Made by a program: the position numbers and the translations under genes
Assembly (NCBI GenBank): GCA_019359375.1
Contig: JAHHHL010000037.1
Span: forward strand, 1-64,000
Length of the DNA: 64,000 nt
Reading direction: 5' to 3'
Source of the DNA: Lyngbya sp. HA4199-MV5
GTDB taxonomy: Bacteria > Cyanobacteriota > Cyanobacteriia > Leptolyngbyales > Leptolyngbyaceae
Shown: positions 1 through 64,000 of the stretch, one piece after another
Numbering within the stretch: position 1 is the first letter of the stretch
How the letters are laid out: each line of letters begins with the position of its first letter
The notes under the pieces: model-generated
What the model was told of the DNA's origin: nothing
Databases searched by the model: none
Seen by the model: the letters and a program-made list of their open reading frames with translations, nothing else

Positions 1-348
1 TGCCGAAAGGCTCGAAGCTTGTCAAAATTACTCATAGTCAAGTGATTTGAAACGTCCTTGACTATTAAGCAGTCAGATCGTTCGGTCTGGCTGCCTTTCC
101 TCGCTCTTTAGTCTAAACTCCAGTAATTAATCCACGATCCGAAGCGGCGGAAAAAGCCTTGGTTTGGCAATTTCAGCCGTACAGGGGTGTCACAGCCTTA
201 ATAAAATTTTCATCAAGCGTGGGAATCCTTCAGCGCTACAGGGATTACTAAAGTCATCAAATGGAGACTGGTTTGATTAACATCGTTCTTTCATCAACCA
301 GTGATGGCAACCTACTGCGTGATTGATGTCCCTCAACAGAGCTAGCAT
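1..348. other. Intergenic region upstream of the EAL gene
   Basis: No convincing gene is seen. It holds one hairpin (69-94, listed separately) and presumably the promoter of the EAL gene. I found no clear -35/-10 pair, tRNA or riboswitch fold by eye. Confidence 0.5.
69..94 (+). terminator. Candidate intrinsic terminator hairpin
   Basis: A 9-bp stem (GCAGTCAGA pairs with TCTGGCTGC, one G-T wobble) closes an 8-nt loop and is followed by the pyrimidine-rich CTTTCCTCGCTCTTT. It could end a gene to the left of the window. The tail is not a clean T-run, so this is tentative. Confidence 0.3.
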
Positions 349-1464
349 ATGAAATGTACTCAGCTTTCCGGCGGTTGTGTGTACTGCGAAACCCTGCCTG
401 CGAAGGTTGAAGGCAGCGGAAGACTCTATCTGTGGTTTCCCTCTGGTCATAGTTTAACGAAGGTGCTTCATTATTTACGGAAAGCAGACCTGAACTACGA
501 ACTCAAGGAAGAGGGGCAATGTCTTGCCATTCAGTTGGAGGAGACTCAAACGGCAAGTTGTGTCAACACCTTAGCTGGCATATTGACCTCTAATGAATTA
601 AAAAATACACAGGCACTCTTTATGGAGCATGCAAACGCTCCTCAACTTCGTGATTGCGCGCGCACAACGTCCCTATCTCGCCTCACGCGTTTGAATCAGT
701 CGAGCTGGCTACTTGATCTGCTGGCAAACGAGCGTGTGACTTGTCAGTTTCAGCCGATCGTCTCGACTGAAGATACCTCTGTAGTGTTTGGTCAGGAAGC
801 GCTGCTCCGTGGCATTGCGCTTGACGGGAGCTACATTGCTCCAGGTCAGATTTTCTCGTTAGCAACAGAAGCAGGCATTCTGGTGCAGCTTGACCTGATT
901 GCTCGGCGTACAGCCATTCGTGAATCCATGCGACACCAAATTAAGGAGCATATTTTTATTAATTTTGCTCCGACATCTGTTTATGATCCGACTTCCTGCC
1001 TGCGCTCCACCATGCAGGCGATCGATGAAGCAGGCATTTCTCACGAGCAGATCATCTTCGAGGTGGTTGAATCGAATCAACCTCAAGATATTGAACATCT
1101 CAAAGGGATTCTCAGTGTTTACCGAGAAGCGGGCTTTCGCGTGGCGCTGGATGATTTTGGCGCAGGTGGTTCTAATCTTAATTTGCTGCACCAACTCCGT
1201 CCTGATTTCATCAAGCTTGACCTCAGCCTGATTCGCGATGTGCATGCAGATCCCTACAAAGCCTTTGTCACGGAGAAGATTTTGGAGCTTGCCAGCCATT
1301 TGAACATTCAGACGATCGCTGAAGGCATTGCAACGCCCGCAGAGCTGGATTGGGTCAGGCAGCGAGGTGCAACCTTTGTGCAGGGCTATCTCATCAGTCA
1401 ACCGACAACCTTTCCGCTCAAAACTCCGCCTCAAATTACAACCACTGAACTGGCACTGGGATAA
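349..1464 (+). CDS. EAL-domain cyclic-di-GMP phosphodiesterase
   Basis: The protein (371 aa) should hydrolyse c-di-GMP to pGpG. The EAL domain covers about residues 120-355. Catalytic-site signatures are visible: EALLRG (150-155), INFAP with the metal-binding Asn (205), FEVVE (237-241), the LDDFG Asp pair (268-269), IKLD (288-291), the AEG Glu (325) and QGY (345). All metal ligands appear present, so activity is likely. The loop after DDFG reads GAGGSN instead of the usual GTGYSS. The first ~115 residues contain clustered Cys (3, 10, 13) and a GRLYLWFP stretch of unknown role. There is no signal peptide or membrane segment, so it is cytoplasmic. A GGDEF protein lies 97 bp downstream on the same strand, suggesting paired control of c-di-GMP. 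The start is the first ATG; no strong ribosome site precedes it. Confidence 0.9.
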   Translation: MKCTQLSGGCVYCETLPAKVEGSGRLYLWFPSGHSLTKVLHYLRKADLNYELKEEGQCLAIQLEETQTASCVNTLAGILTSNELKNTQALFMEHANAPQLRDCARTTSLSRLTRLNQSSWLLDLLANERVTCQFQPIVSTEDTSVVFGQEALLRGIALDGSYIAPGQIFSLATEAGILVQLDLIARRTAIRESMRHQIKEHIFINFAPTSVYDPTSCLRSTMQAIDEAGISHEQIIFEVVESNQPQDIEHLKGILSVYREAGFRVALDDFGAGGSNLNLLHQLRPDFIKLDLSLIRDVHADPYKAFVTEKILELASHLNIQTIAEGIATPAELDWVRQRGATFVQGYLISQPTTFPLKTPPQITTTELALG

Positions 1465-1561
1465 ATCGCAGCATGCCCATGCCAAATTTCATCGTTAGGA
1501 GGAGGGAAGTTTCTTGCTCCTAAGGGGGGTTACTCCATCATGAAGGGAACAGCGATCGCTC

Positions 1562-3973
1562 ATGTTTGATCTCATTTTTAAGCATTTAAGCTATCAAAAG
1601 ATTGAGCAGAATCTAACGCACCAAAATCAATCCCTTAAATCATTGGGAGCGATCACACTCAAAATGTATCAGTCGCTGAACCTGGAAGCAGTTCTTCAGA
1701 CGACTGTGACGGAGGTACGCCAACTGTTGGTGTGTGATTGCGTGCTGATTTACCAATTACGGATTAATGAGACTGGCAGCACAGTCGCAGAGTCGATTGA
1801 TCCAGCTTATCCATCTGTTTTGGGCAGAACCTTTCCCTCAGACGTTTTTCCAGATGAGATTTATCAACAGTACCGCGCTGGATACGTTCAAGCGATCGAG
1901 GATACTGAGCGCTGTCCAACCATGCTTTGCCCGATCGAGCTTCTGCGGCAGGTAAACGTTAGAGCCAAGCTTGCTGTGCCTATTCTGTTGCAGTCAGAGC
2001 TTTGGGGCTTACTGATGATTTATCACTGTCAGCAACCACGCCAATGGTCCACCTTTGAGATCGAACTCATCAAACAATTAGCTGACCACCTCAGCGTTGC
2101 CGTCGCTCAAACTCAACTTTTGGAGACGTTCAAGTTGCATGAAGAGCGGTATGCTCTCGCCCTGTACTCCACAAATGATGGGCTTTGGGATTGGAATCTC
2201 AAGACTCATCAAGCCTACTTCTCTCCTCAGTGGAAAGCCCTACTGGGATATGAGGAGTGTGAGATTGGCAATTGTATTGAAGAGTGGTGGAATCGGGTAC
2301 ATCCTCAGGCGATCGCGCAAGTCAACACTCAAATGACTGACTACCTGGCTCAGCCAACGTCTGAGGCAGTGAATGAACCGTTTATTAGTGAACACCAGGT
2401 GCAGCATCGAGACGGGGCATATCGTTGGGTGCTGGTGCGGGGACTGGCTAAACGAGGCACCGATGGCAGGATTGAACGCATCGTTGGTCTGCTCAGCGAC
2501 ATTACGCAGCACAAGCAAGCAGAACACCAATTGCGGTTGTTGGAGTCTGTCGTTATTAACGCGAATGATGCTGTTTTGATCACTGAAGCTGAACCTGTGA
2601 ATGAGCCAGGTCCGCGAATTTTATATGTCAACCAGACCTTCTCCCGCATGAGTGGCTACAGTCTGGAGGAGATACTAGGGAAAACGCCTCGGATGCTTCA
2701 AGGTCCCAAAACTGACCGGGTAGCCCTTGCCAAGATTCGAGCCGCACTCAAGCAATGGCAACCTGTGCGGGTAGAAGTGATTAATTACTGCAAGGATGGG
2801 TCTGAGTTTTGGGTCGAGTTGAACATTGCCCCGGTCGCGGATGAAACAGGTTGGTATACCCACTGGATTTCCATCCAACGAGACATTACGGAGCGCAAAC
2901 GAGCAGAAGAAGCCCTTCGCCAGCAAGCCGATCGCGAACGATTGCTGAGCCAAATTGCTCAACGGGTGCGTCAATCTTTAAAGTTGTCAGACATTCTCCA
3001 TACGACTGTGACAGAAGTACGCCATTTTTTGAGCTGCGATCGCGTCTTAATTTATCGCCTCTGGACAGACGGAACAGGCAGTGCCGTCAGCGAAGCCGTT
3101 GCGCCTACTTGGGCACCCATTTTAGGGCGTACGTTTCCAGCCGAAGTGTTTCCGAGTACGTACCACGAACTCTACCAACAAGGGCGCATTCGTGCCATTG
3201 CAGATGTTGAAACTGAAGCAGTGACTCCATGTCTCGTTGAATTTCTCGGTCAGTTACGGGTGAAGGCAAAACTTGTCGTGTCATTGATGCAGGGAAACTC
3301 CCTCTGGGGACTGTTGATTGCCCATCACTGTAGCAAACCCAGAGTTTGGCAAGCATTTGAGATTGATTTACTGTCTTCGTTGGCAACCCAACTGGCGATC
3401 GCGCTTCAGCAAGCCGAACTCTATGACCAACTTCAGGGAGCGAATCAGGAATTACAACATTTAGCCACGTTTGATAGTTTAACTGGCATTGCCAACCGTC
3501 GCCGCTTTGATGAGTATCTTGACACCACCTGGTTGCAGATGATGCGGGAACGCCAGCCCTTCTCCTTAATTCTGTGCGATATTGACTGTTTCAAGCTCTA
3601 CAACGATACGTATGGGCATCAAGCAGGCGACCATTGCATTCAACAGGTAGCAAAAGCAATCAGCCGTGCCGCTCAACGCCCAACCGACTTAGTTGCTCGC
3701 TATGGTGGCGAAGAATTTGCCGTGATCCTCACCAATACTGATGCAAGAGGAGCCGTTGAGGTTGCAGAGAAGATCCGTGTTGAAGTTGAGACGTTAAAGA
3801 TCGTTCATGCCACCTCCACCGCTGGACAGCACGTTACGCTCAGTTTGGGCGTTGCCAGCACAGTGCCGCTCTCTACTGCTTCCACCACAATGGTGATCGC
3901 CCTGGCAGATGAAGCACTGTACCAGGCAAAGAAGCGTGGACGCAATCAGGTGGCTGGTACTCAGCCGTCATAG
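1562..3973 (+). CDS. Diguanylate cyclase with GAF-PAS-PAS-GAF sensory array
   Basis: Predicted c-di-GMP synthase of 803 aa. Domains in order: GAF1 (~40-185), PAS1 (~195-318), PAS2 with PAC (~325-450), GAF2 (~465-620), GGDEF (~632-800). The active site reads GGEEF (715-719). An RxxD inhibitory site (RPTD, 706-709) sits exactly five residues before it, so product inhibition is expected. Both GAF domains look like the phytochrome/cyanobacteriochrome class (CDxVLIYxL near the start, VRAKL / VKAKL near the end). Each keeps a Cys where bilin-binding GAFs carry the chromophore Cys (C123, C557), but the usual next His is Pro or Leu. Whether they bind bilin is open. There are no membrane segments. The upstream EAL gene is the likely antagonist partner. 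Confidence 0.92.
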   Translation: MFDLIFKHLSYQKIEQNLTHQNQSLKSLGAITLKMYQSLNLEAVLQTTVTEVRQLLVCDCVLIYQLRINETGSTVAESIDPAYPSVLGRTFPSDVFPDEIYQQYRAGYVQAIEDTERCPTMLCPIELLRQVNVRAKLAVPILLQSELWGLLMIYHCQQPRQWSTFEIELIKQLADHLSVAVAQTQLLETFKLHEERYALALYSTNDGLWDWNLKTHQAYFSPQWKALLGYEECEIGNCIEEWWNRVHPQAIAQVNTQMTDYLAQPTSEAVNEPFISEHQVQHRDGAYRWVLVRGLAKRGTDGRIERIVGLLSDITQHKQAEHQLRLLESVVINANDAVLITEAEPVNEPGPRILYVNQTFSRMSGYSLEEILGKTPRMLQGPKTDRVALAKIRAALKQWQPVRVEVINYCKDGSEFWVELNIAPVADETGWYTHWISIQRDITERKRAEEALRQQADRERLLSQIAQRVRQSLKLSDILHTTVTEVRHFLSCDRVLIYRLWTDGTGSAVSEAVAPTWAPILGRTFPAEVFPSTYHELYQQGRIRAIADVETEAVTPCLVEFLGQLRVKAKLVVSLMQGNSLWGLLIAHHCSKPRVWQAFEIDLLSSLATQLAIALQQAELYDQLQGANQELQHLATFDSLTGIANRRRFDEYLDTTWLQMMRERQPFSLILCDIDCFKLYNDTYGHQAGDHCIQQVAKAISRAAQRPTDLVARYGGEEFAVILTNTDARGAVEVAEKIRVEVETLKIVHATSTAGQHVTLSLGVASTVPLSTASTTMVIALADEALYQAKKRGRNQVAGTQPS

Positions 3974-4058
3974 AGAACCGTGCTGGCATGATGCCGAAAG
4001 AGATGCGAAAGCTTTCTTGCCATTGACCCCACACGAAAGCCTAGATCCAGATCAATCG

Positions 4059-5528
4059 TTAGGTTTGGGCAAACGCCTGTATGTCTGCGTCGCTGATTCG
4101 ACCCGCCTGATGAAGCGCTTCGATCACCTCGGAAATCGTGAGTACTGCGTGTGCCCGATAGCCGTTCGCTTGCAGCCTGCCCTTCACCTCCTGTTCGTGA
4201 TCCAAAAACACCACAATATCTTGCACCTTCAGCCCCACCGACTGGAGTTTAGCGGCTCCTTCCATCGCACTGTTGCCGCTAATCAAAATGTCATCCACGA
4301 CTACCGCTGTCTCCCCTGGCTCAAAGTTGCCTTCCACCAGACGACGTGTGCCATGAGCTTTGACCTCTTTGCGCGGAAAGATCATCGGGCGATTGAGTTG
4401 CAGTGCTAATCCAGTCGCAGTGGGTAAAGAACCGTAGGGAATCCCAGCAATGCGATCGAAGCTGAGATCTTTCAGAATGGCGGCGTAAGCACTCAACACC
4501 TGTTGAAACAGTTGGGGGTTGGAAATGATTTTACGGAGATCGATGTAATAGGGAAAAACGGCTCCAGACGCTTGCACGAAATTGCCGAAGAGAATACAGC
4601 CAACATCGTAGAGTTGCAGAATTAAATGCAGGTGTGGGTGCGGCTGTAAGGTGCAGACGTTGGAGAACCAGACCGCGCAGCTTGCGTTTGCCTCAACCAT
4701 GCCAGTGCGGACATCATTGGTCTGCTCGCGCAGCGATCGCACCTGTGCAGTCAAAGCCTCACCACTCATCCAATCTTGAGGAATTGGCACTAGCAACCCT
4801 GCTCCAGTCCGGTTCAAGCCCGCTTGCAGGATCTGGGTCAGGTCAACGCCTTCCTGCCAGATACTTCGCACCAGGATCAGACGCTCCGGCGCGATCGCCC
4901 GGACTTGCGCCAGGACAGTCGGCGTTGTGGTGCCAATCTCCAAGCCTAATTGCTCCGTCGTACCCCAGTTTTGGGACTCCTGAATCACATGCATGTAAAA
5001 CGGATCTGCTGCCGTAGGGTAGTTTTGCAAGGCGGCAGCGGATGGATTTGAAGTACAACCCAGGATAAACACAGCCTTACCGGGATACACCAAAAAGGGG
5101 GCAACCAAGTCCTGTCCAGCATAGCCACTGAGCGTGATGGCATCGACTCGCCACTCGGTAAAAACCGTTTGAGCCATTAAGCTACTGGTATTCAAGTCGC
5201 TGTGCTTCGCGTCCAGAATGACTGGAATGTGCGCGGGAATAGTACTCAGCACCGCTTGCAACAAGTCCAAACCCGCGCTACCGAGTGCGCTATAGAAGCC
5301 CAGCGTTGGTTTGTAAGCACAGACTAAAGCGCTTGTTTGAGCAATAACCCTCTGCAACCACTCTTCTAGCCCCTGCACTAGAGCATCTTGACTCGATCGC
5401 TCTCCCTCAGAAGCCGCATCGCGCACTCCATAACGAGAGGGCATTAACTCTGGATTTGGATCAAGCCCCACGACCAGCAAACTGGAGTTGCGACTGATGG
5501 CGGCTTCTAACTTGCTGAAAAAATCCAT
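4059..5528 (-). CDS. pyrFE: Bifunctional orotidine-5'-phosphate decarboxylase / orotate phosphoribosyltransferase
   Basis: The 489-aa protein fuses the last two steps of UMP synthesis. The N-terminal half (about 1-270) is a PyrF decarboxylase with VGLDPN (20-25) and the catalytic Asp-x-Lys..Asp signature as DAKHSD (106-111). The C-terminal half (about 290-489) is a PyrE phosphoribosyltransferase with the PRPP-binding motif VVVDDILISG at roughly 406-415. PyrF-PyrE order is the arrangement known in cyanobacteria, opposite to eukaryotic UMP synthase. It is preceded by a small membrane-protein gene 29 bp away on the same strand and converges with the GGDEF gene. pyrB lies in the same window about 15 kb away, not in an operon with it. 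Confidence 0.93.
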   Translation of the reverse strand: MDFFSKLEAAISRNSSLLVVGLDPNPELMPSRYGVRDAASEGERSSQDALVQGLEEWLQRVIAQTSALVCAYKPTLGFYSALGSAGLDLLQAVLSTIPAHIPVILDAKHSDLNTSSLMAQTVFTEWRVDAITLSGYAGQDLVAPFLVYPGKAVFILGCTSNPSAAALQNYPTAADPFYMHVIQESQNWGTTEQLGLEIGTTTPTVLAQVRAIAPERLILVRSIWQEGVDLTQILQAGLNRTGAGLLVPIPQDWMSGEALTAQVRSLREQTNDVRTGMVEANASCAVWFSNVCTLQPHPHLHLILQLYDVGCILFGNFVQASGAVFPYYIDLRKIISNPQLFQQVLSAYAAILKDLSFDRIAGIPYGSLPTATGLALQLNRPMIFPRKEVKAHGTRRLVEGNFEPGETAVVVDDILISGNSAMEGAAKLQSVGLKVQDIVVFLDHEQEVKGRLQANGYRAHAVLTISEVIEALHQAGRISDADIQAFAQT

Positions 5529-5557
5529 TGTTTCAAGGAATGAGGGGAAATCAAGCT

Positions 5558-5884
5558 TTACGCTCCACTCTGCTGTAGCCTGAGCGCCAGCATACCCACT
5601 AGCACAACCAAGCCGATCGCTCGCCGGAAGTAGTTGACTCCTTCAAACACCTCCTGCCATGCCCAGGTGAACAAAGCACCGAACGCCACTAAGTCTAAGC
5701 CAATGCCAAGTTTACCGCTTGGCAGGATGAGATGAAGTAAGATCGCTGTCAACCCAACCAGAAGCGGCAAATTCGGCATCTGACCCAGAACAATTTTGCC
5801 CTCGCTGTCTCGAAATGTGCGATCGAACAGTGTGGTTCCTGTCGCTTCAAGTTTTTCTAGATCATGATTCGATTGCTTTAACAT
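5558..5884 (-). CDS. Small membrane protein of unknown function
   Basis: 108 aa. A polar N-terminus of about 38 residues is followed by three hydrophobic stretches (about 40-55, 60-76 and 88-102), so it is likely an inner- or thylakoid-membrane protein. I recognise it only as the kind of conserved hypothetical protein common in cyanobacteria. It ends 29 bp before pyrFE on the same strand, so co-transcription with pyrFE is likely. The start is an ATG. Function unknown. Confidence 0.65.
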   Translation of the reverse strand: MLKQSNHDLEKLEATGTTLFDRTFRDSEGKIVLGQMPNLPLLVGLTAILLHLILPSGKLGIGLDLVAFGALFTWAWQEVFEGVNYFRRAIGLVVLVGMLALRLQQSGA

Positions 5885-6233
5885 CTGCCCTGCCTGCTTG
5901 CTACTAAACCCGAATCTTACCGCTGTTCCATCGGCTCGGTAACTTATCTATAGCAGGAGATTACAGGGCGAGCGGGCGTTATACAAAAACACGACACGGC
6001 TTTGCTTGTGCTTGTGCATTATTCTACCCCTTGATTCAGCTACTTCATTTGAGCGACCCAGTTCGTGTGACTGGTGACTTGATGGAGAACATCGTACTTT
6101 GAATGCAAAGAGTTTCAATCATTTCCACAAAGGCTGTGCTGATTGAACGTGATCAGGATGTAACACGTTTGCTGCGTGGGTTCTACCCATTACTGCCCGT
6201 AGCAGTGTACCAACTTTGCAAGGAAGGTGTCTC
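5885..6233. promoter_or_regulatory. Divergent promoter region before the acidic-protein cluster
   Basis: This 349-bp region separates the minus-strand pyrFE unit from the plus-strand cluster starting at 6234, so it should carry both promoters. The ribosome site for the first cluster gene, AGGAAGG (6221-6227), is clear. No operator or perfect promoter boxes could be called by eye. Confidence 0.5.
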
Positions 6234-7472
6234 ATGGATCAACCCTTTGAAAGTGATGTAATGGAGGATCTGGCAGCAGAGACACCCATTTCGTCGGCGG
6301 ACGAGTATGACGCAGCGGCGGAAGAAGGCTTTGATGCTTTTGGCGATGACGATGCCTTTGCCAATGAAGCGTTTACCGATGGCATGGATGAATTTGCAGC
6401 GGAGGGTGCTGCCGCCTTTGAAGAAGATGCTTTTGGAGACGAGCTAGAGGGCGATCTGTGGGATGACCAGATGGAGTCAGGTGAAGAGTTTAAACCCCAT
6501 CGCACGAATCAGCGAGAGTCTAACCGGGCGCAACATGAGCAAGGACAACGCCGTCGAGGGATGGATCGCGGAGGGGAGCGGGGTGACGATCGCCGCCAGG
6601 TGCCACGCCGCCGACCACCGGGACACCGAGGACCGTGGCCACCGCGTGGAAATTCCTTCTCAGATGAATCGTTCTTCGATGAAATGAATGCATTTGAAGA
6701 CGGCTTTGAAGACAATTTTGAAGATGGCTTTGCGTCGAGTGATGCCTTTGCTGAGGATGAGTCAATCGATGCCCTGGATGCGATGGAAGCAGCGATCGCC
6801 GATGCCCTGGAAGCCGAAGATAGCGATGAGTTTTTACGTCGTGCCGTACAGGGAGTGCGACGGGCAGCACAGGTAGCTCGTCAGATCGGTCGCGGTGTTG
6901 GTCAGGTGGCACGGGTGGTCGGACCTGTTGCCAGCATGATTCCATTACCGCAGGCACAGGCAATTGGGGCGATCGCCAACATTGCTGGACGCTTACTGGC
7001 AGATGGAGCCGATGAATTTGAGGCACTAGACACAATACTGTCCTTTGCCGAAGAAGAAGACGCGGTGGATGCGGCTGCTCCCATCATTGCTGGACTCACC
7101 GTTCGTACCATCATGCCTCATGCCTCGCGGTTGAATCCAACGACACGACGGCAACTGGTTCACAGTGTGCGCCAGTCTACTCAAACTCTGGCTCGCCGTC
7201 AGGGAGCACAAGCCGTTAGAGCCGTTCCTCGTGTCGTCCAGGCTGTACAACGAACCGTCCAACGTCGCCGAGTGCCTGCGCAACAGTTGCCTCAAGCCGT
7301 CCGTCGTGCTACTGCCAGCGTTGCCAGAAACCCTCGCCTGGTGAGTCGGTTAGCGCAGGCAACTCAACACGCTTCAACCGTGACTCGTCGGTATGGTACG
7401 GGAACCAGTACAGGCATTCCACAACACTTGGTGATTCGCGGACCGGTTGAAATCACTATCCGGAGTCGCTAA
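6234..7472 (+). CDS. Charge-segregated protein, founding member of the cluster's paralogue family (A)
   Basis: Unknown family; 412 aa from the ATG at 6234, chosen because AGGAAGG lies 6 nt before it and because the resulting N-terminus (MDQPFESDVMEDL) matches those of three neighbours. Residues 1-85 are very rich in Asp, Glu, Ala and Phe. About 88-140 is an Arg/Pro/Gly-rich basic stretch. A second acidic part (~145-200) is followed by the domain shared with genes at 7750 and 8687: DALEAEDSDEF, then the glycine/arginine helix RQIGRGVGQVARVVGP, IPLPQAQAI, LLADGADEFEA, and a long Ala/Arg/Gln-rich helical tail. Unlike the paralogues it ends in VIRGPVEITIRSR and lacks the CxxCGR tail. No signal peptide is visible. 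First gene of the apparent operon. Confidence 0.8.
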   Translation: MDQPFESDVMEDLAAETPISSADEYDAAAEEGFDAFGDDDAFANEAFTDGMDEFAAEGAAAFEEDAFGDELEGDLWDDQMESGEEFKPHRTNQRESNRAQHEQGQRRRGMDRGGERGDDRRQVPRRRPPGHRGPWPPRGNSFSDESFFDEMNAFEDGFEDNFEDGFASSDAFAEDESIDALDAMEAAIADALEAEDSDEFLRRAVQGVRRAAQVARQIGRGVGQVARVVGPVASMIPLPQAQAIGAIANIAGRLLADGADEFEALDTILSFAEEEDAVDAAAPIIAGLTVRTIMPHASRLNPTTRRQLVHSVRQSTQTLARRQGAQAVRAVPRVVQAVQRTVQRRRVPAQQLPQAVRRATASVARNPRLVSRLAQATQHASTVTRRYGTGTSTGIPQHLVIRGPVEITIRSR

Positions 7473-7504
7473 TTTGGCAAGTCCATTCAATGGGACATCA
7501 AACT

Positions 7505-7684
7505 ATGTATCACAGGTTTGACAGTGATCTAATGGATGAATTTTTTGATGATGTAATGACTAATCTTTACGAAGAGGAAGGCGACGAATTTGATCCTCCT
7601 GGTGACTGCACCCCGCATCGTCATACCTTTCTGCAACGACAGGTTAGTCAGTACTGTAAACGAAATCGAGTTAGAAGCCGATAG
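7505..7684 (+). CDS. Small acidic protein with the cluster's N-terminal signature (B)
   Basis: 59 aa from the ATG at 7505. It begins MYHRFDSDLMDEFFDD, the same opening as the neighbouring large paralogues, continues with an acidic stretch (EEEGDEFD), and ends with a basic His/Arg/Gln segment. It has no copy of the long C-terminal domain. It is either a remnant of a paralogue whose body was deleted or a genuine short, leader-like peptide. The ribosome site is weak. It lies 32 bp after gene A and 65 bp before the next paralogue. An in-frame ATG at 7490 is possible but would bury the conserved start. Confidence 0.55.
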   Translation: MYHRFDSDLMDEFFDDVMTNLYEEEGDEFDPPGDCTPHRHTFLQRQVSQYCKRNRVRSR

Positions 7685-7749
7685 AAAGGATTAGAAGTCC
7701 AACAGATTTAGTTTTTCACCATTCTTTCCACAATGATTGAGAGGAAATT

Positions 7750-8622
7750 ATGTACCAAGCCTTTGAAGCCGATGTAATGGATGATTTGTTCTACGATGCG
7801 GCAGAAGGTCCGTCCCAAACGCGCCGTTCTGCCCAATCTTATGATGCCTATGATGAGTACGATGACTCATTTGATGAGTACGATGATTCATTCGATGCCT
7901 ACGATCAGTACGATGCCTATGATGAAGGTGATGCCTACGATGCTTATGATCAGGGCGATACCTTTGAAGATGCGATGGCAGATGCGTTGGAGGCTGAGGA
8001 TAGTGATGAGTTTTTCCGACGCGTTACTCGTGGAATTCGGAGAGTTGCCAATGTTGCCCGTCAAGTAGGACGGGGTGTTGGCAGTGTTGCTCGTGTGGTT
8101 GCGCCGATCGCCGCTGCCATTCCTCTACCGCAAGCCCAAGCGGTGGCGCGGGTTGCTAGAGTTGCCGGACGGCTACTTGCCGATGGTGCCGATGAGTTTG
8201 AAGCGGTCGATGCGCTGGTGGATTTAGCCGAATCCGAAGACCTGTTGGATGCAGCCGCTCCGGCGATCGCCACGATGGCAGTTCACGGCACAATGCCTCA
8301 AGCTGCCCGCCTCCCGCAAGCCACCCGACAGCAACTCGTCCGGGCAACGACTCGAACCGCACAAACGATCGCCCGTCAGCAGGGAACTCAAGCAGTTCGT
8401 GCACTCCCGGCTGTCGTTCAGGCGGCTCAACGGACTGCCCGCCAACAAGGAGCACCACCCCGTGCCTTGCCGCAAATTATTCAACGAATTGGAACACGGG
8501 TTAGCCGCAATCCTCAGTTGATTCGTCGATTAATTCGTTCTGCCAGCCCAGCCTTACGTCAGCATATTTGTGCTGCCTGTGGTCGTGGTCGTGCTCGCCC
8601 AACCGCTGCTCGCCGCCCATGA
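7750..8622 (+). CDS. Paralogue with Tyr-Asp repeat and CxxCGR tail (C)
   Basis: 290 aa, unknown family. The ATG has a good ribosome site (GAGAGGAAATT). It opens MYQAFEADVMDDLFYD. Residues ~31-70 are a Tyr-Asp repeat (YDAYDEYDDSFDEYDD and so on). From residue ~74 (FEDAMADALEAEDSDEFF) it aligns with the other paralogues: GRGVGSVARVVAPIAAAIP, LLADGADEFEAVDALVDLAE, then Ala/Arg/Gln-rich helices with QAVRALPAVVQAAQRTARQQ and RNPQLIRRL. It ends in CAACGRGRARP, a Cys pair shared with the next gene (CTACGRRHSRP). The mature half is strongly basic and the N-terminus strongly acidic. No signal peptide. Confidence 0.8.
   Translation: MYQAFEADVMDDLFYDAAEGPSQTRRSAQSYDAYDEYDDSFDEYDDSFDAYDQYDAYDEGDAYDAYDQGDTFEDAMADALEAEDSDEFFRRVTRGIRRVANVARQVGRGVGSVARVVAPIAAAIPLPQAQAVARVARVAGRLLADGADEFEAVDALVDLAESEDLLDAAAPAIATMAVHGTMPQAARLPQATRQQLVRATTRTAQTIARQQGTQAVRALPAVVQAAQRTARQQGAPPRALPQIIQRIGTRVSRNPQLIRRLIRSASPALRQHICAACGRGRARPTAARRP
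7840..7959 (+). repeat. In-gene Tyr-Asp codon repeat
   Basis: About 40 codons built from variants of TAYGATGCC / GATGAGTACGAT / TCATTCGAT encode a Tyr-Asp/Phe-Asp repeat in paralogue C. The period is irregular (mostly 9-18 nt). Such tracts change length easily; the other paralogues lack it. Confidence 0.7.
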
Positions 8623-8686
8623 TGGAGCGCTGGCTGAACGTGAAGAACCAACGTGCTTCCTTGAAGGAAAGCTGAGAGGAGAGGAT

Positions 8687-9763
8687 ATGTATCAAAATTT
8701 TTCAGAGGATGTCATGGATGACTTCTATGACACGGCAGGTGCTCCAGCCCAGACCCGTCATCACGCTTACGATGCCTATGATGATGCGCTTGATCTGTCT
8801 GATGATGAAATTGATGAAGCCGTGTATCGTGTTGTGAATGCAAGCGGAGGACGGTTTCGAGTTGATCGCAGCCGAGATCTAACCGGAAATCGTGACGCGA
8901 TACGAAGTGCAATCAGACCGGGCAGACCGGGCGTTTGGGTTGAAGGTAATAAAAATGATGCTCGTTCAGTCGCGCAGGCAGGAGGGTTTACCCGAACCAC
9001 GCGACGGGAAGTTCATGGCTCTGGGCGGCAACATATCCACGGACTTAGAGGGCAAACTCGCAGGAGTTCTCACATCTTCTACGGAGCCGTTCCTCAAGGT
9101 GAGTTTGCAGACTTCGATGCGTTTGAAGACGCAATGGTAGATGCTTTAGAGGTAGAGGACACAGACGAGTTTTTCCGTCGCTTAGCGCGAGGAATTGGTC
9201 GAGTGGCTCGTGGCATTGGTCGTGGCATTGGTCGGGTTGCTAGAGTTATCGCTCCCATTGCCAGCGCCATTCCCCTACCCTGGACGCAAGCGATCGGTCG
9301 TGTTGCCAGCATTGCCGGACGATTGAGGGCAGATGGCGCAGATGAGTTTGAAGCGATCGATGCGCTGGTGGATTTCGCCGAATCCGAAGATCTGTTGGAT
9401 GCAGCCGCTCCTGCGATCGCCACGCTGGCCGTTCACGGCACGATGCCTCAAGCGGCTCGTCTCCCACCAGCCACGCGGCAACAACTCGTTCGGGCGACAA
9501 CTCAAACGGCACAAACGATCGCCCAACGCCAAGGAACTCAAGCGGTGCGGGCATTGCCTGCCGTGGTTCAAACCGCTCAACGAGTTGCCCGCCAGCAACG
9601 AGTTCCTCCCACAGCACTGCCTCGGATCATTCAGCAGGTGGGGCAGCGTCTCAGCCGTAATCCTCAACTGATTCATCGCTTAGTGCGCTCTGCTAGCCCT
9701 GCGGTACGTCAACAGATTTGTACTGCCTGTGGTCGTCGCCATTCTCGTCCTGCCGCTCGTTAA
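8687..9763 (+). CDS. Paralogue with an inserted ~95-residue module and CxxCGR tail (D)
   Basis: 358 aa from the ATG at 8687, preceded by AGAGGAGAGG; upstream in-frame codons overlap gene C and are not used here. It opens MYQNFSEDVMDDFYD. Residues ~40-140 (from SDDEIDEAVYRVVNASGG to RSSHIFYGAV) form a basic module missing from the other copies, with several His (GSGRQHIHGLRG). From FEDAMVDALEVEDTDEFF on it is close to gene C at DNA level, including almost identical stretches around 8221-8300 and 9367-9450. The helix reads GIGRVARGIGRGIGRVARV, strongly cationic. It ends CTACGRRHSRPAAR. Unknown function; likely a tandem duplicate of gene C that gained a module. Confidence 0.8.
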   Translation: MYQNFSEDVMDDFYDTAGAPAQTRHHAYDAYDDALDLSDDEIDEAVYRVVNASGGRFRVDRSRDLTGNRDAIRSAIRPGRPGVWVEGNKNDARSVAQAGGFTRTTRREVHGSGRQHIHGLRGQTRRSSHIFYGAVPQGEFADFDAFEDAMVDALEVEDTDEFFRRLARGIGRVARGIGRGIGRVARVIAPIASAIPLPWTQAIGRVASIAGRLRADGADEFEAIDALVDFAESEDLLDAAAPAIATLAVHGTMPQAARLPPATRQQLVRATTQTAQTIAQRQGTQAVRALPAVVQTAQRVARQQRVPPTALPRIIQQVGQRLSRNPQLIHRLVRSASPAVRQQICTACGRRHSRPAAR

Positions 9764-9813
9764 GGTGCGCTGTTGATCAATTCAGCAGGGCATACGAAGA
9801 AAAGGAAATTGTC

Positions 9814-11118
9814 ATGGAAACACGTCTGTTCCTACATACCAAAATCCTGGCACTGGCAGCACGGGCACGCCGACTGGCACGGGTAGACTATGCCTCAGTG
9901 GGTATTCGTCCGCAGGATATCCCGTATGCCCCAACGCCTGAGCACTTTCGGGCAGCCAATCACCGACTGGCAAACATTGATCAAGAGGTACAGCGCGGCT
10001 TAGAACAAGTGCAGCAAACCTGGAACACAGCGTCGCACGATCGGGTTTTGCGGGATATTGCGCTGGTGGAGCGAGAAGTGGATCGATCGCGGCGTGCCTT
10101 TGGGCTTTTCTTTGAGGTTTTTGGGCAACGAGGCACCACCTTTGCCCCAGCGCTTGCGGCTCACGATGTCATTGCGGTGGATTGCTATGCCCCGATTCGA
10201 CAAGTTGCCCCGTCTCTTTTTCGCGGTCCCCTGCTGAAGCCTGTCTGCTATATGGAGCATGGCTTTTCCCCCGCCACCATGCGGCGCGGCATCCAGTTGA
10301 ATCGACTGTTGGGAGAGCAAAACCCCTTTCCCATCATTCGGATTCCGTGGGATCGAGATAACCCCTGGCAGGCAGTCTTTCTGCATGAAGTTGCGCATAA
10401 TCTTCAGGCAGATTTGGGCATCTGGCAAGAAAATCGACGGGCTGTGCTGGAGCGTGCTCTGCGGTTCACGGGCGATCCAACGGTCACTCGCACGTATGCA
10501 ACCTGGCATAAAGAAATCTTTGCGGATCTGGCAGCGATTTTGTTGGGTGGTCCGTCGGCTGCCTGGGGTATGGCGGTGTTTCTTGCCCATCCGGCTCCAC
10601 GCACAATGACGTTTCGCCCAGGAGGTGCCCATCCTACCGCCTATTTGCGGATTCTAATTCTGGCAGAAATGCTGCGGCAGATTGGGTTTGGGGCAGAGGG
10701 CGATCGCCTCCAGCGGGTTTGGCAAACACTGTATCGCCCCGATCGCGCTCATCGCATTCCCGCCACGCTCTTGCAAACTGCCGATACAATCATTCCGCAA
10801 ATTGTGGATGAAATTGCCTTTCAAACTCGGCGCAATCTCGGACAAAAAGCGCTGGTGAACATCATCCCCTTTAGCCGTAATGATGAGCGGGCAATTCAGG
10901 CGGGTGCCAGACAACTGGTGCGAGGGAGAGTACCCACCGATCTGCCACCCCGCTTTCTGGTTGGTGCCTCTAGCTATGCGCTGGCAACTGGGCAAACCTC
11001 ACCCCGACAGCTCTCCCAACGGGTAATTACCCACCTCACCCGGTTGAATACGCGCTCTGTCAGTACGTTAGCAGAGGCTCAGGCAGCCGTGGGCACGCCG
11101 ATTTCGACGGTCGCATAA
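9814..11118 (+). CDS. Putative zinc metallopeptidase of the gluzincin type
   Basis: 434 aa from the ATG at 9814 (AAAGGAAA just upstream; earlier in-frame codons overlap the previous gene). The sequence FLHEVAHNLQADLG (about 190-203) has the HExxH zinc site, and HKEIFADLAAILLGG about 40 residues later offers a third ligand (Glu) in an ExxAD context, the arrangement of gluzincins. A RPGGAHPTAYLR segment follows. No signal peptide or membrane helix is seen, so it is probably cytoplasmic unless exported by another route. It is embedded in the cluster, 50 bp after paralogue D and 36 bp before the next gene, so the acidic proteins are its likeliest substrates; that is inference. No named peptidase family is claimed. 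Confidence 0.7.
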   Translation: METRLFLHTKILALAARARRLARVDYASVGIRPQDIPYAPTPEHFRAANHRLANIDQEVQRGLEQVQQTWNTASHDRVLRDIALVEREVDRSRRAFGLFFEVFGQRGTTFAPALAAHDVIAVDCYAPIRQVAPSLFRGPLLKPVCYMEHGFSPATMRRGIQLNRLLGEQNPFPIIRIPWDRDNPWQAVFLHEVAHNLQADLGIWQENRRAVLERALRFTGDPTVTRTYATWHKEIFADLAAILLGGPSAAWGMAVFLAHPAPRTMTFRPGGAHPTAYLRILILAEMLRQIGFGAEGDRLQRVWQTLYRPDRAHRIPATLLQTADTIIPQIVDEIAFQTRRNLGQKALVNIIPFSRNDERAIQAGARQLVRGRVPTDLPPRFLVGASSYALATGQTSPRQLSQRVITHLTRLNTRSVSTLAEAQAAVGTPISTVA

Positions 11119-11154
11119 AGATTCACCTATTTTGCTCTGAAGTGAGTTAAAACG

Positions 11155-13065
11155 ATGGCAACCCCCTCTAGTAATCCGCTCAGTCGAACAATGTCACAAA
11201 CTAATGGCGCAACGCCAATCGATAACTCTGCTCCACGTAGAGCACTCGACAATCTGCTCCGGCGCGAGTTGCGAGTCAATGATCCGAATGATGCCAAGCA
11301 GATTGAAACCGCTTTGCTGGCGCGGTACAAAAACAGTCCACGGGCTCAAGGCATTGCTCGTGAAGCGGAAGGATTACCATTTCTACAGACGGTATCCACC
11401 CAGCCTATCGCAGCTCCAGCGACGACATCCAATGACCTGGATTTGGAGCAGGCTACGTCTGATATCAATCGCGATTTGGAAGAGCTAACCACTAGCACGA
11501 TTCTGAAAGACATCACACCCGAATTACAGGGGTGGTCAACGGCAATTCGATCAGCCATTGCAGATGGAACAGCCGCCGCTCGCTTCGCCATTGATCCGCG
11601 CCAGAGGGACAAGGTATTTGGCATTCGCCGCACACTAGGAGACTATGCCCGCATCGCCCGCTTAGTCGGAACGTTAACCCCGGTGGTGAATCAGAGCTAT
11701 CGCAAACTGGCGCAGAGTTTGGATGAAGCAGCATCCGTCTTTCTGGTCATCATGGGCGAAGCGATCGCCAATCTGGGCATTGGTGGTGGTCGCTTTCTGT
11801 TGCAAGTCCCCTCCAGTGAGCTTCAGGTACGCCGCGATACCGTCATCTATGCCTTACGAAACCTCACTGGTGCAACTCAAGAGGCATACAGCCCCAATGA
11901 GTGGCCCCGTGGTTTAGATGCATATCGTCGCCTGTTTAACTTCCTGGATACGCAAGGTCAGGGAGAATTGCGTTCTTTACTGGTCGAGAATGAGTTGGCA
12001 CGCATCATGGATACCCTCATTCACCGAGCAGCGCATGGCAGTGCAGATGGCTTGCGGGCATTGGGAGCTACCGCCCAACTCGATCTGGAACGCTTTCGTC
12101 GTTTGGTCATTCTGGGAAGCCGCTTGGATGTGACCAGTGGAACGGTGATTGCCCAGGAGAATAGTATCGATGCACGGATTAGCTCTCCGCCTCTGGCGGC
12201 CTTTTTAGATGCACTCCAGCTATTCATTGATGCCTTTGGTACAAGCGAAACGGGCACTTCCGGCGGCTATCGTCTACTGCGAATTGCCCGTCCTCCGATT
12301 CTGTTCTACGGGTTGTATGGTTCCTCCGGGCTGGATGATGCAGAACAACGATTACAACAAATTGTGCTCCATCGCACCATCCTGGCTGATCAGCTAGACA
12401 ACTTTATCTACACTCAGTCGGGTTCGCCTGTTGAAGTCGCAAAAATTCAAATTCTGCTGGATAAACTGCTTTATGATGTCGATCGATCGATCGACCTCTA
12501 CTCTGTTGGCACCGATGTCTCTGGTTTTGGGGAAACAGAGCAACGGGCAGGTGCCTACCACTATATGATTCGTGCCTTCCTGGAAAGGCCCACCTTCCGA
12601 GAATTTATTTCTGTCACCAGTGGTTCCCGAATCCTCCCGACCTCTCTGGGGAATACCTTAATCAAGCTACGGGATCAACTGGTGCCCGATATTACCTTTA
12701 CGGGAAGACCTGAGAGCTTCAACGAAGGATTTGAGCTGAGGAACACGGGTTTGAATAGGGACTTTGAAGGCAGCTTCAGAACCGTCGCTTCCCAAGAGTT
12801 GCTTATTCAATGGGATACGGAAAAACGCTGGAAGAATCTGGTCAGGTCGTTGGCTCCCAATGCAATTCCTTACGACAGTACTACGAATAGTATCTTTGGA
12901 ACGGTGACGACTTTAATCAGCTCGGCAATTCAACTCCTGACTGGCAGCGATGAGCCACTAACTGATGAACCGTTCCGGAGCAGCGATCTAATCTCGTTAC
13001 CACCTCAATATGAAACCGCTCTGTTTGATATTGCAAACAGGCTCAATGGAAATCAAGATGATTAA
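11155..13065 (+). CDS. Large cluster protein of unknown family (F)
   Basis: 636 aa, not recognised. The first ~130 residues are polar with a Ser/Thr/Pro-rich start. The remainder looks alpha-helical and soluble, with regularly spaced Leu/Arg (LGDYARIARLVGTLTPVVNQSYRKL; GDYARIARLVG is one example at about 163-173). One moderately hydrophobic Gly-rich stretch (MGEAIANLGIGGGRFLL, about 199-215) is not a clear membrane helix. No Walker, HExxH or Cys motifs are seen. It follows the metallopeptidase by 36 bp. Start at ATG 11155. Confidence 0.72.
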   Translation: MATPSSNPLSRTMSQTNGATPIDNSAPRRALDNLLRRELRVNDPNDAKQIETALLARYKNSPRAQGIAREAEGLPFLQTVSTQPIAAPATTSNDLDLEQATSDINRDLEELTTSTILKDITPELQGWSTAIRSAIADGTAAARFAIDPRQRDKVFGIRRTLGDYARIARLVGTLTPVVNQSYRKLAQSLDEAASVFLVIMGEAIANLGIGGGRFLLQVPSSELQVRRDTVIYALRNLTGATQEAYSPNEWPRGLDAYRRLFNFLDTQGQGELRSLLVENELARIMDTLIHRAAHGSADGLRALGATAQLDLERFRRLVILGSRLDVTSGTVIAQENSIDARISSPPLAAFLDALQLFIDAFGTSETGTSGGYRLLRIARPPILFYGLYGSSGLDDAEQRLQQIVLHRTILADQLDNFIYTQSGSPVEVAKIQILLDKLLYDVDRSIDLYSVGTDVSGFGETEQRAGAYHYMIRAFLERPTFREFISVTSGSRILPTSLGNTLIKLRDQLVPDITFTGRPESFNEGFELRNTGLNRDFEGSFRTVASQELLIQWDTEKRWKNLVRSLAPNAIPYDSTTNSIFGTVTTLISSAIQLLTGSDEPLTDEPFRSSDLISLPPQYETALFDIANRLNGNQDD

Positions 13066-13149
13066 CAACTGATTACCTGATGTCTCATCAGGAAAAGGGT
13101 GAGGAGCCAACATTCCTTCTCTACTCGTGCCTCAGTTTGGGTAAACGAC

Positions 13150-13320
13150 ATGACTCGTGAATTGAATATGCCTCATCATCCTCCCCAGTTTGAAGCAAGT
13201 TTAGACCAGATTGTCCGAGGTCTTACCCATCGCAAAACAAGTCAGTCAACTCCCCAGCAACAAAAAGGCGCTTTACCTCCCACACCCTCTCCTACCAGGT
13301 TGAATCAGTCACCAACCTAA
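13150..13320 (+). CDS. Small Pro/Gln-rich cluster ORF (G)
   Basis: 56 aa if started at ATG 13150 (MTRELNMPHHPPQFEASL); a GTG at 13099 would add 17 residues and has a purine-rich AGGAAAAGG close before it. The N-terminal part could form one helix (FEASLDQIVRGLTHR); the rest is Gln/Pro/Thr-rich and probably disordered. It sits in line between two longer cluster genes (42 bp before the next). It may be a real small protein or a chance ORF. Confidence 0.4.
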   Translation: MTRELNMPHHPPQFEASLDQIVRGLTHRKTSQSTPQQQKGALPPTPSPTRLNQSPT

Positions 13321-13362
13321 CCTCTTTCCAATTTTCTCTCCTCTGACTCAAGGATCATTGCC

Positions 13363-14454
13363 ATGAGCTACAACACCACTGAGACGATTCAACGCCTGTG
13401 GAATCAGTTTCTCCGAGATCAACTGACAGCAATGCCACCAGAAGAGCGGCGGCAGTACGAACAACAATTTGAAGACCGCTTTGGCGAATTGCTAAAAAAT
13501 GCTGCTGATGGTACGGGTAGCCAGGATGGTTTTCTGGATCTGGTTGGGTTTGGTGGCAAAGGTGCCGTCCCCTTTGAGAACATTTCCTATCCTTACATTC
13601 AGCCTGATTTTGATGATTCCGTTGTGCCCAGCCAGCTCCATGCGGCGGCGGAGTTGTACTACATCTATCAGCACGATCGGATGAAGGTTTTCCAGGTGGT
13701 GCAAGTGTTACAGCGCCTCTTCCGCGAAGGCAGGATGCGGATTCAACGTGGGCCTGGTGCGCGGGCACTCTACCTACTGGATAAGTGGAAGCCATTGCGC
13801 TACACTCAGCGCGATCGCATGATTGCCTACCGTCGTGCCTTCAACTATGGCAGAACACAGGCACCCACTGGAGCCATTACAAACGTCAACTTCCATCGTC
13901 AGTTTGTGGGCTTCATGGTGGCAGTGTCGCAGTACTTCCGTGATTTGTTGATTGGCGAAGTCATTCGCGGTGGCCCATTAATTGAACAGCGTCCGTTTGG
14001 CAGCATTGGCACAGTGCAACGCCTTGGGTTGGATCTGCGCTATGCCCTCGATCGCTCCACCTATGGCAACATCCTGGCGCTCACAGTGGAAACAGGACAC
14101 TACCTCAATGAAGTTCTCAAACTTTTAGACACGCCTGACATCAAGAAATCCTTTGACGCGAATACCAAGTGGGATGTCATTGAAATGGTTTCCAATCGCT
14201 ATCTCGGCGGCATTGGAGAACCCTCTCAACGAGCAAAAATGGCAGAGAGCGGACGACGCATTCTACAGTTCATTGCCGACAACGACTTCAAGACAGCACT
14301 CGACCCCATTCTCTTCCAATCTGAACTGCGACCGATGGGATCTCACGCTGAAGCCTGGGTTGCTGCCTATCGCATGACTCCGGAGGGACGCGGCTTCTCA
14401 GGAGTCACCCCAGCCTTAAGAAGCGTCCTCGGCGCACAATCGGCAGCCGTTTAA
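13363..14454 (+). CDS. Cluster protein of unknown family (H)
   Basis: 363 aa, not recognised. It begins MSYNTTETIQRLWNQFLRDQ and has a charged helical N-terminus (residues ~1-45). The middle carries a basic patch (EGRMRIQRGPGARAL, YTQRDRMIAYRRAFNYGR, ~125-165). The rest looks helical and soluble with no membrane segments. No catalytic signature could be assigned. Its place between the small ORF and gene I (36 bp gap), on the same strand, supports membership of the cluster transcript. Confidence 0.72.
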   Translation: MSYNTTETIQRLWNQFLRDQLTAMPPEERRQYEQQFEDRFGELLKNAADGTGSQDGFLDLVGFGGKGAVPFENISYPYIQPDFDDSVVPSQLHAAAELYYIYQHDRMKVFQVVQVLQRLFREGRMRIQRGPGARALYLLDKWKPLRYTQRDRMIAYRRAFNYGRTQAPTGAITNVNFHRQFVGFMVAVSQYFRDLLIGEVIRGGPLIEQRPFGSIGTVQRLGLDLRYALDRSTYGNILALTVETGHYLNEVLKLLDTPDIKKSFDANTKWDVIEMVSNRYLGGIGEPSQRAKMAESGRRILQFIADNDFKTALDPILFQSELRPMGSHAEAWVAAYRMTPEGRGFSGVTPALRSVLGAQSAAV

Positions 14455-14490
14455 TGTGTGGTTTGATTCATCCATTTGAGGATTGTAATC

Positions 14491-15348
14491 ATGACAGCAG
14501 CGTTAGTATCCGATTTTTCCATTACCCTCAATCAACGTCGCTGGGCATGTGTGCTTGATCCAACATTAGCACTGTCCAACTATGGATTGCCTTTAGTGAA
14601 GCAATTAGGTGAGTTAATGGAACTCTGGATTGTGCGCGAACTTTGGCACATCCTGGACAACCCTCAGTTTTACTTTCATCAACCCAGCTTAATTTCGAGT
14701 GCGCAAATGCCCATTCCCCTGCCGTCGTGTGGCAACAGTTCCCAGCAAGTTGTGCAAACCCTGAAAGAATGGGAGCGTCTTCGGACTAGCACCGATCGCA
14801 ACGCCTGGAGGATTCATTTTTTAGCCGATGTGATTGGGGAATCTTGTGTTCCGGCTGGCATTGATGCCGACATTATTTGGCGGTGGGAATCGCTGGCGCA
14901 AAGTTTAGACACTCACTTAGATCAGCACGTTTCTAAACCAGATATTCTGACCCTTGCCTTTCGTGATCTAGCAGCACTGGCAGCCGCGAGACCCGCTTTT
15001 ATCTTGACTCACTGTGTCAATGAAGAAGTTCCCGCACTTTGCCAAACACTCCAACAATGGGGTATTGCCTGCCAACCGATCGCACCAACCAATGCGATCG
15101 CCGACATCGAGCGAGAACAATTTCGTAACTTGCTGGTGCATGCGGGTCTCTCCAAGTTTCTCTGGGCAGGCTTGAATTTGGCAGTTTTACATTTAGTCGT
15201 TCCTGCTGCTGCCACACTCAGCACAACCTATGCTCAGGATTGGTCGGATGAGTATGCCTTCTCAGAAATGGATGAATCGACAGACGATCGAGCAATGCCA
15301 GCGAATCTCTGGCAGGGCGCTCAAGGATTCTGGTATTCCATCACTTAA
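14491..15348 (+). CDS. Cluster protein of unknown family, coupled to the DUF4438 gene (I)
   Basis: 285 aa from ATG 14491, chosen over an upstream TTG because GAGGA lies 8 nt before it. It opens with short beta-like segments (WACVLDPTLALSNYG) and contains FILTHCVNEEVPALCQTL near residue 170-187, with two close Cys. The C-terminal ~40 residues are acidic (WSDEYAFSEMDESTDDR). No family recognised; a PIN-like fold was considered, but the acidic residues do not line up convincingly. Only 2 bp separate its stop from the next ATG, so translation of the two is probably coupled. Confidence 0.7.
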   Translation: MTAALVSDFSITLNQRRWACVLDPTLALSNYGLPLVKQLGELMELWIVRELWHILDNPQFYFHQPSLISSAQMPIPLPSCGNSSQQVVQTLKEWERLRTSTDRNAWRIHFLADVIGESCVPAGIDADIIWRWESLAQSLDTHLDQHVSKPDILTLAFRDLAALAAARPAFILTHCVNEEVPALCQTLQQWGIACQPIAPTNAIADIEREQFRNLLVHAGLSKFLWAGLNLAVLHLVVPAAATLSTTYAQDWSDEYAFSEMDESTDDRAMPANLWQGAQGFWYSIT

Positions 15349-15350
15349 TT

Positions 15351-16376
15351 ATGCATAACCAACCCACTAATCACCGCAATGCGCTTCAAATTAACCAACC
15401 AGACCTGGTGATGGTGGCGGTCATGGGTCAGGTTGCCCATCCAGTGGCAGCCGGAAACCCGTACCGGATTGGGCATGATGGGGTACCACGAGTGTTGCCT
15501 GCGACAGGTGGCATTGTCTTAAATCAGCGGGTGGGCGATCGCTGCGTTGGTTTAATGGGTGATCACATTGAACCAGGTGTCGCGCTCCACAATAACAACC
15601 GGGAAGTTATTGGAGCACGTAACGGACCAAATCTGGCATTGGTAACCTATGCGTGTGTTGGCAACATTGCTAGAGTGATCAGTGGTCCTTGTAACGGTAA
15701 GCGGGGGCTCGTCACTGGCAAACATGGAGGGGTTGATCATGTGTTAGTAGACTTTACACCTGCCGTATTACAGCGACTTCAAATTGGCGATCGCGTTCAA
15801 ATTAATAGTTATGGTTTAGGGCTACAGATTTTAAATTATCCAGAGATTAGTGTTACAAATTGTTCTCCATCACTGCTGCAACGATGGGGTATACGCGAAA
15901 ATAATCGTAGGTTGCAAGTTCCCGTGGTCCATCGTATTCCCGCCAAAATTATGGGTTCCGGATTGGGAAAGAATTCTGTTTGGCGAGGAGATTATGATAT
16001 TCAATTATTCGACCCTTATATTCGCGATCGGTATCGATTAGAAACACTACGTTTTGGCGATTTTGTTGCCATTTATGATGGTGACACACGCTTTGGTCCT
16101 TCTTATCGGCAGAACCGAATTACTATTGGCATTGTTGTACATGGAGACAGTACTGTCAGTGGTCATGGTCCGGGTGTAACGGTTCTTTTGACAGGTCCTG
16201 CAAATCGCTTACAGCCAATGGTCAACGCGCGCGCAAATCTTGCTGCCTTCTTCAATTTGCGCGCTCTGCCCCCCGTCAGGGCGCACCAACCAATCACGGC
16301 AAGTTCTAATCTCAATCTCACGTTGAACGTCGAACCTGCTCAAGCTCAAACGAAGTTCTCCCATCTCAGATATTGA
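15351..16376 (+). CDS. DUF4438 family protein
   Basis: 341 aa. The sequence fits what I remember of DUF4438: a start like VMVAVMGQVAHPV, then PRVLPATGGI, GDHIEPGVAL, a long VVTGKHGG-type stretch (here LVTGKHGGVDHVLVDF), MGSGLGKNS, RGDYDIQLFD, LRFGDFVAIYDGD and VVHGDSTVSGHGPGV. The family is a beta-rich, globular domain with no assigned reaction. The repeated Gly-His-Asp motifs (GDHIEPG, VVHGDS) look like an active or metal site, which is inference. The protein is soluble with no signal peptide. It starts 2 bp after gene I and is followed 47 bp later by the LuxR-type regulator. The C-terminal ~55 residues look disordered. Confidence 0.8.
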   Translation: MHNQPTNHRNALQINQPDLVMVAVMGQVAHPVAAGNPYRIGHDGVPRVLPATGGIVLNQRVGDRCVGLMGDHIEPGVALHNNNREVIGARNGPNLALVTYACVGNIARVISGPCNGKRGLVTGKHGGVDHVLVDFTPAVLQRLQIGDRVQINSYGLGLQILNYPEISVTNCSPSLLQRWGIRENNRRLQVPVVHRIPAKIMGSGLGKNSVWRGDYDIQLFDPYIRDRYRLETLRFGDFVAIYDGDTRFGPSYRQNRITIGIVVHGDSTVSGHGPGVTVLLTGPANRLQPMVNARANLAAFFNLRALPPVRAHQPITASSNLNLTLNVEPAQAQTKFSHLRY

Positions 16377-16423
16377 TTGTTCCCTGTCGTAGTTTTAACT
16401 TCCTTTTGCCCCCATGGAGGTTT

Positions 16424-16915
16424 ATGAGAGAGAACGCTTCACTCCGTTCGTCTTGCCCCTTAGCAGTTGATACATCCATCTTATCTGCTATCCTGAGTAA
16501 GTTTCAAATTGACCATTATCAGTTTTTAGTCATTAGTTTAGAAACCAATTCAAGCGCTCAATCTTCCTCAGAACAATCAACTCATTTATCTAAAAACTAT
16601 ATTGAGGTTGATCGATTTAAGGTGAAAGGACAACTTTGCGCGATCGTAAAGGTTGAGCCATCCTCTGATTCTGCTGGGGACACGTTAGCCAGGTTATTGA
16701 CAGAGCGAGAACTCCAAATTGCAACATTAGTTGCTTCAGGACAACCGAACAAGCAAATTGCGAAACAGCTTCACATTAGCGAATGGACGGTCTCAACCCA
16801 TCTACGTCGTATATTTATGAAGCTTGGTGTAGACAGCCGCGCAGCGATGGTTTATCGTTGCGCCTCGCTCATTCAACAATTGAAGGGGCAATTGGAAACG
16901 ATTCAGCAACTATAG
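16424..16915 (+). CDS. LuxR-type HTH transcriptional regulator
   Basis: 163 aa from ATG 16424, with GGAGG just 3 nt upstream; a TTG at 16373 overlaps the preceding stop. The C-terminal half is a GerE/LuxR helix-turn-helix (LLTERELQIATLVASG, NKQIAKQLHISEWTVSTHLR, KLGVDSRAAMV). The N-terminal ~90 residues (about DTSILSAIL to GQLCAIVKVE) form a small domain that is not a receiver: the phosphorylation pocket is absent. As the last gene of the cluster it is the likeliest dedicated regulator, possibly autoregulatory; the ligand is unknown. Confidence 0.85.
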   Translation: MRENASLRSSCPLAVDTSILSAILSKFQIDHYQFLVISLETNSSAQSSSEQSTHLSKNYIEVDRFKVKGQLCAIVKVEPSSDSAGDTLARLLTERELQIATLVASGQPNKQIAKQLHISEWTVSTHLRRIFMKLGVDSRAAMVYRCASLIQQLKGQLETIQQL

Positions 16916-16944
16916 CGATGTCCCTTAAATCAATCCATCGGCAA

Positions 16945-17076
16945 GCTAGGGGCTGTCATCAATTACTCTACACATTGCTTGCAGTAAGGGTTCCAGCCCC
17001 TAGCCTGGTGTGTTGGGACGGGTGTGACACTGCTGATATTGCAAGGTTTCGGATCTAATTGATGACACGCCCTAGC
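16945..17076. mobile_element. MITE-like element with ~21-bp terminal inverted repeats
   Basis: The ends 16945-16965 and 17056-17076 are inverted copies matching at 19 of 21 positions (core TGTCATCAATTA). The 132-bp unit is too short for a transposase. CTAG flanks both ends and GCAAGC occurs on both outer sides, either of which could be the target duplication. The GGGC-TGTCATCAA type of end resembles IS5-like elements (recalled, not searched). The right end overlaps the 3' end of moaE. Confidence 0.75.
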
Positions 17077-17563
17077 AAGCATCATTTGATTCCTCACAGG
17101 CACCAATGCTCACCCAACTGCTGGAGCCATCTGCCCAGTGCTCCTTTTTCCAGATGGGCGCGTTGTGTTTTAGCGTGTCGATCGCATACTGGCACGCCTC
17201 AAACGCTTCTGCTCGATGAGGGCAACCCACCGCCACCAGAACGCTAATTTCGCCAATGTCAAGCCGACCGGTGCGGTGATGGATGACAACGCGATTGGCA
17301 TCTGCCCAGCGTTGGCGAATCTGGTGGGCAATTTGACGAAAGATTTGCAGTGCCATTGGCTCATACGCCTGATACTCCAGCGCGACTACAGGCTTGCCGT
17401 CTGTTTGGTGGCGCACTGTACCGCTCATGACCACGATCGCGCCATTCGCATCATCTTCTGCCAAAGCATACGCCTCGGGTAGCAACAGGGGCGCAAAGGT
17501 AATGACCAGGCTATCGCTGCTGTGCTTGAAGTCAGAAAGGAGGGGAGATGGTTTGGTTTGCAT
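17072..17563 (-). CDS. moaE: Molybdopterin synthase catalytic subunit MoaE
   Basis: 163 aa. MoaE joins MoaD to convert precursor Z (cPMP) into molybdopterin in molybdenum cofactor synthesis. Family signatures: GAIVVMSGTVRHQTDG (~41-56), LEYQAYEPMA (~62-71), HHRTGRLDIGE (~94-104), AVGCPHRAEAFEAC (~109-122), and the active-site lysines in PIWKKEHWADGSSSW (~135-149). Length is normal. The last residues after WVSIGA (CEESNDAC) and the stop codon (TAG, 17072-17074) run into the right inverted repeat of the MITE-like element, so the native C-terminus was probably altered slightly. No moaD is adjacent in the window. Confidence 0.93.
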   Translation of the reverse strand: MQTKPSPLLSDFKHSSDSLVITFAPLLLPEAYALAEDDANGAIVVMSGTVRHQTDGKPVVALEYQAYEPMALQIFRQIAHQIRQRWADANRVVIHHRTGRLDIGEISVLVAVGCPHRAEAFEACQYAIDTLKHNAPIWKKEHWADGSSSWVSIGACEESNDAC

Positions 17564-17972
17564 ATTTTGGTTTGCACACAGCGTTGTCAGTGACCGTTAA
17601 AACTGTTACAGCAGAGACATAGCAGCGTCGCATAGGCAAGGCTTTAATAGTCCTAAGTGTAGCTGTAAATTAGCCAGAGCGCAGTCTGGGATAGCCAGGA
17701 TGTTTCCTTAACAAACATTTGTTAAGAATAGAGAGGTTAAGGTAGTGACGATCGCATCGGGTGTTTCTTACATTTCTCACTCCCGCCCTGGAGACGTGCC
17801 TCTTGAGAGACGTGCTTCTTGAGAGACATGCTTCTTGAGAAACGTACCTTGAGGAAGGCGGCTTCTGGGTGCAAGCGCTAACGACGATCGTTCGTTGAGA
17901 ACGCTGATAACGGTGAGAAGAAATTGCCGACGACCATCGTTGAATACCGAACGAGATTGATCAGGTACTACA
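17564..17972. other. Intergenic region between moaE and ydcF-like gene
   Basis: 409 bp with divergent promoters expected. Apart from the 16-bp tandem repeat at 17791-17852, I see no gene. ACAAACATTTGTTAAG at about 17711-17726 contains the palindrome ACAAATGTTTGT-like core (AACAAACATTTGTTAA), a possible operator. Confidence 0.4.
17791..17852 (+). repeat. 16-bp tandem repeat, about 3.9 copies
   Basis: Units start at 17791, 17807, 17823 and 17839 with consensus GAGACGTGCTTCTTGA; the copies differ by one or two bases and the last is two bases shorter. The array lies upstream of the ydcF-like gene. Role unknown. Confidence 0.8.
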
Positions 17973-18794
17973 ATGCTAGACCCATCACTGTGCATACAAA
18001 AACCACTCACAGGTTCCTGGACTTCGCTTTCCTGGCAGATTTTTAGCTGGCTCACCACGCCTGCTCTGATCATTCCGCCCTTGTTGCTCCTGACGTTGCT
18101 GCCAATCTTCATTCGACGGTTGCGCTGGCGACGACGCATGAGTGGGCTAGGAGCCACGCTGTTGTGTGCGTACTTGCTGACTCTTTCGCCTGCCATGATC
18201 AAAATCGGCAATCGTGTGTTGGTCAGTTTTTTGCCGTCAGATTCAGGGGCGACCGCAGAGGCGATCGTGGTGCTGGGTCGAGGTACAGCGATGAGACGTG
18301 AACGCGTGGATGTGTCTACTCAGCTCTGGGAAGCCCAGCGAGCACCTTTAATTTTCGCGAGTGGCTGGGGCGACGCGCAGCAAATCGCCAGTATGCTTGA
18401 GCAAAAGGGGATTCCTGGTGACGCGATCGACGGTGAACCGTGTTCTCGCACGACAGAAGAAAACGCCCGGTTTACAGCAGCAATCTTGCAACCTAAAAAT
18501 ATTCATCGCATTCTGCTAGTGACCGATCCACCACATATGCTGCGATCGCTCCTGACCTTTCGGAGTCTTGGCTTTGAGGTGATGCCCCACAGTAACCCGC
18601 TACCAAATCACTTAAATACGAAGACAAAGGCTTTTCTAGTTTTTCGAGAATATTTGGGCATTGTTGGCTATGGCTTGCGAGGACGCTTTTTGCCGCGTGA
18701 GCCGTCTGCCGCCGATCTTAGCCCTGCCGCGATCGCGCCCGTTAAGGACGCGTTGCCTCTTGACGCACCTGTTCCTCGAGCGTTTGCAGGTTAA
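17973..18794 (+). CDS. YdcF/ElyC-like membrane protein (DUF218)
   Basis: 273 aa. Two membrane helices near the N-terminus (about 31-49 and 58-75) precede a DUF218 domain starting at [10 protein letters not shown] (~95-104). Further family marks are [12 protein letters not shown] (~152-163), [13 protein letters not shown] (~174-186) and REYLGIVGY (~226-234). E. coli relatives (SanA, YdcF, ElyC) act at the cell envelope, but no reaction is firmly known. The 3' end overlaps the convergent ArsR-ClpN gene by 53 bp. Start ATG 17973. Confidence 0.82.
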
Positions 18795-19614
18795 GTCCTA
18801 AATTCTGCAAAACCCTGGCTGCCAAGCCCTCGCCCTCGCACAAGATGCCCAACAGCAAGTGTTCGGTGCCGATGTAGCGATGTCCCAACTGCCGTGCCTG
18901 CTCTAGCGACAGTTCAATCACTCGCTTGGCGCGTGGTGTGAGGGGAATGGTTAACGGGGTGCCGCGACCACGACCAATGATCGTTTCCACTTCAGCCCGC
19001 ACCGTTTCAGCCGTCAAGCCTGTCGCAGCCAATACCTGTGCGGCAACATCAGTACGCTCTTGCATGAGACCGAGCAAAAGTTGTTCCGTGCCAACATATG
19101 CATGGTTGAGATCGCGCGATTCTTGCTGTGCCAGGACGATCGACTGGATGGCTGGGTCGGTAAAGCGCTCAAACCCCGGTAGACCCAGGCGATCGAAAAC
19201 GCTGCTAAAAAGATGATTGACCGATCGGAGAAAGGCTTCAAACATAAATTTGTCCTCGTGAGAGTGAGCAGGAATGGTTGCGTTCGCTGTTTTGGTGGAC
19301 TCAGACGCGCTATTGCCGAAACCAGTCGGGGCACAGCCGTTGTAAAGGAAGAACAGTAGTGCTTCTACCTTCTGTGGATTAGCAGAGTACCAGAGGAATT
19401 GCTTCTCGCGCCTAGCACTCACCAGCCCCTCGACTCGCAGTTTCTCCAGGTGATGAGACATCGTTGAGTTGGGGATTTTCACCTGCGCTTGCAAATCGCT
19501 AACAGTAAGACCGTGAGGATGTGCCGCCAATAAGAGCCGCATGATTTCCAGACGCGGTTCCGATCCCAACGCGGCAAAACTATCAGCATAACGAGCGGCA
19601 TCTTCGTTTGTCAT
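18742..19614 (-). CDS. ArsR-type HTH regulator fused to a Clp N-terminal domain
   Basis: 290 aa from ATG 19614; a TTG 24 bp upstream would add eight residues. Residues ~5-85 are a winged helix of the ArsR type ([38 protein letters not shown]). After a ~50-residue linker, about 135-285 carry the two Clp-N repeats seen in ClpA/ClpC ([19 protein letters not shown] and [20 protein letters not shown]). There is no AAA+ ATPase part. The Clp-N part in ClpC binds adaptors or substrates, so this regulator may sense damaged protein or be delivered to ClpCP; that is inference. No ArsR metal-binding CxCxxC site is seen. An inverted repeat overlaps the start codon. Confidence 0.85.
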
Positions 19615-19635
19615 ATTTCTAGAATAATCGAAATA
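19614..19635 (-). promoter_or_regulatory. Candidate operator of the ArsR-ClpN gene
   Basis: TATTTC (19614-19619) and GAAATA (19630-19635) form a 6-bp inverted repeat with a 10-nt spacer, overlapping the ATG. ArsR-family repressors often bind such AT-rich dyads at their own promoters. Autoregulation is inferred. Confidence 0.4.
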
Positions 19636-19862
19636 CAAAAACCGTCAAGCGATCGTGTTCAGTACAGCTACTTTCTCAGTGACGTGATTCGGGGACGGTT
19701 TGGTGAGCAGGAATCGCCTGCTAGAAGGCAGGGAGAACGTTAGGAATCAATCTCATCATCCACTAACCAGGCAACGATGCCGATGATGGAGATCATTACA
19801 CTCACTCTCAGGGCTGTGACTTATCATTGACTTGGAGATTGACCATCTCACCCATCTGCATC

Positions 19863-20201
19863 ATGACCTTACAATCCTCCCGTTCTATACTTTACGATCG
19901 CCTGGGCATATCACAGACCCAACTGATGGAATTTTGTGAGCGGTGGCACGTTGCCGAACTGTCGCTCTTCGGTTCTATCCTCCGCGATGATTTTCGCCCT
20001 GATAGTGATGTAGATGTGTTAGTCGCTTATCAACCGACCTCAAAACGAAGCTTGATTGAGAAAATGACGATGCAAGAAGAACTACAAATGCTCCTACATC
20101 GTGAGGTTGATTTAGTCAGCAAAAACGCGATCGAACGAAGTCGAAATTGGATTCGTCGCAGCAACATTTTAAATTCAGCGATGGTGATCTATGTCGCGTG
20201 A
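19863..20201 (+). CDS. mntA: MntA-like nucleotidyltransferase antitoxin
   Basis: 112 aa from ATG 19863. It is a minimal nucleotidyltransferase with the GSx10DxD signature (GSILRDDFRP, then DSDVDVLV) and a following Asp in REVDLVS. In type VII toxin-antitoxin systems MntA transfers AMP to the HepT toxin and so blocks it. The next gene overlaps by 11 bp and is HepT, which supports this role strongly. An upstream TTG at 19827 is less likely. The sequence after the third Asp is of normal length. Confidence 0.88.
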   Translation: MTLQSSRSILYDRLGISQTQLMEFCERWHVAELSLFGSILRDDFRPDSDVDVLVAYQPTSKRSLIEKMTMQEELQMLLHREVDLVSKNAIERSRNWIRRSNILNSAMVIYVA

Positions 20202-20532
20202 TTCAGAAGCTCTGATTGACATCATAGAAGCGATCAAATTGATCTCACAATATGTTGAAGGAGTCAGTCCAGAGAGTTTAGCAGCGAACATCGAAAAACA
20301 AGATGCGATTCTGCGTCGTATTACAATTATTGGTGAAGCAACCAAAAGACTATCGTCAGACTTTAAAGCACAACATCCAACCATACCCTGGAAGCAGATT
20401 GCAGGCATGCGTGATGTCCTTACCCATGATTACGATGAAGTTGATCTCGACGAAGTTTGGACAGTCGTTAATGAAAACTTGGCACAACTGCTGCACTATA
20501 TTGAACCACTTATATCGACTGAAAACAGCTAG
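20191..20532 (+). CDS. hepT: HepT-like toxin (HEPN/DUF86 ribonuclease)
   Basis: 113 aa. HEPN-fold protein with the catalytic R-x4-H signature in MRDVLTHDYDEVD (about 71-83), including the Tyr that MntA modifies in characterised pairs (HDY). A short helical N-terminus (SEALIDIIEAIKLI) and KQIAGMRD are typical of DUF86. It acts in the cytoplasm as an RNase when not AMPylated (known for the family). It overlaps mntA by 11 bp, so the pair is translated together. Confidence 0.9.
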   Translation: MSRDSEALIDIIEAIKLISQYVEGVSPESLAANIEKQDAILRRITIIGEATKRLSSDFKAQHPTIPWKQIAGMRDVLTHDYDEVDLDEVWTVVNENLAQLLHYIEPLISTENS

Positions 20533-20696
20533 ATGTTCGATCAATTCTTTCTAATTTTTAGTTGAAGATCATTTCAAGTTGATTTGAACAATCTTCTGGC
20601 AGGCACCTCATTCACCCATAAGTTAGCGCTCTAAACTTTGTGTCGTGATGAAAGTATAAGGATTTCAGCTCTCTCAGTACCGTCTAAGACATCCTC

Positions 20697-21791
20697 TTAA
20701 AGTTTGCTGCTGCCCATGAGGTAGAGTAGCGCCATCCGCACAGCGACCCCACTGGTGACTTGCTGCGAGATGAGACTGCACAGGGGATCATCCATTAAAT
20801 CTGAGCTAATTTCAACCCCACGATTAACGGGTCCCGGATGCAGGACTTTCACATCAGGTTTGCAGAGCTTGAGGCGATCGCGCGTAATGCCAAACTGCTG
20901 GTGGTATTCTCGCAAGCTGGGTAGCAAATGGCTGGTCATCCGCTCTTTCTGCAACCGCAACGTCATCACAAAATCGGCATCGCGGAGAGCAGGTTCCAGC
21001 GACCAGTGGAGAAAGAGGTTGTGTGGGGGAAAGGGAGTAGGGAGTAGGAAGTAGGGAGTAGGGAGTGAACTTTGCCCTGAAGACTCTGACTCCTGACTTC
21101 TGACTTCTGACTTCTGACTCCTCTCTCCTCTCACCTCTCTCCTCACAAAGTCTGCAAACAACTGCGGCAACAACGTCGGCGGACCTGCCAGATGCACTTC
21201 GGCTCCGCTGGCGGTGAGGCTCCACAGGTTAGAGCGAGCGACGCGGGAGTGGAGAATGTCGCCGACGATCGCAATCTTTTTGTCTTTCAAAACCTCTAGT
21301 CTGGGATGATCCGGGTCAAGTAGTGTAGTGATGGTGAATAAATCCAGCAACGCCTGAGAAGGATGTTCGTGCAGACCATCACCCGCATTGAGGACACCCA
21401 CTCGGACACCCAGACGATCCATTTCGTGGGCGATCGCGTGTGGCACCCCAGCTTCCCGATGACGAATCACCATCATGTCGGTGCCCATTGCAAGATAGGT
21501 TTTTGCCGTATCGAAAATGGTTTCGCCTTTGCTGAGCGATGACGTTCCTGGCGCAAAATTGAGCGTATCGGCAGACAGTCGCTTGGCGGCTAGCTCAAAG
21601 CTGCTGCGAGTGCGGGTGGATGACTCAAAAAACAGGTTGGCGACCACCTGCCCCTGCAAAGTCGGTACTTTCTTGGTGCGGCGGGATAGCACCTCACGAA
21701 AGCTGTTGGCGGTTTGCAGCACGGTATCGTACTCATCGGGGGTGAAGTCTGCCAGGGATAAAATGTGGTGCCGATTCCAGGTGACGCTCAT
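20697..21791 (-). CDS. pyrB: Aspartate carbamoyltransferase catalytic chain
   Basis: 364 aa from ATG 21791 ([16 protein letters not shown]); a longer frame runs upstream but lacks support. It catalyses carbamoyl phosphate + aspartate to carbamoyl aspartate in pyrimidine synthesis. Signatures: [43 protein letters not shown] and [16 protein letters not shown]. Between LFADFV and [13 protein letters not shown] there are about 45 extra residues ([17 protein letters not shown]...) of low-complexity, encoded by intergenic-type heptamer repeats at about 21028-21145. The frame stays open. The catalytic motifs are intact on both sides, so a functional enzyme with a surface loop is plausible. Confidence 0.93.
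21028..21145. repeat. STRR heptamer repeat inserted inside pyrB
   Basis: Plus-strand reading shows runs of GGGAGTA/GGAAGTA units followed by TGACTTC units and CTCTCTC-rich sequence. The same kinds of repeat occur in gaps elsewhere in the window (43338, 37279, 32322). Here they are in frame and translated as part of pyrB. Confidence 0.85.
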
Positions 21792-22044
21792 GGGGAAAGG
21801 AGAAGAGAAGGATGGCGACAAATCTGCCGCTGAAGCCCGCAACTGGGGGACGTACATGACGATCGAGTGCAAACGCACCCACACTAAGGTACATCCTTTA
21901 GACTTCTCACTGGACGAGTGCAATCAGGTTAAATGCTAATGATGCGGCTTCACAGAAATTTATACAACTTCCGCAAAATGTATCAAAGCGAGAATAGTTA
22001 GGCATACTGGACTAAACCTATTAGTTCCTGACACGTAAGCTGTT

Positions 22045-22452
22045 ATGCCAGACAACACTCTACAGCCAAGAAAAGCCTTGAATAAAGCTTTTCTCAAGGT
22101 TAAGCCTAATAGAGAAAGTATCGAAAAGTTTAAAACGAATCTGATCCAACTACTCGACCAAATTAACGAGTCTGAATCAGAGGAGTTCCACAAAAATCTT
22201 GTTTCTGACTTCTTGAAGAAAACGTATTATAGTCCAAATCATTTTATCAATACTAAAGGTCGTAACGATCTCGTTATCCACAATGGCAAAGACGCTAAAA
22301 GTAGTGTTGGCATCATTCTAGAAGCTAAAAAGCCAATCAACAGAAGCGAGATGCTGAAGGTTGATAATCTCAACACAAAAGCGCTTCAAGAGTTGGTTTA
22401 TATTTTTTGCGAGATCGCATTACGGGGAAGAACCTTGAAATTAAATATTTAG
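22045..22452 (+). CDS. N-terminal (nuclease-like) part of a frameshifted restriction-modification gene
   Basis: 135 aa in this frame; the last ~15 residues after QELVYIF are out of frame with the real protein. GRNDLVI followed by ILEAKKP gives the D...ExK pattern of a PD-(D/E)xK nuclease at about 73-96, as expected at the N-terminus of Type IIG enzymes. The continuing part of the protein lies in the -1 frame starting at 22407. The two frames join without loss at ATTTTTTG (22402-22409). Confidence 0.75.
   Translation: MPDNTLQPRKALNKAFLKVKPNRESIEKFKTNLIQLLDQINESESEEFHKNLVSDFLKKTYYSPNHFINTKGRNDLVIHNGKDAKSSVGIILEAKKPINRSEMLKVDNLNTKALQELVYIFCEIALRGRTLKLNI
22399..22412 (+). other. Frameshift site (T6 run) in the restriction-modification gene
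   Basis: Frame of the upstream part reads TAT ATT TTT TGC; moving back one base gives TTG CGA GAT, which restores LRDRIT and the rest of the enzyme. A run of six T (22403-22408) allows a one-base deletion, a sequencing error, RNA polymerase slippage, or ribosomal -1 slippage on TTT. Confidence 0.75.
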
Positions 22453-25400
22453 TTGCAACCAACATCTATGAATGGTTTATTTTTGACGCGACTGTTTTTG
22501 AGAGGTTTGCCCAAGACAAGGCTTTAGTAAAGCAGTTTAATGATTTTGAAGAAGGAAAATTAAGTGGTAAAAAAACTGACTTCTTCTATAAGCAGATTGC
22601 TGAACCTGCGATCACTAAAATTCAAGACCAAGCTCAACTGATATTTACGCATTTTGATATCCGAAATTACGATGCCATTGCAAGAAACGCTGAAGGGCAA
22701 GACGATTATGAATTAATTGCGCTCTTCAAGCTGCTTTCACCAGAACATTTGTTGAAATTGCCCTTTGCTAACGATAGCAATAGACTGGACAAAAGTTTTT
22801 ATAGTGAGCTGCTATACATCATTGGTTTAAAGGAAACGAAGGTAGGAAACAAAAAACTGATTGAACGTAAAGCTGAGGGCGATCGTAGTGAAGGCTCTAT
22901 GATTGAAAATGCCATCAATCAGCTTGATAGTTTGGACAAAATTTCTCGACTGGAAAAACCTACCCAGTTTGGTAATACTAACCAGGAACGGTTGTTTAAC
23001 GTTGGCTTAGAGCTGACAATTACCTGGATCAATCGAGTGCTCTTTCTTAAATTGTTGGAAGCTCAGTTGATTAAATATCATAAAGGTGATCAGTCGTTTT
23101 CATTTTTAAGCCTCGTAAAGGTACAGAACTACGATGACCTAAATAGACTTTTCTTTAACGTGTTAGCTCGCAAGCAAAGTGAGCGAAATGCAGGTGTAAG
23201 AGAATTTTTTGCCAACGTTCCTTATCTCAATAGCTCATTGTTTGAACCGACGGAAATTGAGCAGTCAACTATTGTGATTAGCAATCTCAGAGATGAAAGT
23301 CTTCCAATCTTTTCATCTAGTGTTTTGAAGGACAGCAATGGCAAAAAGCGAACAGGTAAACTTAATGCTCTAGAATATCTCTTTGAGTTTCTCAATGCTT
23401 ATGACTTTAGCAGTGAAGGATCGGAAGCGATTCAAGAAGAGAATAAGACGCTGATTAATGCTTCTGTACTTGGCTTGATTTTTGAGAAAATTAATGGCTA
23501 TAAAGATGGCTCCTTTTTTACACCCGGTTTCATTACGATGTATATGTGCCGCGAAACAATTCGCAGGGCAGTATTGCAGAAGTTTAATGAAACCAAAGAC
23601 TGGGATTGCCAGAATATTAATCAGTTGTATGAAAGGATTACGGACAAGCAGGAAGCGAACGAGATTATCAATAGTTTAAAGCTTTGTGATCCTGCTGTTG
23701 GATCAGGACACTTTTTGGTTTCAGCACTCAATGAGATCATCTCGATCAAAAGTGAACTGAAGATTTTGCGCTATCGAGAAGGAAGAACATTACGAGATTA
23801 TCATGTTGAAGTTTTTAATGATGAGTTAATTGTCACTGATGATGATGGCAAATTATTTGAGTATAATCCGAAAAACAAAGAAAGCCAGCGTGTACAAGAG
23901 ACACTGTTTCACGAAAAGCAAACAATTATTGAAAGCTGTCTCTTCGGTGTGGACATCAACCCAAACTCAGTCAAAATATGTCGCTTGAGGCTATGGATTG
24001 AGCTTCTGAAGAATGCTTATTACAGAGCTAACAGTAATTGCACTGAACTAGAGACTCTGCCCAATATTGATATCAATATAAAATGTGGCAATTCTCTGAT
24101 TAGTCGTTTTCCGTTGGATGCTGATTTACGGCAGGCTTTAAAGAAAAGCGAATGGAATATTAGTAGCTACCGACAGGCAGTGCAGACATACCGCAATGCT
24201 GAGAATAAAGAGCAAAAGCGGAGCATGGAAAGGCTGATTAATGATATCAAGGGAAATTTACGCACTGAGATTGGTAATAGTGACCCAAAAGTGAAAAAGC
24301 TGAGAAAACTGGAAGGAGATCTTTATAACCTGCTCAATCAAATGCAGCTTTTTGAAGAGAGTAAGGCTGAACAAAAAGGACGCAAGCAAAAGAAAGAAAA
24401 ATTAGAGAAAGAAATCAATCAGCTTAGGTTTTCAATTGAAGAAATAAAGAGCAGAAAAATTTATGAAAATGCTTTTGAATGGCGGTTTGAGTTTCCTGAA
24501 ATTTTGAATGGGCAAGGCGATTTTGTGGGTTTTGATATAATTATTGGGAATCCCCCGTACTTAAATTTTAAAGTTTACTCGGCAGCAGAAAGGGAAATCT
24601 TTAAAAGAGATTACTCGGAAATATTCGATGGCAAGGCAGATATCTATTATTTCTTTTTTACTCAAGGATTGAGGATATTAAAACAAAATGGAAATCTTGC
24701 TTACATCTCTTCAAGGTATTGGCTTGAAGCAGAGTTCGCAGAAAAACTCAGAATAAGCTTGTCAAATAGTTATGTAACTCACGAAATCATTGATTTTAAA
24801 AATGTGACGATCTTTGACGGAATTGGTATAAAAACTTCAATTGCGATTTTCCAAAATGCTAAACCTATACAAGGAATAATATTTAATTACAAATATACTG
24901 ATAGCAAGAAAATTGAATTAGTTAAGATTGAGGATTTTGTATCAACTGTAGTCTGTGCTGATGATATTAGAGGAAAAACAAAATGGATTTTGAGACAAGA
25001 AAGTGAGTTAAAAATACATAGAAAAATTGAAGCTGATGCTATGCCATTAGAAATGATTGCTCACTGCAAGCAAGGAATTGTGACAGGGCTTGATAAAGCC
25101 TTTATCACAACAACTAACGACTTCAAAGATATTCCTGAAAGGTATGTTAAACCCTGGATAAAAGTTGGAGATATTTTTAGATACTCGATTAATCCTGTAG
25201 AGGAAAGGCAAGTAATTTATACGAATGAAGTCAAAAGTTTATCAGAATATCCAGAGCTAGAAAAGCGATTGATACCATATAAAAGAAAGTTGTCAGAACG
25301 CAGAGAAGCAAAATCACAAAAAATTAGATGGTTTGATTTACAATGGGCGCGTGATCCTGCACTGTTCGACAGCCAAAAATTGGTTTGTCGCTTCAAGGCA

Positions 25401-25814
25401 TCACAAAAAACTTTTTCATTCGACGATAATAAATCTTACTCAAGTGCAGATACAACGATTGTAGTATTGAGAGAGGAGTTGGTAGAAGAATACGATTTGA
25501 AATTCATACTTGCACTGGTTAACTCAAAGCTTTTAGACTTTTACTTTAAAGGTTATGGAAAACTAATGGATTATCGCTTTGAGTATTACCCAGGTCCTGT
25601 TGGAAAACTTATGATTAAAAAAGCTCACAATCAACAAGACTTCGTAAAAATTGTTGATCAAATTATACATATAAAAAAATCTGCCCCTAACGCGGATACA
25701 ACCACCTTAGAAACAGAAATAGATCAGATGGTTTATCAGCTCTATGGGTTAACGGCAGAGGAGATTAAACTTGTGGAAGGAGAGTCCCAAGTGGTTGAAA
25801 TGCTTGGTGAATGA
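22407..25814 (+). CDS. Eco57I-like (Type IIG) DNA methyltransferase/specificity part, frameshifted from its N-terminus
   Basis: 1135 aa in this frame (TTG start is formal; the reading probably continues from 22045). Adenine methyltransferase motifs are present: DPAVGSGHFL (motif I, ~428-437), LFGVDINPNSVKICRLRLW (~512-530) and the catalytic GNPPY (~714-718). A lysine-rich coiled coil (about 630-690) separates motif I from NPPY. The C-terminal ~300 residues (from ~870: HCKQGIVTGLDKAF) should be the target recognition domain. Joined with the 22045 part the enzyme would be about 1250 aa, normal for a single-chain IIG enzyme. The region is AT-rich and almost free of HIP1 sites, unlike its neighbours, suggesting transfer. 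Confidence 0.85.
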   Translation: MRDRITGKNLEIKYLVATNIYEWFIFDATVFERFAQDKALVKQFNDFEEGKLSGKKTDFFYKQIAEPAITKIQDQAQLIFTHFDIRNYDAIARNAEGQDDYELIALFKLLSPEHLLKLPFANDSNRLDKSFYSELLYIIGLKETKVGNKKLIERKAEGDRSEGSMIENAINQLDSLDKISRLEKPTQFGNTNQERLFNVGLELTITWINRVLFLKLLEAQLIKYHKGDQSFSFLSLVKVQNYDDLNRLFFNVLARKQSERNAGVREFFANVPYLNSSLFEPTEIEQSTIVISNLRDESLPIFSSSVLKDSNGKKRTGKLNALEYLFEFLNAYDFSSEGSEAIQEENKTLINASVLGLIFEKINGYKDGSFFTPGFITMYMCRETIRRAVLQKFNETKDWDCQNINQLYERITDKQEANEIINSLKLCDPAVGSGHFLVSALNEIISIKSELKILRYREGRTLRDYHVEVFNDELIVTDDDGKLFEYNPKNKESQRVQETLFHEKQTIIESCLFGVDINPNSVKICRLRLWIELLKNAYYRANSNCTELETLPNIDINIKCGNSLISRFPLDADLRQALKKSEWNISSYRQAVQTYRNAENKEQKRSMERLINDIKGNLRTEIGNSDPKVKKLRKLEGDLYNLLNQMQLFEESKAEQKGRKQKKEKLEKEINQLRFSIEEIKSRKIYENAFEWRFEFPEILNGQGDFVGFDIIIGNPPYLNFKVYSAAEREIFKRDYSEIFDGKADIYYFFFTQGLRILKQNGNLAYISSRYWLEAEFAEKLRISLSNSYVTHEIIDFKNVTIFDGIGIKTSIAIFQNAKPIQGIIFNYKYTDSKKIELVKIEDFVSTVVCADDIRGKTKWILRQESELKIHRKIEADAMPLEMIAHCKQGIVTGLDKAFITTTNDFKDIPERYVKPWIKVGDIFRYSINPVEERQVIYTNEVKSLSEYPELEKRLIPYKRKLSERREAKSQKIRWFDLQWARDPALFDSQKLVCRFKASQKTFSFDDNKSYSSADTTIVVLREELVEEYDLKFILALVNSKLLDFYFKGYGKLMDYRFEYYPGPVGKLMIKKAHNQQDFVKIVDQIIHIKKSAPNADTTTLETEIDQMVYQLYGLTAEEIKLVEGESQVVEMLGE

Positions 25815-25869
25815 GTGTTTTGCGGCTGATAGTAGGGCTATCCACATGATTTCCAGTTCCCAGTCGCTT

Positions 25870-27219
25870 TTACGGTGAGAAAATCTTTAGAGCAACTGTA
25901 ATCAGGGTTAAGAACATAATAAACCCGATCGTGTCCAGCATAGTAGTCACCAGTGGTCCACTCACCAGGGCGGGATCGAGCTTGAGTCGCTTCAGACCCA
26001 TTGGCAACAGGGTGCCCAGCGTGACGGCAACGATCGTATTTGCTGCCATCACAAAGCCAGCCACTAGCGCGACCCACCGTTCATTTGGTGGTGTCCAGAT
26101 GAGTGCCAGCAGAATCATCGTGGCTCCCAGCGCGATCGCGGCTCCCACACCTGCCAGCAGCTCCTTCCGCAAAATTTTGAGCGTGTCGTAGGGGGTGACT
26201 TCGCCGACACCGAGCGATCGGATCGTTACCGTCAATGCCTGAATGCCAACTGTGCCACCCGTATTGGAGAACAAGGGCATGATGACCGCTAAGACAGGCA
26301 CCATCGCAATGGTCTTTTGAAAGGGGGCGATCGCGCTGGAGGCTCCAATATAGAGCGCCATGATACCCAACAGCCAGGGGAGCCGATTCCGTAGCTTGGT
26401 CAACGGGTGGGAAAGGGAGGACTCATCCCCATTGCCAACCCCGGCTAACCGCTGGATGTCTTCGGTGGCTTCTTCTTCTAAGATGTCGATCACGTCATCG
26501 ATCGTGATAATGCCAACCAGGCGGTCTTCTCGATCGACCACAGGCAGCGCCAGCAAGTCATAGCGCTTCATTAATTGCGCCACTTCTTCTTGAAGCGTGT
26601 CGGTGTAAACCTTGAGCACACGATCGCTGGCAATATCGCCAATCAGCGCTTCTGGCAGCGAAAACACCAGTTGTCGTAGCGATACCACCTGCACCAGCTT
26701 ACGGTTGTCGTCGGTGACATAGGCATAGTAAACCGTTTCCTTATCCTGGTCATTCAGGCGGATTTTGCTCAGTGCTTGTGAAACCGTTAAACCCTGCCGC
26801 AGCCGCACATACTCAGTGGTCATCACCCGCCCAGCCGTTCCGTCTGGGTAGCCCAGAATGGTCGCTGTGGCTTGCCGTTCGCCTGGACTAAGCTGTTGAA
26901 TTAAACGTCTGACGACCCCCGCAGGCAATTCGTCAAACAGTTCGGCGCGATCGTCTGGGCGCATCCCTTCGACAAGCTGACACACCTGGGCATCGTGCAG
27001 GTAGCCAATGAGTTCCTCGCGCACCTCCTGATCCAGATATTCAAAGACCTCAGTTGCCTGACCTTTGTTCAGCAACCGGAAGGTAATCGCACGCCGTTCG
27101 GGTAGCAAATCTTCAATGTAATCCCCGATATCTACTGGCTGAAGCTGGTTTAGCTCTAGCTTTAGACGATTTAAGTCGGCAATATCCGACAGTGAAGTAC
27201 GACCTTCCTGGGTTAGCAT
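25870..27219 (-). CDS. mgtE: Magnesium transporter MgtE
   Basis: 449 aa, full length. The MgtE N domain (about 15-125; ELIGYLHDAQ, LLNKGQATEVFEYL) is followed by two CBS domains (about 130-260; TTEYVRLRQGLTVSQAL, LPVVDREDRLVGIITIDDV), a linking helix, and five membrane helices (about 285-445). The pore signatures are seen: SNTGGTVGIQAL and LDPALVSGPLVTTMLDTIGF, the latter with the conserved Asp that binds Mg2+ at the pore. It imports Mg2+ and closes when the cytoplasmic domains bind Mg2+. It converges with the restriction-modification gene (55 bp). Confidence 0.95.
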   Translation of the reverse strand: MLTQEGRTSLSDIADLNRLKLELNQLQPVDIGDYIEDLLPERRAITFRLLNKGQATEVFEYLDQEVREELIGYLHDAQVCQLVEGMRPDDRAELFDELPAGVVRRLIQQLSPGERQATATILGYPDGTAGRVMTTEYVRLRQGLTVSQALSKIRLNDQDKETVYYAYVTDDNRKLVQVVSLRQLVFSLPEALIGDIASDRVLKVYTDTLQEEVAQLMKRYDLLALPVVDREDRLVGIITIDDVIDILEEEATEDIQRLAGVGNGDESSLSHPLTKLRNRLPWLLGIMALYIGASSAIAPFQKTIAMVPVLAVIMPLFSNTGGTVGIQALTVTIRSLGVGEVTPYDTLKILRKELLAGVGAAIALGATMILLALIWTPPNERWVALVAGFVMAANTIVAVTLGTLLPMGLKRLKLDPALVSGPLVTTMLDTIGFIMFLTLITVALKIFSP

Positions 27220-27329
27220 AGCGTCTCCTAAGTCTCCCCCGCGCTGGGAGATGGAGGCTCACCAGGTTAGAGGAGGATATTACTGTAAGGTGATGGACTA
27301 GAGTCCATGAAATCCACAAAGTGCAACAT

Positions 27330-27350
27330 CGGTACTTGCTGTAAGTACCG
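27330..27350. promoter_or_regulatory. Perfect 8-bp hairpin between mgtE and a lipoprotein gene
   Basis: CGGTACTT and AAGTACCG pair around a 5-nt loop, about 110 bp upstream of the mgtE start and 90 bp upstream of the divergent gene. It could be an operator or a leader structure. A second stem (AAAGAAG / CTTCTTT) follows at about 27391-27408. No known riboswitch class was recognised. Confidence 0.3.
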
Positions 27351-27439
27351 CTGAGCCTATGCTAACCCGTCTTTGTCCAGTACACAATGTAAAGAAGGAC
27401 ACTTCTTTAAAGATTGACCCAGAGGATTACTCCTGAGTT

Positions 27440-27982
27440 ATGAATGCAATCCTTACATCCCTTACTTTAGGTGTGATGAGCCTGATGATTCTGAGTTTAG
27501 GTAGTTGCAGCGTTTCGCCTCCACCTGCGGGTTCCCCTTCTCCAGGCGTTCCTGCTGCCAGTAACAGCCCAACCCCAACGCCTTCGTCGATCGCCCTGTC
27601 TCCCAGTCCCGCCACCAAATCGACACCGCCTGTCAAAATGACGACCATCTACCTGTTTAAGGTGGATAACCGATGTGCCAAGTTAACGCCCGCAAAGGTT
27701 ACGATCGCGGCGAAACAATCCCTTGAAGGCGCGATCGCTAAGGTGCTAGAAGAAACGGATAGCGGCGACTTCAGCATTGCAGGCTACCGGATCAGCCGCG
27801 AAGGCGATCGGGCGATCGTCGATCTTCGCCTACCCGCCAACGCCAAACGCCAGTTCCAGTCGCTCTCAAGCTGCGAACAACTCGCCCTCTTCGGCGGCAT
27901 CCGCAAGACACTCATTGACAACTCGCAGTGGAACATCAAGTCGGTGCAGTTTACAGAGAAGGGAGAGGAGATTGTGCTGTAG
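27440..27982 (+). CDS. Lipoprotein with GerMN-like domain
   Basis: 180 aa. A hydrophobic signal ends in the lipobox LGSC (Cys ~23), followed by a long Pro/Ser/Thr spacer (about 25-65). The remaining ~110 residues (from MTTIYLFKVDNRCAKLTP) resemble the GerMN domain known from GerM and related envelope proteins: VTIAAKQSLEGAIAKVL, then YRISREGDRAIVDLRLP, and a C-terminal IRKTLIDN ... SVQFTEKGEEI. It is likely anchored to the membrane and faces the periplasm. The domain call is from pattern only. Confidence 0.72.
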   Translation: MNAILTSLTLGVMSLMILSLGSCSVSPPPAGSPSPGVPAASNSPTPTPSSIALSPSPATKSTPPVKMTTIYLFKVDNRCAKLTPAKVTIAAKQSLEGAIAKVLEETDSGDFSIAGYRISREGDRAIVDLRLPANAKRQFQSLSSCEQLALFGGIRKTLIDNSQWNIKSVQFTEKGEEIVL

Positions 27983-27983
27983 G

Positions 27984-28046
27984 AAAGGCTAAAGGATGAA
28001 AGCTAAAGGCTAAAAATGTGTGCGTCTCCTTTATCCTTTAGCCCTT
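27984..28046. repeat. STRR-derived inverted repeat between convergent genes
   Basis: AAAGGCTAAAGGAT (27984-27997) and ATCCTTTAGCCCTT (28033-28046) can form a 14-bp stem with one mismatch. GGCTAAA units are the same as in other gaps. The right arm lies inside the last codons of the glycosylase gene. It could serve as a two-way terminator. Confidence 0.55.
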
Positions 28047-28720
28047 ATCCTTTCCACCTTCGACACGGCTGGGCAATTTGCCAAATACCAGCGCCAGGGG
28101 AAATCAGCGCCCTGGGTTAAGCCGATGCGGGTGGTTTGCACAAGGGCGATCGCTTCCTCCTCCAAGGTTTGTTGAAATTTGGGGCTACGGGATTCTAGCC
28201 AGAGTGGTTGATCGGGCTGTAGTGGTTGATTGGTCAGGCTGAGATCGATTTTAAGGGCGCGGCACAGCTTACCAGGACCAGCCGCAAGGCGATGAGGCTT
28301 GGATTCTTTTTCCTGATCAATCCAGGGGGGAATGGTTTCAAGCTGGAGTGCGCGAATGAGAACAGCGCTAGGCACCCCATCCAAATCGGTCACGACGTTT
28401 AAACAGTGATACATGCCGTAAATAAGGTACACGTAGGTCATCCCGGCGACACCAAACATGACGGCGTTACGATCGGTGCGGCGGCGATAGGCATGGCAGG
28501 CAGGATCACCCGGCATGTAGGCTTCCGTTTCCACAATCAGTCCGCGCCAAATTGTGCCATTGGGTAGACGGCGCACCAGATTACAGCCGATAAGGTCAGG
28601 AGCAACGGTCGTGGAGGGACGGGCACACCAGTCTGGCGACAGCACCATTGTTGCAAAATTCTGTGGATCACCAGGATCCGCAACAGATCGTTCTACAATC
28701 TTCGGAGGTTGAGATGGCAC
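28031..28720 (-). CDS. DNA-3-methyladenine glycosylase (AAG/MPG family)
   Basis: 229 aa from a GTG; ATG at 28648 (MVLSPDWCARPS) is an alternative start giving 205 aa. It removes alkylated purines in base-excision repair. Family marks: DLIGCNLVRR, the catalytic Glu in VETEAYMPGDPACHAYR (~87-103), RNAVMFGVAGMTYVYLIYGM and LNVVTDLDGVPSAVLIRAL, then the GPGKLCRAL helix. The last residues (RIRAKG) and stop are encoded by a GGCTAAA-type repeat, so the C-terminus has been reset by repeat sequence. Stands alone, divergent from the probable ndhP. Confidence 0.9.
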   Translation of the reverse strand: MPSQPPKIVERSVADPGDPQNFATMVLSPDWCARPSTTVAPDLIGCNLVRRLPNGTIWRGLIVETEAYMPGDPACHAYRRRTDRNAVMFGVAGMTYVYLIYGMYHCLNVVTDLDGVPSAVLIRALQLETIPPWIDQEKESKPHRLAAGPGKLCRALKIDLSLTNQPLQPDQPLWLESRSPKFQQTLEEEAIALVQTTRIGLTQGADFPWRWYLANCPAVSKVERIRAKG

Positions 28721-28784
28721 GATCGCCCTCTAGCCATTTAATAAATGTCAATACGCTTCATAGTAGCCCCAGAGGACTTGCAAA

Positions 28785-28907
28785 ATGGATGTCAAATTAG
28801 TGCTGGTTGTTTTGACGGCTGTGTTCACGGTGGCGTGCCTGTTTTTTGGCACCAAAAATGGCTTTTACGATACAGATAACTACCACGGCAACGGTTCTGC
28901 TCACTGA
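28785..28907 (+). CDS. ndhP: 40-aa single-helix protein, probable NDH-1 subunit NdhP
   Basis: Translation is 40 aa: MDVKLVLVVLTAVFTVACLF, then FGTKNGFYDTDNYHGNGSAH. ATG 28785 has AGAGGA 8 nt upstream. One membrane helix (about 4-22) is followed by a short polar tail ending in GNGSAH. Size, single helix and tail fit what I recall of NdhP, a small subunit of the cyanobacterial NDH-1 complex that stabilises it for cyclic electron flow. The family name is from memory, so the symbol is tentative; that it is a real conserved small gene is more certain. It is easily missed by gene finders because of its length. Confidence 0.6.
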   Translation: MDVKLVLVVLTAVFTVACLFFGTKNGFYDTDNYHGNGSAH

Positions 28908-29138
28908 ATCCAGAACCGATGGAATCTAGAGCCAATACACGGGTTGAGAGGCACCGTATCTCAGCGCCAAGGCTTCCTACCAGTGCTGTCGAGTATTCAC
29001 AGAGTAGGTGCTCTATAGCGTAGTCTGGAGCATAGTCTGGTGAGAGAACGATGACTGACACCATGCTTCGCCCGTAGAGACGCGAGGCTGTCGGACGCAG
29101 AGGCTGTGTGCGCCCCAGGGTGGGAAAGCGACGCGATC

Positions 29139-30899
29139 GTGAGTGAACTGGAATGCTTAGCGTATGGGGTAGGGGCAGAGGAAGGGATCTGCCTTCTGCT
29201 TAAGCTTGGGCGTTACCGGGTTTTGCTGGACTGTGGGCTGACCGATTTTGCCACACTTTTAGCCACGAAAGCATCACCACCAGCCGATCTGGTATTGTGC
29301 AGCCACGCTCATGCCGATCATGCAAGAGGGCTGCTAGCGCTACATCAAACCTTTCCTCAACTGCCAATCTATGCGAGTGAAGTGACGACTCAACTGCTGC
29401 CATTGAACTGGTCTGTTGCTTCTGACCAGCGTGATGAGACTGGTTTCAGACAAAGCGCTTCTCTATGTCATGCGCTGCCCTGGCGTACCCCGATCGAGTT
29501 TTTTGATGGGCTGAGCGTCGAACTTTACCCCTCAGGGCATTTGCCGGGTGCAGCCTCGTTCTTGCTGACCTACGCACCATTGCCAGAGGACGATCACCCC
29601 CCGCGTGCGTATACCGTTTTTTATACAGGCGATTTCTTCCTGTCGAATGCACGTCTGGTGGAGGGGATGCCGCTGGAAGAGTTACGGGGTTTGGAACCAG
29701 ATGTCTTGATTGTAGAAGGCAGCTACGGCACGGCACGGCATCCGCATCGTCGGCAGCAAGAAAACCAACTGGCAGAACGGATTGCGCGTGCGATCGCCAA
29801 CCAGCAGTCTATTCTTCTGCCCACTCCAGCGCTGGGCTTGGGGCAAGAGCTATTGATGCTATTGCGGAGTCATCACCACTTTACCGGACGAGATCTGGAT
29901 ATCTGGGTAGACGGCTCAGTTGCCGCAGGCTGTGACGCTTATCTCGAAATCCTGCCGCATTTGCCGACTGCGGTACAAAATTTTGCCCGCCATCAGGCTC
30001 TCTTCTGGGATGAGCGCGTGCGCCCCCGTGTGCGCCATCTCACCCCCGATCGGCGGGTTCAGTTTGCCCAGCGCCCGTCGATCGTCCTGACCGATATAGC
30101 GGCTGATCTGAGCCAGTATTATGCAGACAATCCGGAAGCCTGGTTGGTGTTGCAACCGCAGGAACCACACTATAGCGTGAGAGAGGGGAGAGGGGAGAGA
30201 GGCGGGAGGAGAGATGAGAGCATGAGAGATGCAGAGGAACTTAAACCTCAAACCTCAAACCTTTCCCTTACCCCTCACTCCTCACCCCTTACTCCTTACC
30301 CCTCACCCCTTACTGAAACTTATTTGCTTGCCCAGCATTGCGATGGTCCCGGTACAACGCAGTTAATCCACAACTTGCGACCACAGCACGTCATTTTTGT
30401 GCATGGTTCGCCTACATACCTGGCAGACTTGACGGGGCTAGAAGAACTGCACAACCGCTATCACCTGCATACCCCATCAGCAAACAGCCTGGTCGAGTTG
30501 CCGATTGGGGAAACCTTCTTACATGCAACGGCTCCTGAAGCCAGTTATGAAGGTGAGCTGACCGAGTTAAACACGAGCGTCACCATCACGCTACCGGATG
30601 CCATTACCGCCGATCCGCGCTGGCAGCAATTGGCAGATACAGGCTTGGTAGAGGCACGCTGGCAGGGCGATGAGTTGGTGCTGCGTGGATTGCCCCAGCG
30701 AGAACTGCTGCGACCGAGCGATCGGCTCCTGGACTGGATGGACGCAAATTCTCCTTTACGCAACTGCTGTGGCAACTGTCGCCACTATCGCGGACAGCGC
30801 TGCTGGAACCAACTGTCTCCCTTATTTGAGTTCAAAGTCACTCCAGACGGCTTCTGCCCCGTGTTTGAACCAACCCAAACGTCAGAAGAGCAGACGTAG
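29139..30899 (+). CDS. Beta-CASP-type metallo-beta-lactamase fold hydrolase
   Basis: 586 aa from GTG 29139 (MSELECLAYGVG...); a GTG at 29106 would add 11. Zinc motif HAHADH (HxHxDH, about 60-65), then GHLPGAASFLL and YTGDF continue the MBL fold. EGSYGTARHPHRRQQE and the following LLPTPALGLGQEL suggest a beta-CASP region as in RNase J/CPSF nucleases, and FVHGSPTYLADL a late motif. About 45 residues near 345-395 (REGRGERGGRRDESMRD...) are encoded by heptamer-type repeats and interrupt the domain. The C-terminus has a Cys-rich module (CCGNCRHYRGQRCWN, later DGFCPVF), possibly metal binding. An RNA-processing nuclease is my best guess. Confidence 0.82.
   Translation: MSELECLAYGVGAEEGICLLLKLGRYRVLLDCGLTDFATLLATKASPPADLVLCSHAHADHARGLLALHQTFPQLPIYASEVTTQLLPLNWSVASDQRDETGFRQSASLCHALPWRTPIEFFDGLSVELYPSGHLPGAASFLLTYAPLPEDDHPPRAYTVFYTGDFFLSNARLVEGMPLEELRGLEPDVLIVEGSYGTARHPHRRQQENQLAERIARAIANQQSILLPTPALGLGQELLMLLRSHHHFTGRDLDIWVDGSVAAGCDAYLEILPHLPTAVQNFARHQALFWDERVRPRVRHLTPDRRVQFAQRPSIVLTDIAADLSQYYADNPEAWLVLQPQEPHYSVREGRGERGGRRDESMRDAEELKPQTSNLSLTPHSSPLTPYPSPLTETYLLAQHCDGPGTTQLIHNLRPQHVIFVHGSPTYLADLTGLEELHNRYHLHTPSANSLVELPIGETFLHATAPEASYEGELTELNTSVTITLPDAITADPRWQQLADTGLVEARWQGDELVLRGLPQRELLRPSDRLLDWMDANSPLRNCCGNCRHYRGQRCWNQLSPLFEFKVTPDGFCPVFEPTQTSEEQT
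30180..30317. repeat. STRR repeat inserted in the metallohydrolase gene
   Basis: GAGAGGGGAGAGGGGAGAGA-like sequence, two AACCTCA units and a run of CCTCACCCCTTACTC units. Same types as the gap repeats of this window; the frame stays open through all of it. Confidence 0.8.
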
Positions 30900-30971
30900 T
30901 AGCAGCAGACTTACACCGATCGTCCATAGCCCCTAAACTATTAGGAAACGTTGAGGAGTTTACCTTTACCG

Positions 30972-32321
30972 ATGAAACCACTCACTTCCGTCAATCCACT
31001 TAAACCTGCTAAAGCCGTTTCGCTGGCACTCGCCACGCTGGCGATCGGCTTTCTCACTGCTGCCTGTCAAGAAGCCGCAGCTCCACCTGCCAACACCCCT
31101 GCATCGGGTGCTGCATCTCCCAGTGCCTCAGCCACGGGTGATGGAAAAGGGCTAAAAATTGGCACCTTGCTTCCTGCGACAGGTGATTTGGCTTCTGTGG
31201 GACAGCCCATGCTCGCAGCCGTCCCCTTACTCGTAGAAACCGTCAATGCCTGTGGTGGGGTCAACGGTGCGCCCGTCACCCTGCTACCCAATACCGATGA
31301 CCAGACTGATCCAACAGCGGGTGCCGATGGCATGACCAAGCTGGCTGAAGTCGATAAGGTGGCTGGTGTCGTTGGCTCTTTTGGCAGTAGCGTTTCAGCC
31401 GCCGCTATTCCGATCGCCATTCGTAATAAGGTGATGCTGGTGTCGCCGGGTAGTACCAGTCCCGTCTTTACAGAGCGGGGCAAAAAGGGTGAATTTCAAG
31501 GCTACTGGGCACGCACCGCCCCACCGGATACGTACCAGGCACGGGCACTGGCAAAGTTAGCTTATGAAAAAGGGATTCGACGGGCAGCGACGATCGTCAT
31601 TAATAACGACTACGGTAGAGGCTTTGAGAAAGAATTTGTGCAGGCGTTCAAGAAGCTCGGTGGCACTATCACCAACGAGACAAAGCCTGCTCGCTATGAC
31701 CCCAAAGCCACCACCTTTGAAACCGAAGTGCAAGCCGCATTTGGCAATAAACCCCAGGGAGTTGCAGCTGTCGCTTACGCCGAAACAGGCGCACTCTTGC
31801 TGAAAACGGCTTACCAGCAAGGTTTAAGCAAGGGTGTACAGATTTTACTGACCGATGGCTCCAAGTCCGATCAGTTTGCGGCTCAGGTTGGTAAAACGAG
31901 CGACGGCAAATTTATTCTGCAAGGCGCAGTGGGCACCATTCCCGGTGCAGACGGTAAAGCGCTGGATGCACTCACCAAACTCTGGCAAGCGAAGTATAAC
32001 CAACCCCCTGCTGCCTACGCTCCTCAGGCATGGGATGCGGCGGCATTACTGGTGCTGGCGGCTCAAGCAGCCAAAGCCAACACGGGTGATGCCATTAAAA
32101 GCACAATCCGCGAAGTGGCAGACGGTCCTGGTAAAGATGTCAGCGATGTCTGCGAAGGTCTGAAGCTGCTCAGCAAAGGCGAGAAGATCAACTACCAGGG
32201 CGCTAGCGGCAATGTGGATATTGACGACAGTGGCGATGTCTCTGGGGTCTACGACGTGTGGGCAGTGGAGCCTGACGGCAAGTTGAAGACGGTAAGTAAG
32301 GTGAGTCCGGTGATTAATTAG
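30972..32321 (+). CDS. ABC-transporter substrate-binding lipoprotein (LivJ/branched-chain amino acid type)
   Basis: 449 aa from ATG 30972 (GAGGAG 13 nt upstream). A signal sequence ends in the lipobox LTAAC, followed by an Ala/Pro/Ser spacer. The body is a type I periplasmic binding protein: LKIGTLLPATGDLASVGQPM, VVGSFGSSVSAAAIPIA, VMLVSPGSTSPVFTE, VINNDYGRGFEKEFVQAF, VAAVAYAETGALLLKTAY. Relatives bind branched-chain amino acids, urea or amides; the ligand cannot be told here. No permease or ATPase gene is nearby, so it works with a transporter encoded elsewhere. Confidence 0.88.
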   Translation: MKPLTSVNPLKPAKAVSLALATLAIGFLTAACQEAAAPPANTPASGAASPSASATGDGKGLKIGTLLPATGDLASVGQPMLAAVPLLVETVNACGGVNGAPVTLLPNTDDQTDPTAGADGMTKLAEVDKVAGVVGSFGSSVSAAAIPIAIRNKVMLVSPGSTSPVFTERGKKGEFQGYWARTAPPDTYQARALAKLAYEKGIRRAATIVINNDYGRGFEKEFVQAFKKLGGTITNETKPARYDPKATTFETEVQAAFGNKPQGVAAVAYAETGALLLKTAYQQGLSKGVQILLTDGSKSDQFAAQVGKTSDGKFILQGAVGTIPGADGKALDALTKLWQAKYNQPPAAYAPQAWDAAALLVLAAQAAKANTGDAIKSTIREVADGPGKDVSDVCEGLKLLSKGEKINYQGASGNVDIDDSGDVSGVYDVWAVEPDGKLKTVSKVSPVIN

Positions 32322-32550
32322 GGAATGGGGAGTGGGGAGGCTAAAGGCTAAAGGCTAAAAAGCTGACCGCTACGGAGGAGGCAGAAGGCAGAGGGCAGAA
32401 GGCTGACAAGGGAGTTGTTGGTTTTTAGTTTTTGGTTTTTAGAAGGAGTCAAGAACGGCTCAGGTACTAACAACTAACAACTAACAACTAACAACTGATT
32501 CAACTCAAAACTTTCTTACTCTTCACTCCTCACCCCTCCCTCCTCACCCA
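32322..32550. repeat. STRR-filled intergenic region
   Basis: Runs of GGGGAGT, GGCTAAA, GGCAGAA and AACAACT units, one after another, between the binding-protein gene and csaB. No gene seen. Confidence 0.85.
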
Positions 32551-32630
32551 TTCCAGCCAGGTGTCAAAATCGAGGATGATTGGAGAGCGAATCGACGGGT
32601 CGCAATTCAATCCAAACGCGGACATTCAAC

Positions 32631-33689
32631 ATGGGCATGGGCATGGGCATCCGGGCAGTTTTGTGTGGGTACTACGGTCAGGGCAATGGTGGCGATGAAG
32701 CGCTGCTGGCATCGTTGCTACAGATGTTGCCCAATCACGTAACGCCGATCGTGCTGTCGGGCAATCCCACTCAAACCCGCGATCGCTACCAGGTAGAAGT
32801 CATCGATCGCAAGAGCTTTGTTGCCGTTCTGCAAGCGCTCCGCAGGTCTCAGGTGTTTATCTGGGGTGGCGGCAGTTTGATTCAGGATGCAACGAGTGCG
32901 CTGAGTCCCGTTTACTATGCTGGCTTGATGGCACTGGCGCAAAAAATGGGTTTAACCACGATCGCTTGGGCACAGGGCATTGGTCCACTTCAGCGATCGC
33001 TCACAAAGGGGATGGCGAGGCACACCTTTACAGGCTGCAATGCCATCAGTGTGCGCGATCACGGCTCAGCCAACCTGCTTGCGGAGTGGGGCATTCCTTT
33101 CACGCTGGCTCCTGACCCCGTTTGGGCACTCGATTCAACGCCTGTAGAAGGCTTGTGGGATCTCCCTGCTCCTCGCGTGGCGGTCAACTTGCGCTCCCAT
33201 CCCAAACTGACCCCGGCGCGGTTAGAAAGCTTGACTCAAGCCTTAATCACGTTTCAGAAAGCCACCCAGACCTGTCTCTTGCTGGTGCCGTTTCAAGCCG
33301 CTCAAGACCTGGCGATCGCCGAAGCTATCCAATCTCGTCTCCCTGGTGTTAGCCATCTCTTGCGTCTGGAAGATCCTCAGCAGCTAAAAGGCGTGTTTCG
33401 TGGTGTAGAAATGACGATCGCCATGCGCTTTCACGGCTTGATTATGGCGGCGGCTGAAGGCTGTCGCTGCTTTGCCCTCAGCTATGACCCTAAGGTAAGC
33501 AACTTGATGCAAGCTCTAGACCTTCCAGGCTGGTCACTCGCAGATATTCCCACCGATCCCAACACCATCAGCCAAACCTGGCTCGAACTCTACGCTAACG
33601 GTGAAGCCCTTTCTACTGATCAAATCCAGTTTCAGGTCGATCGGGCGTTGATCCATCGTGAGGTCTTGCAAAAGGCGATCGGGGCGTAG
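32631..33689 (+). CDS. csaB: Polysaccharide pyruvyl transferase CsaB
   Basis: 352 aa if started at the first of three in-frame ATGs (32631, 32637, 32643) made by a repeated ATGGGC. CsaB-type enzymes add pyruvyl groups to cell-wall-linked polysaccharide, which can anchor S-layer proteins. Signatures: LCGYYGQGNGGDEALLASLL, VFIWGGGSLIQDATS, AWAQGIGPL, ISVRDHGSANLL, APDPVWAL, and EMTIAMRFHGLIMAAAEGC. No signal peptide; cytoplasmic. It converges with the GT22 glycosyltransferase gene (34 bp), which is also a surface-glycan type enzyme. Confidence 0.9.
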   Translation: MGMGMGIRAVLCGYYGQGNGGDEALLASLLQMLPNHVTPIVLSGNPTQTRDRYQVEVIDRKSFVAVLQALRRSQVFIWGGGSLIQDATSALSPVYYAGLMALAQKMGLTTIAWAQGIGPLQRSLTKGMARHTFTGCNAISVRDHGSANLLAEWGIPFTLAPDPVWALDSTPVEGLWDLPAPRVAVNLRSHPKLTPARLESLTQALITFQKATQTCLLLVPFQAAQDLAIAEAIQSRLPGVSHLLRLEDPQQLKGVFRGVEMTIAMRFHGLIMAAAEGCRCFALSYDPKVSNLMQALDLPGWSLADIPTDPNTISQTWLELYANGEALSTDQIQFQVDRALIHREVLQKAIGA

Positions 33690-33723
33690 GGATAAGACAG
33701 TAAGGATCAGTATTGGCAGGTAA

Positions 33724-35238
33724 TTAAGGCTGGTGCCCTCGTGGCGGAAAAACCTGCACAGGCGGATGAAAGACAGGTTGGGGAAAGACCCCATCAACGC
33801 CACCTTGCTGAGGTTGGTAGGGATCTCCTGGCAGTTGAGCATAGCGCTCTGGAGGATTGGTATTGTGGCGGATGTCGATCGCTTGAAAAGTCTGAACTGT
33901 GTTAAACCCAGGAATCATAGCCTGATTACGATCGCAAAGAATATCGCTGACGTACTGACCATAGGCTGCTGGCTCGATCGCGTTCACATCCCTGGGCAAG
34001 TAAATGGGCACATGATGGTGCAGGTAATAATAGCCCCCGGTTTCGTACCATTCAGATTTCAGGTTCAAAACGGCACTCACGTTGGGTTGCCTGGAAAGAT
34101 AGAGATACCCCTGTAGCAATGGGTTTCTGCTGGTGAGAACCGTGGTATCGAAAATGCTGAAGCACGTATAAGCCACCAAAAGCACGGCTAAAAGTTGGGG
34201 AAGACGACCATATTTGTGAGGATATCTGCGGCAAAATTGCTGGAGGTTGCCATAGGCGATCGCGGTCAGCAACAGGCAAAGTGGTATAGCCGCGAATACA
34301 AAGCGATATTCTTTATGAGCAATGAATGAATGAGTGAACAGAATACTCGCTAAAAGACTAAGCCATAGTGCCAATAAAGGGACTCGTTTTTTGATTGCCA
34401 GGACAATGCTAAGCGGAAAAATCCCCGCCGAAGCAAGCGTCAGCTTACTGAAATAGTAAAGAAAAGGGTCTTTGCCAAAGATGCTGCTGACTCCATAGAC
34501 CTGGTTATATAAGTAATTTTGATAATAGCTGCCAAACCATAGACCCCAGGTCAAATAGTCGAAATAGCCCACCAAACCCAAGGTGACGACAAATGCCGCC
34601 GCCGCGATCGCCAGTTGACGGAGCTGCGATCGCCAAAGCACCAGCATGGCAACGCTCACAATCACAATGGCAGGCGCATACTGTAACCGTAGGGCGATCG
34701 TGCCTGCACTCATCACGCCTAACCCCAATGCGGTTTGCCAGCGAGGGCGGCTGACTAGACAAACCAGCGCACCGACCGTCAGATAGGTGGCGAGACATTC
34801 GGGGGTTGGCTTTTGGGCAAACACCAACAATTCATACCAAAAACAGGCAATGACCGCCGCCGCCCGACCTACAGACTCAGAAACCACTCGCCCCAGAGCA
34901 TACAGCCCATAAATCAACGAAAGAGACAGCAAACAGAGGATTGATTTAATGAATGGAATGTAGATATCGGGACTATCGAGCTGAAGTGCCTTAATGAGCC
35001 TCAGGGGGATGGATAACGCGATCGGAATGATCAAGCTACGGATACCAAAGCGGTATTCCCAGGGAATATAGCCGTAACCAAACACCATGCGGTGGGCTTG
35101 TTCTAGATACTGAAAAATCTCATCTGGGTGATACCCCCGATCGGAGAAGAAGACCAATACCAGGCGCAAAAATAGCCCGATCGCGGCTACAGCATGGATA
35201 TAACTCCACCAGGGTTGCTTTTCGGAAGGATGATTCAC
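33724..35238 (-). CDS. GT22-family (ALG9/PIG-B-like) membrane glycosyltransferase
   Basis: 504 aa with about ten membrane helices. It has the first-loop acidic motif HPDEIFQYLEQAHRM (~37-51) with IPWEYRFGIRSL (~58-69) and the HKEYRF motif (~308-313), both typical of GT22 mannosyltransferases. These use lipid-linked sugars; in bacteria the acceptor is usually unknown. The C-terminal ~120 residues are soluble, with Pro/Gln-rich end. Next to csaB, so a role in surface glycan or lipoglycan is reasonable. Confidence 0.82.
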   Translation of the reverse strand: MNHPSEKQPWWSYIHAVAAIGLFLRLVLVFFSDRGYHPDEIFQYLEQAHRMVFGYGYIPWEYRFGIRSLIIPIALSIPLRLIKALQLDSPDIYIPFIKSILCLLSLSLIYGLYALGRVVSESVGRAAAVIACFWYELLVFAQKPTPECLATYLTVGALVCLVSRPRWQTALGLGVMSAGTIALRLQYAPAIVIVSVAMLVLWRSQLRQLAIAAAAFVVTLGLVGYFDYLTWGLWFGSYYQNYLYNQVYGVSSIFGKDPFLYYFSKLTLASAGIFPLSIVLAIKKRVPLLALWLSLLASILFTHSFIAHKEYRFVFAAIPLCLLLTAIAYGNLQQFCRRYPHKYGRLPQLLAVLLVAYTCFSIFDTTVLTSRNPLLQGYLYLSRQPNVSAVLNLKSEWYETGGYYYLHHHVPIYLPRDVNAIEPAAYGQYVSDILCDRNQAMIPGFNTVQTFQAIDIRHNTNPPERYAQLPGDPYQPQQGGVDGVFPQPVFHPPVQVFPPRGHQP

Positions 35239-35426
35239 ACGGTACTAAAGCGATGGGATGACAGAATTTCTAAAGCAGTGCAATTGACCTGATTGCGACT
35301 AAATTGTACGTCCCAAAGGATTATACGTCCCAAAAGATTATTGAGTCATCGCCCTGCCCCTTTCTCGCTTTTCGCCACTAAGCCAAGTAAAATACAACCT
35401 GCGACGATCGCCCAAAGGCAACTGAG

Positions 35427-36455
35427 ATGGATTATCGAGAGGCGGGTGTTGACGTTGAGGCTGGGCGGGCGTTTGTGCAGCGCATCCGCAGTATGGTACA
35501 CAGCACCACGCGACCAGAGGTTTTGGGCAATTTTGGTGGCTTTAGTGGGCTGTTTCAGCTTCCCACTGGATACCAGGAGCCTGTATTGGTGTCTGGGACA
35601 GATGGGGTGGGAACCAAGCTGAAGCTGGCTCACAGCCTCGATCGCCACGAAACTGTAGGCATTGATCTCGTTGCCATGTGCGTGAATGATGTCCTCACCT
35701 GTGGCGCAGAGCCGCTGTTTTTTTTGGATTATTTAGCCACAGGTAAACTCAATGCAGAGCAATTGGCGCAAGTCGTAGCAGGTATTACAGAGGGTTGCAA
35801 GCAGGCAGGCTGTGCATTGCTGGGCGGCGAAACCGCAGAAATGCCAGGGTTCTATCAACCGGGAGAATACGATCTAGCAGGCTTCTGCGTGGGCATTGTG
35901 GAGAAAAGTGCCATTCTGGATGGGTCGCAGGTGAAGATAGGCGATGTGGCGATCGGGCTGGCGAGTCAGGGCATTCACAGCAACGGCTTTAGCCTGGTCA
36001 GAAAGATCGTGGACGATCGGGGCTACGATTGGGGCGATCGTCCAGACAGCTTCAATGGCGAGAGTCTGGGTGACATCTTGCTCACGCCCACACAGATTTA
36101 CGTCAAACCGATTCTAGGAGCCTTAAAGCAGGGACTCCCCATTCATGGGATGGCACACATCACAGGTGGTGGACTGCCGGAGAATTTGCCGCGCTGTCTG
36201 GGTGCCGATCACGCGATCGCCGTCGATCCATCTACCTGGACGGTATTGCCCATTTTTCAGTGGCTCGCTGCCGAAGGAGAGGTTTCGCCGCGATCGATGT
36301 TTCATACCTTCAATATGGGCATCGGCTTTGTGGTGCTGGTGCCAGCCGATGAGGTCGCTACTACGATGCAGTATTTTGCCGATCAGAATGTGGCTGCTTA
36401 CGCGATCGGAGAAGTGATTGCTGGCAATGGCGACGTTGTGGGTTTACCGGAGTAA
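35427..36455 (+). CDS. purM: Phosphoribosylformylglycinamidine cyclo-ligase (AIR synthetase)
   Basis: 342 aa, normal length. PurM makes AIR from FGAM with ATP in purine synthesis. Signatures: [13 protein letters not shown] start, [17 protein letters not shown] (~53-69), [32 protein letters not shown] (~130-142), [20 protein letters not shown], and [14 protein letters not shown]. rsmA begins 4 bp after the stop, so the two are probably translated together. Start at ATG 35427. Confidence 0.96.
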
Positions 36456-36459
36456 CCCT

Positions 36460-37278
36460 GTGCCCCAACCACGTAAAAAGTTTGCCCAACACTGGCTCCG
36501 TAGCGAAAAAGCCCTCAACAGCATTGTGAGTGCCGCCGCGCTAAGTGAAAGCGATCGTGTCCTCGAAATTGGTCCCGGTACAGGCATCCTCACCCGGCAA
36601 CTGTTGGCGCTGGCGCAAGTCGTCGTTGCAGTGGAAATCGATCGAGATTTATGTGAGCTATTAGTTAAAAAGCTGGGTAAATTCGAGCACTTTTTGCTGC
36701 TGCAAGACGACTTTCTCGTGACCGATCTCGATCGCTTACTCGCACCGTCTCCAGAATTCCAAAACCCCAATAAAGTCGTTGCCAATATTCCCTATAACAT
36801 TACAGGTCCCATCATCGAAAAACTGCTGGGCACGATCGCGGCTCCCAACCCCAAGCCCTTTGACGCGATCGTGCTGCTTGTCCAAAAAGAAGTGGCACTA
36901 CGCCTGTGCAGCAAGCCCGGTTCCACCCATTTCGGCGCGCTGTCTGTGCGAGTGCAGTATCTCGCCGAATGCCAGTTTATTTGTGATGTCCCTGCCAAAG
37001 CCTTTCAACCGCCGCCCAAAGTCGATTCTGCCGTCATTCGCCTACTCCCGCGCTCCAACATTACCCCTGCCCACAATCCGCGCCATTTGGAAACGATCGT
37101 CAAGGCAGGCTTTGGCAGCAAGCGCAAAATGTTACGCAATAATCTGAAAAGCTTAGTAGAGGGCGATCGGCTCACCCACTTACTGGAACAATTAAACGTA
37201 AACCCCCAAGTCCGTGCCGAAGATCTGAGCGTCGAGCAATGGGTTTCGTTAAGCAATCAATTGCAAGAACGTGATTAG
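36460..37278 (+). CDS. rsmA: 16S rRNA (adenine1518-N6/adenine1519-N6) dimethyltransferase
   Basis: 272 aa from GTG 36460, with GGAG 7 nt upstream inside the end of purM; upstream in-frame ATG lies within purM and is less likely. RsmA (KsgA) dimethylates two adenines near the 3' end of 16S rRNA during 30S assembly. Signatures: RKKFAQHWL, VLEIGPGTGILTRQLL (SAM site), VEIDRDL, the catalytic NIPYNITGPI, and a C-terminal helical domain (FGSKRKMLRNNLKSL). Often paired with ispE in other bacteria; here ispE is 22 kb away. Confidence 0.96.
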   Translation: MPQPRKKFAQHWLRSEKALNSIVSAAALSESDRVLEIGPGTGILTRQLLALAQVVVAVEIDRDLCELLVKKLGKFEHFLLLQDDFLVTDLDRLLAPSPEFQNPNKVVANIPYNITGPIIEKLLGTIAAPNPKPFDAIVLLVQKEVALRLCSKPGSTHFGALSVRVQYLAECQFICDVPAKAFQPPPKVDSAVIRLLPRSNITPAHNPRHLETIVKAGFGSKRKMLRNNLKSLVEGDRLTHLLEQLNVNPQVRAEDLSVEQWVSLSNQLQERD

Positions 37279-37680
37279 TAGAGGGCAGAAGGCAGAAGGT
37301 GAGGATGTTTTTGGTTGTTAGTTGTTAGTTGTTAGAAGAAGCTGGGGGTCAGGAGTCAGAAGGTGAGGAAGTTTTTGGTTGTTAGTTGTTAGAAGAAGCT
37401 GGGGGTCAGGAGCCAGGAGTCTGGAGTTAGGAGTCAGAATGAACTCAAAACTTTCATCCTTCATCCTTCTGCTTGGCGGTCAGCTATCAGCGGTCAGCGT
37501 GGGGAGTTATTAGTTGTTGGTTTTTGGTTGTTAGTGCATGAGGTGTTCCTGACTCCTTCTAAAAACTAAAAACTAAAAACCAAAAACTCCTTTGCCCTCA
37601 TCCCTCATCCCCTGCCTCTCCTGCTTCCCCTGCTCCCCCTCCCCTCCCTTCCCCCTCTCTCCTCTCTCCTCCCTTCTGCC
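37279..37680. repeat. STRR-filled region between rsmA and the dnaA leader
   Basis: Successive runs of GGCAGAA, GTTAGTT, GGAGTCAG, AAAACTAAA and CTCCCCT-type units. Parts at 37303-37338 and 37360-37401 are near-copies of each other (AGGATGTTTTTGGTTGTTAG; AGGAAGTTTTTGGTTGTTAG). No gene seen. Confidence 0.85.
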
Positions 37681-38192
37681 GTCTTAAATTCTAAAGATGG
37701 TCTAAGTGCTATCGTTTGCTTGTGGAAAATCGGGTAAACTGCTCTTCTGCTTACGAAATAGGGAGTCAATTTTGTCACCGATCGCGCGGCTTTAAGCTCG
37801 TCAGAGATTGAATGACGGTGCTATTGATCGTTGCTACGCAATGGTTACGGCAGAACGGTTAACAATACGGTGATTGTCTGCAAAGCAGTTCTGTCGCTCA
37901 GGGGTAACTTTACCTGGAGCCGATCGACTCCAGCAAGATCTGATACGCTACTACTAAACTACTTCAATAAACATAAACGCTATATGTAGATTTTCGTCTC
38001 TAGTTTAATGAAGCTCTGACGCAAAGTAGATTGGCTCATTTCGGACTTGCAATTCAGCTCATTTCGGTGCATCGTTTGAGGGCAACGTAGAGAGAGTGGG
38101 GTCATGCAGCGCTTGCAGCCCATTGAAGGAAATCGGGTTCTCCGGTTTGCCTTGGTTTAGTGATGCCATTTACGGGTAAGAGGTGAGGATTC
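37681..38192. promoter_or_regulatory. dnaA upstream region
   Basis: About 510 bp without a gene before dnaA. It carries one perfect cyanobacterial-type DnaA box (37721-37729, below) and presumably the dnaA promoter and a long leader. The ribosome site AGGTGAGG (38181-38188) precedes the GTG start. Too few DnaA boxes are seen to call a replication origin. Confidence 0.55.
37721..37729 (-). promoter_or_regulatory. DnaA box (TTTTCCACA on the minus strand)
   Basis: Plus strand reads TGTGGAAAA, the complement of TTTTCCACA, which matches the DnaA-box consensus reported for cyanobacteria. It lies about 465 bp before the dnaA start, so autoregulation is possible. Confidence 0.5.
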
Positions 38193-39593
38193 GTGGTCGA
38201 AATTACGCTCGAAAATCTTTGGATGCAGGTGCTGGAGCGCTTGCAAGTCCAGCTAAGTCGCCCTACCTTTGAAACCTGGATCAAAACGGCAGTGGCAGAG
38301 CAGTTGGATGACAATTGCCTGGTGATCCGCACCCCTAACCCCTTTGCCCGGAATTGGCTGCAAAAGTACTACATCAAAACGATCGCCGAAGTGGTACAGG
38401 AAGTCATGGGGCACCCGATCGACATCCACATCACGATCGCCCAGGGCGACGATGCCACTACCGAGAATGGCGATATATTCTGGCCCCTCCCTTCTCACGA
38501 GAGCTTTGTCGATCCCCCGTCAGTGCCTCAACCCGCTGCCCCAACCAATGGCAACAGTGCGCGGAGTGATTTGAACTCTAAATACGTGTTTTCACGGCTG
38601 GTTGTAGGTTCCAACAACCGGATGGCACACGCTGCTTCTCTCGCGGTTGCAGAGTCTCCTGGACGGGAGTTCAATCCTCTGTTTCTATGCGGTGGTGTTG
38701 GGCTGGGTAAGACGCACCTGATGCAGGCGATCGGGCACTATCGGCTGGAAATCTGCTCCACCTCGCGTATCGTCTACGTCTCCACAGAACAGTTTACAAA
38801 TGACCTGATTACAGCCATTCGTAAAGATAGTCGCCAGAGCTTTCAGGAGCGCTATCGGGCTGTAGATGTGCTGCTGGTGGATGACATCCAGTTCATTGAA
38901 GGCAAGGAGTATACGCAGGAAGAGTTTTTTCATACCTTCAACACATTGCACGAGACGGGTAAGCAAGTGGTGCTGGCATCCGATCGCCCGCCCAACCAGA
39001 TCCCTCGCCTACAAGAACGTCTCTGTTCGCGCTTTTCAATGGGTCTGATTGCGGACATTCAGCCGCCCGACCTGGAGACCCGCATGGCGATTCTGCAAAA
39101 GAAAGCCGAGTACGAAAACATGCGCCTGCCGCGTGAAGTGATTGAGTACATCGCCTCCAGCTACACCAACAACATTCGTGAACTGGAAGGAGCGCTGATT
39201 CGAGCCGTTGCCTACATTTCTATTTCGGGACTGCCCATGACGGTAGAGAATATTTCGCCCGTCCTCAATCCTCCTGTAGAAAAAGTAGAAGCCACTCCCG
39301 AAGCGGTGATTCTGGCGATCGCCGAAGCCTTTGATGTATCGGTCGATGATCTGAAAGGTAGTTCCCGTCGTCGCGAAATCAGCGTCGCTCGTCAGATTGG
39401 CATGTACCTGATGCGGCACCACACCGACCTGAGCTTGCCCAAAATTGGTGAAGAATTCGGCGGCAAAGACCACACCACCGTCATGTATAGCTGCGACAAA
39501 ATTGCTCAGCTTAAAGAAAGCGATCCCAGCATGGCGCAAACATTACGGCAACTGGGTGATCGGATTAATCACGCCAGCCAAACGCGGAAGTAA
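38193..39593 (+). CDS. dnaA: Chromosomal replication initiator protein DnaA
   Basis: 466 aa from GTG 38193. Domain I (1-85; [20 protein letters not shown]), a variable linker (about 86-130), the AAA+ domain with Walker [10 protein letters not shown] (~167-175), Walker [14 protein letters not shown] (~228-240) and sensor motif [19 protein letters not shown], then the DNA-binding domain IV with [11 protein letters not shown] (~424-434). It opens the replication origin, although many cyanobacteria tolerate its loss. dnaN is not adjacent: the flanking genes are rsmA and a lipoprotein gene. Confidence 0.97.
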
Positions 39594-39795
39594 GGCAGAG
39601 GGCAGGAGGCAGAAGGCAGTCCAAGGTTAGGGCTAGGTTTTGCGATAAACTGCTATGCAGAAGCAAACACAGCCTAACCAAAATAATGATTTGTCAGCTA
39701 ACCTGCCCTGCAAGCGCATAGAAGTTAATATTTTGCCTTAGGAGAGGCATAGCTCCTCTGCTTCGTTATAGCCAATTACTATTTATCTAATTTCT

Positions 39796-40698
39796 ATGCC
39801 TTTAGCAACGCGAGTCAAGCACTTTCTCTTATTACTGGGATTAGCCTTATTAGTGTCGGGTTGTTACGACGTTGATCTGCTAAACATTGAACTCAAGGAG
39901 GATCTATCTAGTAACGTAACATTCATTGTGAGTCCACTTGGATCTCCCGAAGCAAGAAAAGATTGGACTCAACAACAAAAAGATGATTTCACTAAAGGTA
40001 TAAGCCAGGAATTTGAAAAGTGCAGCTTCAAAGTGCAACGAAATCTTAAGTATGATTCAGATGGTATCAGTGGAAGCCAAAGCTTTTCTGCGCTAGCAGA
40101 GTTAGAGCAAGCAATAAACTGCCTCAGCTTTACAGGATCACAGATAGCACCCATCCAAATAAAACTCCCTGAGAAATTAGAAAATCTCTTTCAAAATACT
40201 TACAAGTTTCAAATTGATCTAAGAAGTCCTCACATGCTTGCTGCATCAGGTGGTTACAGGGAATTGCTTCAACCACTAAATGAGCTTCGTATCCTAATGC
40301 CGGGGAAAATTGCTGAAGTTAGTATAAAAAATGAATCTCCTACTGTAAGAATTACAAGAACAAGCAACTCATCTCAATCCGCAAGCTTTCAGGTCTCTAG
40401 GCTGAATCTAAAAGGGAAAGATCTAGTTAACTACTATAAGTTGATTGGCTTCGATTCATCAGGGGTTGATGTTGAAAATCTTCAAGAAACTCAAAAAGCT
40501 TTTGAGAAGCAGACAGGTGTGGATGTGAATGACTCCAAAATGCTTCATGCATACATTGATAGCAAAATACCTCCTTTTACTTCAATTATAATTAGTTCCA
40601 ATAAAGCGAAAGTTGATATTGCAATCGTTGTTGCAATCGTTGGCGCTATTTTAACAGCTATTGCTACCATTATTCCTACCTTTATCAGTAAAAAATGA
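39796..40698 (+). CDS. Lipoprotein with C-terminal membrane helix, unknown function
   Basis: 300 aa. Signal with lipobox LVSGC (Cys ~23), then a soluble body and a C-terminal hydrophobic helix (VDIAIVVAIVGAILTAIATI, ~274-293) ending in a short Lys-rich tail. Double anchoring of this kind is seen in LppM-like proteins; I cannot assign it firmly. The gene is AT-richer than its neighbours and has no HIP1 site, hinting at acquisition. Start ATG 39796. Confidence 0.72.
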   Translation: MPLATRVKHFLLLLGLALLVSGCYDVDLLNIELKEDLSSNVTFIVSPLGSPEARKDWTQQQKDDFTKGISQEFEKCSFKVQRNLKYDSDGISGSQSFSALAELEQAINCLSFTGSQIAPIQIKLPEKLENLFQNTYKFQIDLRSPHMLAASGGYRELLQPLNELRILMPGKIAEVSIKNESPTVRITRTSNSSQSASFQVSRLNLKGKDLVNYYKLIGFDSSGVDVENLQETQKAFEKQTGVDVNDSKMLHAYIDSKIPPFTSIIISSNKAKVDIAIVVAIVGAILTAIATIIPTFISKK

Positions 40699-40877
40699 GA
40701 CTATTCAGATACTAGAAATGACTGTTGACGAAGCTTGAGTACCGAAAGTAGCTCTGCTTCTACTCTAATTTTCTCGCGCTAATTAGCTGATTGGCGATAT
40801 GAACAACACCCTTCGTAGCTCATAACTCCTTTCGCTTTCCGTCTTGCCATGCCTCTCCAGCTTAATTGCGCTCTTTC

Positions 40878-41702
40878 TCAATCTTGCTGGGTGGAAAATT
40901 GACGTGCCCCGATCGCCGAGAGCACGATCGCCGCTAATAGCAGCACGGGAACGACGTACCAGGGAAACTGAGTCAGGGGCAAGTAAGCTGCGGCTCGAAG
41001 TCCCAGGCTGGTGTAGGTTAATGGCAGTAGGTAGACAATGACTTTCAGGGCGATCGGCAGCGTGACGGGGTCAAAAAAGGTTGCGCCTAAGAAAGACATC
41101 GGCACGATCACAAAGTTGTTGTAGATGCCGACGCTTTCTAACGATTTGACATTTAGCCCGACGATGACACCCAGCGCAGAAAAGACGGCGCAGTTAAGCA
41201 GCAGCACCAGCAGAAACAGCGGGTTTAGAAAGCTCCACACTTTGCCTGTGCAGAGAATGGCAACCAGAATGACCGAACCAGCCGTGAGCATCCCTCTTAC
41301 AATGCCTGCCATCATTTTGCCAACGTGCAGCGCCAGCGGATGGACGGGCATCAACAGCATTTCTTCAAAGGTTTTGGTGAAGAGGCGATCGCCACAAATC
41401 GAAAACGTCGTGCCGCCAAAGCTAATCACCATCGACGAGAGTGCTACCATCCCCGGCAGAATGAACTGCAAGTAGTTGTCCCCCGCTGACGGCTTCATGG
41501 CAGAATCCAACGCGCTCCCCAAGCCCAGCCCAAACCCCACAATGTAGATCAGCGGCGATACAAGACCAGAGGCAATGACCTGCACCAGCCGCACTCGCAG
41601 ATCTAACCAATCGCCCCAAAAAACGGTGATGGAATCGCTCCATAAGGTTTGAAGCGTGGAGCCAGCAGATGTTTGAAGCGGTAATCGCGTTTGAAGACTC
41701 AC
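40878..41702 (-). CDS. ABC-2 type transporter permease
   Basis: 274 aa, six membrane helices. Family marks include RLVQVIASGLVSPLIYIVGF, YLQFILPGMVALSSM, TFEEMLLMPVHPLALHVGK and LTYTSLGLRAAAYLP. It resembles the NodJ/DrrB class that exports drugs, lipids or polysaccharide. No ATPase gene is adjacent on the same strand (the nearest, devA, belongs to another set), so its partner is elsewhere. Confidence 0.87.
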   Translation of the reverse strand: MSLQTRLPLQTSAGSTLQTLWSDSITVFWGDWLDLRVRLVQVIASGLVSPLIYIVGFGLGLGSALDSAMKPSAGDNYLQFILPGMVALSSMVISFGGTTFSICGDRLFTKTFEEMLLMPVHPLALHVGKMMAGIVRGMLTAGSVILVAILCTGKVWSFLNPLFLLVLLLNCAVFSALGVIVGLNVKSLESVGIYNNFVIVPMSFLGATFFDPVTLPIALKVIVYLLPLTYTSLGLRAAAYLPLTQFPWYVVPVLLLAAIVLSAIGARQFSTQQD

Positions 41703-41740
41703 AGTTGAAAATTCACCGTTGAAGTTAGCGTTACATTCCC

Positions 41741-41838
41741 AGAACTTACGCAGTTTGAACTAAAACCTCGGAGGTTTGAGCTGCTGCGTGAGTCAATACC
41801 CAATCTTTGGTTGAAACCTCCGAGGTTTGGTAAGTTCT
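41741..41838. repeat. Small inverted-repeat element (98 bp)
   Basis: Outer arms AGAACTTAC (41741-41749) and GTAAGTTCT (41830-41838) are perfect inverted copies. Inside, AACCTCGGAGGTTT and AAACCTCCGAGGTTT are each palindromic and also pair with one another. Could be a non-autonomous element or a REP-like hairpin in the leader of the ABC-2 gene. Confidence 0.6.
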
Positions 41839-41878
41839 AGTTATCTTCAACGATTGTGGCATCTTTAAGGTGCTAGAA

Positions 41879-42511
41879 TCACAGCAAGGATTGTCGAAGT
41901 TCTCGCATCGCTACGCCAGTCCCTTGTTCAGACGCTGTTTGCAGGCAACGGGTTAGTAGCGATCGCACATCAACATCAGGAAACGATCGGCTGTTTGACT
42001 GCAACTGATACGCATCATTTTGTAGCTCATGAATCGTCAGTTGGTTCCGTTTGAACAGCCAAACTTCAGGTACACGATAGGGCAAGTAATCATTCACGTC
42101 AGAATAGGATGTGACATCAATTTCAATCACTAAATCGGGTGGTGGATCAATCCTCCAATCAAGGCGATCTTTGCCAACGGCTGCCTGCCAGCGATCGATA
42201 TAAAAACAATAATCAGGTTCAATGCCACTCTCTTCTGACAGTGACATCGTGATGGGTGTAAACGCTTCGTAGTTGCGATTTTGGCTGTCTAGTAAGATCG
42301 TCACAACATTTGCAATTAAATGAGCATCACGCCCATGTTTTGGCAGAGGACTCATCAGCAGAATTTCTCCGGGGCGGCGGTACTTGATGCGTGGAATAGA
42401 GCCATCACCCCGACTGGCGCAGAGGTCAAGGTAATCTTGCCAGGTGCCCGGTAGGTGAACCACGCTTCCCGGTGGCAATTGAATACGTTCGCTTGAAATG
42501 ACTGCATACAT
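41879..42511 (-). CDS. Uma2-family (DUF820) nuclease-fold protein
   Basis: 210 aa. Uma2 proteins are numerous in cyanobacteria and have a PD-(D/E)xK-like fold with no settled role. Marks: ILLMSPLPKHGRDAHLIANV, the acidic EPDYCFYI and PDLVIEIDVTS, and YRVPEVWLFKRNQLTIH. The putative catalytic residues (Asp in EPDYC, Glu in VIEID) are present. Another Uma2 gene lies at 55683. Confidence 0.88.
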   Translation of the reverse strand: MYAVISSERIQLPPGSVVHLPGTWQDYLDLCASRGDGSIPRIKYRRPGEILLMSPLPKHGRDAHLIANVVTILLDSQNRNYEAFTPITMSLSEESGIEPDYCFYIDRWQAAVGKDRLDWRIDPPPDLVIEIDVTSYSDVNDYLPYRVPEVWLFKRNQLTIHELQNDAYQLQSNSRSFPDVDVRSLLTRCLQTASEQGTGVAMRELRQSLL

Positions 42512-42601
42512 TGCTTTTCTTCCCGTTTGCCTTCCCGCTTTTCTTCTCGCTGATGCCGCTTAAAGTCACTATAGCGTGTGAATCAACTTACCTTTGCAGC
42601 C

Positions 42602-43309
42602 TTACAAGGGCGCGATCGCCGTTTCTCGATCGTAGACCAGACGACCATCTTCCATGTGGATCAGGCGATCGGCAATATCTAGAATGCGGTTGTCATGCGT
42701 CACCAGCAAAATCGCGCAGGCTTGTTCTTTAGCCAGCATTTGCATCAGTTCTACAATGTCGCGTCCCGATTGTTTATCCAGCGCCGCAGTTGGTTCGTCA
42801 GCGAGAATCAGTTTAGGGCGACTGACCAGGGCACGGGCGATCGCCACGCGCTGCTTTTGCCCACCAGAGAGTGCTTCTGGGTAATAATTGACGCGCTCTG
42901 CCAAGCCGACAGCCTGAAGCATGGCAATGGCTTTTTTCCGTCGCTCAACGGGCGGTATTGTGTTGTGAAGCTTGAGCGACATCGCCACATTTTCCCAGGC
43001 AGTCAGGCACTTGAGTAAGTTGTGCGATTGAAAGATAAAGCCAATCTGGTTTCGCACCTGCATCAGCTTGCGCTGGCTGGCACCCTTCAACTCTTGATCA
43101 AGAATCTTGAGACTGCCATCCTGCATTGCTCTCAGCGCACCAATCAGCGTCAGTAACGTCGTTTTGCCGCTTCCAGAAGGTCCAGTGAGGATGACAATTT
43201 CGCCCGGATTCACCTCAAGCTTGATATCGCTCAGCACAGGTTTTTGCAGTGTCCCTTTACCAAAGGTATGGTTCAGCGATCGAATGGCAATGACCGGAGT
43301 TTGCAGCAT
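42602..43309 (-). CDS. devA: DevA-type ABC exporter ATPase
   Basis: 235 aa from ATG 43309 (MLQTPVIAIRSLNHTF); the longer frame upstream is heptamer repeat. ATPase of a MacB/LolD-like exporter: Walker A GPSGSGKTT, Q-loop FQSHNLL, signature ALSGGQKQRVAIARAL, Walker B LILADEPTAALD, H-loop LLVTHD. It is the third gene of devB-devC-devA. In Nostoc DevBCA exports heterocyst glycolipids through TolC; relatives in other strains handle other envelope lipids. Confidence 0.92.
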   Translation of the reverse strand: MLQTPVIAIRSLNHTFGKGTLQKPVLSDIKLEVNPGEIVILTGPSGSGKTTLLTLIGALRAMQDGSLKILDQELKGASQRKLMQVRNQIGFIFQSHNLLKCLTAWENVAMSLKLHNTIPPVERRKKAIAMLQAVGLAERVNYYPEALSGGQKQRVAIARALVSRPKLILADEPTAALDKQSGRDIVELMQMLAKEQACAILLVTHDNRILDIADRLIHMEDGRLVYDRETAIAPL

Positions 43310-43337
43310 ACAGCAATCTTTAGGTGAGTAGATCTGT

Positions 43338-43389
43338 AAGGGGTCGGGAGTAGGGAGTGGGGAGTGGGGAGTAGGGAGTAGGGAGTGCT
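43338..43389. repeat. STRR heptamers between devC and devA
   Basis: About seven GGGAGTA/GGGGAGT units sit between the devC stop and the devA start, in what should be one transcript. Confidence 0.8.
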
Positions 43390-43401
43390 GTTCCAGTTCC
43401 C

Positions 43402-44574
43402 TCAAAAAACGTCGGCTGGGTCGGCAGAGCGGAGTTTGCTGGAGGCGATCGCGGCGGATACGGTACACATCACAAGGGTCAACACAAAAACCGTGAGGGC
43501 AATGTCAGGACTCATGATGAGTTCCAGGCGGGTCAAGTTGCCCAGAAAGCCATATATCCAGACAGAAATGGCGAATCCCGGCAGAAACCCTAAAACGGCG
43601 AGAATCGTTGCTTCCTGAAAAATAATCATGAGCAGCGACGTGTTGGCGTAGCCCATTGCTTTAAGCGTGGCGTATTCCGCTAGATGATCATTGACATCGC
43701 TGTAAAGCACCTGATAGACGATCACCACGCCCACAATGAAGCCCATGATCGTGCCAAAGCTAAAGATAGGACCAACCGCCGTACTTTCTTGAAACGTCAA
43801 TTCTTTAGCAACTAACTCCTCGTGGGTGTATGCCTTCACTCCCGGCACGTGTTTTTCAATGCCTGCTTTCACGGCTTGAGGATTGGCATCGGCTGCTAAT
43901 GTCACCACACCCACGCTCACCTGATTCAGCAGGTTTTCACCAAAAATGTCTGCAAAGGTGGCTTCGCTCATGATCAGGTTGCCACTACCAAGAAAGAAGG
44001 AGTTGCCCAGATTGAACAGCCCTTCTACCGTGACGCGGCGATTGTTGAGCAAGGCAGTTACAGATCCGTTTTCGGTAAAAAGCTGAGGAATGGGACCAAA
44101 ATCGGGTTTTGCCTGTCGATCGAACAACACGCTATTGGGAATGGCGAGCCGCTGCTGTTGCTGAATCACGGCGGGTAGATCAAACACGGTTTGCGCTGGG
44201 TTAAAGGCATACACACGACCTTCAAAGGATTTTTTCTGCTCGGAGTACGCCCAGGAGGTTGGCGAAATATACAGTGGTGTTGTGGAAACTACCCCTTGAA
44301 CCGCTGCTGCTTGATAGAGACGAATGCGATCGAACCCGTTTGATCCTAAGAACTCGGTGCTGGGGTTGAGTAAAAACAAGTCTCCCTTCAGGCTTTGGGG
44401 TAAAGCTGTTGCGCCGCCTGTAAACAGCGACAGAAAACCTAACTGCATAAAAATCAACACATTGGCAAAGGAGATGCCACCCATTGCGACGGCTAACCGC
44501 ATTTTTTGATGGGAAAGTTGTGCCCAGGCAAGCGGACGCTGTGTTTGTAAGGTATGCAGTAGCGTTTTAAGCAT
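43402..44574 (-). CDS. devC: DevC-type ABC exporter permease
   Basis: 390 aa from ATG 44574 (MLKTLLHTLQTQRPLAWAQL); the upstream extension looks non-coding. MacB/FtsX-like layout: N-terminal helix (~28-48), a long periplasmic domain (~50-265), and three C-terminal helices. Marks include MRLAVAMGGISFANVLIFMQ, GSGNLIMSE and GFIVGVVIVYQVLYSDVNDHL. It pairs with DevA and the fusion protein DevB. Confidence 0.9.
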   Translation of the reverse strand: MLKTLLHTLQTQRPLAWAQLSHQKMRLAVAMGGISFANVLIFMQLGFLSLFTGGATALPQSLKGDLFLLNPSTEFLGSNGFDRIRLYQAAAVQGVVSTTPLYISPTSWAYSEQKKSFEGRVYAFNPAQTVFDLPAVIQQQQRLAIPNSVLFDRQAKPDFGPIPQLFTENGSVTALLNNRRVTVEGLFNLGNSFFLGSGNLIMSEATFADIFGENLLNQVSVGVVTLAADANPQAVKAGIEKHVPGVKAYTHEELVAKELTFQESTAVGPIFSFGTIMGFIVGVVIVYQVLYSDVNDHLAEYATLKAMGYANTSLLMIIFQEATILAVLGFLPGFAISVWIYGFLGNLTRLELIMSPDIALTVFVLTLVMCTVSAAIASSKLRSADPADVF

Positions 44575-44613
44575 CACTAAGAATCGTGGATTTATTGAGG
44601 TGTCATTCTGTGC

Positions 44614-44684
44614 GTAGGGGCGTGGCATGCGGTAGAAAGTCCTTGCCTTCGCCCAGAAACATCTGCCGCATGCCGCGCCCGTAC
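44614..44684. repeat. Inverted-repeat element, GTAGGGGC-ended (71 bp)
   Basis: The arms at 44614-44635 and 44663-44684 are inverted copies with about three mismatches (core GGCATGCGG). It lies between devB and devC. Ends resemble those of the elements at 51805 and 57343. Confidence 0.6.
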
Positions 44685-44800
44685 AACGAAAAGGCTGAGG
44701 TTGTCGAAGTGATCTAATTCACAAGTCTACGTGTTGGGATGGAGGCATCGCGTTGTGTGTAAACCTTGATCAGTGAATGGTTGCAGCGTTCAACTAACAA

Positions 44801-46114
44801 CTAATTTACTGCTGGCTGAGCGCTAATTGCTGTACGGTTTTCCATCGGCAACCTGACCCGCACCTGCATATTGGTGAAAGCGGCAACTTTGGGGTTGTCT
44901 TTAGGATCAATCCGAATTTTGACGGCAATGATGCGGGCATTGCTATCGGTAGTGGGGCTATTAACAGCGTTGGCATCCTGAAGCGATCGCCGTCCCACCT
45001 GCAAGCTAATATGGGCGATCGTGCCGTGGACTTCGCCTTTAAACCCACCATATTCGCTGGTGATGACGGCTCGTTGCCCAGTACGCACCTTACCCACGTC
45101 AATCTCCGAAATTTCAGCCGTGACGACCATTTGCTCCGTCCGCGCCAGTTCCATAATGCCCTGAGCAGTATTGACCTGTTCGCCAATGCGAGTGTTAATC
45201 CTGAGAATCTGTCCCGAAATAGGCGCACGCACCTGCACATCTTCAAGGAGTGCTTGACGCTGCTGGACGGCAATTTCAGCCTTTTCAAGCTGGGCGGCGG
45301 CAATTTGCAGATCAACCGGGCGCACTTCTCGCAGTTCGGCTAACCGGGCACGTTCTTGAGCGATTTCGGCAGGTAAGGTAGTGAGGGTTTGTTGTAATGC
45401 AGCCTGACGTTCTGCCAGGTCTGCCCGCGCCGTTTCCCATTCCCGTTGAGCAGTATCAAGGTCAGCACGGGCGATCGCGCCTTCTTGTTGTAATGCCTGT
45501 CGTCGTTGGTACGTTAAGGCAGCATTGCGGAGCGTTGCATTGGTACTGGCGATCGCCGCCCGTCGCTGCTGGGTTTCTGCCGCAAGCTGTGCCTCTAAAC
45601 GGGCGATCGTTGCTTGCTGGGCAAGGAGTTGCGCTTTTTTGGCTTCTCCTTGGCGCACTTTGGTCAGCGTCGCTTGCTGCAACCGCACATCGGCTCTCGC
45701 ATCCTGCACATCTGCCTGCCTGCGATCGATGCCTTGCAACAACGCAATCAACTGTCCCGACTGCACGCGATCGCCTTCTTGCACTAAGATCCGGTTCACG
45801 CGACTGTCTTGAGCATTGGGTACCGATAGCTTGATCACTTCTCCGTCTGGTTCCAGTCGTCCCAACGCCACAACCGCTGCCACCGGAGCCGCCTGTACTG
45901 AGGTTTTGTTGGAGGAGTCTAGATCGGACGCACCACAAGCCCCGCAAAGGCTGGCTATGCCCACAGAAATCATTAAGGTTTGCCATTGCCACATAACATT
46001 GCTCAATACCATTGCGACGCTTAGAATCAACTGTTTGCAGCATACGCAGGGTGCGAGGCTTCTGACCCTGCCAAAGCGCACGAACGTCGATCGCCATTGG
46101 TCATTCGCTTTCAA
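44801..46114 (-). CDS. devB: DevB-type membrane fusion protein (HlyD family)
   Basis: 437 aa as read; shorter starts (MVLSNVMWQWQ or MISVGIASL) are possible. A hydrophobic segment ends in LCGAC, maybe a lipobox. The mature part is HlyD-like: biotinyl-lipoyl half-motif (VNRILVQEGDRVQSGQLIALL), a long coiled coil rich in Gln/Ala/Arg (about 120-265), the second half-motif (VRAPISGQILRINTRIGEQV) and beta-barrel segments. It links DevC to an outer-membrane channel. It is divergent from the two-component pair at 46180 (65 bp). Confidence 0.9.
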   Translation of the reverse strand: MKANDQWRSTFVRFGRVRSLAPCVCCKQLILSVAMVLSNVMWQWQTLMISVGIASLCGACGASDLDSSNKTSVQAAPVAAVVALGRLEPDGEVIKLSVPNAQDSRVNRILVQEGDRVQSGQLIALLQGIDRRQADVQDARADVRLQQATLTKVRQGEAKKAQLLAQQATIARLEAQLAAETQQRRAAIASTNATLRNAALTYQRRQALQQEGAIARADLDTAQREWETARADLAERQAALQQTLTTLPAEIAQERARLAELREVRPVDLQIAAAQLEKAEIAVQQRQALLEDVQVRAPISGQILRINTRIGEQVNTAQGIMELARTEQMVVTAEISEIDVGKVRTGQRAVITSEYGGFKGEVHGTIAHISLQVGRRSLQDANAVNSPTTDSNARIIAVKIRIDPKDNPKVAAFTNMQVRVRLPMENRTAISAQPAVN

Positions 46115-46179
46115 TGACGTTGGTCATGATAGGAACCGAACGTGATGCTACAAAATAGGGAAAGCACGTTGATGGCTTA

Positions 46180-47439
46180 ATGACTTACCTGATTGGCAGT
46201 GGCATGAAGTACCGGATACAGCAGGAATATTCTGACCCTGACCACGCGCTGACCAGGACGATCGCCAGTCCTTCGGCATCGCTGCGCCAGGTGATGCGGT
46301 ATGCAGAATGGGTGCTACTGCTCATGATGACGCTGCTGTATGCGATCGAGCGGGTGTTTCCAGTGCCCTTTAGTGCAGAATCAGTTTTACCGAAAGCGAT
46401 CGCTTTTAACAGCCTCTTTTTGGGGTTGAGCTTTTGGTTTCCGATCGATCGACCCCTCTGGCAACGTCGCGTTTATATTGCGATCGAAATGGGGCTGGCT
46501 TTAGTGGCGAGTCTCATGGGTGTTGATTTCAGCATTCTGCTTTACTTCTTTCTCATCAAGAGCTGCTTTTTTCTCAGCCGCCGAGAAGTCATTTTGATCA
46601 TGCTGGTGGTGGGGGTAGGCTACTTAACCAGCGTGGTGGGCAACCTGCGTGAACTGCAACAACAGACGCTAGAGCAGCTTGCTAACGCCAATCAGTTAGG
46701 GCAGCTATTGAGTCCTTTACCTGTGCTGTCGTCAGCCCTGATTGAGTATGCAGGCATTAGCATCTTTGTCATTCTTTTAGGCTTTGTGATTGTGGCAGAA
46801 CGCCAGAGCCGCCAACGAGCAGAGGCGTTGGCACAGGAGGTAGAAATACTGGCTGCGACGGTAGAACGCACCCGCATTGCCCGTGAGATTCATGATGCGC
46901 TGGGTCATACGCTCACAACGTTGGGTGTGCAGTTAGAAGTAGCTCAGAAACTTCGTCAGCGGAACCCTGAGCAGGCGCTGGATGCGATCGATCGGGCGAA
47001 AAGCCTAACCGATCAATGCCTGGAAGATGTGAGATTGGCGCTACAGACCATCCATTCATCTACCTTTGACTTTAATCAGGCGTTGAACGTGTTGATTGAG
47101 CAGGCTAGTCAAAATCATGCTTTGATCATCACCACCGAAGTCAATCTACCGCCCCTATCGGTACAAACCAGTCAACAGCTTTATCGCATTGTGCAAGAAG
47201 GATTCACCAATATTCGCAAACATGCTGGGGCTGCTCACGTTTGTCTGCGGTTGACCACCAGCGACGATCGCATTCAGCTTACCCTCACGGATGACGGTAG
47301 AGGCTTTGACCCCGCTGCTGTCTACACAGGTCTGGGCTTACAGGGCATTCAGCAGCGAGTGAGCCTGTTATCGGGCGACTTCACTATCAAGAGCGCGATC
47401 GGCAAAGGGACTCAGCTTGACGTGAGTTTGCCCCGATGA
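46180..47439 (+). CDS. Sensor histidine kinase of the NarL/DesK type
   Basis: 419 aa. Four or five membrane helices (about 45-200), then a HisKA_3 phosphoacceptor region with the site His in RIAREIHDALGHTLTTLG (~233-250) and a HATPase with DDGRGFD and LGLQGIQQRVSLL. It phosphorylates the response regulator whose gene overlaps it by 4 bp (ATGA). The sensor part lacks a recognisable ligand domain, so it may sense a membrane signal as DesK does. Divergent from devBCA. Confidence 0.92.
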   Translation: MTYLIGSGMKYRIQQEYSDPDHALTRTIASPSASLRQVMRYAEWVLLLMMTLLYAIERVFPVPFSAESVLPKAIAFNSLFLGLSFWFPIDRPLWQRRVYIAIEMGLALVASLMGVDFSILLYFFLIKSCFFLSRREVILIMLVVGVGYLTSVVGNLRELQQQTLEQLANANQLGQLLSPLPVLSSALIEYAGISIFVILLGFVIVAERQSRQRAEALAQEVEILAATVERTRIAREIHDALGHTLTTLGVQLEVAQKLRQRNPEQALDAIDRAKSLTDQCLEDVRLALQTIHSSTFDFNQALNVLIEQASQNHALIITTEVNLPPLSVQTSQQLYRIVQEGFTNIRKHAGAAHVCLRLTTSDDRIQLTLTDDGRGFDPAAVYTGLGLQGIQQRVSLLSGDFTIKSAIGKGTQLDVSLPR

Positions 47440-48071
47440 TCAAGCTTCTACTGGCAGACGATCAGGTGCTTTTTCGACAAGGGTTAGCGGTTTTGCTTGC
47501 GTTAGAAACGGATCTGGAGATTGTCGGTGAGGCAAGCAATGGCAGAGAAAGCGTGGCGCTTGCCGACCAACTCCAGCCCGATGTAATTTTAATGGATGTA
47601 CGCATGCCGATCGCCGATGGTGTCAGTGCCACCCGTGAAATCCATCAACGCCATCCCCACATCCGGATTCTCGTGCTGACGACCTTTGACGAAGATGAGT
47701 ATGTCTTCAAAGCACTGCAAGTTGGAGCGGCAGGTTACCTCCTCAAAAACACGCCCTCAGAACAACTGGCTGCTGCTATTCGACTGGTGCATCAGGGTTA
47801 TAGTCAACTGGGTCCGACGATCGCCCCCAAAGTGTTTGCTCAACTTCAGCCGCCATCGTCTGAAGCCAAACAAGCTGTCAGTCTACTATTGAGCGATCGT
47901 GAACAAACCGTGCTGAAACTCTTGGGTGAAGGCAACAGCAACCGCGAAATTGCTCAACGCCTGCATCTCACTGAGGGGACGGTGAAAAATCACATCACGC
48001 GCATTTTGTGCCAGCTTGGCGTGCGCGATCGGGTGCAGGCAGCACTCTGGGCACAGCAACACCTGCGCTAA
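47436..48071 (+). CDS. NarL/FixJ-type response regulator
   Basis: 211 aa. Receiver domain (1-120) with LLADDQ, phospho-Asp 54 in ILMDVRMP, and Lys in YLLKNTPSEQL. The LuxR/GerE HTH (145-207) has LLSDREQTVLKLLGEGNSN and TEGTVKNHITRIL. It overlaps the kinase gene by 4 bp. The closest target by position is devBCA, transcribed away from it. Confidence 0.94.
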   Translation: MIKLLLADDQVLFRQGLAVLLALETDLEIVGEASNGRESVALADQLQPDVILMDVRMPIADGVSATREIHQRHPHIRILVLTTFDEDEYVFKALQVGAAGYLLKNTPSEQLAAAIRLVHQGYSQLGPTIAPKVFAQLQPPSSEAKQAVSLLLSDREQTVLKLLGEGNSNREIAQRLHLTEGTVKNHITRILCQLGVRDRVQAALWAQQHLR

Positions 48072-48259
48072 CAATCTGCGATCGTGTCGGCTCCTTCTTG
48101 CTGTTTGAGTTCTCTTGCTGTTTGAGTTAAAAATACGCTAGGGTGACGCGGAGAGCACATTACTTTCTGTGGGTGGATAGGCTCGATGTGCAGACCGCTG
48201 TCTATTCGCGGCATACTGGAGAAAGAAAGTCGCTTTTTAACGCGTCCAACGGGATTCAG

Positions 48260-48874
48260 ATGACTATGAAACGTAAACCCAGGAACTCAGGCTCTAGCTA
48301 CGATCGCGAGGTCGATCGCGACTACGATCGTGATTACGACAGCTACTCTGGTCCAGAAGCCTCCAAGCAAAAGCCAGCAAAAGCGTCGATCGCGGCGTTG
48401 TTCAACGCGACGGCTCTGGCAGTACTGGCGGGTGTTTTTATTCTAGGGATTGGCATTGGTCTTGGGTTTAGCTCTGTTTCCAGTTCTGGTGCAGGCAAGA
48501 TTGTGACTGACCTCGACCTGAGCCAGCGTGCGCCCAACCCCGAACTGTGCGCCCAGTTTGGTTCTGCTGCCATTACGATGGATGCGCGTGTTTTCGTCAC
48601 CCTGAATCCGCTAAACGTCTACATTTCTCAGCCCAGTACTCAACCAGGATGCGTGCTGCGTACCAACAACTGGTCGATCTTAGAACAGCGTGGTCTGGTG
48701 AAATCTGAGCAGGTGCGGGATTGCAAAAACCGCATGAACACCTTCGGCTTTACCGATGCGCTGGAGCGATCGCCCAGAATCGACTGCATCTATCAAAATG
48801 ATGCGGCGAAAAATCTCTTCCTGAACCAACCCGGCACAGGCGGCGCACCCAAACCAGAGAACGAGAAATACTAA
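48260..48874 (+). CDS. DUF3172 protein with one membrane helix
   Basis: 204 aa from ATG 48260; further in-frame sequence upstream looks non-coding. An N-terminal charged part carries a DR/DYD repeat (REVDRDYDRDYDSY) encoded by repeated HIP1-like CGATCGCGA units. One membrane helix (about 47-68; NATALAVLAGVFILGIGIGL) is followed by a soluble domain with FVTLNPLNVYISQP, PGCVLRTNNWSIL and RVDCIYQN-like RIDCIYQN. The family occurs in cyanobacteria and plastids; function unknown. Confidence 0.82.
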   Translation: MTMKRKPRNSGSSYDREVDRDYDRDYDSYSGPEASKQKPAKASIAALFNATALAVLAGVFILGIGIGLGFSSVSSSGAGKIVTDLDLSQRAPNPELCAQFGSAAITMDARVFVTLNPLNVYISQPSTQPGCVLRTNNWSILEQRGLVKSEQVRDCKNRMNTFGFTDALERSPRIDCIYQNDAAKNLFLNQPGTGGAPKPENEKY

Positions 48875-49197
48875 GGAACGAGAATTTAATAACACCGAAT
48901 TTTGTAGGATGTGTATAGCCTTCGGCATGGCTTCGCTAAAGGCGCTAGCCGTAACGCATCACCTCTAGGCTTTGATGCGTTACGCAAGCTTTTCTTCTAT
49001 GCCGGAACGGCTATACGGCATCCTACGCAGAATTTCACGTTATTTAATCCACAATCCTAAACGGCGGTAGTGTTTCAAACGTGTGGTTGGCGCTCCGTAG
49101 TGGGGGAGTTACGTGTAAAGTCCCTACAGAAATCGTGAGCGCTCTTTTTGTCAATGACGCTCTGCGAATGGGGTTGCACAACCAGACGCAACCACCA
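48875..49197. other. Intergenic region with a hairpin element
   Basis: 323 bp between the DUF3172 gene and the convergent AMIN-protein gene. It holds the inverted-repeat element 48904-49026; the remainder shows no gene. Confidence 0.5.
48904..49026. repeat. Long inverted-repeat element with nested hairpin (123 bp)
   Basis: Outer arms start GTAGGATG and end CATCCTAC, each with TATAGCC/GGCTATA next to it. A perfect 12-bp inner stem CGTAACGCATCA (48950-48961) / TGATGCGTTACG (48973-48984) has an 11-nt loop. Non-autonomous element or strong terminator for the convergent genes. Confidence 0.7.
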
Positions 49198-51618
49198 CTA
49201 CTCAAAACTCCGCAAATCTTGGGTCAAACGTACCTGCACAACCTGTCCTGGTTGAATAGCAGCAGGCTTAGGGGCGGTTATCAAAGTAGCAGCGGCTCCA
49301 GCAGCGGCTCCACCAAGCGCTCCCAGACCAGCCGAACCACTGACGGCTCCCAGCACACCCCCTGCCACTAACCCAATGCCAGAATTCACCGCCAGATTGT
49401 TGCCTTGCACTTTGCGGCTGCCGTCTAGCGTGCCCGATTGAGCGGTGAGGGGAATCGTGCGTCCGGCGATCGCGATCGCCTGCGTCACAAACTGGCTACC
49501 GCTGGTGGTGGTTTCAAACCGTCCCGTTACAGCGCTGCCAGCGGGTGCCAGGAGGTTGCCAGTCGCATCCCGCAATTCTGTAAGCAATACTAGAATTTCT
49601 TGCTGCGGGCGATCGGTCTGTAGCATGAGCGTTGCATCACCGGGATAGCGCAGATTGAGCACCGTGCCAGCCGGTAACAACACGTCTGGAGCGGTCGGCT
49701 TCAATGCTTGGCGCACACCCTGCGAAGTGGTGACACCATTGAGCGGTTGGCTTGCCCTTGCAGCAAGGTCTTTCGCAGGCAACGGTTGACCAAATTCAAC
49801 GATCGCAGTCGGTGACGTTTCAGCAGGTGGTTGCCTGATGGTATTGGCATCGTACCCTGGCGCTACCGTTGGCGATGGTGCAGCCGCTTGCGGCATGGGT
49901 GTTTGCAAGGGCATGACATTCAGAGGCGGCGCGAGGTTTGCGCTTGCGGTAGACTGCCGAATCGTATTTGCGTCGTAGGAAGTTTGTGCTGGTTGAAGGG
50001 GCGCGATCGTAGGAGTGACTGACTGTTGCAACGGGGGTGCTGGCTGCAACGGTGGCACACTCACAGGAGGCTCGATCGACGCATTTGGAGCAAAGATCGA
50101 AATCGGTGCCGTTTCAGCAGGTGATACGCCATTTGCTAGTCCCAAGTTGGGAGTGCCTACCCGAATCGGTGGAGGGACGCTGACACTCGGTTGGGCACTG
50201 GCAGCAGCGGGTATGCCAGCAGATGGGACATCAAAAGAAGCTTCAGGCGAGCGTTGCGGAGTTCTGACCGAAGCCTCAGGAGTGTTAGTTACCTTGGGAG
50301 GCGCACTCAAACCGTTAAGCGGCGGTACGCTGACGCTCGGTGATACGGTCGGAGCCGCTGCTACCGTAGTTGGTATCTCTGCCCCAGACAATCGCCCTGA
50401 AGTAGACACATTGGATGGTTGAACGATCGATGGGCTTGTCGATCGACCCGCGATCGGAGGAGCCATTGCCGCCTCTAGTTTTGTTGTGGCGGGTGAGCGA
50501 GTACCACTAGAGGGTGCAACCTGGGTCACGGGCTGGGAGTTTGCAGACGGTGTGGTCGGTTGGGTGGCAGCGGGCGGTTGAGGCGACATATTTGAAGCAG
50601 TCGAGAGCGACCCTGGCACTGGCACCGCGATCGCTACGCCATTCTGGGTATCGACCGCTAGATTCGGATCAACGGGCGTAGTCGCTGTGGGTGGCAGTGG
50701 CGTGACTGTTTGCGACGCAACCGTGGGTGGCGATGGCAGCACAGGCGCTAATGCTACAGGTTGGGAAGACGCAGAGGTGGGTGAGGTCGGTGTAAGGGCT
50801 GGTGGAGGCGAGGCGATCGCCCCTGGTGCTGGTGCCAGATCAGGAACCGTAACCGCAGGCTTACGATCGCCTTGAATCTTTGCGGTCGGGCTGTTTGCGG
50901 CGACTGGAGCAGGTGCAGCAGGCTTTGAAGGCGTATTGCTTCCAGAAACCGACGCTGGAGAGGGCGCGATTGGGGCTTCGGCACGAGTCGGCTTAGAGGG
51001 CGCGATCGAGGGCTTGGTTTCTACTGGCTTGGGGTCGCGGGCAGCAGGCGTTTTGGTAACAGGGGCAGGCACCGTTGGACGTGACAGAGTAGCGGACGGA
51101 TTCACCCTGACTGTATTTGCAGCAAGCGACTTTGTAATGAGTGGTTGCAGCACCCATCGAGCGTTGCCAGACGGAGCCGTTCCACTACCAACCTTTTCCA
51201 GCTTCACCTGTCCCGGTGCCAGGGAAACGCCGGGTGAAATTTCCATCACAATGCGGGTCAGCCCCGGCTCAAACTGAGACACCCGAATCTGACGAACGGC
51301 ACCCGCATAAGTTTGTTGAGCGCTGACAGAGCCAACAGCCGTACCGGGAAGATCGAGCACAATGCGGGCGGGCTGCGCCATGAGAAAGTAGCGGGGCGTT
51401 GTGCCGTCTTTGACCGTAATTTCGAGCTGGTTGGCGGCTGGGTCAAAGCTCCAGTTGGTAAGAGAGGCTGCTTGCACCGAAAGAACCGTCGCTTCAGCCA
51501 TCACGGCACCGATTGCTCCTAAGGCAACCGTTACCAACCGTTTCACACTCGATCGCTGGTTCACAAGCCGTCTCACTTTGGGATGAACATCTGAGTCAAA
51601 TTTCTGGCTTTGCATCAC
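49198..51618 (-). CDS. AMIN-domain envelope protein with long Pro-rich linker
   Basis: 806 aa. A signal sequence (about 25-50) precedes an AMIN domain (about 52-145; WSFDPAANQLEITVKDG, ARIVLDLPGT, RVSQFEPGLTRIVMEI). AMIN domains target proteins to peptidoglycan or the septum/secretin. Residues ~165-620 are a Pro/Ser/Thr/Ala-rich linker with repeated SVPPL and two exact YDANTIRQ copies (~547 and ~588). The C-terminal ~160 residues (PAGTVLNLRYPGDATL on) resemble a TrbI/VirB10-like beta domain with a Gly/Ala hydrophobic stretch (~740-775) and end in VRLTQDLRSF. A cell-wall-spanning role is likely. Converges with DUF3172. Confidence 0.8.
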   Translation of the reverse strand: MMQSQKFDSDVHPKVRRLVNQRSSVKRLVTVALGAIGAVMAEATVLSVQAASLTNWSFDPAANQLEITVKDGTTPRYFLMAQPARIVLDLPGTAVGSVSAQQTYAGAVRQIRVSQFEPGLTRIVMEISPGVSLAPGQVKLEKVGSGTAPSGNARWVLQPLITKSLAANTVRVNPSATLSRPTVPAPVTKTPAARDPKPVETKPSIAPSKPTRAEAPIAPSPASVSGSNTPSKPAAPAPVAANSPTAKIQGDRKPAVTVPDLAPAPGAIASPPPALTPTSPTSASSQPVALAPVLPSPPTVASQTVTPLPPTATTPVDPNLAVDTQNGVAIAVPVPGSLSTASNMSPQPPAATQPTTPSANSQPVTQVAPSSGTRSPATTKLEAAMAPPIAGRSTSPSIVQPSNVSTSGRLSGAEIPTTVAAAPTVSPSVSVPPLNGLSAPPKVTNTPEASVRTPQRSPEASFDVPSAGIPAAASAQPSVSVPPPIRVGTPNLGLANGVSPAETAPISIFAPNASIEPPVSVPPLQPAPPLQQSVTPTIAPLQPAQTSYDANTIRQSTASANLAPPLNVMPLQTPMPQAAAPSPTVAPGYDANTIRQPPAETSPTAIVEFGQPLPAKDLAARASQPLNGVTTSQGVRQALKPTAPDVLLPAGTVLNLRYPGDATLMLQTDRPQQEILVLLTELRDATGNLLAPAGSAVTGRFETTTSGSQFVTQAIAIAGRTIPLTAQSGTLDGSRKVQGNNLAVNSGIGLVAGGVLGAVSGSAGLGALGGAAAGAAATLITAPKPAAIQPGQVVQVRLTQDLRSFE

Positions 51619-52227
51619 TTTGGGCTGAACCTATCCAACACATCTAGCGTACGGCTGTTCTAGCGTTAAGATCTGGCTTTAAGGATAGTCGCAACTGGAG
51701 CTTTTAGCCATCAACTTACACCCTTTCATGAAGAAGTAGCAGCCATTGCTCCTTGATTTTTTGCATTTATTAAAGAACGAAAACAAAATAAAACCGATAA
51801 TTTTGTAGGGACTTAGATTCGATCGAAAGCCTTTGCCATCACCGAAAGCATACCTGCCGTAGCTTGCTTCCCGTAGGGTATGCTAAGCCCCTACGATTGA
51901 ATTTGCCGATGTTATTTAATTGCATGATCCTAAGCTGTTTTCGTTTGCATAAGCCACATCAAAGAGTGTGAGTGGCTCGTTCATGGACGCGAGCGAGACG
52001 CTCGCACTACCGATAAATTCTGATCTAGAAATCTTCTGATTAGAAATCACCTCAAACCAACTTCAACCTGGAACACACACTGACCTTCGCCTTATTAGCA
52101 GATCATAAACAACGTCCATTTAGGGTCTGCACCCAAATTCCCCTTTATCATGGCACCAGGGGTAGGGGTTAGCTACGTTATTCACAAAATTTATCCATAG
52201 CAGCATTTTGCTCTTAACAGAACCGAC
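51619..52227. other. Intergenic region with a GTAGGG-ended repeat
   Basis: 609 bp upstream of the AMIN gene and downstream of DUF1802. It holds the repeat at 51805-51894; elsewhere no ORF, tRNA or convincing promoter was recognised. Confidence 0.5.
51805..51894. repeat. Dispersed inverted-repeat element, copy 1
   Basis: Ends GTAGGGACTTAG and CTAAGCCCCTAC are inverted copies with one mismatch; inner GCATACC and GGGTATGC also pair. The 47 bp at 51852-51898 match 57390-57436 with a single difference, so this is a dispersed family. Confidence 0.75.
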
Positions 52228-52839
52228 TTACCGTGCCACGATCGCCCGCATTGCCTCTCGCTGAACGTCGTAGTCCACATTACCCAGCACGGGCAAGCTC
52301 TCTGAGAATGCCTGCATCAGGTTGAGCTGCCGTGCGATTGTCTGCGTCAAATCGAGCCAGGATTTGCAACCACCATAGGCAGCGTCATACGGAAGCAACT
52401 GCGGCTGAGGCAGTGTATAAACTCGCAGCAAAAGAACCTCTAAAGGCTGGCTTGGTTTCCACTTCAATCGCTCTGCCACAAACGCTTCAGTCCAGATGTG
52501 AAACGGGAGCAATGCTGCCACCGTTGCCGTATCGCTCACCTGAACGCGATCGGTGATGTGTGCCCATGAACCAAGGCGAACCGTTTCTGGATGCCAACCC
52601 GGTGCAACCGATACCATCGCATCCGCGTATTTTGGCTTCACCAGGTGCGATCGCTGATGCTCGTAGGTGGGATACAGCCAGACGCGATCGTGGGCGATCG
52701 TAAACGTGCCGCCTGCTTCACGAATGCCCCCTTTTCGCAGCAGCACGATCGTCTCACCCTGTTCCAGCGCGTCTACAGCAACCCGCCATTCTTTCAACGC
52801 ATGGGTTACGGGCAGCGTTCTTGAGTCTGCATCTAGCAT
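52228..52839 (-). CDS. DUF1802 family protein
   Basis: 203 aa from ATG 52839; a TTG at 52881 with a good GGGAGAG upstream would add 14 residues and overlap the preceding gene. DUF1802 marks: HALKEWRVAVDALEQGETIV, LLRKGGIREAGGTF, LYPTYEHQRSHLVKP, and a C-terminal PYDAAYGGCKSWL. Soluble. The family is known mostly from cyanobacteria and related bacteria; no function assigned. It follows the next gene (52859) on the same strand. Confidence 0.82.
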   Translation of the reverse strand: MLDADSRTLPVTHALKEWRVAVDALEQGETIVLLRKGGIREAGGTFTIAHDRVWLYPTYEHQRSHLVKPKYADAMVSVAPGWHPETVRLGSWAHITDRVQVSDTATVAALLPFHIWTEAFVAERLKWKPSQPLEVLLLRVYTLPQPQLLPYDAAYGGCKSWLDLTQTIARQLNLMQAFSESLPVLGNVDYDVQREAMRAIVAR

Positions 52840-52858
52840 CTCACCGATCTCGTATGCT

Positions 52859-53212
52859 TTACTGTTCAAAAATTTTGGCAAGAAACTCTCCCGCCACCAT
52901 CACAAAGGGAAAGAGAATGCCTGCAATGCCGATCGATCCCGCAAATTGTCCTAAGAGGCTGAGCAACGTTTTATTGCCGCTAGCCGCCCGCTCATTTGTG
53001 AGGGCGACAAACCGAGAACTGCCGCCTAACAGCAGCGCTCCACCGATGCCCAGCGGAATGCTGAGACCAAACCAGAACTTGAGCCGATCGCCCGGTTGAA
53101 TAGCTCCTAACCACGGCAGTACGAGAAAACTGACAATTTCAATGACGATCCACAGACCCAGCCCTCTGAGAAAATCTCTCCGCAACAGGTCATCAAAAGA
53201 AAAATTACTCAT
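52859..53212 (-). CDS. Small membrane protein of unknown function
   Basis: 117 aa with three hydrophobic stretches (about 17-37, 45-64 and 90-112). It starts MSNFSFDDLLRRDFLRGLG. I do not recognise the family. It is upstream of and possibly co-transcribed with the DUF1802 gene. Confidence 0.68.
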   Translation of the reverse strand: MSNFSFDDLLRRDFLRGLGLWIVIEIVSFLVLPWLGAIQPGDRLKFWFGLSIPLGIGGALLLGGSSRFVALTNERAASGNKTLLSLLGQFAGSIGIAGILFPFVMVAGEFLAKIFEQ

Positions 53213-53496
53213 AGGTTGACTTCAGGTTGGACTTCCAGCGCCAAAGCTAGCAGAAGCTTCCAGCATCACAACATCGTTCTCTTTCAGCCGCGTACTGACT
53301 TCAACAAGCACTCAATCTTCATTACCTTACGTCTAAACGCCGTTCTGCGATCGAGGCAATCTTCAGCATTTCTCAATGCTTTGGCGGTAAAGACACGAGC
53401 ATCGTTCATTAGGATGAAGACAGTTCACGATCAGGCTGCTTCCTGGCAGGCGATCGCGGCACTCTTTCACTCGCTAAAATCTGACCAAAAGCACCG

Positions 53497-53592
53497 ATGA
53501 ACACACACGATCTGCTGATGCTAGTGCTGATGCTCTCCCCAGGCATTCTTCTTTCGGTTGCCATTATGGTGACGTTTGCCGCAGGAGGATGA
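53497..53592 (+). CDS. Candidate 31-aa single-helix membrane protein
   Basis: ATG 53497 gives MNTHDLLMLVLMLSPGILLS plus VAIMVTFAAGG. One hydrophobic helix with a short polar head is the shape of small photosynthetic or respiratory subunits, but I cannot name it. TTTCAC and TAAAAT at about 53466 and 53475 could be promoter boxes; no ribosome site is evident. It may be a chance ORF. Confidence 0.4.
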   Translation: MNTHDLLMLVLMLSPGILLSVAIMVTFAAGG

Positions 53593-53812
53593 GAGGGGTT
53601 TTTAGTTGTTGGTTGTTGGTTTTTAGTAGGGAGAGTTTTTAGTAGGGAGATTAGTAAAGAGGCAGCCTTGATGGTCTTGTAACTTCTAGCTTTCGTCCTA
53701 ATACCTTCTCCTACTTTTCCCGTCCTCTCTTCTAACAACCAACAACTAACAACCAACAACTTCTTCACCTCACCCCTTCTAACAACCAAAAACCAACAAC
53801 TAACAACTTCCT
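53593..53812. repeat. STRR tract
   Basis: GTTGTTGGTT, TTTTAGTAGGGAGA and AACAACCAACAACTAAC-type units; the two halves are partly inverted copies. It lies directly after the stop of the dioxygenase gene. Confidence 0.85.
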
Positions 53813-54760
53813 TCACCCCGCTAAGCCAATCTCTCGCAGGCGCTGTTGCAGATACTCTCCAGCGGTGATGCTGGGGAAAGGGGGTTGTTCCGTTTTGGCG
53901 ATGCAGCCTGGGAGGGGCGTGAGGTCTACCTCAGGACGTGGGTGGGCAAAGAAGGGCATGGAAAAGCGTCGATCGCGCCCGTCTGCTGGATTGACCACGC
54001 GATGAGTGGTGCTTTTGAGCAAGCCATTGGTGAGCTGTTGCAGCATATCGCCACTATCCACAATGATCTGCCCTGGTAGCGCTCGAATCGATCGCCAGGT
54101 GCCATCTCGCTGCAAGAGTTCCAGCCCATCATCCGTGGCTTCGCATAAAAGGGTGATCAGGTTGATGTCTTCATGGGCAGCGGCACGCAGACTGGCAGGA
54201 TGGGCATCAGGCGCGATCGGGGGATAGTGAATCACGCGCAAAATAGTATCGCTATCGCGCAGCATATCGCTCAGTAAGGTTTCTGGTTCGCCTAGATAGA
54301 GGGCACAGGCTTTGAGTAGTTCTGTGGCACAGGCATCCAGTTGGGCGTAAAGCTGATTCATCACCGGGGCAAACTGCGGCACTTCAATCGGTGATAGGTT
54401 CGCTGGATACTGAGTTGCCAGGGGATGGTCTGCGGGAAGTTCTCGTCCTACGTGCCAGAATTCTTTGAGATCGGGAACAGGATGATCTTTGGCGTGTTCA
54501 CGTCCAAAGCGGGTAAACCCACGCTGTCCGTGCAGGGCATGATCTTCGTAGCGCTGCTTGACCGCTTCTGACAATGTAAAGAATGCTTGCGTTGCAGCAT
54601 ACGCCGTTTGAATCAGGTCGGCATCAACGCCATGATGCGTCAGGGCAAAAAAGCCGATGTCTTCAAGGGCATTGCCCAGTTGGGTAACAAACGTTTGGCG
54701 ACGATCGCCCCGATGAAAATCGCGCAAATCTAAAACGGGAATGGTCTGTGTAAGAAGCAT
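53813..54760 (-). CDS. 2-oxoglutarate/Fe(II) oxygenase, isopenicillin N synthase-like
   Basis: 315 aa from ATG 54760 (MLLTQTIPVLDLRDFHRG). N-terminal DIOX_N (about 5-125) with IPVLDLRDF and GFFALTHHG. The catalytic core has the Fe ligands HEDINLITLL (HxD) and the distal His in THRVVNP, plus the RxS (RFS) that binds 2-oxoglutarate. Substrate unknown; many cyanobacteria carry such a stand-alone gene. Divergent from the TMEM14 gene. Confidence 0.9.
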   Translation of the reverse strand: MLLTQTIPVLDLRDFHRGDRRQTFVTQLGNALEDIGFFALTHHGVDADLIQTAYAATQAFFTLSEAVKQRYEDHALHGQRGFTRFGREHAKDHPVPDLKEFWHVGRELPADHPLATQYPANLSPIEVPQFAPVMNQLYAQLDACATELLKACALYLGEPETLLSDMLRDSDTILRVIHYPPIAPDAHPASLRAAAHEDINLITLLCEATDDGLELLQRDGTWRSIRALPGQIIVDSGDMLQQLTNGLLKSTTHRVVNPADGRDRRFSMPFFAHPRPEVDLTPLPGCIAKTEQPPFPSITAGEYLQQRLREIGLAG

Positions 54761-54831
54761 TGTGACAACGAGACGCGAACGGTCAGAATACGGTGTAGGG
54801 TGTGAAATGTTGAGAAAAAGGAGGCACCCCT

Positions 54832-55155
54832 TTGGCAACGATTATCTGGCTCATTCTAATCTACGCGCTGCTTGTGGCGATCGGTGGCATTATCGGCTAC
54901 GTGAAAGCAAAAAGCAATCAATCACTCATCTCAGGCTTGGGTAGCGGCATTGCGTTGGCGATCGCCTGGTACGTCAGTTTACAAAATCCTACGCTTGGCT
55001 TGGCACTCGCCGCCGCGATCGCCCTGGCGTTGGTCATCGTTTTTGCCCTTCGCTTTCGCGCCACGACCAAATTCATGCCCGCAGGCTTGCTGGCACTATT
55101 GAGTTTGGTAGCGACTGTTTTGTTTGCGTTCGGTTTGACAACCGCCAACGTTTAA
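54832..55155 (+). CDS. TMEM14-family membrane protein
   Basis: 107 aa from TTG 54832, supported by AAGGAGG about 8 nt upstream. Four hydrophobic helices with Gly-rich faces (LLVAIGGIIGYVKAKSNQSL is the family signature; later LGSGIALAIAW and KFMPAGLLALLSL). Plant relatives (FAX1) export fatty acids from the plastid envelope; the bacterial role is unproven. Confidence 0.85.
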   Translation: MATIIWLILIYALLVAIGGIIGYVKAKSNQSLISGLGSGIALAIAWYVSLQNPTLGLALAAAIALALVIVFALRFRATTKFMPAGLLALLSLVATVLFAFGLTTANV

Positions 55156-55183
55156 CGCTGCGAAATCGCTTGTAACCAGGTCG

Positions 55184-55702
55184 ATGGCACTTACGATCGG
55201 GCAAATTTTGATCGAGCAGGCAAAAGAAATTGCCGCTTGGCGGTACGAACCGCCCTTGTCGCTGTACAACTTGTCAGAAGAGGACTGCTCATTACTCTGG
55301 GAACCAGCAAACCGCTATTACAGTGTGCTTGACCAGGAGCAAACCTTGCTGGGCTACTGCTGCTTTGGCAAAGAAGCAAGAGTGGCAGGCGGCAATTACA
55401 AGGAACAAGAGCCAACAGCATTAGATGTTGGAGTTGGCATGCATCCAGCCAAAACGGGCAAAGGACTTGGCAACAAATTTGTCGCTGCCGTGCTGCACTT
55501 TGCCGACGTTCAGTTTTCGCCAGCCAAATTTCGAGTTACCGTGGCTGCATTCAATGAACGATCGCTGAAGACATTCGGCAAGCTTGGCTTTGAGAAAACG
55601 CACGCATTTGAGCGATCGCACGATGATATGACTTTCGTGCAGCTTGAAAGGCTTGCCTATACAAATCGGCAGGTTAAAGTGTTTATAAATCCTCTGGGTT
55701 AA
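55184..55702 (+). CDS. GNAT-family N-acetyltransferase
   Basis: 172 aa. Acetyl-CoA binding motif A is DVGVGMHPAKTGKGLGNKF (about 86-104), then FRVTVAAFNERSLKTFGKLGF (motif B). Substrate cannot be told. It starts 28 bp after the TMEM14 gene and its 3' end overlaps the convergent Uma2 gene by 20 bp. ATG 55184. Confidence 0.88.
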   Translation: MALTIGQILIEQAKEIAAWRYEPPLSLYNLSEEDCSLLWEPANRYYSVLDQEQTLLGYCCFGKEARVAGGNYKEQEPTALDVGVGMHPAKTGKGLGNKFVAAVLHFADVQFSPAKFRVTVAAFNERSLKTFGKLGFEKTHAFERSHDDMTFVQLERLAYTNRQVKVFINPLG

Positions 55703-56330
55703 TGCCCAATTCTTTCAGCTTGGCAGCCAGTTTGTCTGATCGCAGCCGCTCTTGTTCTAGCCGCTGTTCTAATTCCAGGTAGGTTAAAAACCTGTCGCCA
55801 TTAGGACGGTAGATCTCCAGTTCTCCATCGACCAGCTCAAAGCGGACGTTTAGACGGGGACTGATCCAACTGATCGGGGTTTCGATGACCTCCAAAAAAT
55901 CGCCGGAGCGAAGCCAACCGCTAAAATCGCCTTTGTCAGGATCGTAAAGGTAGTATTCCTCAACGCCGTAGCGTTCGTAGAAGCGAAACTTCTTTGCCAT
56001 GCCGACGAGCGTATTGCCAGGGGACAGGATTTCAAACACCACCTGAGGCGCGATGTTGCCCTCTTTCCACTGCTGGTAGGAACCTCTGTCGCCCTTGGGA
56101 CGACCAAAAATCACCATCGTATCGGGAGCCGCTCTAATGGTGTTGTCGCCCTCAACGGGATACCACAGCAAATCGCCTGCCACAAAGACGTTGGGATCGT
56201 CCTTAAACAATGCTTCGCAACCCAGCTTGATATAAACAATCCAGTTGAACTGCTTTGTGTTATCAGACATGGGTTGCCCGTCGCTATCGGGATAATGAAT
56301 CTCTTGGTTCAGGGCAGGCGATCGCGTCAT
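55683..56330 (-). CDS. Uma2-family (DUF820) nuclease-fold protein
   Basis: 215 aa. It has the longer layout common in cyanobacteria: FVAGDLLWYPVEGD, PDTMVIFGRPKGDRGSY, PQVVFEILSPGN, FYERYGVEEYYLYDPD, and a C-terminal coiled coil (EQRLEQERLRSDKLAAKLKE). Putative catalytic acidic residues are in APDTMV and VFEILS. It lies 13 bp after larE on the same strand. Confidence 0.9.
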   Translation of the reverse strand: MTRSPALNQEIHYPDSDGQPMSDNTKQFNWIVYIKLGCEALFKDDPNVFVAGDLLWYPVEGDNTIRAAPDTMVIFGRPKGDRGSYQQWKEGNIAPQVVFEILSPGNTLVGMAKKFRFYERYGVEEYYLYDPDKGDFSGWLRSGDFLEVIETPISWISPRLNVRFELVDGELEIYRPNGDRFLTYLELEQRLEQERLRSDKLAAKLKELGINPEDL

Positions 56331-56342
56331 GTCAGCTTATCC

Positions 56343-57164
56343 TCATTTTTCAGCCGTAGCAAACTGAAGCACCTGATTTAACTTACCACTCCGAAAGCCT
56401 TCCAGGTCGAGGGTGACGTAGAGAAAGCCAACGGACTGAAATCTTTCCACCAACGTCGGCAAATCGGTCGTCAGCACAAATTCCTTAAGCTGCTCGGCAG
56501 GTAGTTCGATACGAGCCGTGTCACCTTCAGATCGCACTCGAAACGTTCTTAGTCCCATCCGTCGCAACATAGCTTCGGCTCTGCCCACGCGCTGGAGTTT
56601 GGCGATCGTAATTTCTTCTCCATAGGGAAAGCGCGAACTGAGGCATGGCTGAGCGGGCTTATCCCAGCACGCAAGACCCAGATGTTTAGCCATTTCGCGT
56701 ACTTCGACCTTGCTGATGCCTACTTCGGCGAGGGGCGATCGGGCACCCCGTTCTTTCGCCGCCTGAATACCGGGTCGATAGTCAGACAAATCATCCGCAT
56801 TCACGCCATCCACGACGTAAGGATAGCCGCGCTCCAGTGCCAAAGGTTTTAACGTGTCGTGCAGTTCGCTTTTGCAGAAATAGCAGCGATTCGCCGGATT
56901 TGCAGTGTAGTTGGGGTTGTCTATTTCGTGGGTTTGCACCAGTTCATGGGCAATGCCAATCTCAGCCGCTTGTACGCAAGCATCTTCTAAATCTTCGGGC
57001 AGGAGCGATGGTGAAACGGCTGTAATGGCAAGGGCGCGATCGCCCAACATATCGTAGGCAACTTTTGCTACGAGGGTACTATCAATGCCGCCAGAGTAGG
57101 CAATCAATGCCTGATCCATATCGGCAACTAACGTTTTCAGTTGTGTCAATTTCTCCATCAGCAT
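56343..57164 (-). CDS. larE: ATP-dependent sacrificial sulfur transferase LarE-like
   Basis: 273 aa. PP-loop SGGIDSTLVAKVAYD (~24-38), NRCYFCKSEL (~93-102), SDYRPG, and ACWDKPAQPCLSSRFPYGEE (~168-187) with the Cys that in lactobacillus LarE gives up its sulfur. LarE makes the nickel-pincer cofactor with LarB and LarC, neither of which is in the window. The extra CxxC pair may point to an iron-sulfur version; that is inference. No promoter called. Confidence 0.87.
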   Translation of the reverse strand: MLMEKLTQLKTLVADMDQALIAYSGGIDSTLVAKVAYDMLGDRALAITAVSPSLLPEDLEDACVQAAEIGIAHELVQTHEIDNPNYTANPANRCYFCKSELHDTLKPLALERGYPYVVDGVNADDLSDYRPGIQAAKERGARSPLAEVGISKVEVREMAKHLGLACWDKPAQPCLSSRFPYGEEITIAKLQRVGRAEAMLRRMGLRTFRVRSEGDTARIELPAEQLKEFVLTTDLPTLVERFQSVGFLYVTLDLEGFRSGKLNQVLQFATAEK

Positions 57165-57521
57165 GTCTCAAACGCTCCCAAACAACGATCCATCAAAAAT
57201 ACCGCTATCACTACCTTAGCGCTCCCAGGCATGTGATAGCGGTTGTCGCAGTAGAACAGGCGACCCTTAGGGCTTGTAAAGTCATTAGTTGTTAGTTGTT
57301 GGTTGTTAGACTAAGGAGATTTCTGAGAAAGATATTACCCTTGTACGGGCTTAGCATTCGGACAAAGATTTTCACGATGACCAGAGATTACCTGCCGTAG
57401 CTTGCTTCCCGCAGGGTATGCTAAGCCCCTACGATTCACGGGTAGTAGTTTTTCTAGAAATGGCTTAAGCGCTCGATTGGTGAGGCTGACTAACAACTAA
57501 AAACTAACAACTAAAAACTGC
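57165..57521. other. Intergenic region with a dispersed repeat
   Basis: 357 bp between the aldo/keto reductase and larE genes. It has GTTAGTT/GTTGGTT units (~57286-57310), the repeat 57343-57432, and AACTAAA units at ~57490-57520. No gene. Confidence 0.5.
57343..57432. repeat. Dispersed inverted-repeat element, copy 2
   Basis: Ends GTACGGGCTTAGCAT and ATGCTAAGCCCCTAC pair with about two mismatches. Its right half (57390-57436) matches 51852-51898 at 46 of 47 positions. A shorter piece, GTAGCTTGCTTCCCGTAGG, occurs near 59463-59481. Confidence 0.75.
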
Positions 57522-58577
57522 TTACCCCAGCCACGCAGGATTCTTAGCCGTCCCATCGAACTGATTGCTCGTCTTGAATTTTTCGTATTCACCTTTAGCC
57601 GCCGCCTGTGCTGTGCGCTGAAGCAGGGCGGCTACCTGCGCCTGACTCAAAGGCTTAAAGGTACGAGTCGCTTCAAACGCCTGATCGAGAATGGGCATAC
57701 TTTCAATGCCTGTAATCACGGTTGAAACGGGTAGATTCATCGCATAGTGGAGGCATTCGATCGGCTTCACCGTGTTGCTCTTGAGAATAATTTGATCGCC
57801 CAAAGCTTTCATACCTAAAACGCCAATACCATCCTTTAGCAGTACGGGTAGCACTTGCTTTTCAAAACTGCGAAAGTGGGCATCCATCACGTTGAGCGGC
57901 AGTTGCACGGCATCAAAGCGGAAATTTTGTTGAGCCGCCATTTCCAGCATCCGAAGATGCACCATCGGATCTTTGTGCCCCGTGAACCCGATATAGCGGA
58001 TTTTGCCTGCCTTCTGTGCTTCTAGAACGGCTTCCTGGGCACCACCGGGCGCAAAAACGCGATCGGGGTCTTCCAGGCGAATGATTTCGTGATGCTGTAG
58101 GAGATCAATATGATCGGTCTGCAATCGCTTCAGAGATTCATCAATTTGCTTGGCAGCAGCAGCTTTGGTACGACCATCAATCTTGGTCATCAGAAAAACC
58201 TTCTCGCGGTAGCCATTCTTGAGCGCTTTGCCCATGCGGATTTCGCTACCACCATCGTGATAATCCCAGCAATTATCCATAAAGTTAATGCCACGATCGA
58301 TCGCGGCACGAATCAGCCGAATACCATCCTGCTCACTGGGTGGTCTGCCGATGTGATGCCCGCCCAAGCCGATCAGCGACACCCGCTCATTAGTGCGCCC
58401 AAGCGTCCGGTACAGCATTTCACCCTGCTTGGTTGATGTGGGCGTTGGCTGAGTTGCCCCACCCTGAGTTGCCCCACTCTGAGCTAACAATGGCTTGAGC
58501 CATCCGTCTGTGACAACCACTCCAGCAGCAACCGCGCCAGAGGTCGATACCGCTTTCAGCAAATCACGTCTATTCAT
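57522..58577 (-). CDS. Tat-exported aldo/keto reductase
   Basis: 351 aa from ATG 58577. A twin-arginine signal (MNRRDLLKAV, then a hydrophobic stretch) precedes an AKR domain: LGRTNERVSLIGLGGHHIG, catalytic DNCWDYHDGGSE (Asp/Tyr), LMTKIDGRT, DHIDLLQHH and IRYIGFTGHKDP. It is likely an NADPH-linked oxidoreductase of the periplasm or lumen, substrate unknown. The TQGGATQ repeat after the signal comes from a short in-gene repeat. Confidence 0.9.
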   Translation of the reverse strand: MNRRDLLKAVSTSGAVAAGVVVTDGWLKPLLAQSGATQGGATQPTPTSTKQGEMLYRTLGRTNERVSLIGLGGHHIGRPPSEQDGIRLIRAAIDRGINFMDNCWDYHDGGSEIRMGKALKNGYREKVFLMTKIDGRTKAAAAKQIDESLKRLQTDHIDLLQHHEIIRLEDPDRVFAPGGAQEAVLEAQKAGKIRYIGFTGHKDPMVHLRMLEMAAQQNFRFDAVQLPLNVMDAHFRSFEKQVLPVLLKDGIGVLGMKALGDQIILKSNTVKPIECLHYAMNLPVSTVITGIESMPILDQAFEATRTFKPLSQAQVAALLQRTAQAAAKGEYEKFKTSNQFDGTAKNPAWLG

Positions 58578-58864
58578 TTCCACAATTCTCTCCCAATCAG
58601 GAACAGGCACACTACATGCCCCAAGAGTCGCAAAGGATGAACAGCGCAACATCTAACGGTTGGGAGAGAACAGCCGTTCTAAGTGGAAGATTAAAGCTGT
58701 CGATCGACAGAGTTTGATTGGGTGTTGCCGATTGCAGAAATGATTTCCCTCGTGCCGCTATGCAGCAAGCTGAACGATTTTGTTGGTTGACGATCGATGT
58801 CTGTGGGCGTTTGACACGATCGCATGCATCGGCTTCTGGAACGATACGCACAGCCTCGCCAGGT

Positions 58865-59212
58865 TCAGGAATTTTCGGGTGGAGTTGCGCCCTCTTTGGG
58901 GCGTTGAATAAGCAATTGAATGCCCAGGGCAAAAAGACCGAAAGCTGCCAGTGCAAAAATACCCGTGCCTAGCGAACTCAGTCCGATTACTAAGGTACGC
59001 ACGGCAGCAGAAATGCGCTGAGTGGTGAAATTATCCGTATGCAGAGGCTTGGACGCAAAGGCGATCGCGATCGAGGTGGTCAAGCGGTAGAGAACGATCG
59101 CAATGCCACCCGCCACCAGCGAACCGCTCAGGCATCTTAGTGGGCTAGGTGCAGGTGCCCCTTCTTTAGAAACCTGAATCGCCGGATCAGAAAGGTTGGT
59201 TGATTCACTCAT
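58865..59212 (-). CDS. DUF3082 membrane protein
   Basis: 115 aa. Family marks: SPLRCLSGSLVAGGIAIVLY, LTTSIAIAFASKPL, RISAAVRTLVIGLSSLGTGI. Two or three membrane helices. Found in cyanobacteria and plastid-bearing lineages; no function assigned. Start ATG 59212. Confidence 0.85.
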   Translation of the reverse strand: MSESTNLSDPAIQVSKEGAPAPSPLRCLSGSLVAGGIAIVLYRLTTSIAIAFASKPLHTDNFTTQRISAAVRTLVIGLSSLGTGIFALAAFGLFALGIQLLIQRPKEGATPPENS

Positions 59213-59559
59213 GTTGGTTCCTGGTTGTTCGTTATGGGCAGGAGGCGGGGGCGTTGTTGGTTGTTGGTTGTTAATTGTTAGAAGGAGGCAGAAGGCTAAA
59301 GGCTAAAAACCGAAGGCTAAATGTACTGACTCAAAACATCAGCCGCGTAAGGTGCCGTATAGGCTTCGCCATCCAAGAAAAGCGTCAGCGTAATGCACTG
59401 CATATCAAGGCTAACCTGACGGGTCAATACAGCTAAAGGCTAAAAAGCTGACTGCTGACCGCTGTAGCTTGCTTCCCGTAGGATTAGCTGACCGCTCTTC
59501 CAAACTCAAAACTCAAAACTCTTAATTACTCCCCACTCCCTACTCCCCACTCCCTGCCT
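59213..59559. repeat. STRR-rich intergenic region
   Basis: 347 bp with GTTGGTT, GGCTAAA, AACTCAA and CCCTACTCC units around a less repetitive centre (59330-59430). No gene supported. Confidence 0.75.
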
Positions 59560-60528
59560 TTACTTTACTATTTGAATGCCAGACGGGTTAAATTTTGCGA
59601 TCCAAAGCTCTAGATCGGGGTTGGCGATCGCCTCTCGCACCTTATCCTGTAGCGCTTCTGCCTGGGCTTGAGACTCTACCAGCGCAAAAACAGTGGGACC
59701 AGAACCCGACATCATCGTGCCGATCGGGTTGAACCGTTGAAAAGCCTCTCGGAGTTGCAACACCTGGGGATGGGCTGGCAACACCACTTTTTCCAGATCA
59801 TTCCGCAGTCGTTGACCGATTTTGGAGTTGTCTCGTTGCGCGATCGCCGCCATCATTGGGCTGGCATGAACCTGCTGACGGCGCTGCTCCAAATCTCCTC
59901 CGCGACGGAGGTAAGAATCGCCAAACCATTGTCGGTAGGTGGTGTATGCCCATGCTGTAGAGACTGACAGACTGCGATATTTTGCCAGCACAACAGATAA
60001 ATTGGTCAATGCAGGTAGCGTATCCAACTGTTCGCCGCGCCCAGTTGCCAGGGCTGTGCCACCCGCAATGCAAAACGGCACATCAGAGCCAAGTACCGCA
60101 CCCAACTCCTGCAATTCGTCTCGCGTTAGACCCAATTCCCACAGCAAATCTAGCCCCACCAGCACCGCAGCGGCATTACTCGACCCGCCCGCCAACCCAG
60201 CCCCTACTGGAATCTGCTTTTCGATCGTGATATCGACCCCACCATACCGCGCAAAACAATCGGGAAACTGCTTGCACATCAGCGCTGCTGCCCGGTACGC
60301 CAAATTGCTAGCATCATCTGGCACCTGGGGATGCGTGCAGTGAACCCGAATGGCATCTGTACCGCTTGCCCGCACATGAAGGCGATCGGACAGGCTCACG
60401 CTTTGCAGCACCATCACCATCTCGTGAAACCCAGAGGGACGAGAATCATCGCCACCTGTCACATGGTCACCCAGAATTTCTAGATAAAGGTTAATTTTGG
60501 CAGGGGCAAGGAGGGAGTAGGAGCGCAT
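59560..60528 (-). CDS. ispE: 4-diphosphocytidyl-2-C-methyl-D-erythritol kinase
   Basis: 322 aa. GHMP kinase of the MEP isoprenoid pathway. Marks: LAPAKINLYLEI at the start, the ATP loop PVGAGLAGGSSNAAAVLVGL (~103-122), LGSDVPFCIAGGTALATG (~145-162), and the C-terminal MMSGSGPTVFALV. The catalytic Lys (PAKIN) and Asp (SDVPF) are present. Often next to rsmA elsewhere, not here. Confidence 0.95.
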   Translation of the reverse strand: MRSYSLLAPAKINLYLEILGDHVTGGDDSRPSGFHEMVMVLQSVSLSDRLHVRASGTDAIRVHCTHPQVPDDASNLAYRAAALMCKQFPDCFARYGGVDITIEKQIPVGAGLAGGSSNAAAVLVGLDLLWELGLTRDELQELGAVLGSDVPFCIAGGTALATGRGEQLDTLPALTNLSVVLAKYRSLSVSTAWAYTTYRQWFGDSYLRRGGDLEQRRQQVHASPMMAAIAQRDNSKIGQRLRNDLEKVVLPAHPQVLQLREAFQRFNPIGTMMSGSGPTVFALVESQAQAEALQDKVREAIANPDLELWIAKFNPSGIQIVK

Positions 60529-60623
60529 GGAAGGGAGGGGAAGGGAAGGGAATAGGGAGTGGGGAGTAGGGAATGAGTTTTGAGTCTTAAGTTCAGCCTT
60601 TAGCCTTCAGCCTTTAGCCTTTC
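60529..60623. repeat. STRR tract between the RsbW-like gene and ispE
   Basis: GGGAAGG, GGGAGTG, and CCTTTAG-CCTTCAG units fill the 95-bp gap. Confidence 0.8.
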
Positions 60624-61055
60624 TTACATAGGCTGTGCGGGTTCTGGCAAACTGGCTTCCATTTTGAGGCAGTTAAGCCCATCGACTTGCAGTTGATACT
60701 CAACGCGATCCATGAGGCGATTGAGAATGAGCCAGCCATAGCCGCCTTCTTGCATCAAGTCTGGCGTTGGCTCCATGTAGGTCGTTACGTCGTAGCCAGC
60801 GCCGTGATCCCAGAGTTCCAGGGCGATATCACGTTCGCGTAGTTCCAGTCGTATCAGCACAGGCAGGGCAGGCTGATCTTTGTGCGCGTGGCGGACGACG
60901 TTTGAATAAGCCTCGACTAGAACTAGCCGCAGCCGATTGGATTGTCGAGTCCAATCAACATGGTCGCCAAGTTCTACTTCCAGTGCGCCTAAAAGCCAAT
61001 TTTCGACAATGGCTAAAAACTTCAGGTCGCTGGGTACGTGTAGCTCAGTTCTCAT
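60624..61055 (-). CDS. RsbW-like anti-sigma/HATPase protein
   Basis: 143 aa. Short HATPase_c: N box VLVEAYSNVVRHAH, G1 LWDHGAGYDV, G2 GGYGWLILNRLMD. Such kinases phosphorylate STAS-domain anti-sigma antagonists and bind sigma factors. It begins 3 bp after the stop of the phosphatase gene, with GGAGG upstream of its ATG, so the two work as a pair. Confidence 0.9.
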   Translation of the reverse strand: MRTELHVPSDLKFLAIVENWLLGALEVELGDHVDWTRQSNRLRLVLVEAYSNVVRHAHKDQPALPVLIRLELRERDIALELWDHGAGYDVTTYMEPTPDLMQEGGYGWLILNRLMDRVEYQLQVDGLNCLKMEASLPEPAQPM

Positions 61056-61058
61056 TAA

Positions 61059-62741
61059 CTACAGAACCTCCAGAGAGAGTATAGTCTGGTCGTCTTCTTG
61101 AATTGTATTGTGCGATCGAATCCGCGAAAGCAGGTGGTTGAGGTCAAGGGGGGCATGTTCTTGCATCAGCATCTGCCATAAGCCAGCCTGTTGCAGCATA
61201 GAAGTCACGGTTTGCGGAGTCTTCACGTTGCCGTTGTGAGCGGTAGCCACCGTCGCTTCGGTAATGCCATCGCTGGTCAGGAGCATAACTTCACCTGAAT
61301 TGAGTTCCACGCTACCGGAGGCTGCCTTCCAGATGGGTAGAATGCCCAACGGCACACCCCGCACTTTGAGGTAATGGGGTTCCACAGCCGATGTGCCCTG
61401 TGCCGCCACCTGTGCCGCTACCTTACGACTAGACCACACCAGGGGGTAGATATGCCCTGCATTGGCATAGACCAGTTGCCGCGTTGACGGGCTATAGCGT
61501 GCCAGCACCATTGTGATAAAGCAGTTTGTACTCACTAAATCTTCAGAAAGGCTCCGGTTCAGGTTCTGCATGACAAGATGCGGCTCTGGGGGCGATTCTT
61601 GAGACAATTCTCGCCGTAGGACGGAAATCGCGCTTGCCATGAACAGTGCAGCAGGTACGCCCTTGCCAGAAACATCGCCCACCGCTAGCCAAATGTCGCC
61701 TTGAGGGTGGGCATAGACCTCAAAAAAGTCGCCACCCACTTCCCGCGCCGGAAAGCAGCACGCCTGCACTTTCATGCCATCGAGATCGGGAAGGCTTTGG
61801 CGCAGCAGGTTGCCCTGAATTTGACGGGCAACGGCGAGTTCTGCCCGCATTTGTTCTGCCTGCTCCTGGGTGCGCTGGTAGAGTTTTGCCTGCGAGAGGG
61901 CAAGGGCAGCTTGATCGGCGACTCCTTGAATGAGTTCAATGTCTTCGGGCGACCAGGGTGCGTCGATCGCCCCCCGATACAGCGACAGCACCGCCAGAAA
62001 CTCCTGCTGGTAGAGCAGGGGTACAACCAACTGAGATTCTTTTTCTGTTGAGCTTTGGGTGACTTGAAGCTGTCGGGTTTGCAATGCGGCTTGCAGAAGC
62101 GCATCATCAGGGCTATGGGCGGTTTCTGCTCCCTGACTGCGGCTTTGATAGACCAGGGCTTGGGACTCCAGGCGATCGTCCACTACAGGACGTAACACGC
62201 TCCGACTGGCGACAAACGTTTGTCCCAACGTCTCAGCAATGGTTTGCAGCATATTGCTGTAGTCCAGCGATTCCCGGATTGCCGTGGTCATGGTGTTAAA
62301 CAGCGACTCGCGCCGCAGTGCCCGTCGCAATTCGTTCGTGCGTTGCTTCAGCACATGGTACGTTTCTGCCGCCTGCCGCACGACCCCTTTCAGTTGATCA
62401 GGGTTCCAGGGTTTGGTGATGTATTTGAACACCTTACCTGCATTAATTGCTTCGACCAAATCTTCCACATCGGTATACCCCGTAAGCACAATCCGAATCG
62501 TGTCGGGGTAGCGATCGACCGTTTTGCTTAAAAATTCTGTTCCCAACATTTCGGGCATCCGCTGGTCTGAAATGATGATCGCCATTTCTCCCTGCTGCTC
62601 TAGAATTTGCAGCGCCTCGATCGCACTATCGGCTTTAATCACCTCAAAGTCGCGGCGAAACGTGCGATAGAGCAGATCCAGGTTGTCGGGTTCATCATCC
62701 ACAACCATTAATTTGAGCTTTGTACCCATTCCTTGAGCCAT
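61059..62741 (-). CDS. Receiver-GAF-PP2C phosphatase (RsbU-like)
   Basis: 560 aa from ATG 62741 (MAQGMGTKLKLMVVDDEP); MGTKL is a nearby alternative. Receiver domain (1-130) with VVDDEPD and phospho-Asp in IIISDQRMP, Lys in ITKPWNP; coiled coil; GAF (~160-300); PP2C/SpoIIE phosphatase (~325-555) with REVGGDFFEV, VGDVSGKGVPAALFMA and TSDGITEA. It should dephosphorylate a STAS-domain protein, opposing the kinase next to it. Confidence 0.93.
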   Translation of the reverse strand: MAQGMGTKLKLMVVDDEPDNLDLLYRTFRRDFEVIKADSAIEALQILEQQGEMAIIISDQRMPEMLGTEFLSKTVDRYPDTIRIVLTGYTDVEDLVEAINAGKVFKYITKPWNPDQLKGVVRQAAETYHVLKQRTNELRRALRRESLFNTMTTAIRESLDYSNMLQTIAETLGQTFVASRSVLRPVVDDRLESQALVYQSRSQGAETAHSPDDALLQAALQTRQLQVTQSSTEKESQLVVPLLYQQEFLAVLSLYRGAIDAPWSPEDIELIQGVADQAALALSQAKLYQRTQEQAEQMRAELAVARQIQGNLLRQSLPDLDGMKVQACCFPAREVGGDFFEVYAHPQGDIWLAVGDVSGKGVPAALFMASAISVLRRELSQESPPEPHLVMQNLNRSLSEDLVSTNCFITMVLARYSPSTRQLVYANAGHIYPLVWSSRKVAAQVAAQGTSAVEPHYLKVRGVPLGILPIWKAASGSVELNSGEVMLLTSDGITEATVATAHNGNVKTPQTVTSMLQQAGLWQMLMQEHAPLDLNHLLSRIRSHNTIQEDDQTILSLEVL

Positions 62742-62825
62742 GCCAATACTCCATGTTAAGCACAAGGGTGCCCGATCGCTGAACTCCAGCCACCATTCCT
62801 CTTTCTAAAAGCTAAAGTACCCTAT

Positions 62826-62865
62826 ACGGTTTGAGCTTGAACAAGACGGTTTGAGCTTGGATAAG
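62826..62865. promoter_or_regulatory. Tandem 20-bp direct repeat upstream of the phosphatase gene
   Basis: Two adjacent copies of ACGGTTTGAGCTTGRAYAAG (two differences), 85 bp before the start of the RsbU-like gene. May be a regulator-binding pair. Confidence 0.4.
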
Positions 62866-62995
62866 ACAGCGATTACTGAAAAGTGACGATCGAACACTCC
62901 CAACCACCAGTCGTTAGCAACCTTGAACATCCACAGATACCCTCAGTAAGGTCGGCGTGCATCGGGTTGTTGAACTGCGCTCACATCGGCTCATG

Positions 62996-63487
62996 CTATT
63001 TCTTCTGCATCGCAAGCTCCAGTTCTCGGAGCTTGCCATCCAGATCCGGCATTCCTTCGGTACCAAAATGAGCAGTGTAGGACGTTGCTTGCTCAGGAGT
63101 CATGAGTTCAATCAGGAAGGTGCCCTCCACCCATACTTTCGTGAAATTAAAGAAGCCTGCGCTTGCAGGCAGACAGCCCCAGCCTTGCTCGTTGGCAATT
63201 GTCTCGATCTGCGAAGTGGATCGAGGTGTTTGAATGAGGATATGGGTACTACTTTGATCGCGCATGAGATCATCGACACTCTTCACACCACCTCTTTCCT
63301 TGTCTTGGACGTGTCCCCAAGGAAGAACTTCCAGAAGCGTTCCAAAGGCATCGCCGAGGCAGACGAACCAAGATCCGGTCGGAAAGGGAGGGCATGGTGC
63401 CATCAGGGCAGTGCAATCGAGGAGCTTGGCAACACCCTTCGCAACAATTTCCGGTTGACGCGCACTGAATGAGATATGGTGCAACAT
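62996..63487 (-). CDS. VOC-superfamily (glyoxalase-like) protein
   Basis: 163 aa. One betaalphabetabetabeta-like unit pair is suggested by LHHISFSARQPEIVAKGVAKLL, SWFVCLGDAFGTLLEVLPWG, STHILIQTPRS and KVWVEGTFLIELMTPEQ. His 3/4, Glu in LLEVLP, His in STHIL and Glu in LIELMT could be metal ligands. Substrate unknown. Stands alone. Confidence 0.72.
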   Translation of the reverse strand: MLHHISFSARQPEIVAKGVAKLLDCTALMAPCPPFPTGSWFVCLGDAFGTLLEVLPWGHVQDKERGGVKSVDDLMRDQSSTHILIQTPRSTSQIETIANEQGWGCLPASAGFFNFTKVWVEGTFLIELMTPEQATSYTAHFGTEGMPDLDGKLRELELAMQKK

Positions 63488-63685
63488 AAAGAATCTTTCC
63501 GTAAGTTGTATCTGATGAGCAATTCTAGTGGTTAGCGTTATCCAACATCACGGTGCAAGGTCGTTTGCTGAATTCTTGAAGCCCAAAGATGGCATAACCA
63601 GCATTCAACGGGTAGCTCAAACCCTGACAGATGATTGTGAAACAACAATCTTGCTGCGATCGTTTACCTGTCTACTACACGACTG

Positions 63686-64000
63686 TTATGGGTCACGACG
63701 AAACTGATATGCCTCTGCCTTTGCACCCCAGACTTGTTTGCCAGCCGCATCAAAGCCTTGATCCCAGGTGTTCATCCCGTCAGGTTGCAGCACGATGTGG
63801 TTTTTAATTCTGACTGCACCACGCACATTAGCTGGGCAACCATCAGCGGGTGTATTGCCAACGTAGTTGTTACCAGAAGGGCGCAGAAAGACGTTGCACA
63901 CGACGCTACCAATGTCTTGAGCGTTCACCGCACGATCGTTCGCGGCTTTGTTGCAGAAGTTTACCCAGGCAGCAGGCTTGGCAGGTTTGAAGGAGCGCGA
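63686..64000 (-). CDS. CpeT/CpcT-type bilin lyase, C-terminal part (cut by window edge)
   Basis: 105 codons are seen (104 aa and the stop); the open frame runs off the right edge, so the start lies outside. The sequence NVFLRPSGNNYVGNTPADGC, NHIVLQPDGMNTWDQGF and GKQVWGAKAEAYQFRR matches the C-terminal half of CpcT/CpeT, which attach phycobilins to phycobiliprotein Cys residues (the usual DRGFD...VWGS..GP.F.. pattern is recognisable). Which bilin and subunit cannot be told from this part. Confidence 0.75.
   Translation of the reverse strand, partial: SRSFKPAKPAAWVNFCNKAANDRAVNAQDIGSVVCNVFLRPSGNNYVGNTPADGCPANVRGAVRIKNHIVLQPDGMNTWDQGFDAAGKQVWGAKAEAYQFRRDP

Follow-up and report, generated by a model that had tools for sequence, protein, structure and literature searches.

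Domain architecture of the split gene

Type IIG restriction-modification enzymes of PADLOC family PDLC03612 are built of the domains DUF7149, DUF7814, Eco57I and TaqI_C in that order; the same domain order and motifs are found at a locus of Lyngbya sp. HA4199-MV5 when two overlapping frames, ORF1 and ORF2, are combined, but here, unlike in those enzymes, the frame is broken inside the nuclease domain. A further described relative is provided by PDB entries 7LNI and 8CXZ, which we take to be CamA of Clostridioides difficile and which carry the database label "site-specific DNA-methyltransferase (adenine-specific)"; both are matched at 181 bits by residues 708-1113 of ORF2 (24528-25745), the methylase and specificity part, to which CamA is similar. 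The CamA chain of 577-578 residues is too short to include the N-terminal part, and the likeness is drawn from sequence, not from the recognition site. The name "DUF7149" was not found in the literature searched. The features of the gene, which lies in the 64,000-nucleotide stretch analysed here (the window), are collected in Table 1 together with the lesions of damaged relatives.

Table 1. Position and description of the features at the locus and of lesions in related copies
Feature	Position	Strand	Description or basis
Low-GC segment	21934..25897	.	Without similarity at the same place in the nearest congener, G006
ORF1	22045..22452	+	135 aa; gene start and first half of the DUF7149 nuclease domain
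Putative PD-(D/E)XK site in ORF1	22264..22329	+	N-D75 at 22264-22269 and E93-A-K95 at 22321-22329; D, E and K invariant in 17 relatives
Likeliest frame-break site	22397..22400	+	Conserved leucine codon, one base short; profile scoring and comparison with relatives
T6 run	22403..22408	+	Same length and codon phase in 9/57 relatives, in frame there
ORF2	22407..25814	+	1135 aa from TTG; remaining nuclease domain, DUF7814, Eco57I-type adenine methylase, TaqI_C-like specificity domain
SAM-binding motif I region, DPAVGSGHF	23688..23714	+	9/9 residues invariant in 14 relatives (alignment A2)
NPPY catalytic motif, adenine methylase	24549..24560	+	Invariant in 14 relatives (alignment A2)
G084 lesion			Stop codon in nuclease
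G362 second copy lesion			Insertion of ~1.4 kb in nuclease
G213 and G307 second copy lesion			In-frame nuclease deletion; G307 copy with a further deletion
G358 lesion			Insertion in methylase part
G201			Several lesions
G396 lesion			C-terminal part lost

ORF1 and ORF2 cover consecutive positions of the same families, namely 2-120 and 119-239 of the Pfam profile DUF7149 and 8-115 and 120-1245 of PDLC03612 (type IIG), respectively; they are thus two frames of one type IIG restriction-methyltransferase gene. The sequence-only reading had described such a gene, split in two frames and with both domains otherwise intact; coordinates, strand, frames and the consecutive halves of the two profiles agree with this description, and neither frame holds any other stop codon. 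The frames overlap by 85 nt (22368-22452), so that many joins between them are possible, and the last ~17 residues of ORF1 form its out-of-frame tail. ORF2 contains an adenine methylase with both the SAM motif and NPPY (PF07669, E 2.3e-35), followed by a C-terminal target recognition domain (PF12950 TaqI_C, E 2.3e-9). Nuclease and methylase lie in one polypeptide in 31 of 43 related copies, whereas in the window the broken frame separates them.

In alignment A2 the conservation of the family is strong as far as NPPY and falls off sharply beyond it, in the specificity domain, a pattern that would fit an exchange of this domain. An assignment to BREX PglX was rejected, ORF2 scoring 70.5, 66.2 and 52.8 bits against NCBIfam PglX cut-offs of 500, 400 and 900, respectively.

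The predicted nuclease domain and the position of the break

The N-terminal domain of a relative (L031, a Cyanobacteria MAG record) was modelled with 17 sequences, at a mean pLDDT of 88.4. Comparison of the model with PDB chains placed BpuSI first (3S1S; Z 9.2, 143 residues, 3.6 Å), with HsdR of EcoR124I, DrdV (7LO5; Z 8.4) and BsaXI (8W2P; Z 7.5) close behind and mitoribosomal chains reaching up to 7.7; the predicted nuclease fold resembles BpuSI, DrdV and BsaXI at a sequence identity of only 12-18%, and Foldseek returned nothing below 0.001 (best E 0.025). The model gives good, though not certain, grounds for considering the N-terminal domain a PD-(D/E)XK nuclease with a fold nearest to that of BpuSI, and DUF7149 is probably the nuclease domain of the family. 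The junction is held by helix 114-129, after the E-x-K strand 90-96, so ORF1 would retain the putative catalytic residues and lack the remainder of the fold; the break cuts the predicted nuclease domain soon after its catalytic strand.

To place the break within the overlap, the 27 possible -1 joins between the frames, none of which contains a stop, were scored against a profile of 17 relatives. The best join, at 22398, reached 403.9 bits and the joins adjoining it 400.8 bits (22401) and 400.1 bits (22395), while the two joins within T6 scored 396.3 bits, 7.6 bits below the best. A join in T6 would change L-Y to Y-I, and the conserved L-Y-F-L-R is still read by the window's ORF2 across T6.

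Relatives were compared over a set of 57 distinct junctions, each matched by alignment through the residues flanking the break. All 57 are in frame; the flanking V and L-R enclose three codons, the first two of which read L-Y in 51 junctions and F-Y in the other 6. Nine relatives share with the window a T6 in the Y-F-L codons, and in six of them the frame is open along the entire gene; one in-frame T6 relative, L084, is identical with the intact copy L002. Four T stand in the V-L codons of 34 relatives where the window has three; the G009 copy, which is the closest in the conserved part, reads GTT CTA there, with a C within the T run. This alignment-based set replaced an earlier motif-based one (n=41), which catches only motif-fitting junctions and in which L-Y was counted in 41/41 and T6 in 5/41; the odds of the readings discussed below were unchanged by the replacement. 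The gene holds ten A/T runs of six or more bases (four T6, four A6 and two A7), and this T6 is thus nothing special among them.

Profile scoring and codon comparison place the break outside T6, in the leucine codon at 22397-22400. The exact join at T6 that had been proposed from the sequence is contradicted by both the profile and the in-frame relatives with an identical run, and its companion statement, that no residues were lost, holds in the sense that the gene is only one base short.

Origin of the gene and its insertion site

The GC content of the gene is 36.3% against 51.2% and 53.9% in its flanks, and nowhere else in the window does a stretch this long have so low a value. In G006, similarity to the window ends at 21933 and resumes at 25898, and the matches to pyrB and mgtE are 417 bp apart. 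A close copy is found in none of the six congeners, all draft genomes; within the order, copies occur in 4 of 42 genomes, this one included, and in no other genome of the genus. Along the full length of ORF2 the closest copy is L002 of the same-family genome G029 (67%), while the G009 copy is closer over the first 718 residues (79%). The 36% GC, the lack of a close copy in the congeners and the absence of the gene at the same place in G006 mark it as an import, and on these compositional and comparative grounds it is regarded as horizontally acquired. Viral contigs gave no match to any of six short patterns, the best plasmid match reached only 44.4% identity, none of 21 phage records covered 80% of ORF2, and the edges of the insert showed no telling repeats.

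Between mgtE and pyrB, where the window has the restriction gene, G006 carries an ORF for a type II chorismate mutase (L069, 12518-13072), which is present in one of seven genomes of the genus (G006 only; the window genome is without it). The spot between pyrB and mgtE seems to be a landing place of different accessory genes. Within pyrB itself (20697-21923, - strand), the aspartate carbamoyltransferase has a linker of 7-base tandem repeats at 21032-21144; five congeners have other sequences at this site, with both sides conserved. A pair of genes at 19827-20532, one MNT-like nucleotidyltransferase and one HepT-like, is probably a toxin-antitoxin system, and the first also matches PADLOC PDC-S09.

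Fate of the gene and lesions in the family

Quite probably the locus is a recent pseudogene, derived from a type IIG restriction-modification system that was acquired horizontally, and has probably lost all activity. The gene would have been acquired horizontally, standing alone between pyrB and mgtE, and one base would have been lost in its conserved leucine codon. Ribosomes starting at 22045 would then stop at 22452 and release a 135-residue stub, in which the putative catalytic residues of the nuclease would be present and most of the next helix and all later strands missing. The only early start codon of ORF2 is the TTG at 22407, with no other until TTG codons at residues 115-118 and no ATG before residue 165; a clear Shine-Dalgarno sequence upstream of TTG 22407 was not seen by eye, and promoter-like sequences are not in excess in the region (7 found against 10.9 expected). 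Since ORF2 has no ATG before residue 165 and its opening TTG has no clear ribosome-binding site, its methylase would probably be unmade or poorly made. We infer that neither nuclease nor methylase is made in quantity. The two activities would have gone together, and the cell could tolerate this with a one-chain enzyme, since unmethylated DNA would then face no remaining nuclease.

For a neutral gene of 1135 codons, the estimated divergence at which a stop is present with 95% probability is ~1.6-2.2% substitutions per site, a bound that falls to 0.6% if frame-shifting indels are added at one tenth of the substitution rate. As ORF2 is free of stops, either the break is recent or selection still acts on ORF2, and the earlier suggestion of a recent event rather than old decay is thus borne out only if ORF2 is no longer selected. 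Against G009, ORF2 has a dN of 0.124 and a dS of 1.64, while its dS is saturated against both G336 and G029; three ORF1 comparisons, one plainly misaligned, were dropped. The low dN/dS against G009 would speak of long past selection, not of the time since the break. The pseudogene reading is founded on one assembly of the strain.

A sequencing or assembly error in a gene that is really intact is unlikely, even though there is one assembly, in 95 contigs, and an error would also leave the gene otherwise perfect. The short run at the break consists of three T only and is no typical error site, and none of the G006 ORFs with a counterpart in the compared assembly parts is split (0/25 and 0/31, 13,931 codons in total). 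These were mechanical ORFs, some of them possibly spurious, and by the rule of three 0/56 over 13,931 codons still allows up to ~0.27 errors per such gene, so that the exclusion is weak. Slippage at T6, whether in replication, transcription or translation, that restores the frame in some cells or transcripts is very improbable. The length of T6 is the same in relatives that are in frame there, the missing base lies one codon earlier, and the codons ATT TTT TGC of the ORF1 frame do not form the usual X XXY YYZ frameshift heptamer, although a -1 slip on T6 would give a full-length protein with Y-I replacing L-Y and leaky read-through is compatible with the DNA sequence. According to PMC1088944, some bacteria may also slip on shorter runs; the same paper reports that in a large share of genomes selection against A/T runs is evident at nine bases, and the latter counts against this reading. 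The best join lies at a run of three T rather than at a long repeat tract; three T are no contingency tract, and phase variation, which the sequence-only reading had entertained along with slippage, is thus without support.

There is also the reading that ORF2 of the split gene is translated from a start codon inside the gene and works as an orphan (M+ R-) methyltransferase. This is quite unlikely given the start codons and the lack of promoter-like excess described above, yet the ORF2 domains are complete and other copies offer parallels: an in-frame deletion has removed the nuclease from G213 and from the second copy of G307, leaving frames of 985 and 946 codons, respectively, and the second copy of G362 has a long frame after the insertion in its nuclease. 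A slim chance attaches to the broader proposal that the family repeatedly follows a route in which breakage or deletion of the nuclease comes first and the methylase survives as an orphan, the window being an early step; its methylase would then still be produced, either through an internal start codon or through leaky frameshifting at T6. Were the methylase functional, the strain would represent a nuclease-dead mutant of natural origin, which is not the reading favoured by the evidence.

The family occurs widely in the phylum, and often in damaged form. Copies were found at E 1e-60 in 37 of the 386 genomes sampled, this genome included, and 43 copies from the other genomes of the sample were inspected, with four distant copies left out. 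Next to the 31 that are open from nuclease through methylase, seven are clearly broken, three are broken near contig ends and two are cut by contig ends; the further deletion in the second copy of G307 removes ~90 residues. The copies L115 (G213) and L114 (G307), from one genus, have a common in-frame deletion of the nuclease domain and retain a long methylase frame. Of eight clear lesions that are not near contig ends, five (the window, G084, the second copy of G362, G213 and the second copy of G307) hit the nuclease part, which makes up ~19% of the length (binomial P 0.009, tested after looking). The count becomes 4/7 when the shared deletion is counted once (P 0.03) and 4/10 when the three doubtful cases near contig ends are added (P 0.11), and a bias of lesions toward the nuclease is a hint only. 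Two more broken copies, G056 (in the nuclease) and G042 (after it), lie outside the sample and are not part of this count.

Returning to the pseudogene reading, the locus has the look of commonplace gene decay of recent date rather than of an on-off switch. The case shows how easily a break may be ascribed to a conspicuous homopolymer a few bases from its true position, and that the site is settled by comparing codons in relatives. The phase-variable type IIG genes of Campylobacter are based on long homopolymer tracts; the split gene of the window resembles them in being a type IIG gene with a frame break, but differs from them in that its break lies at a short run of three bases.
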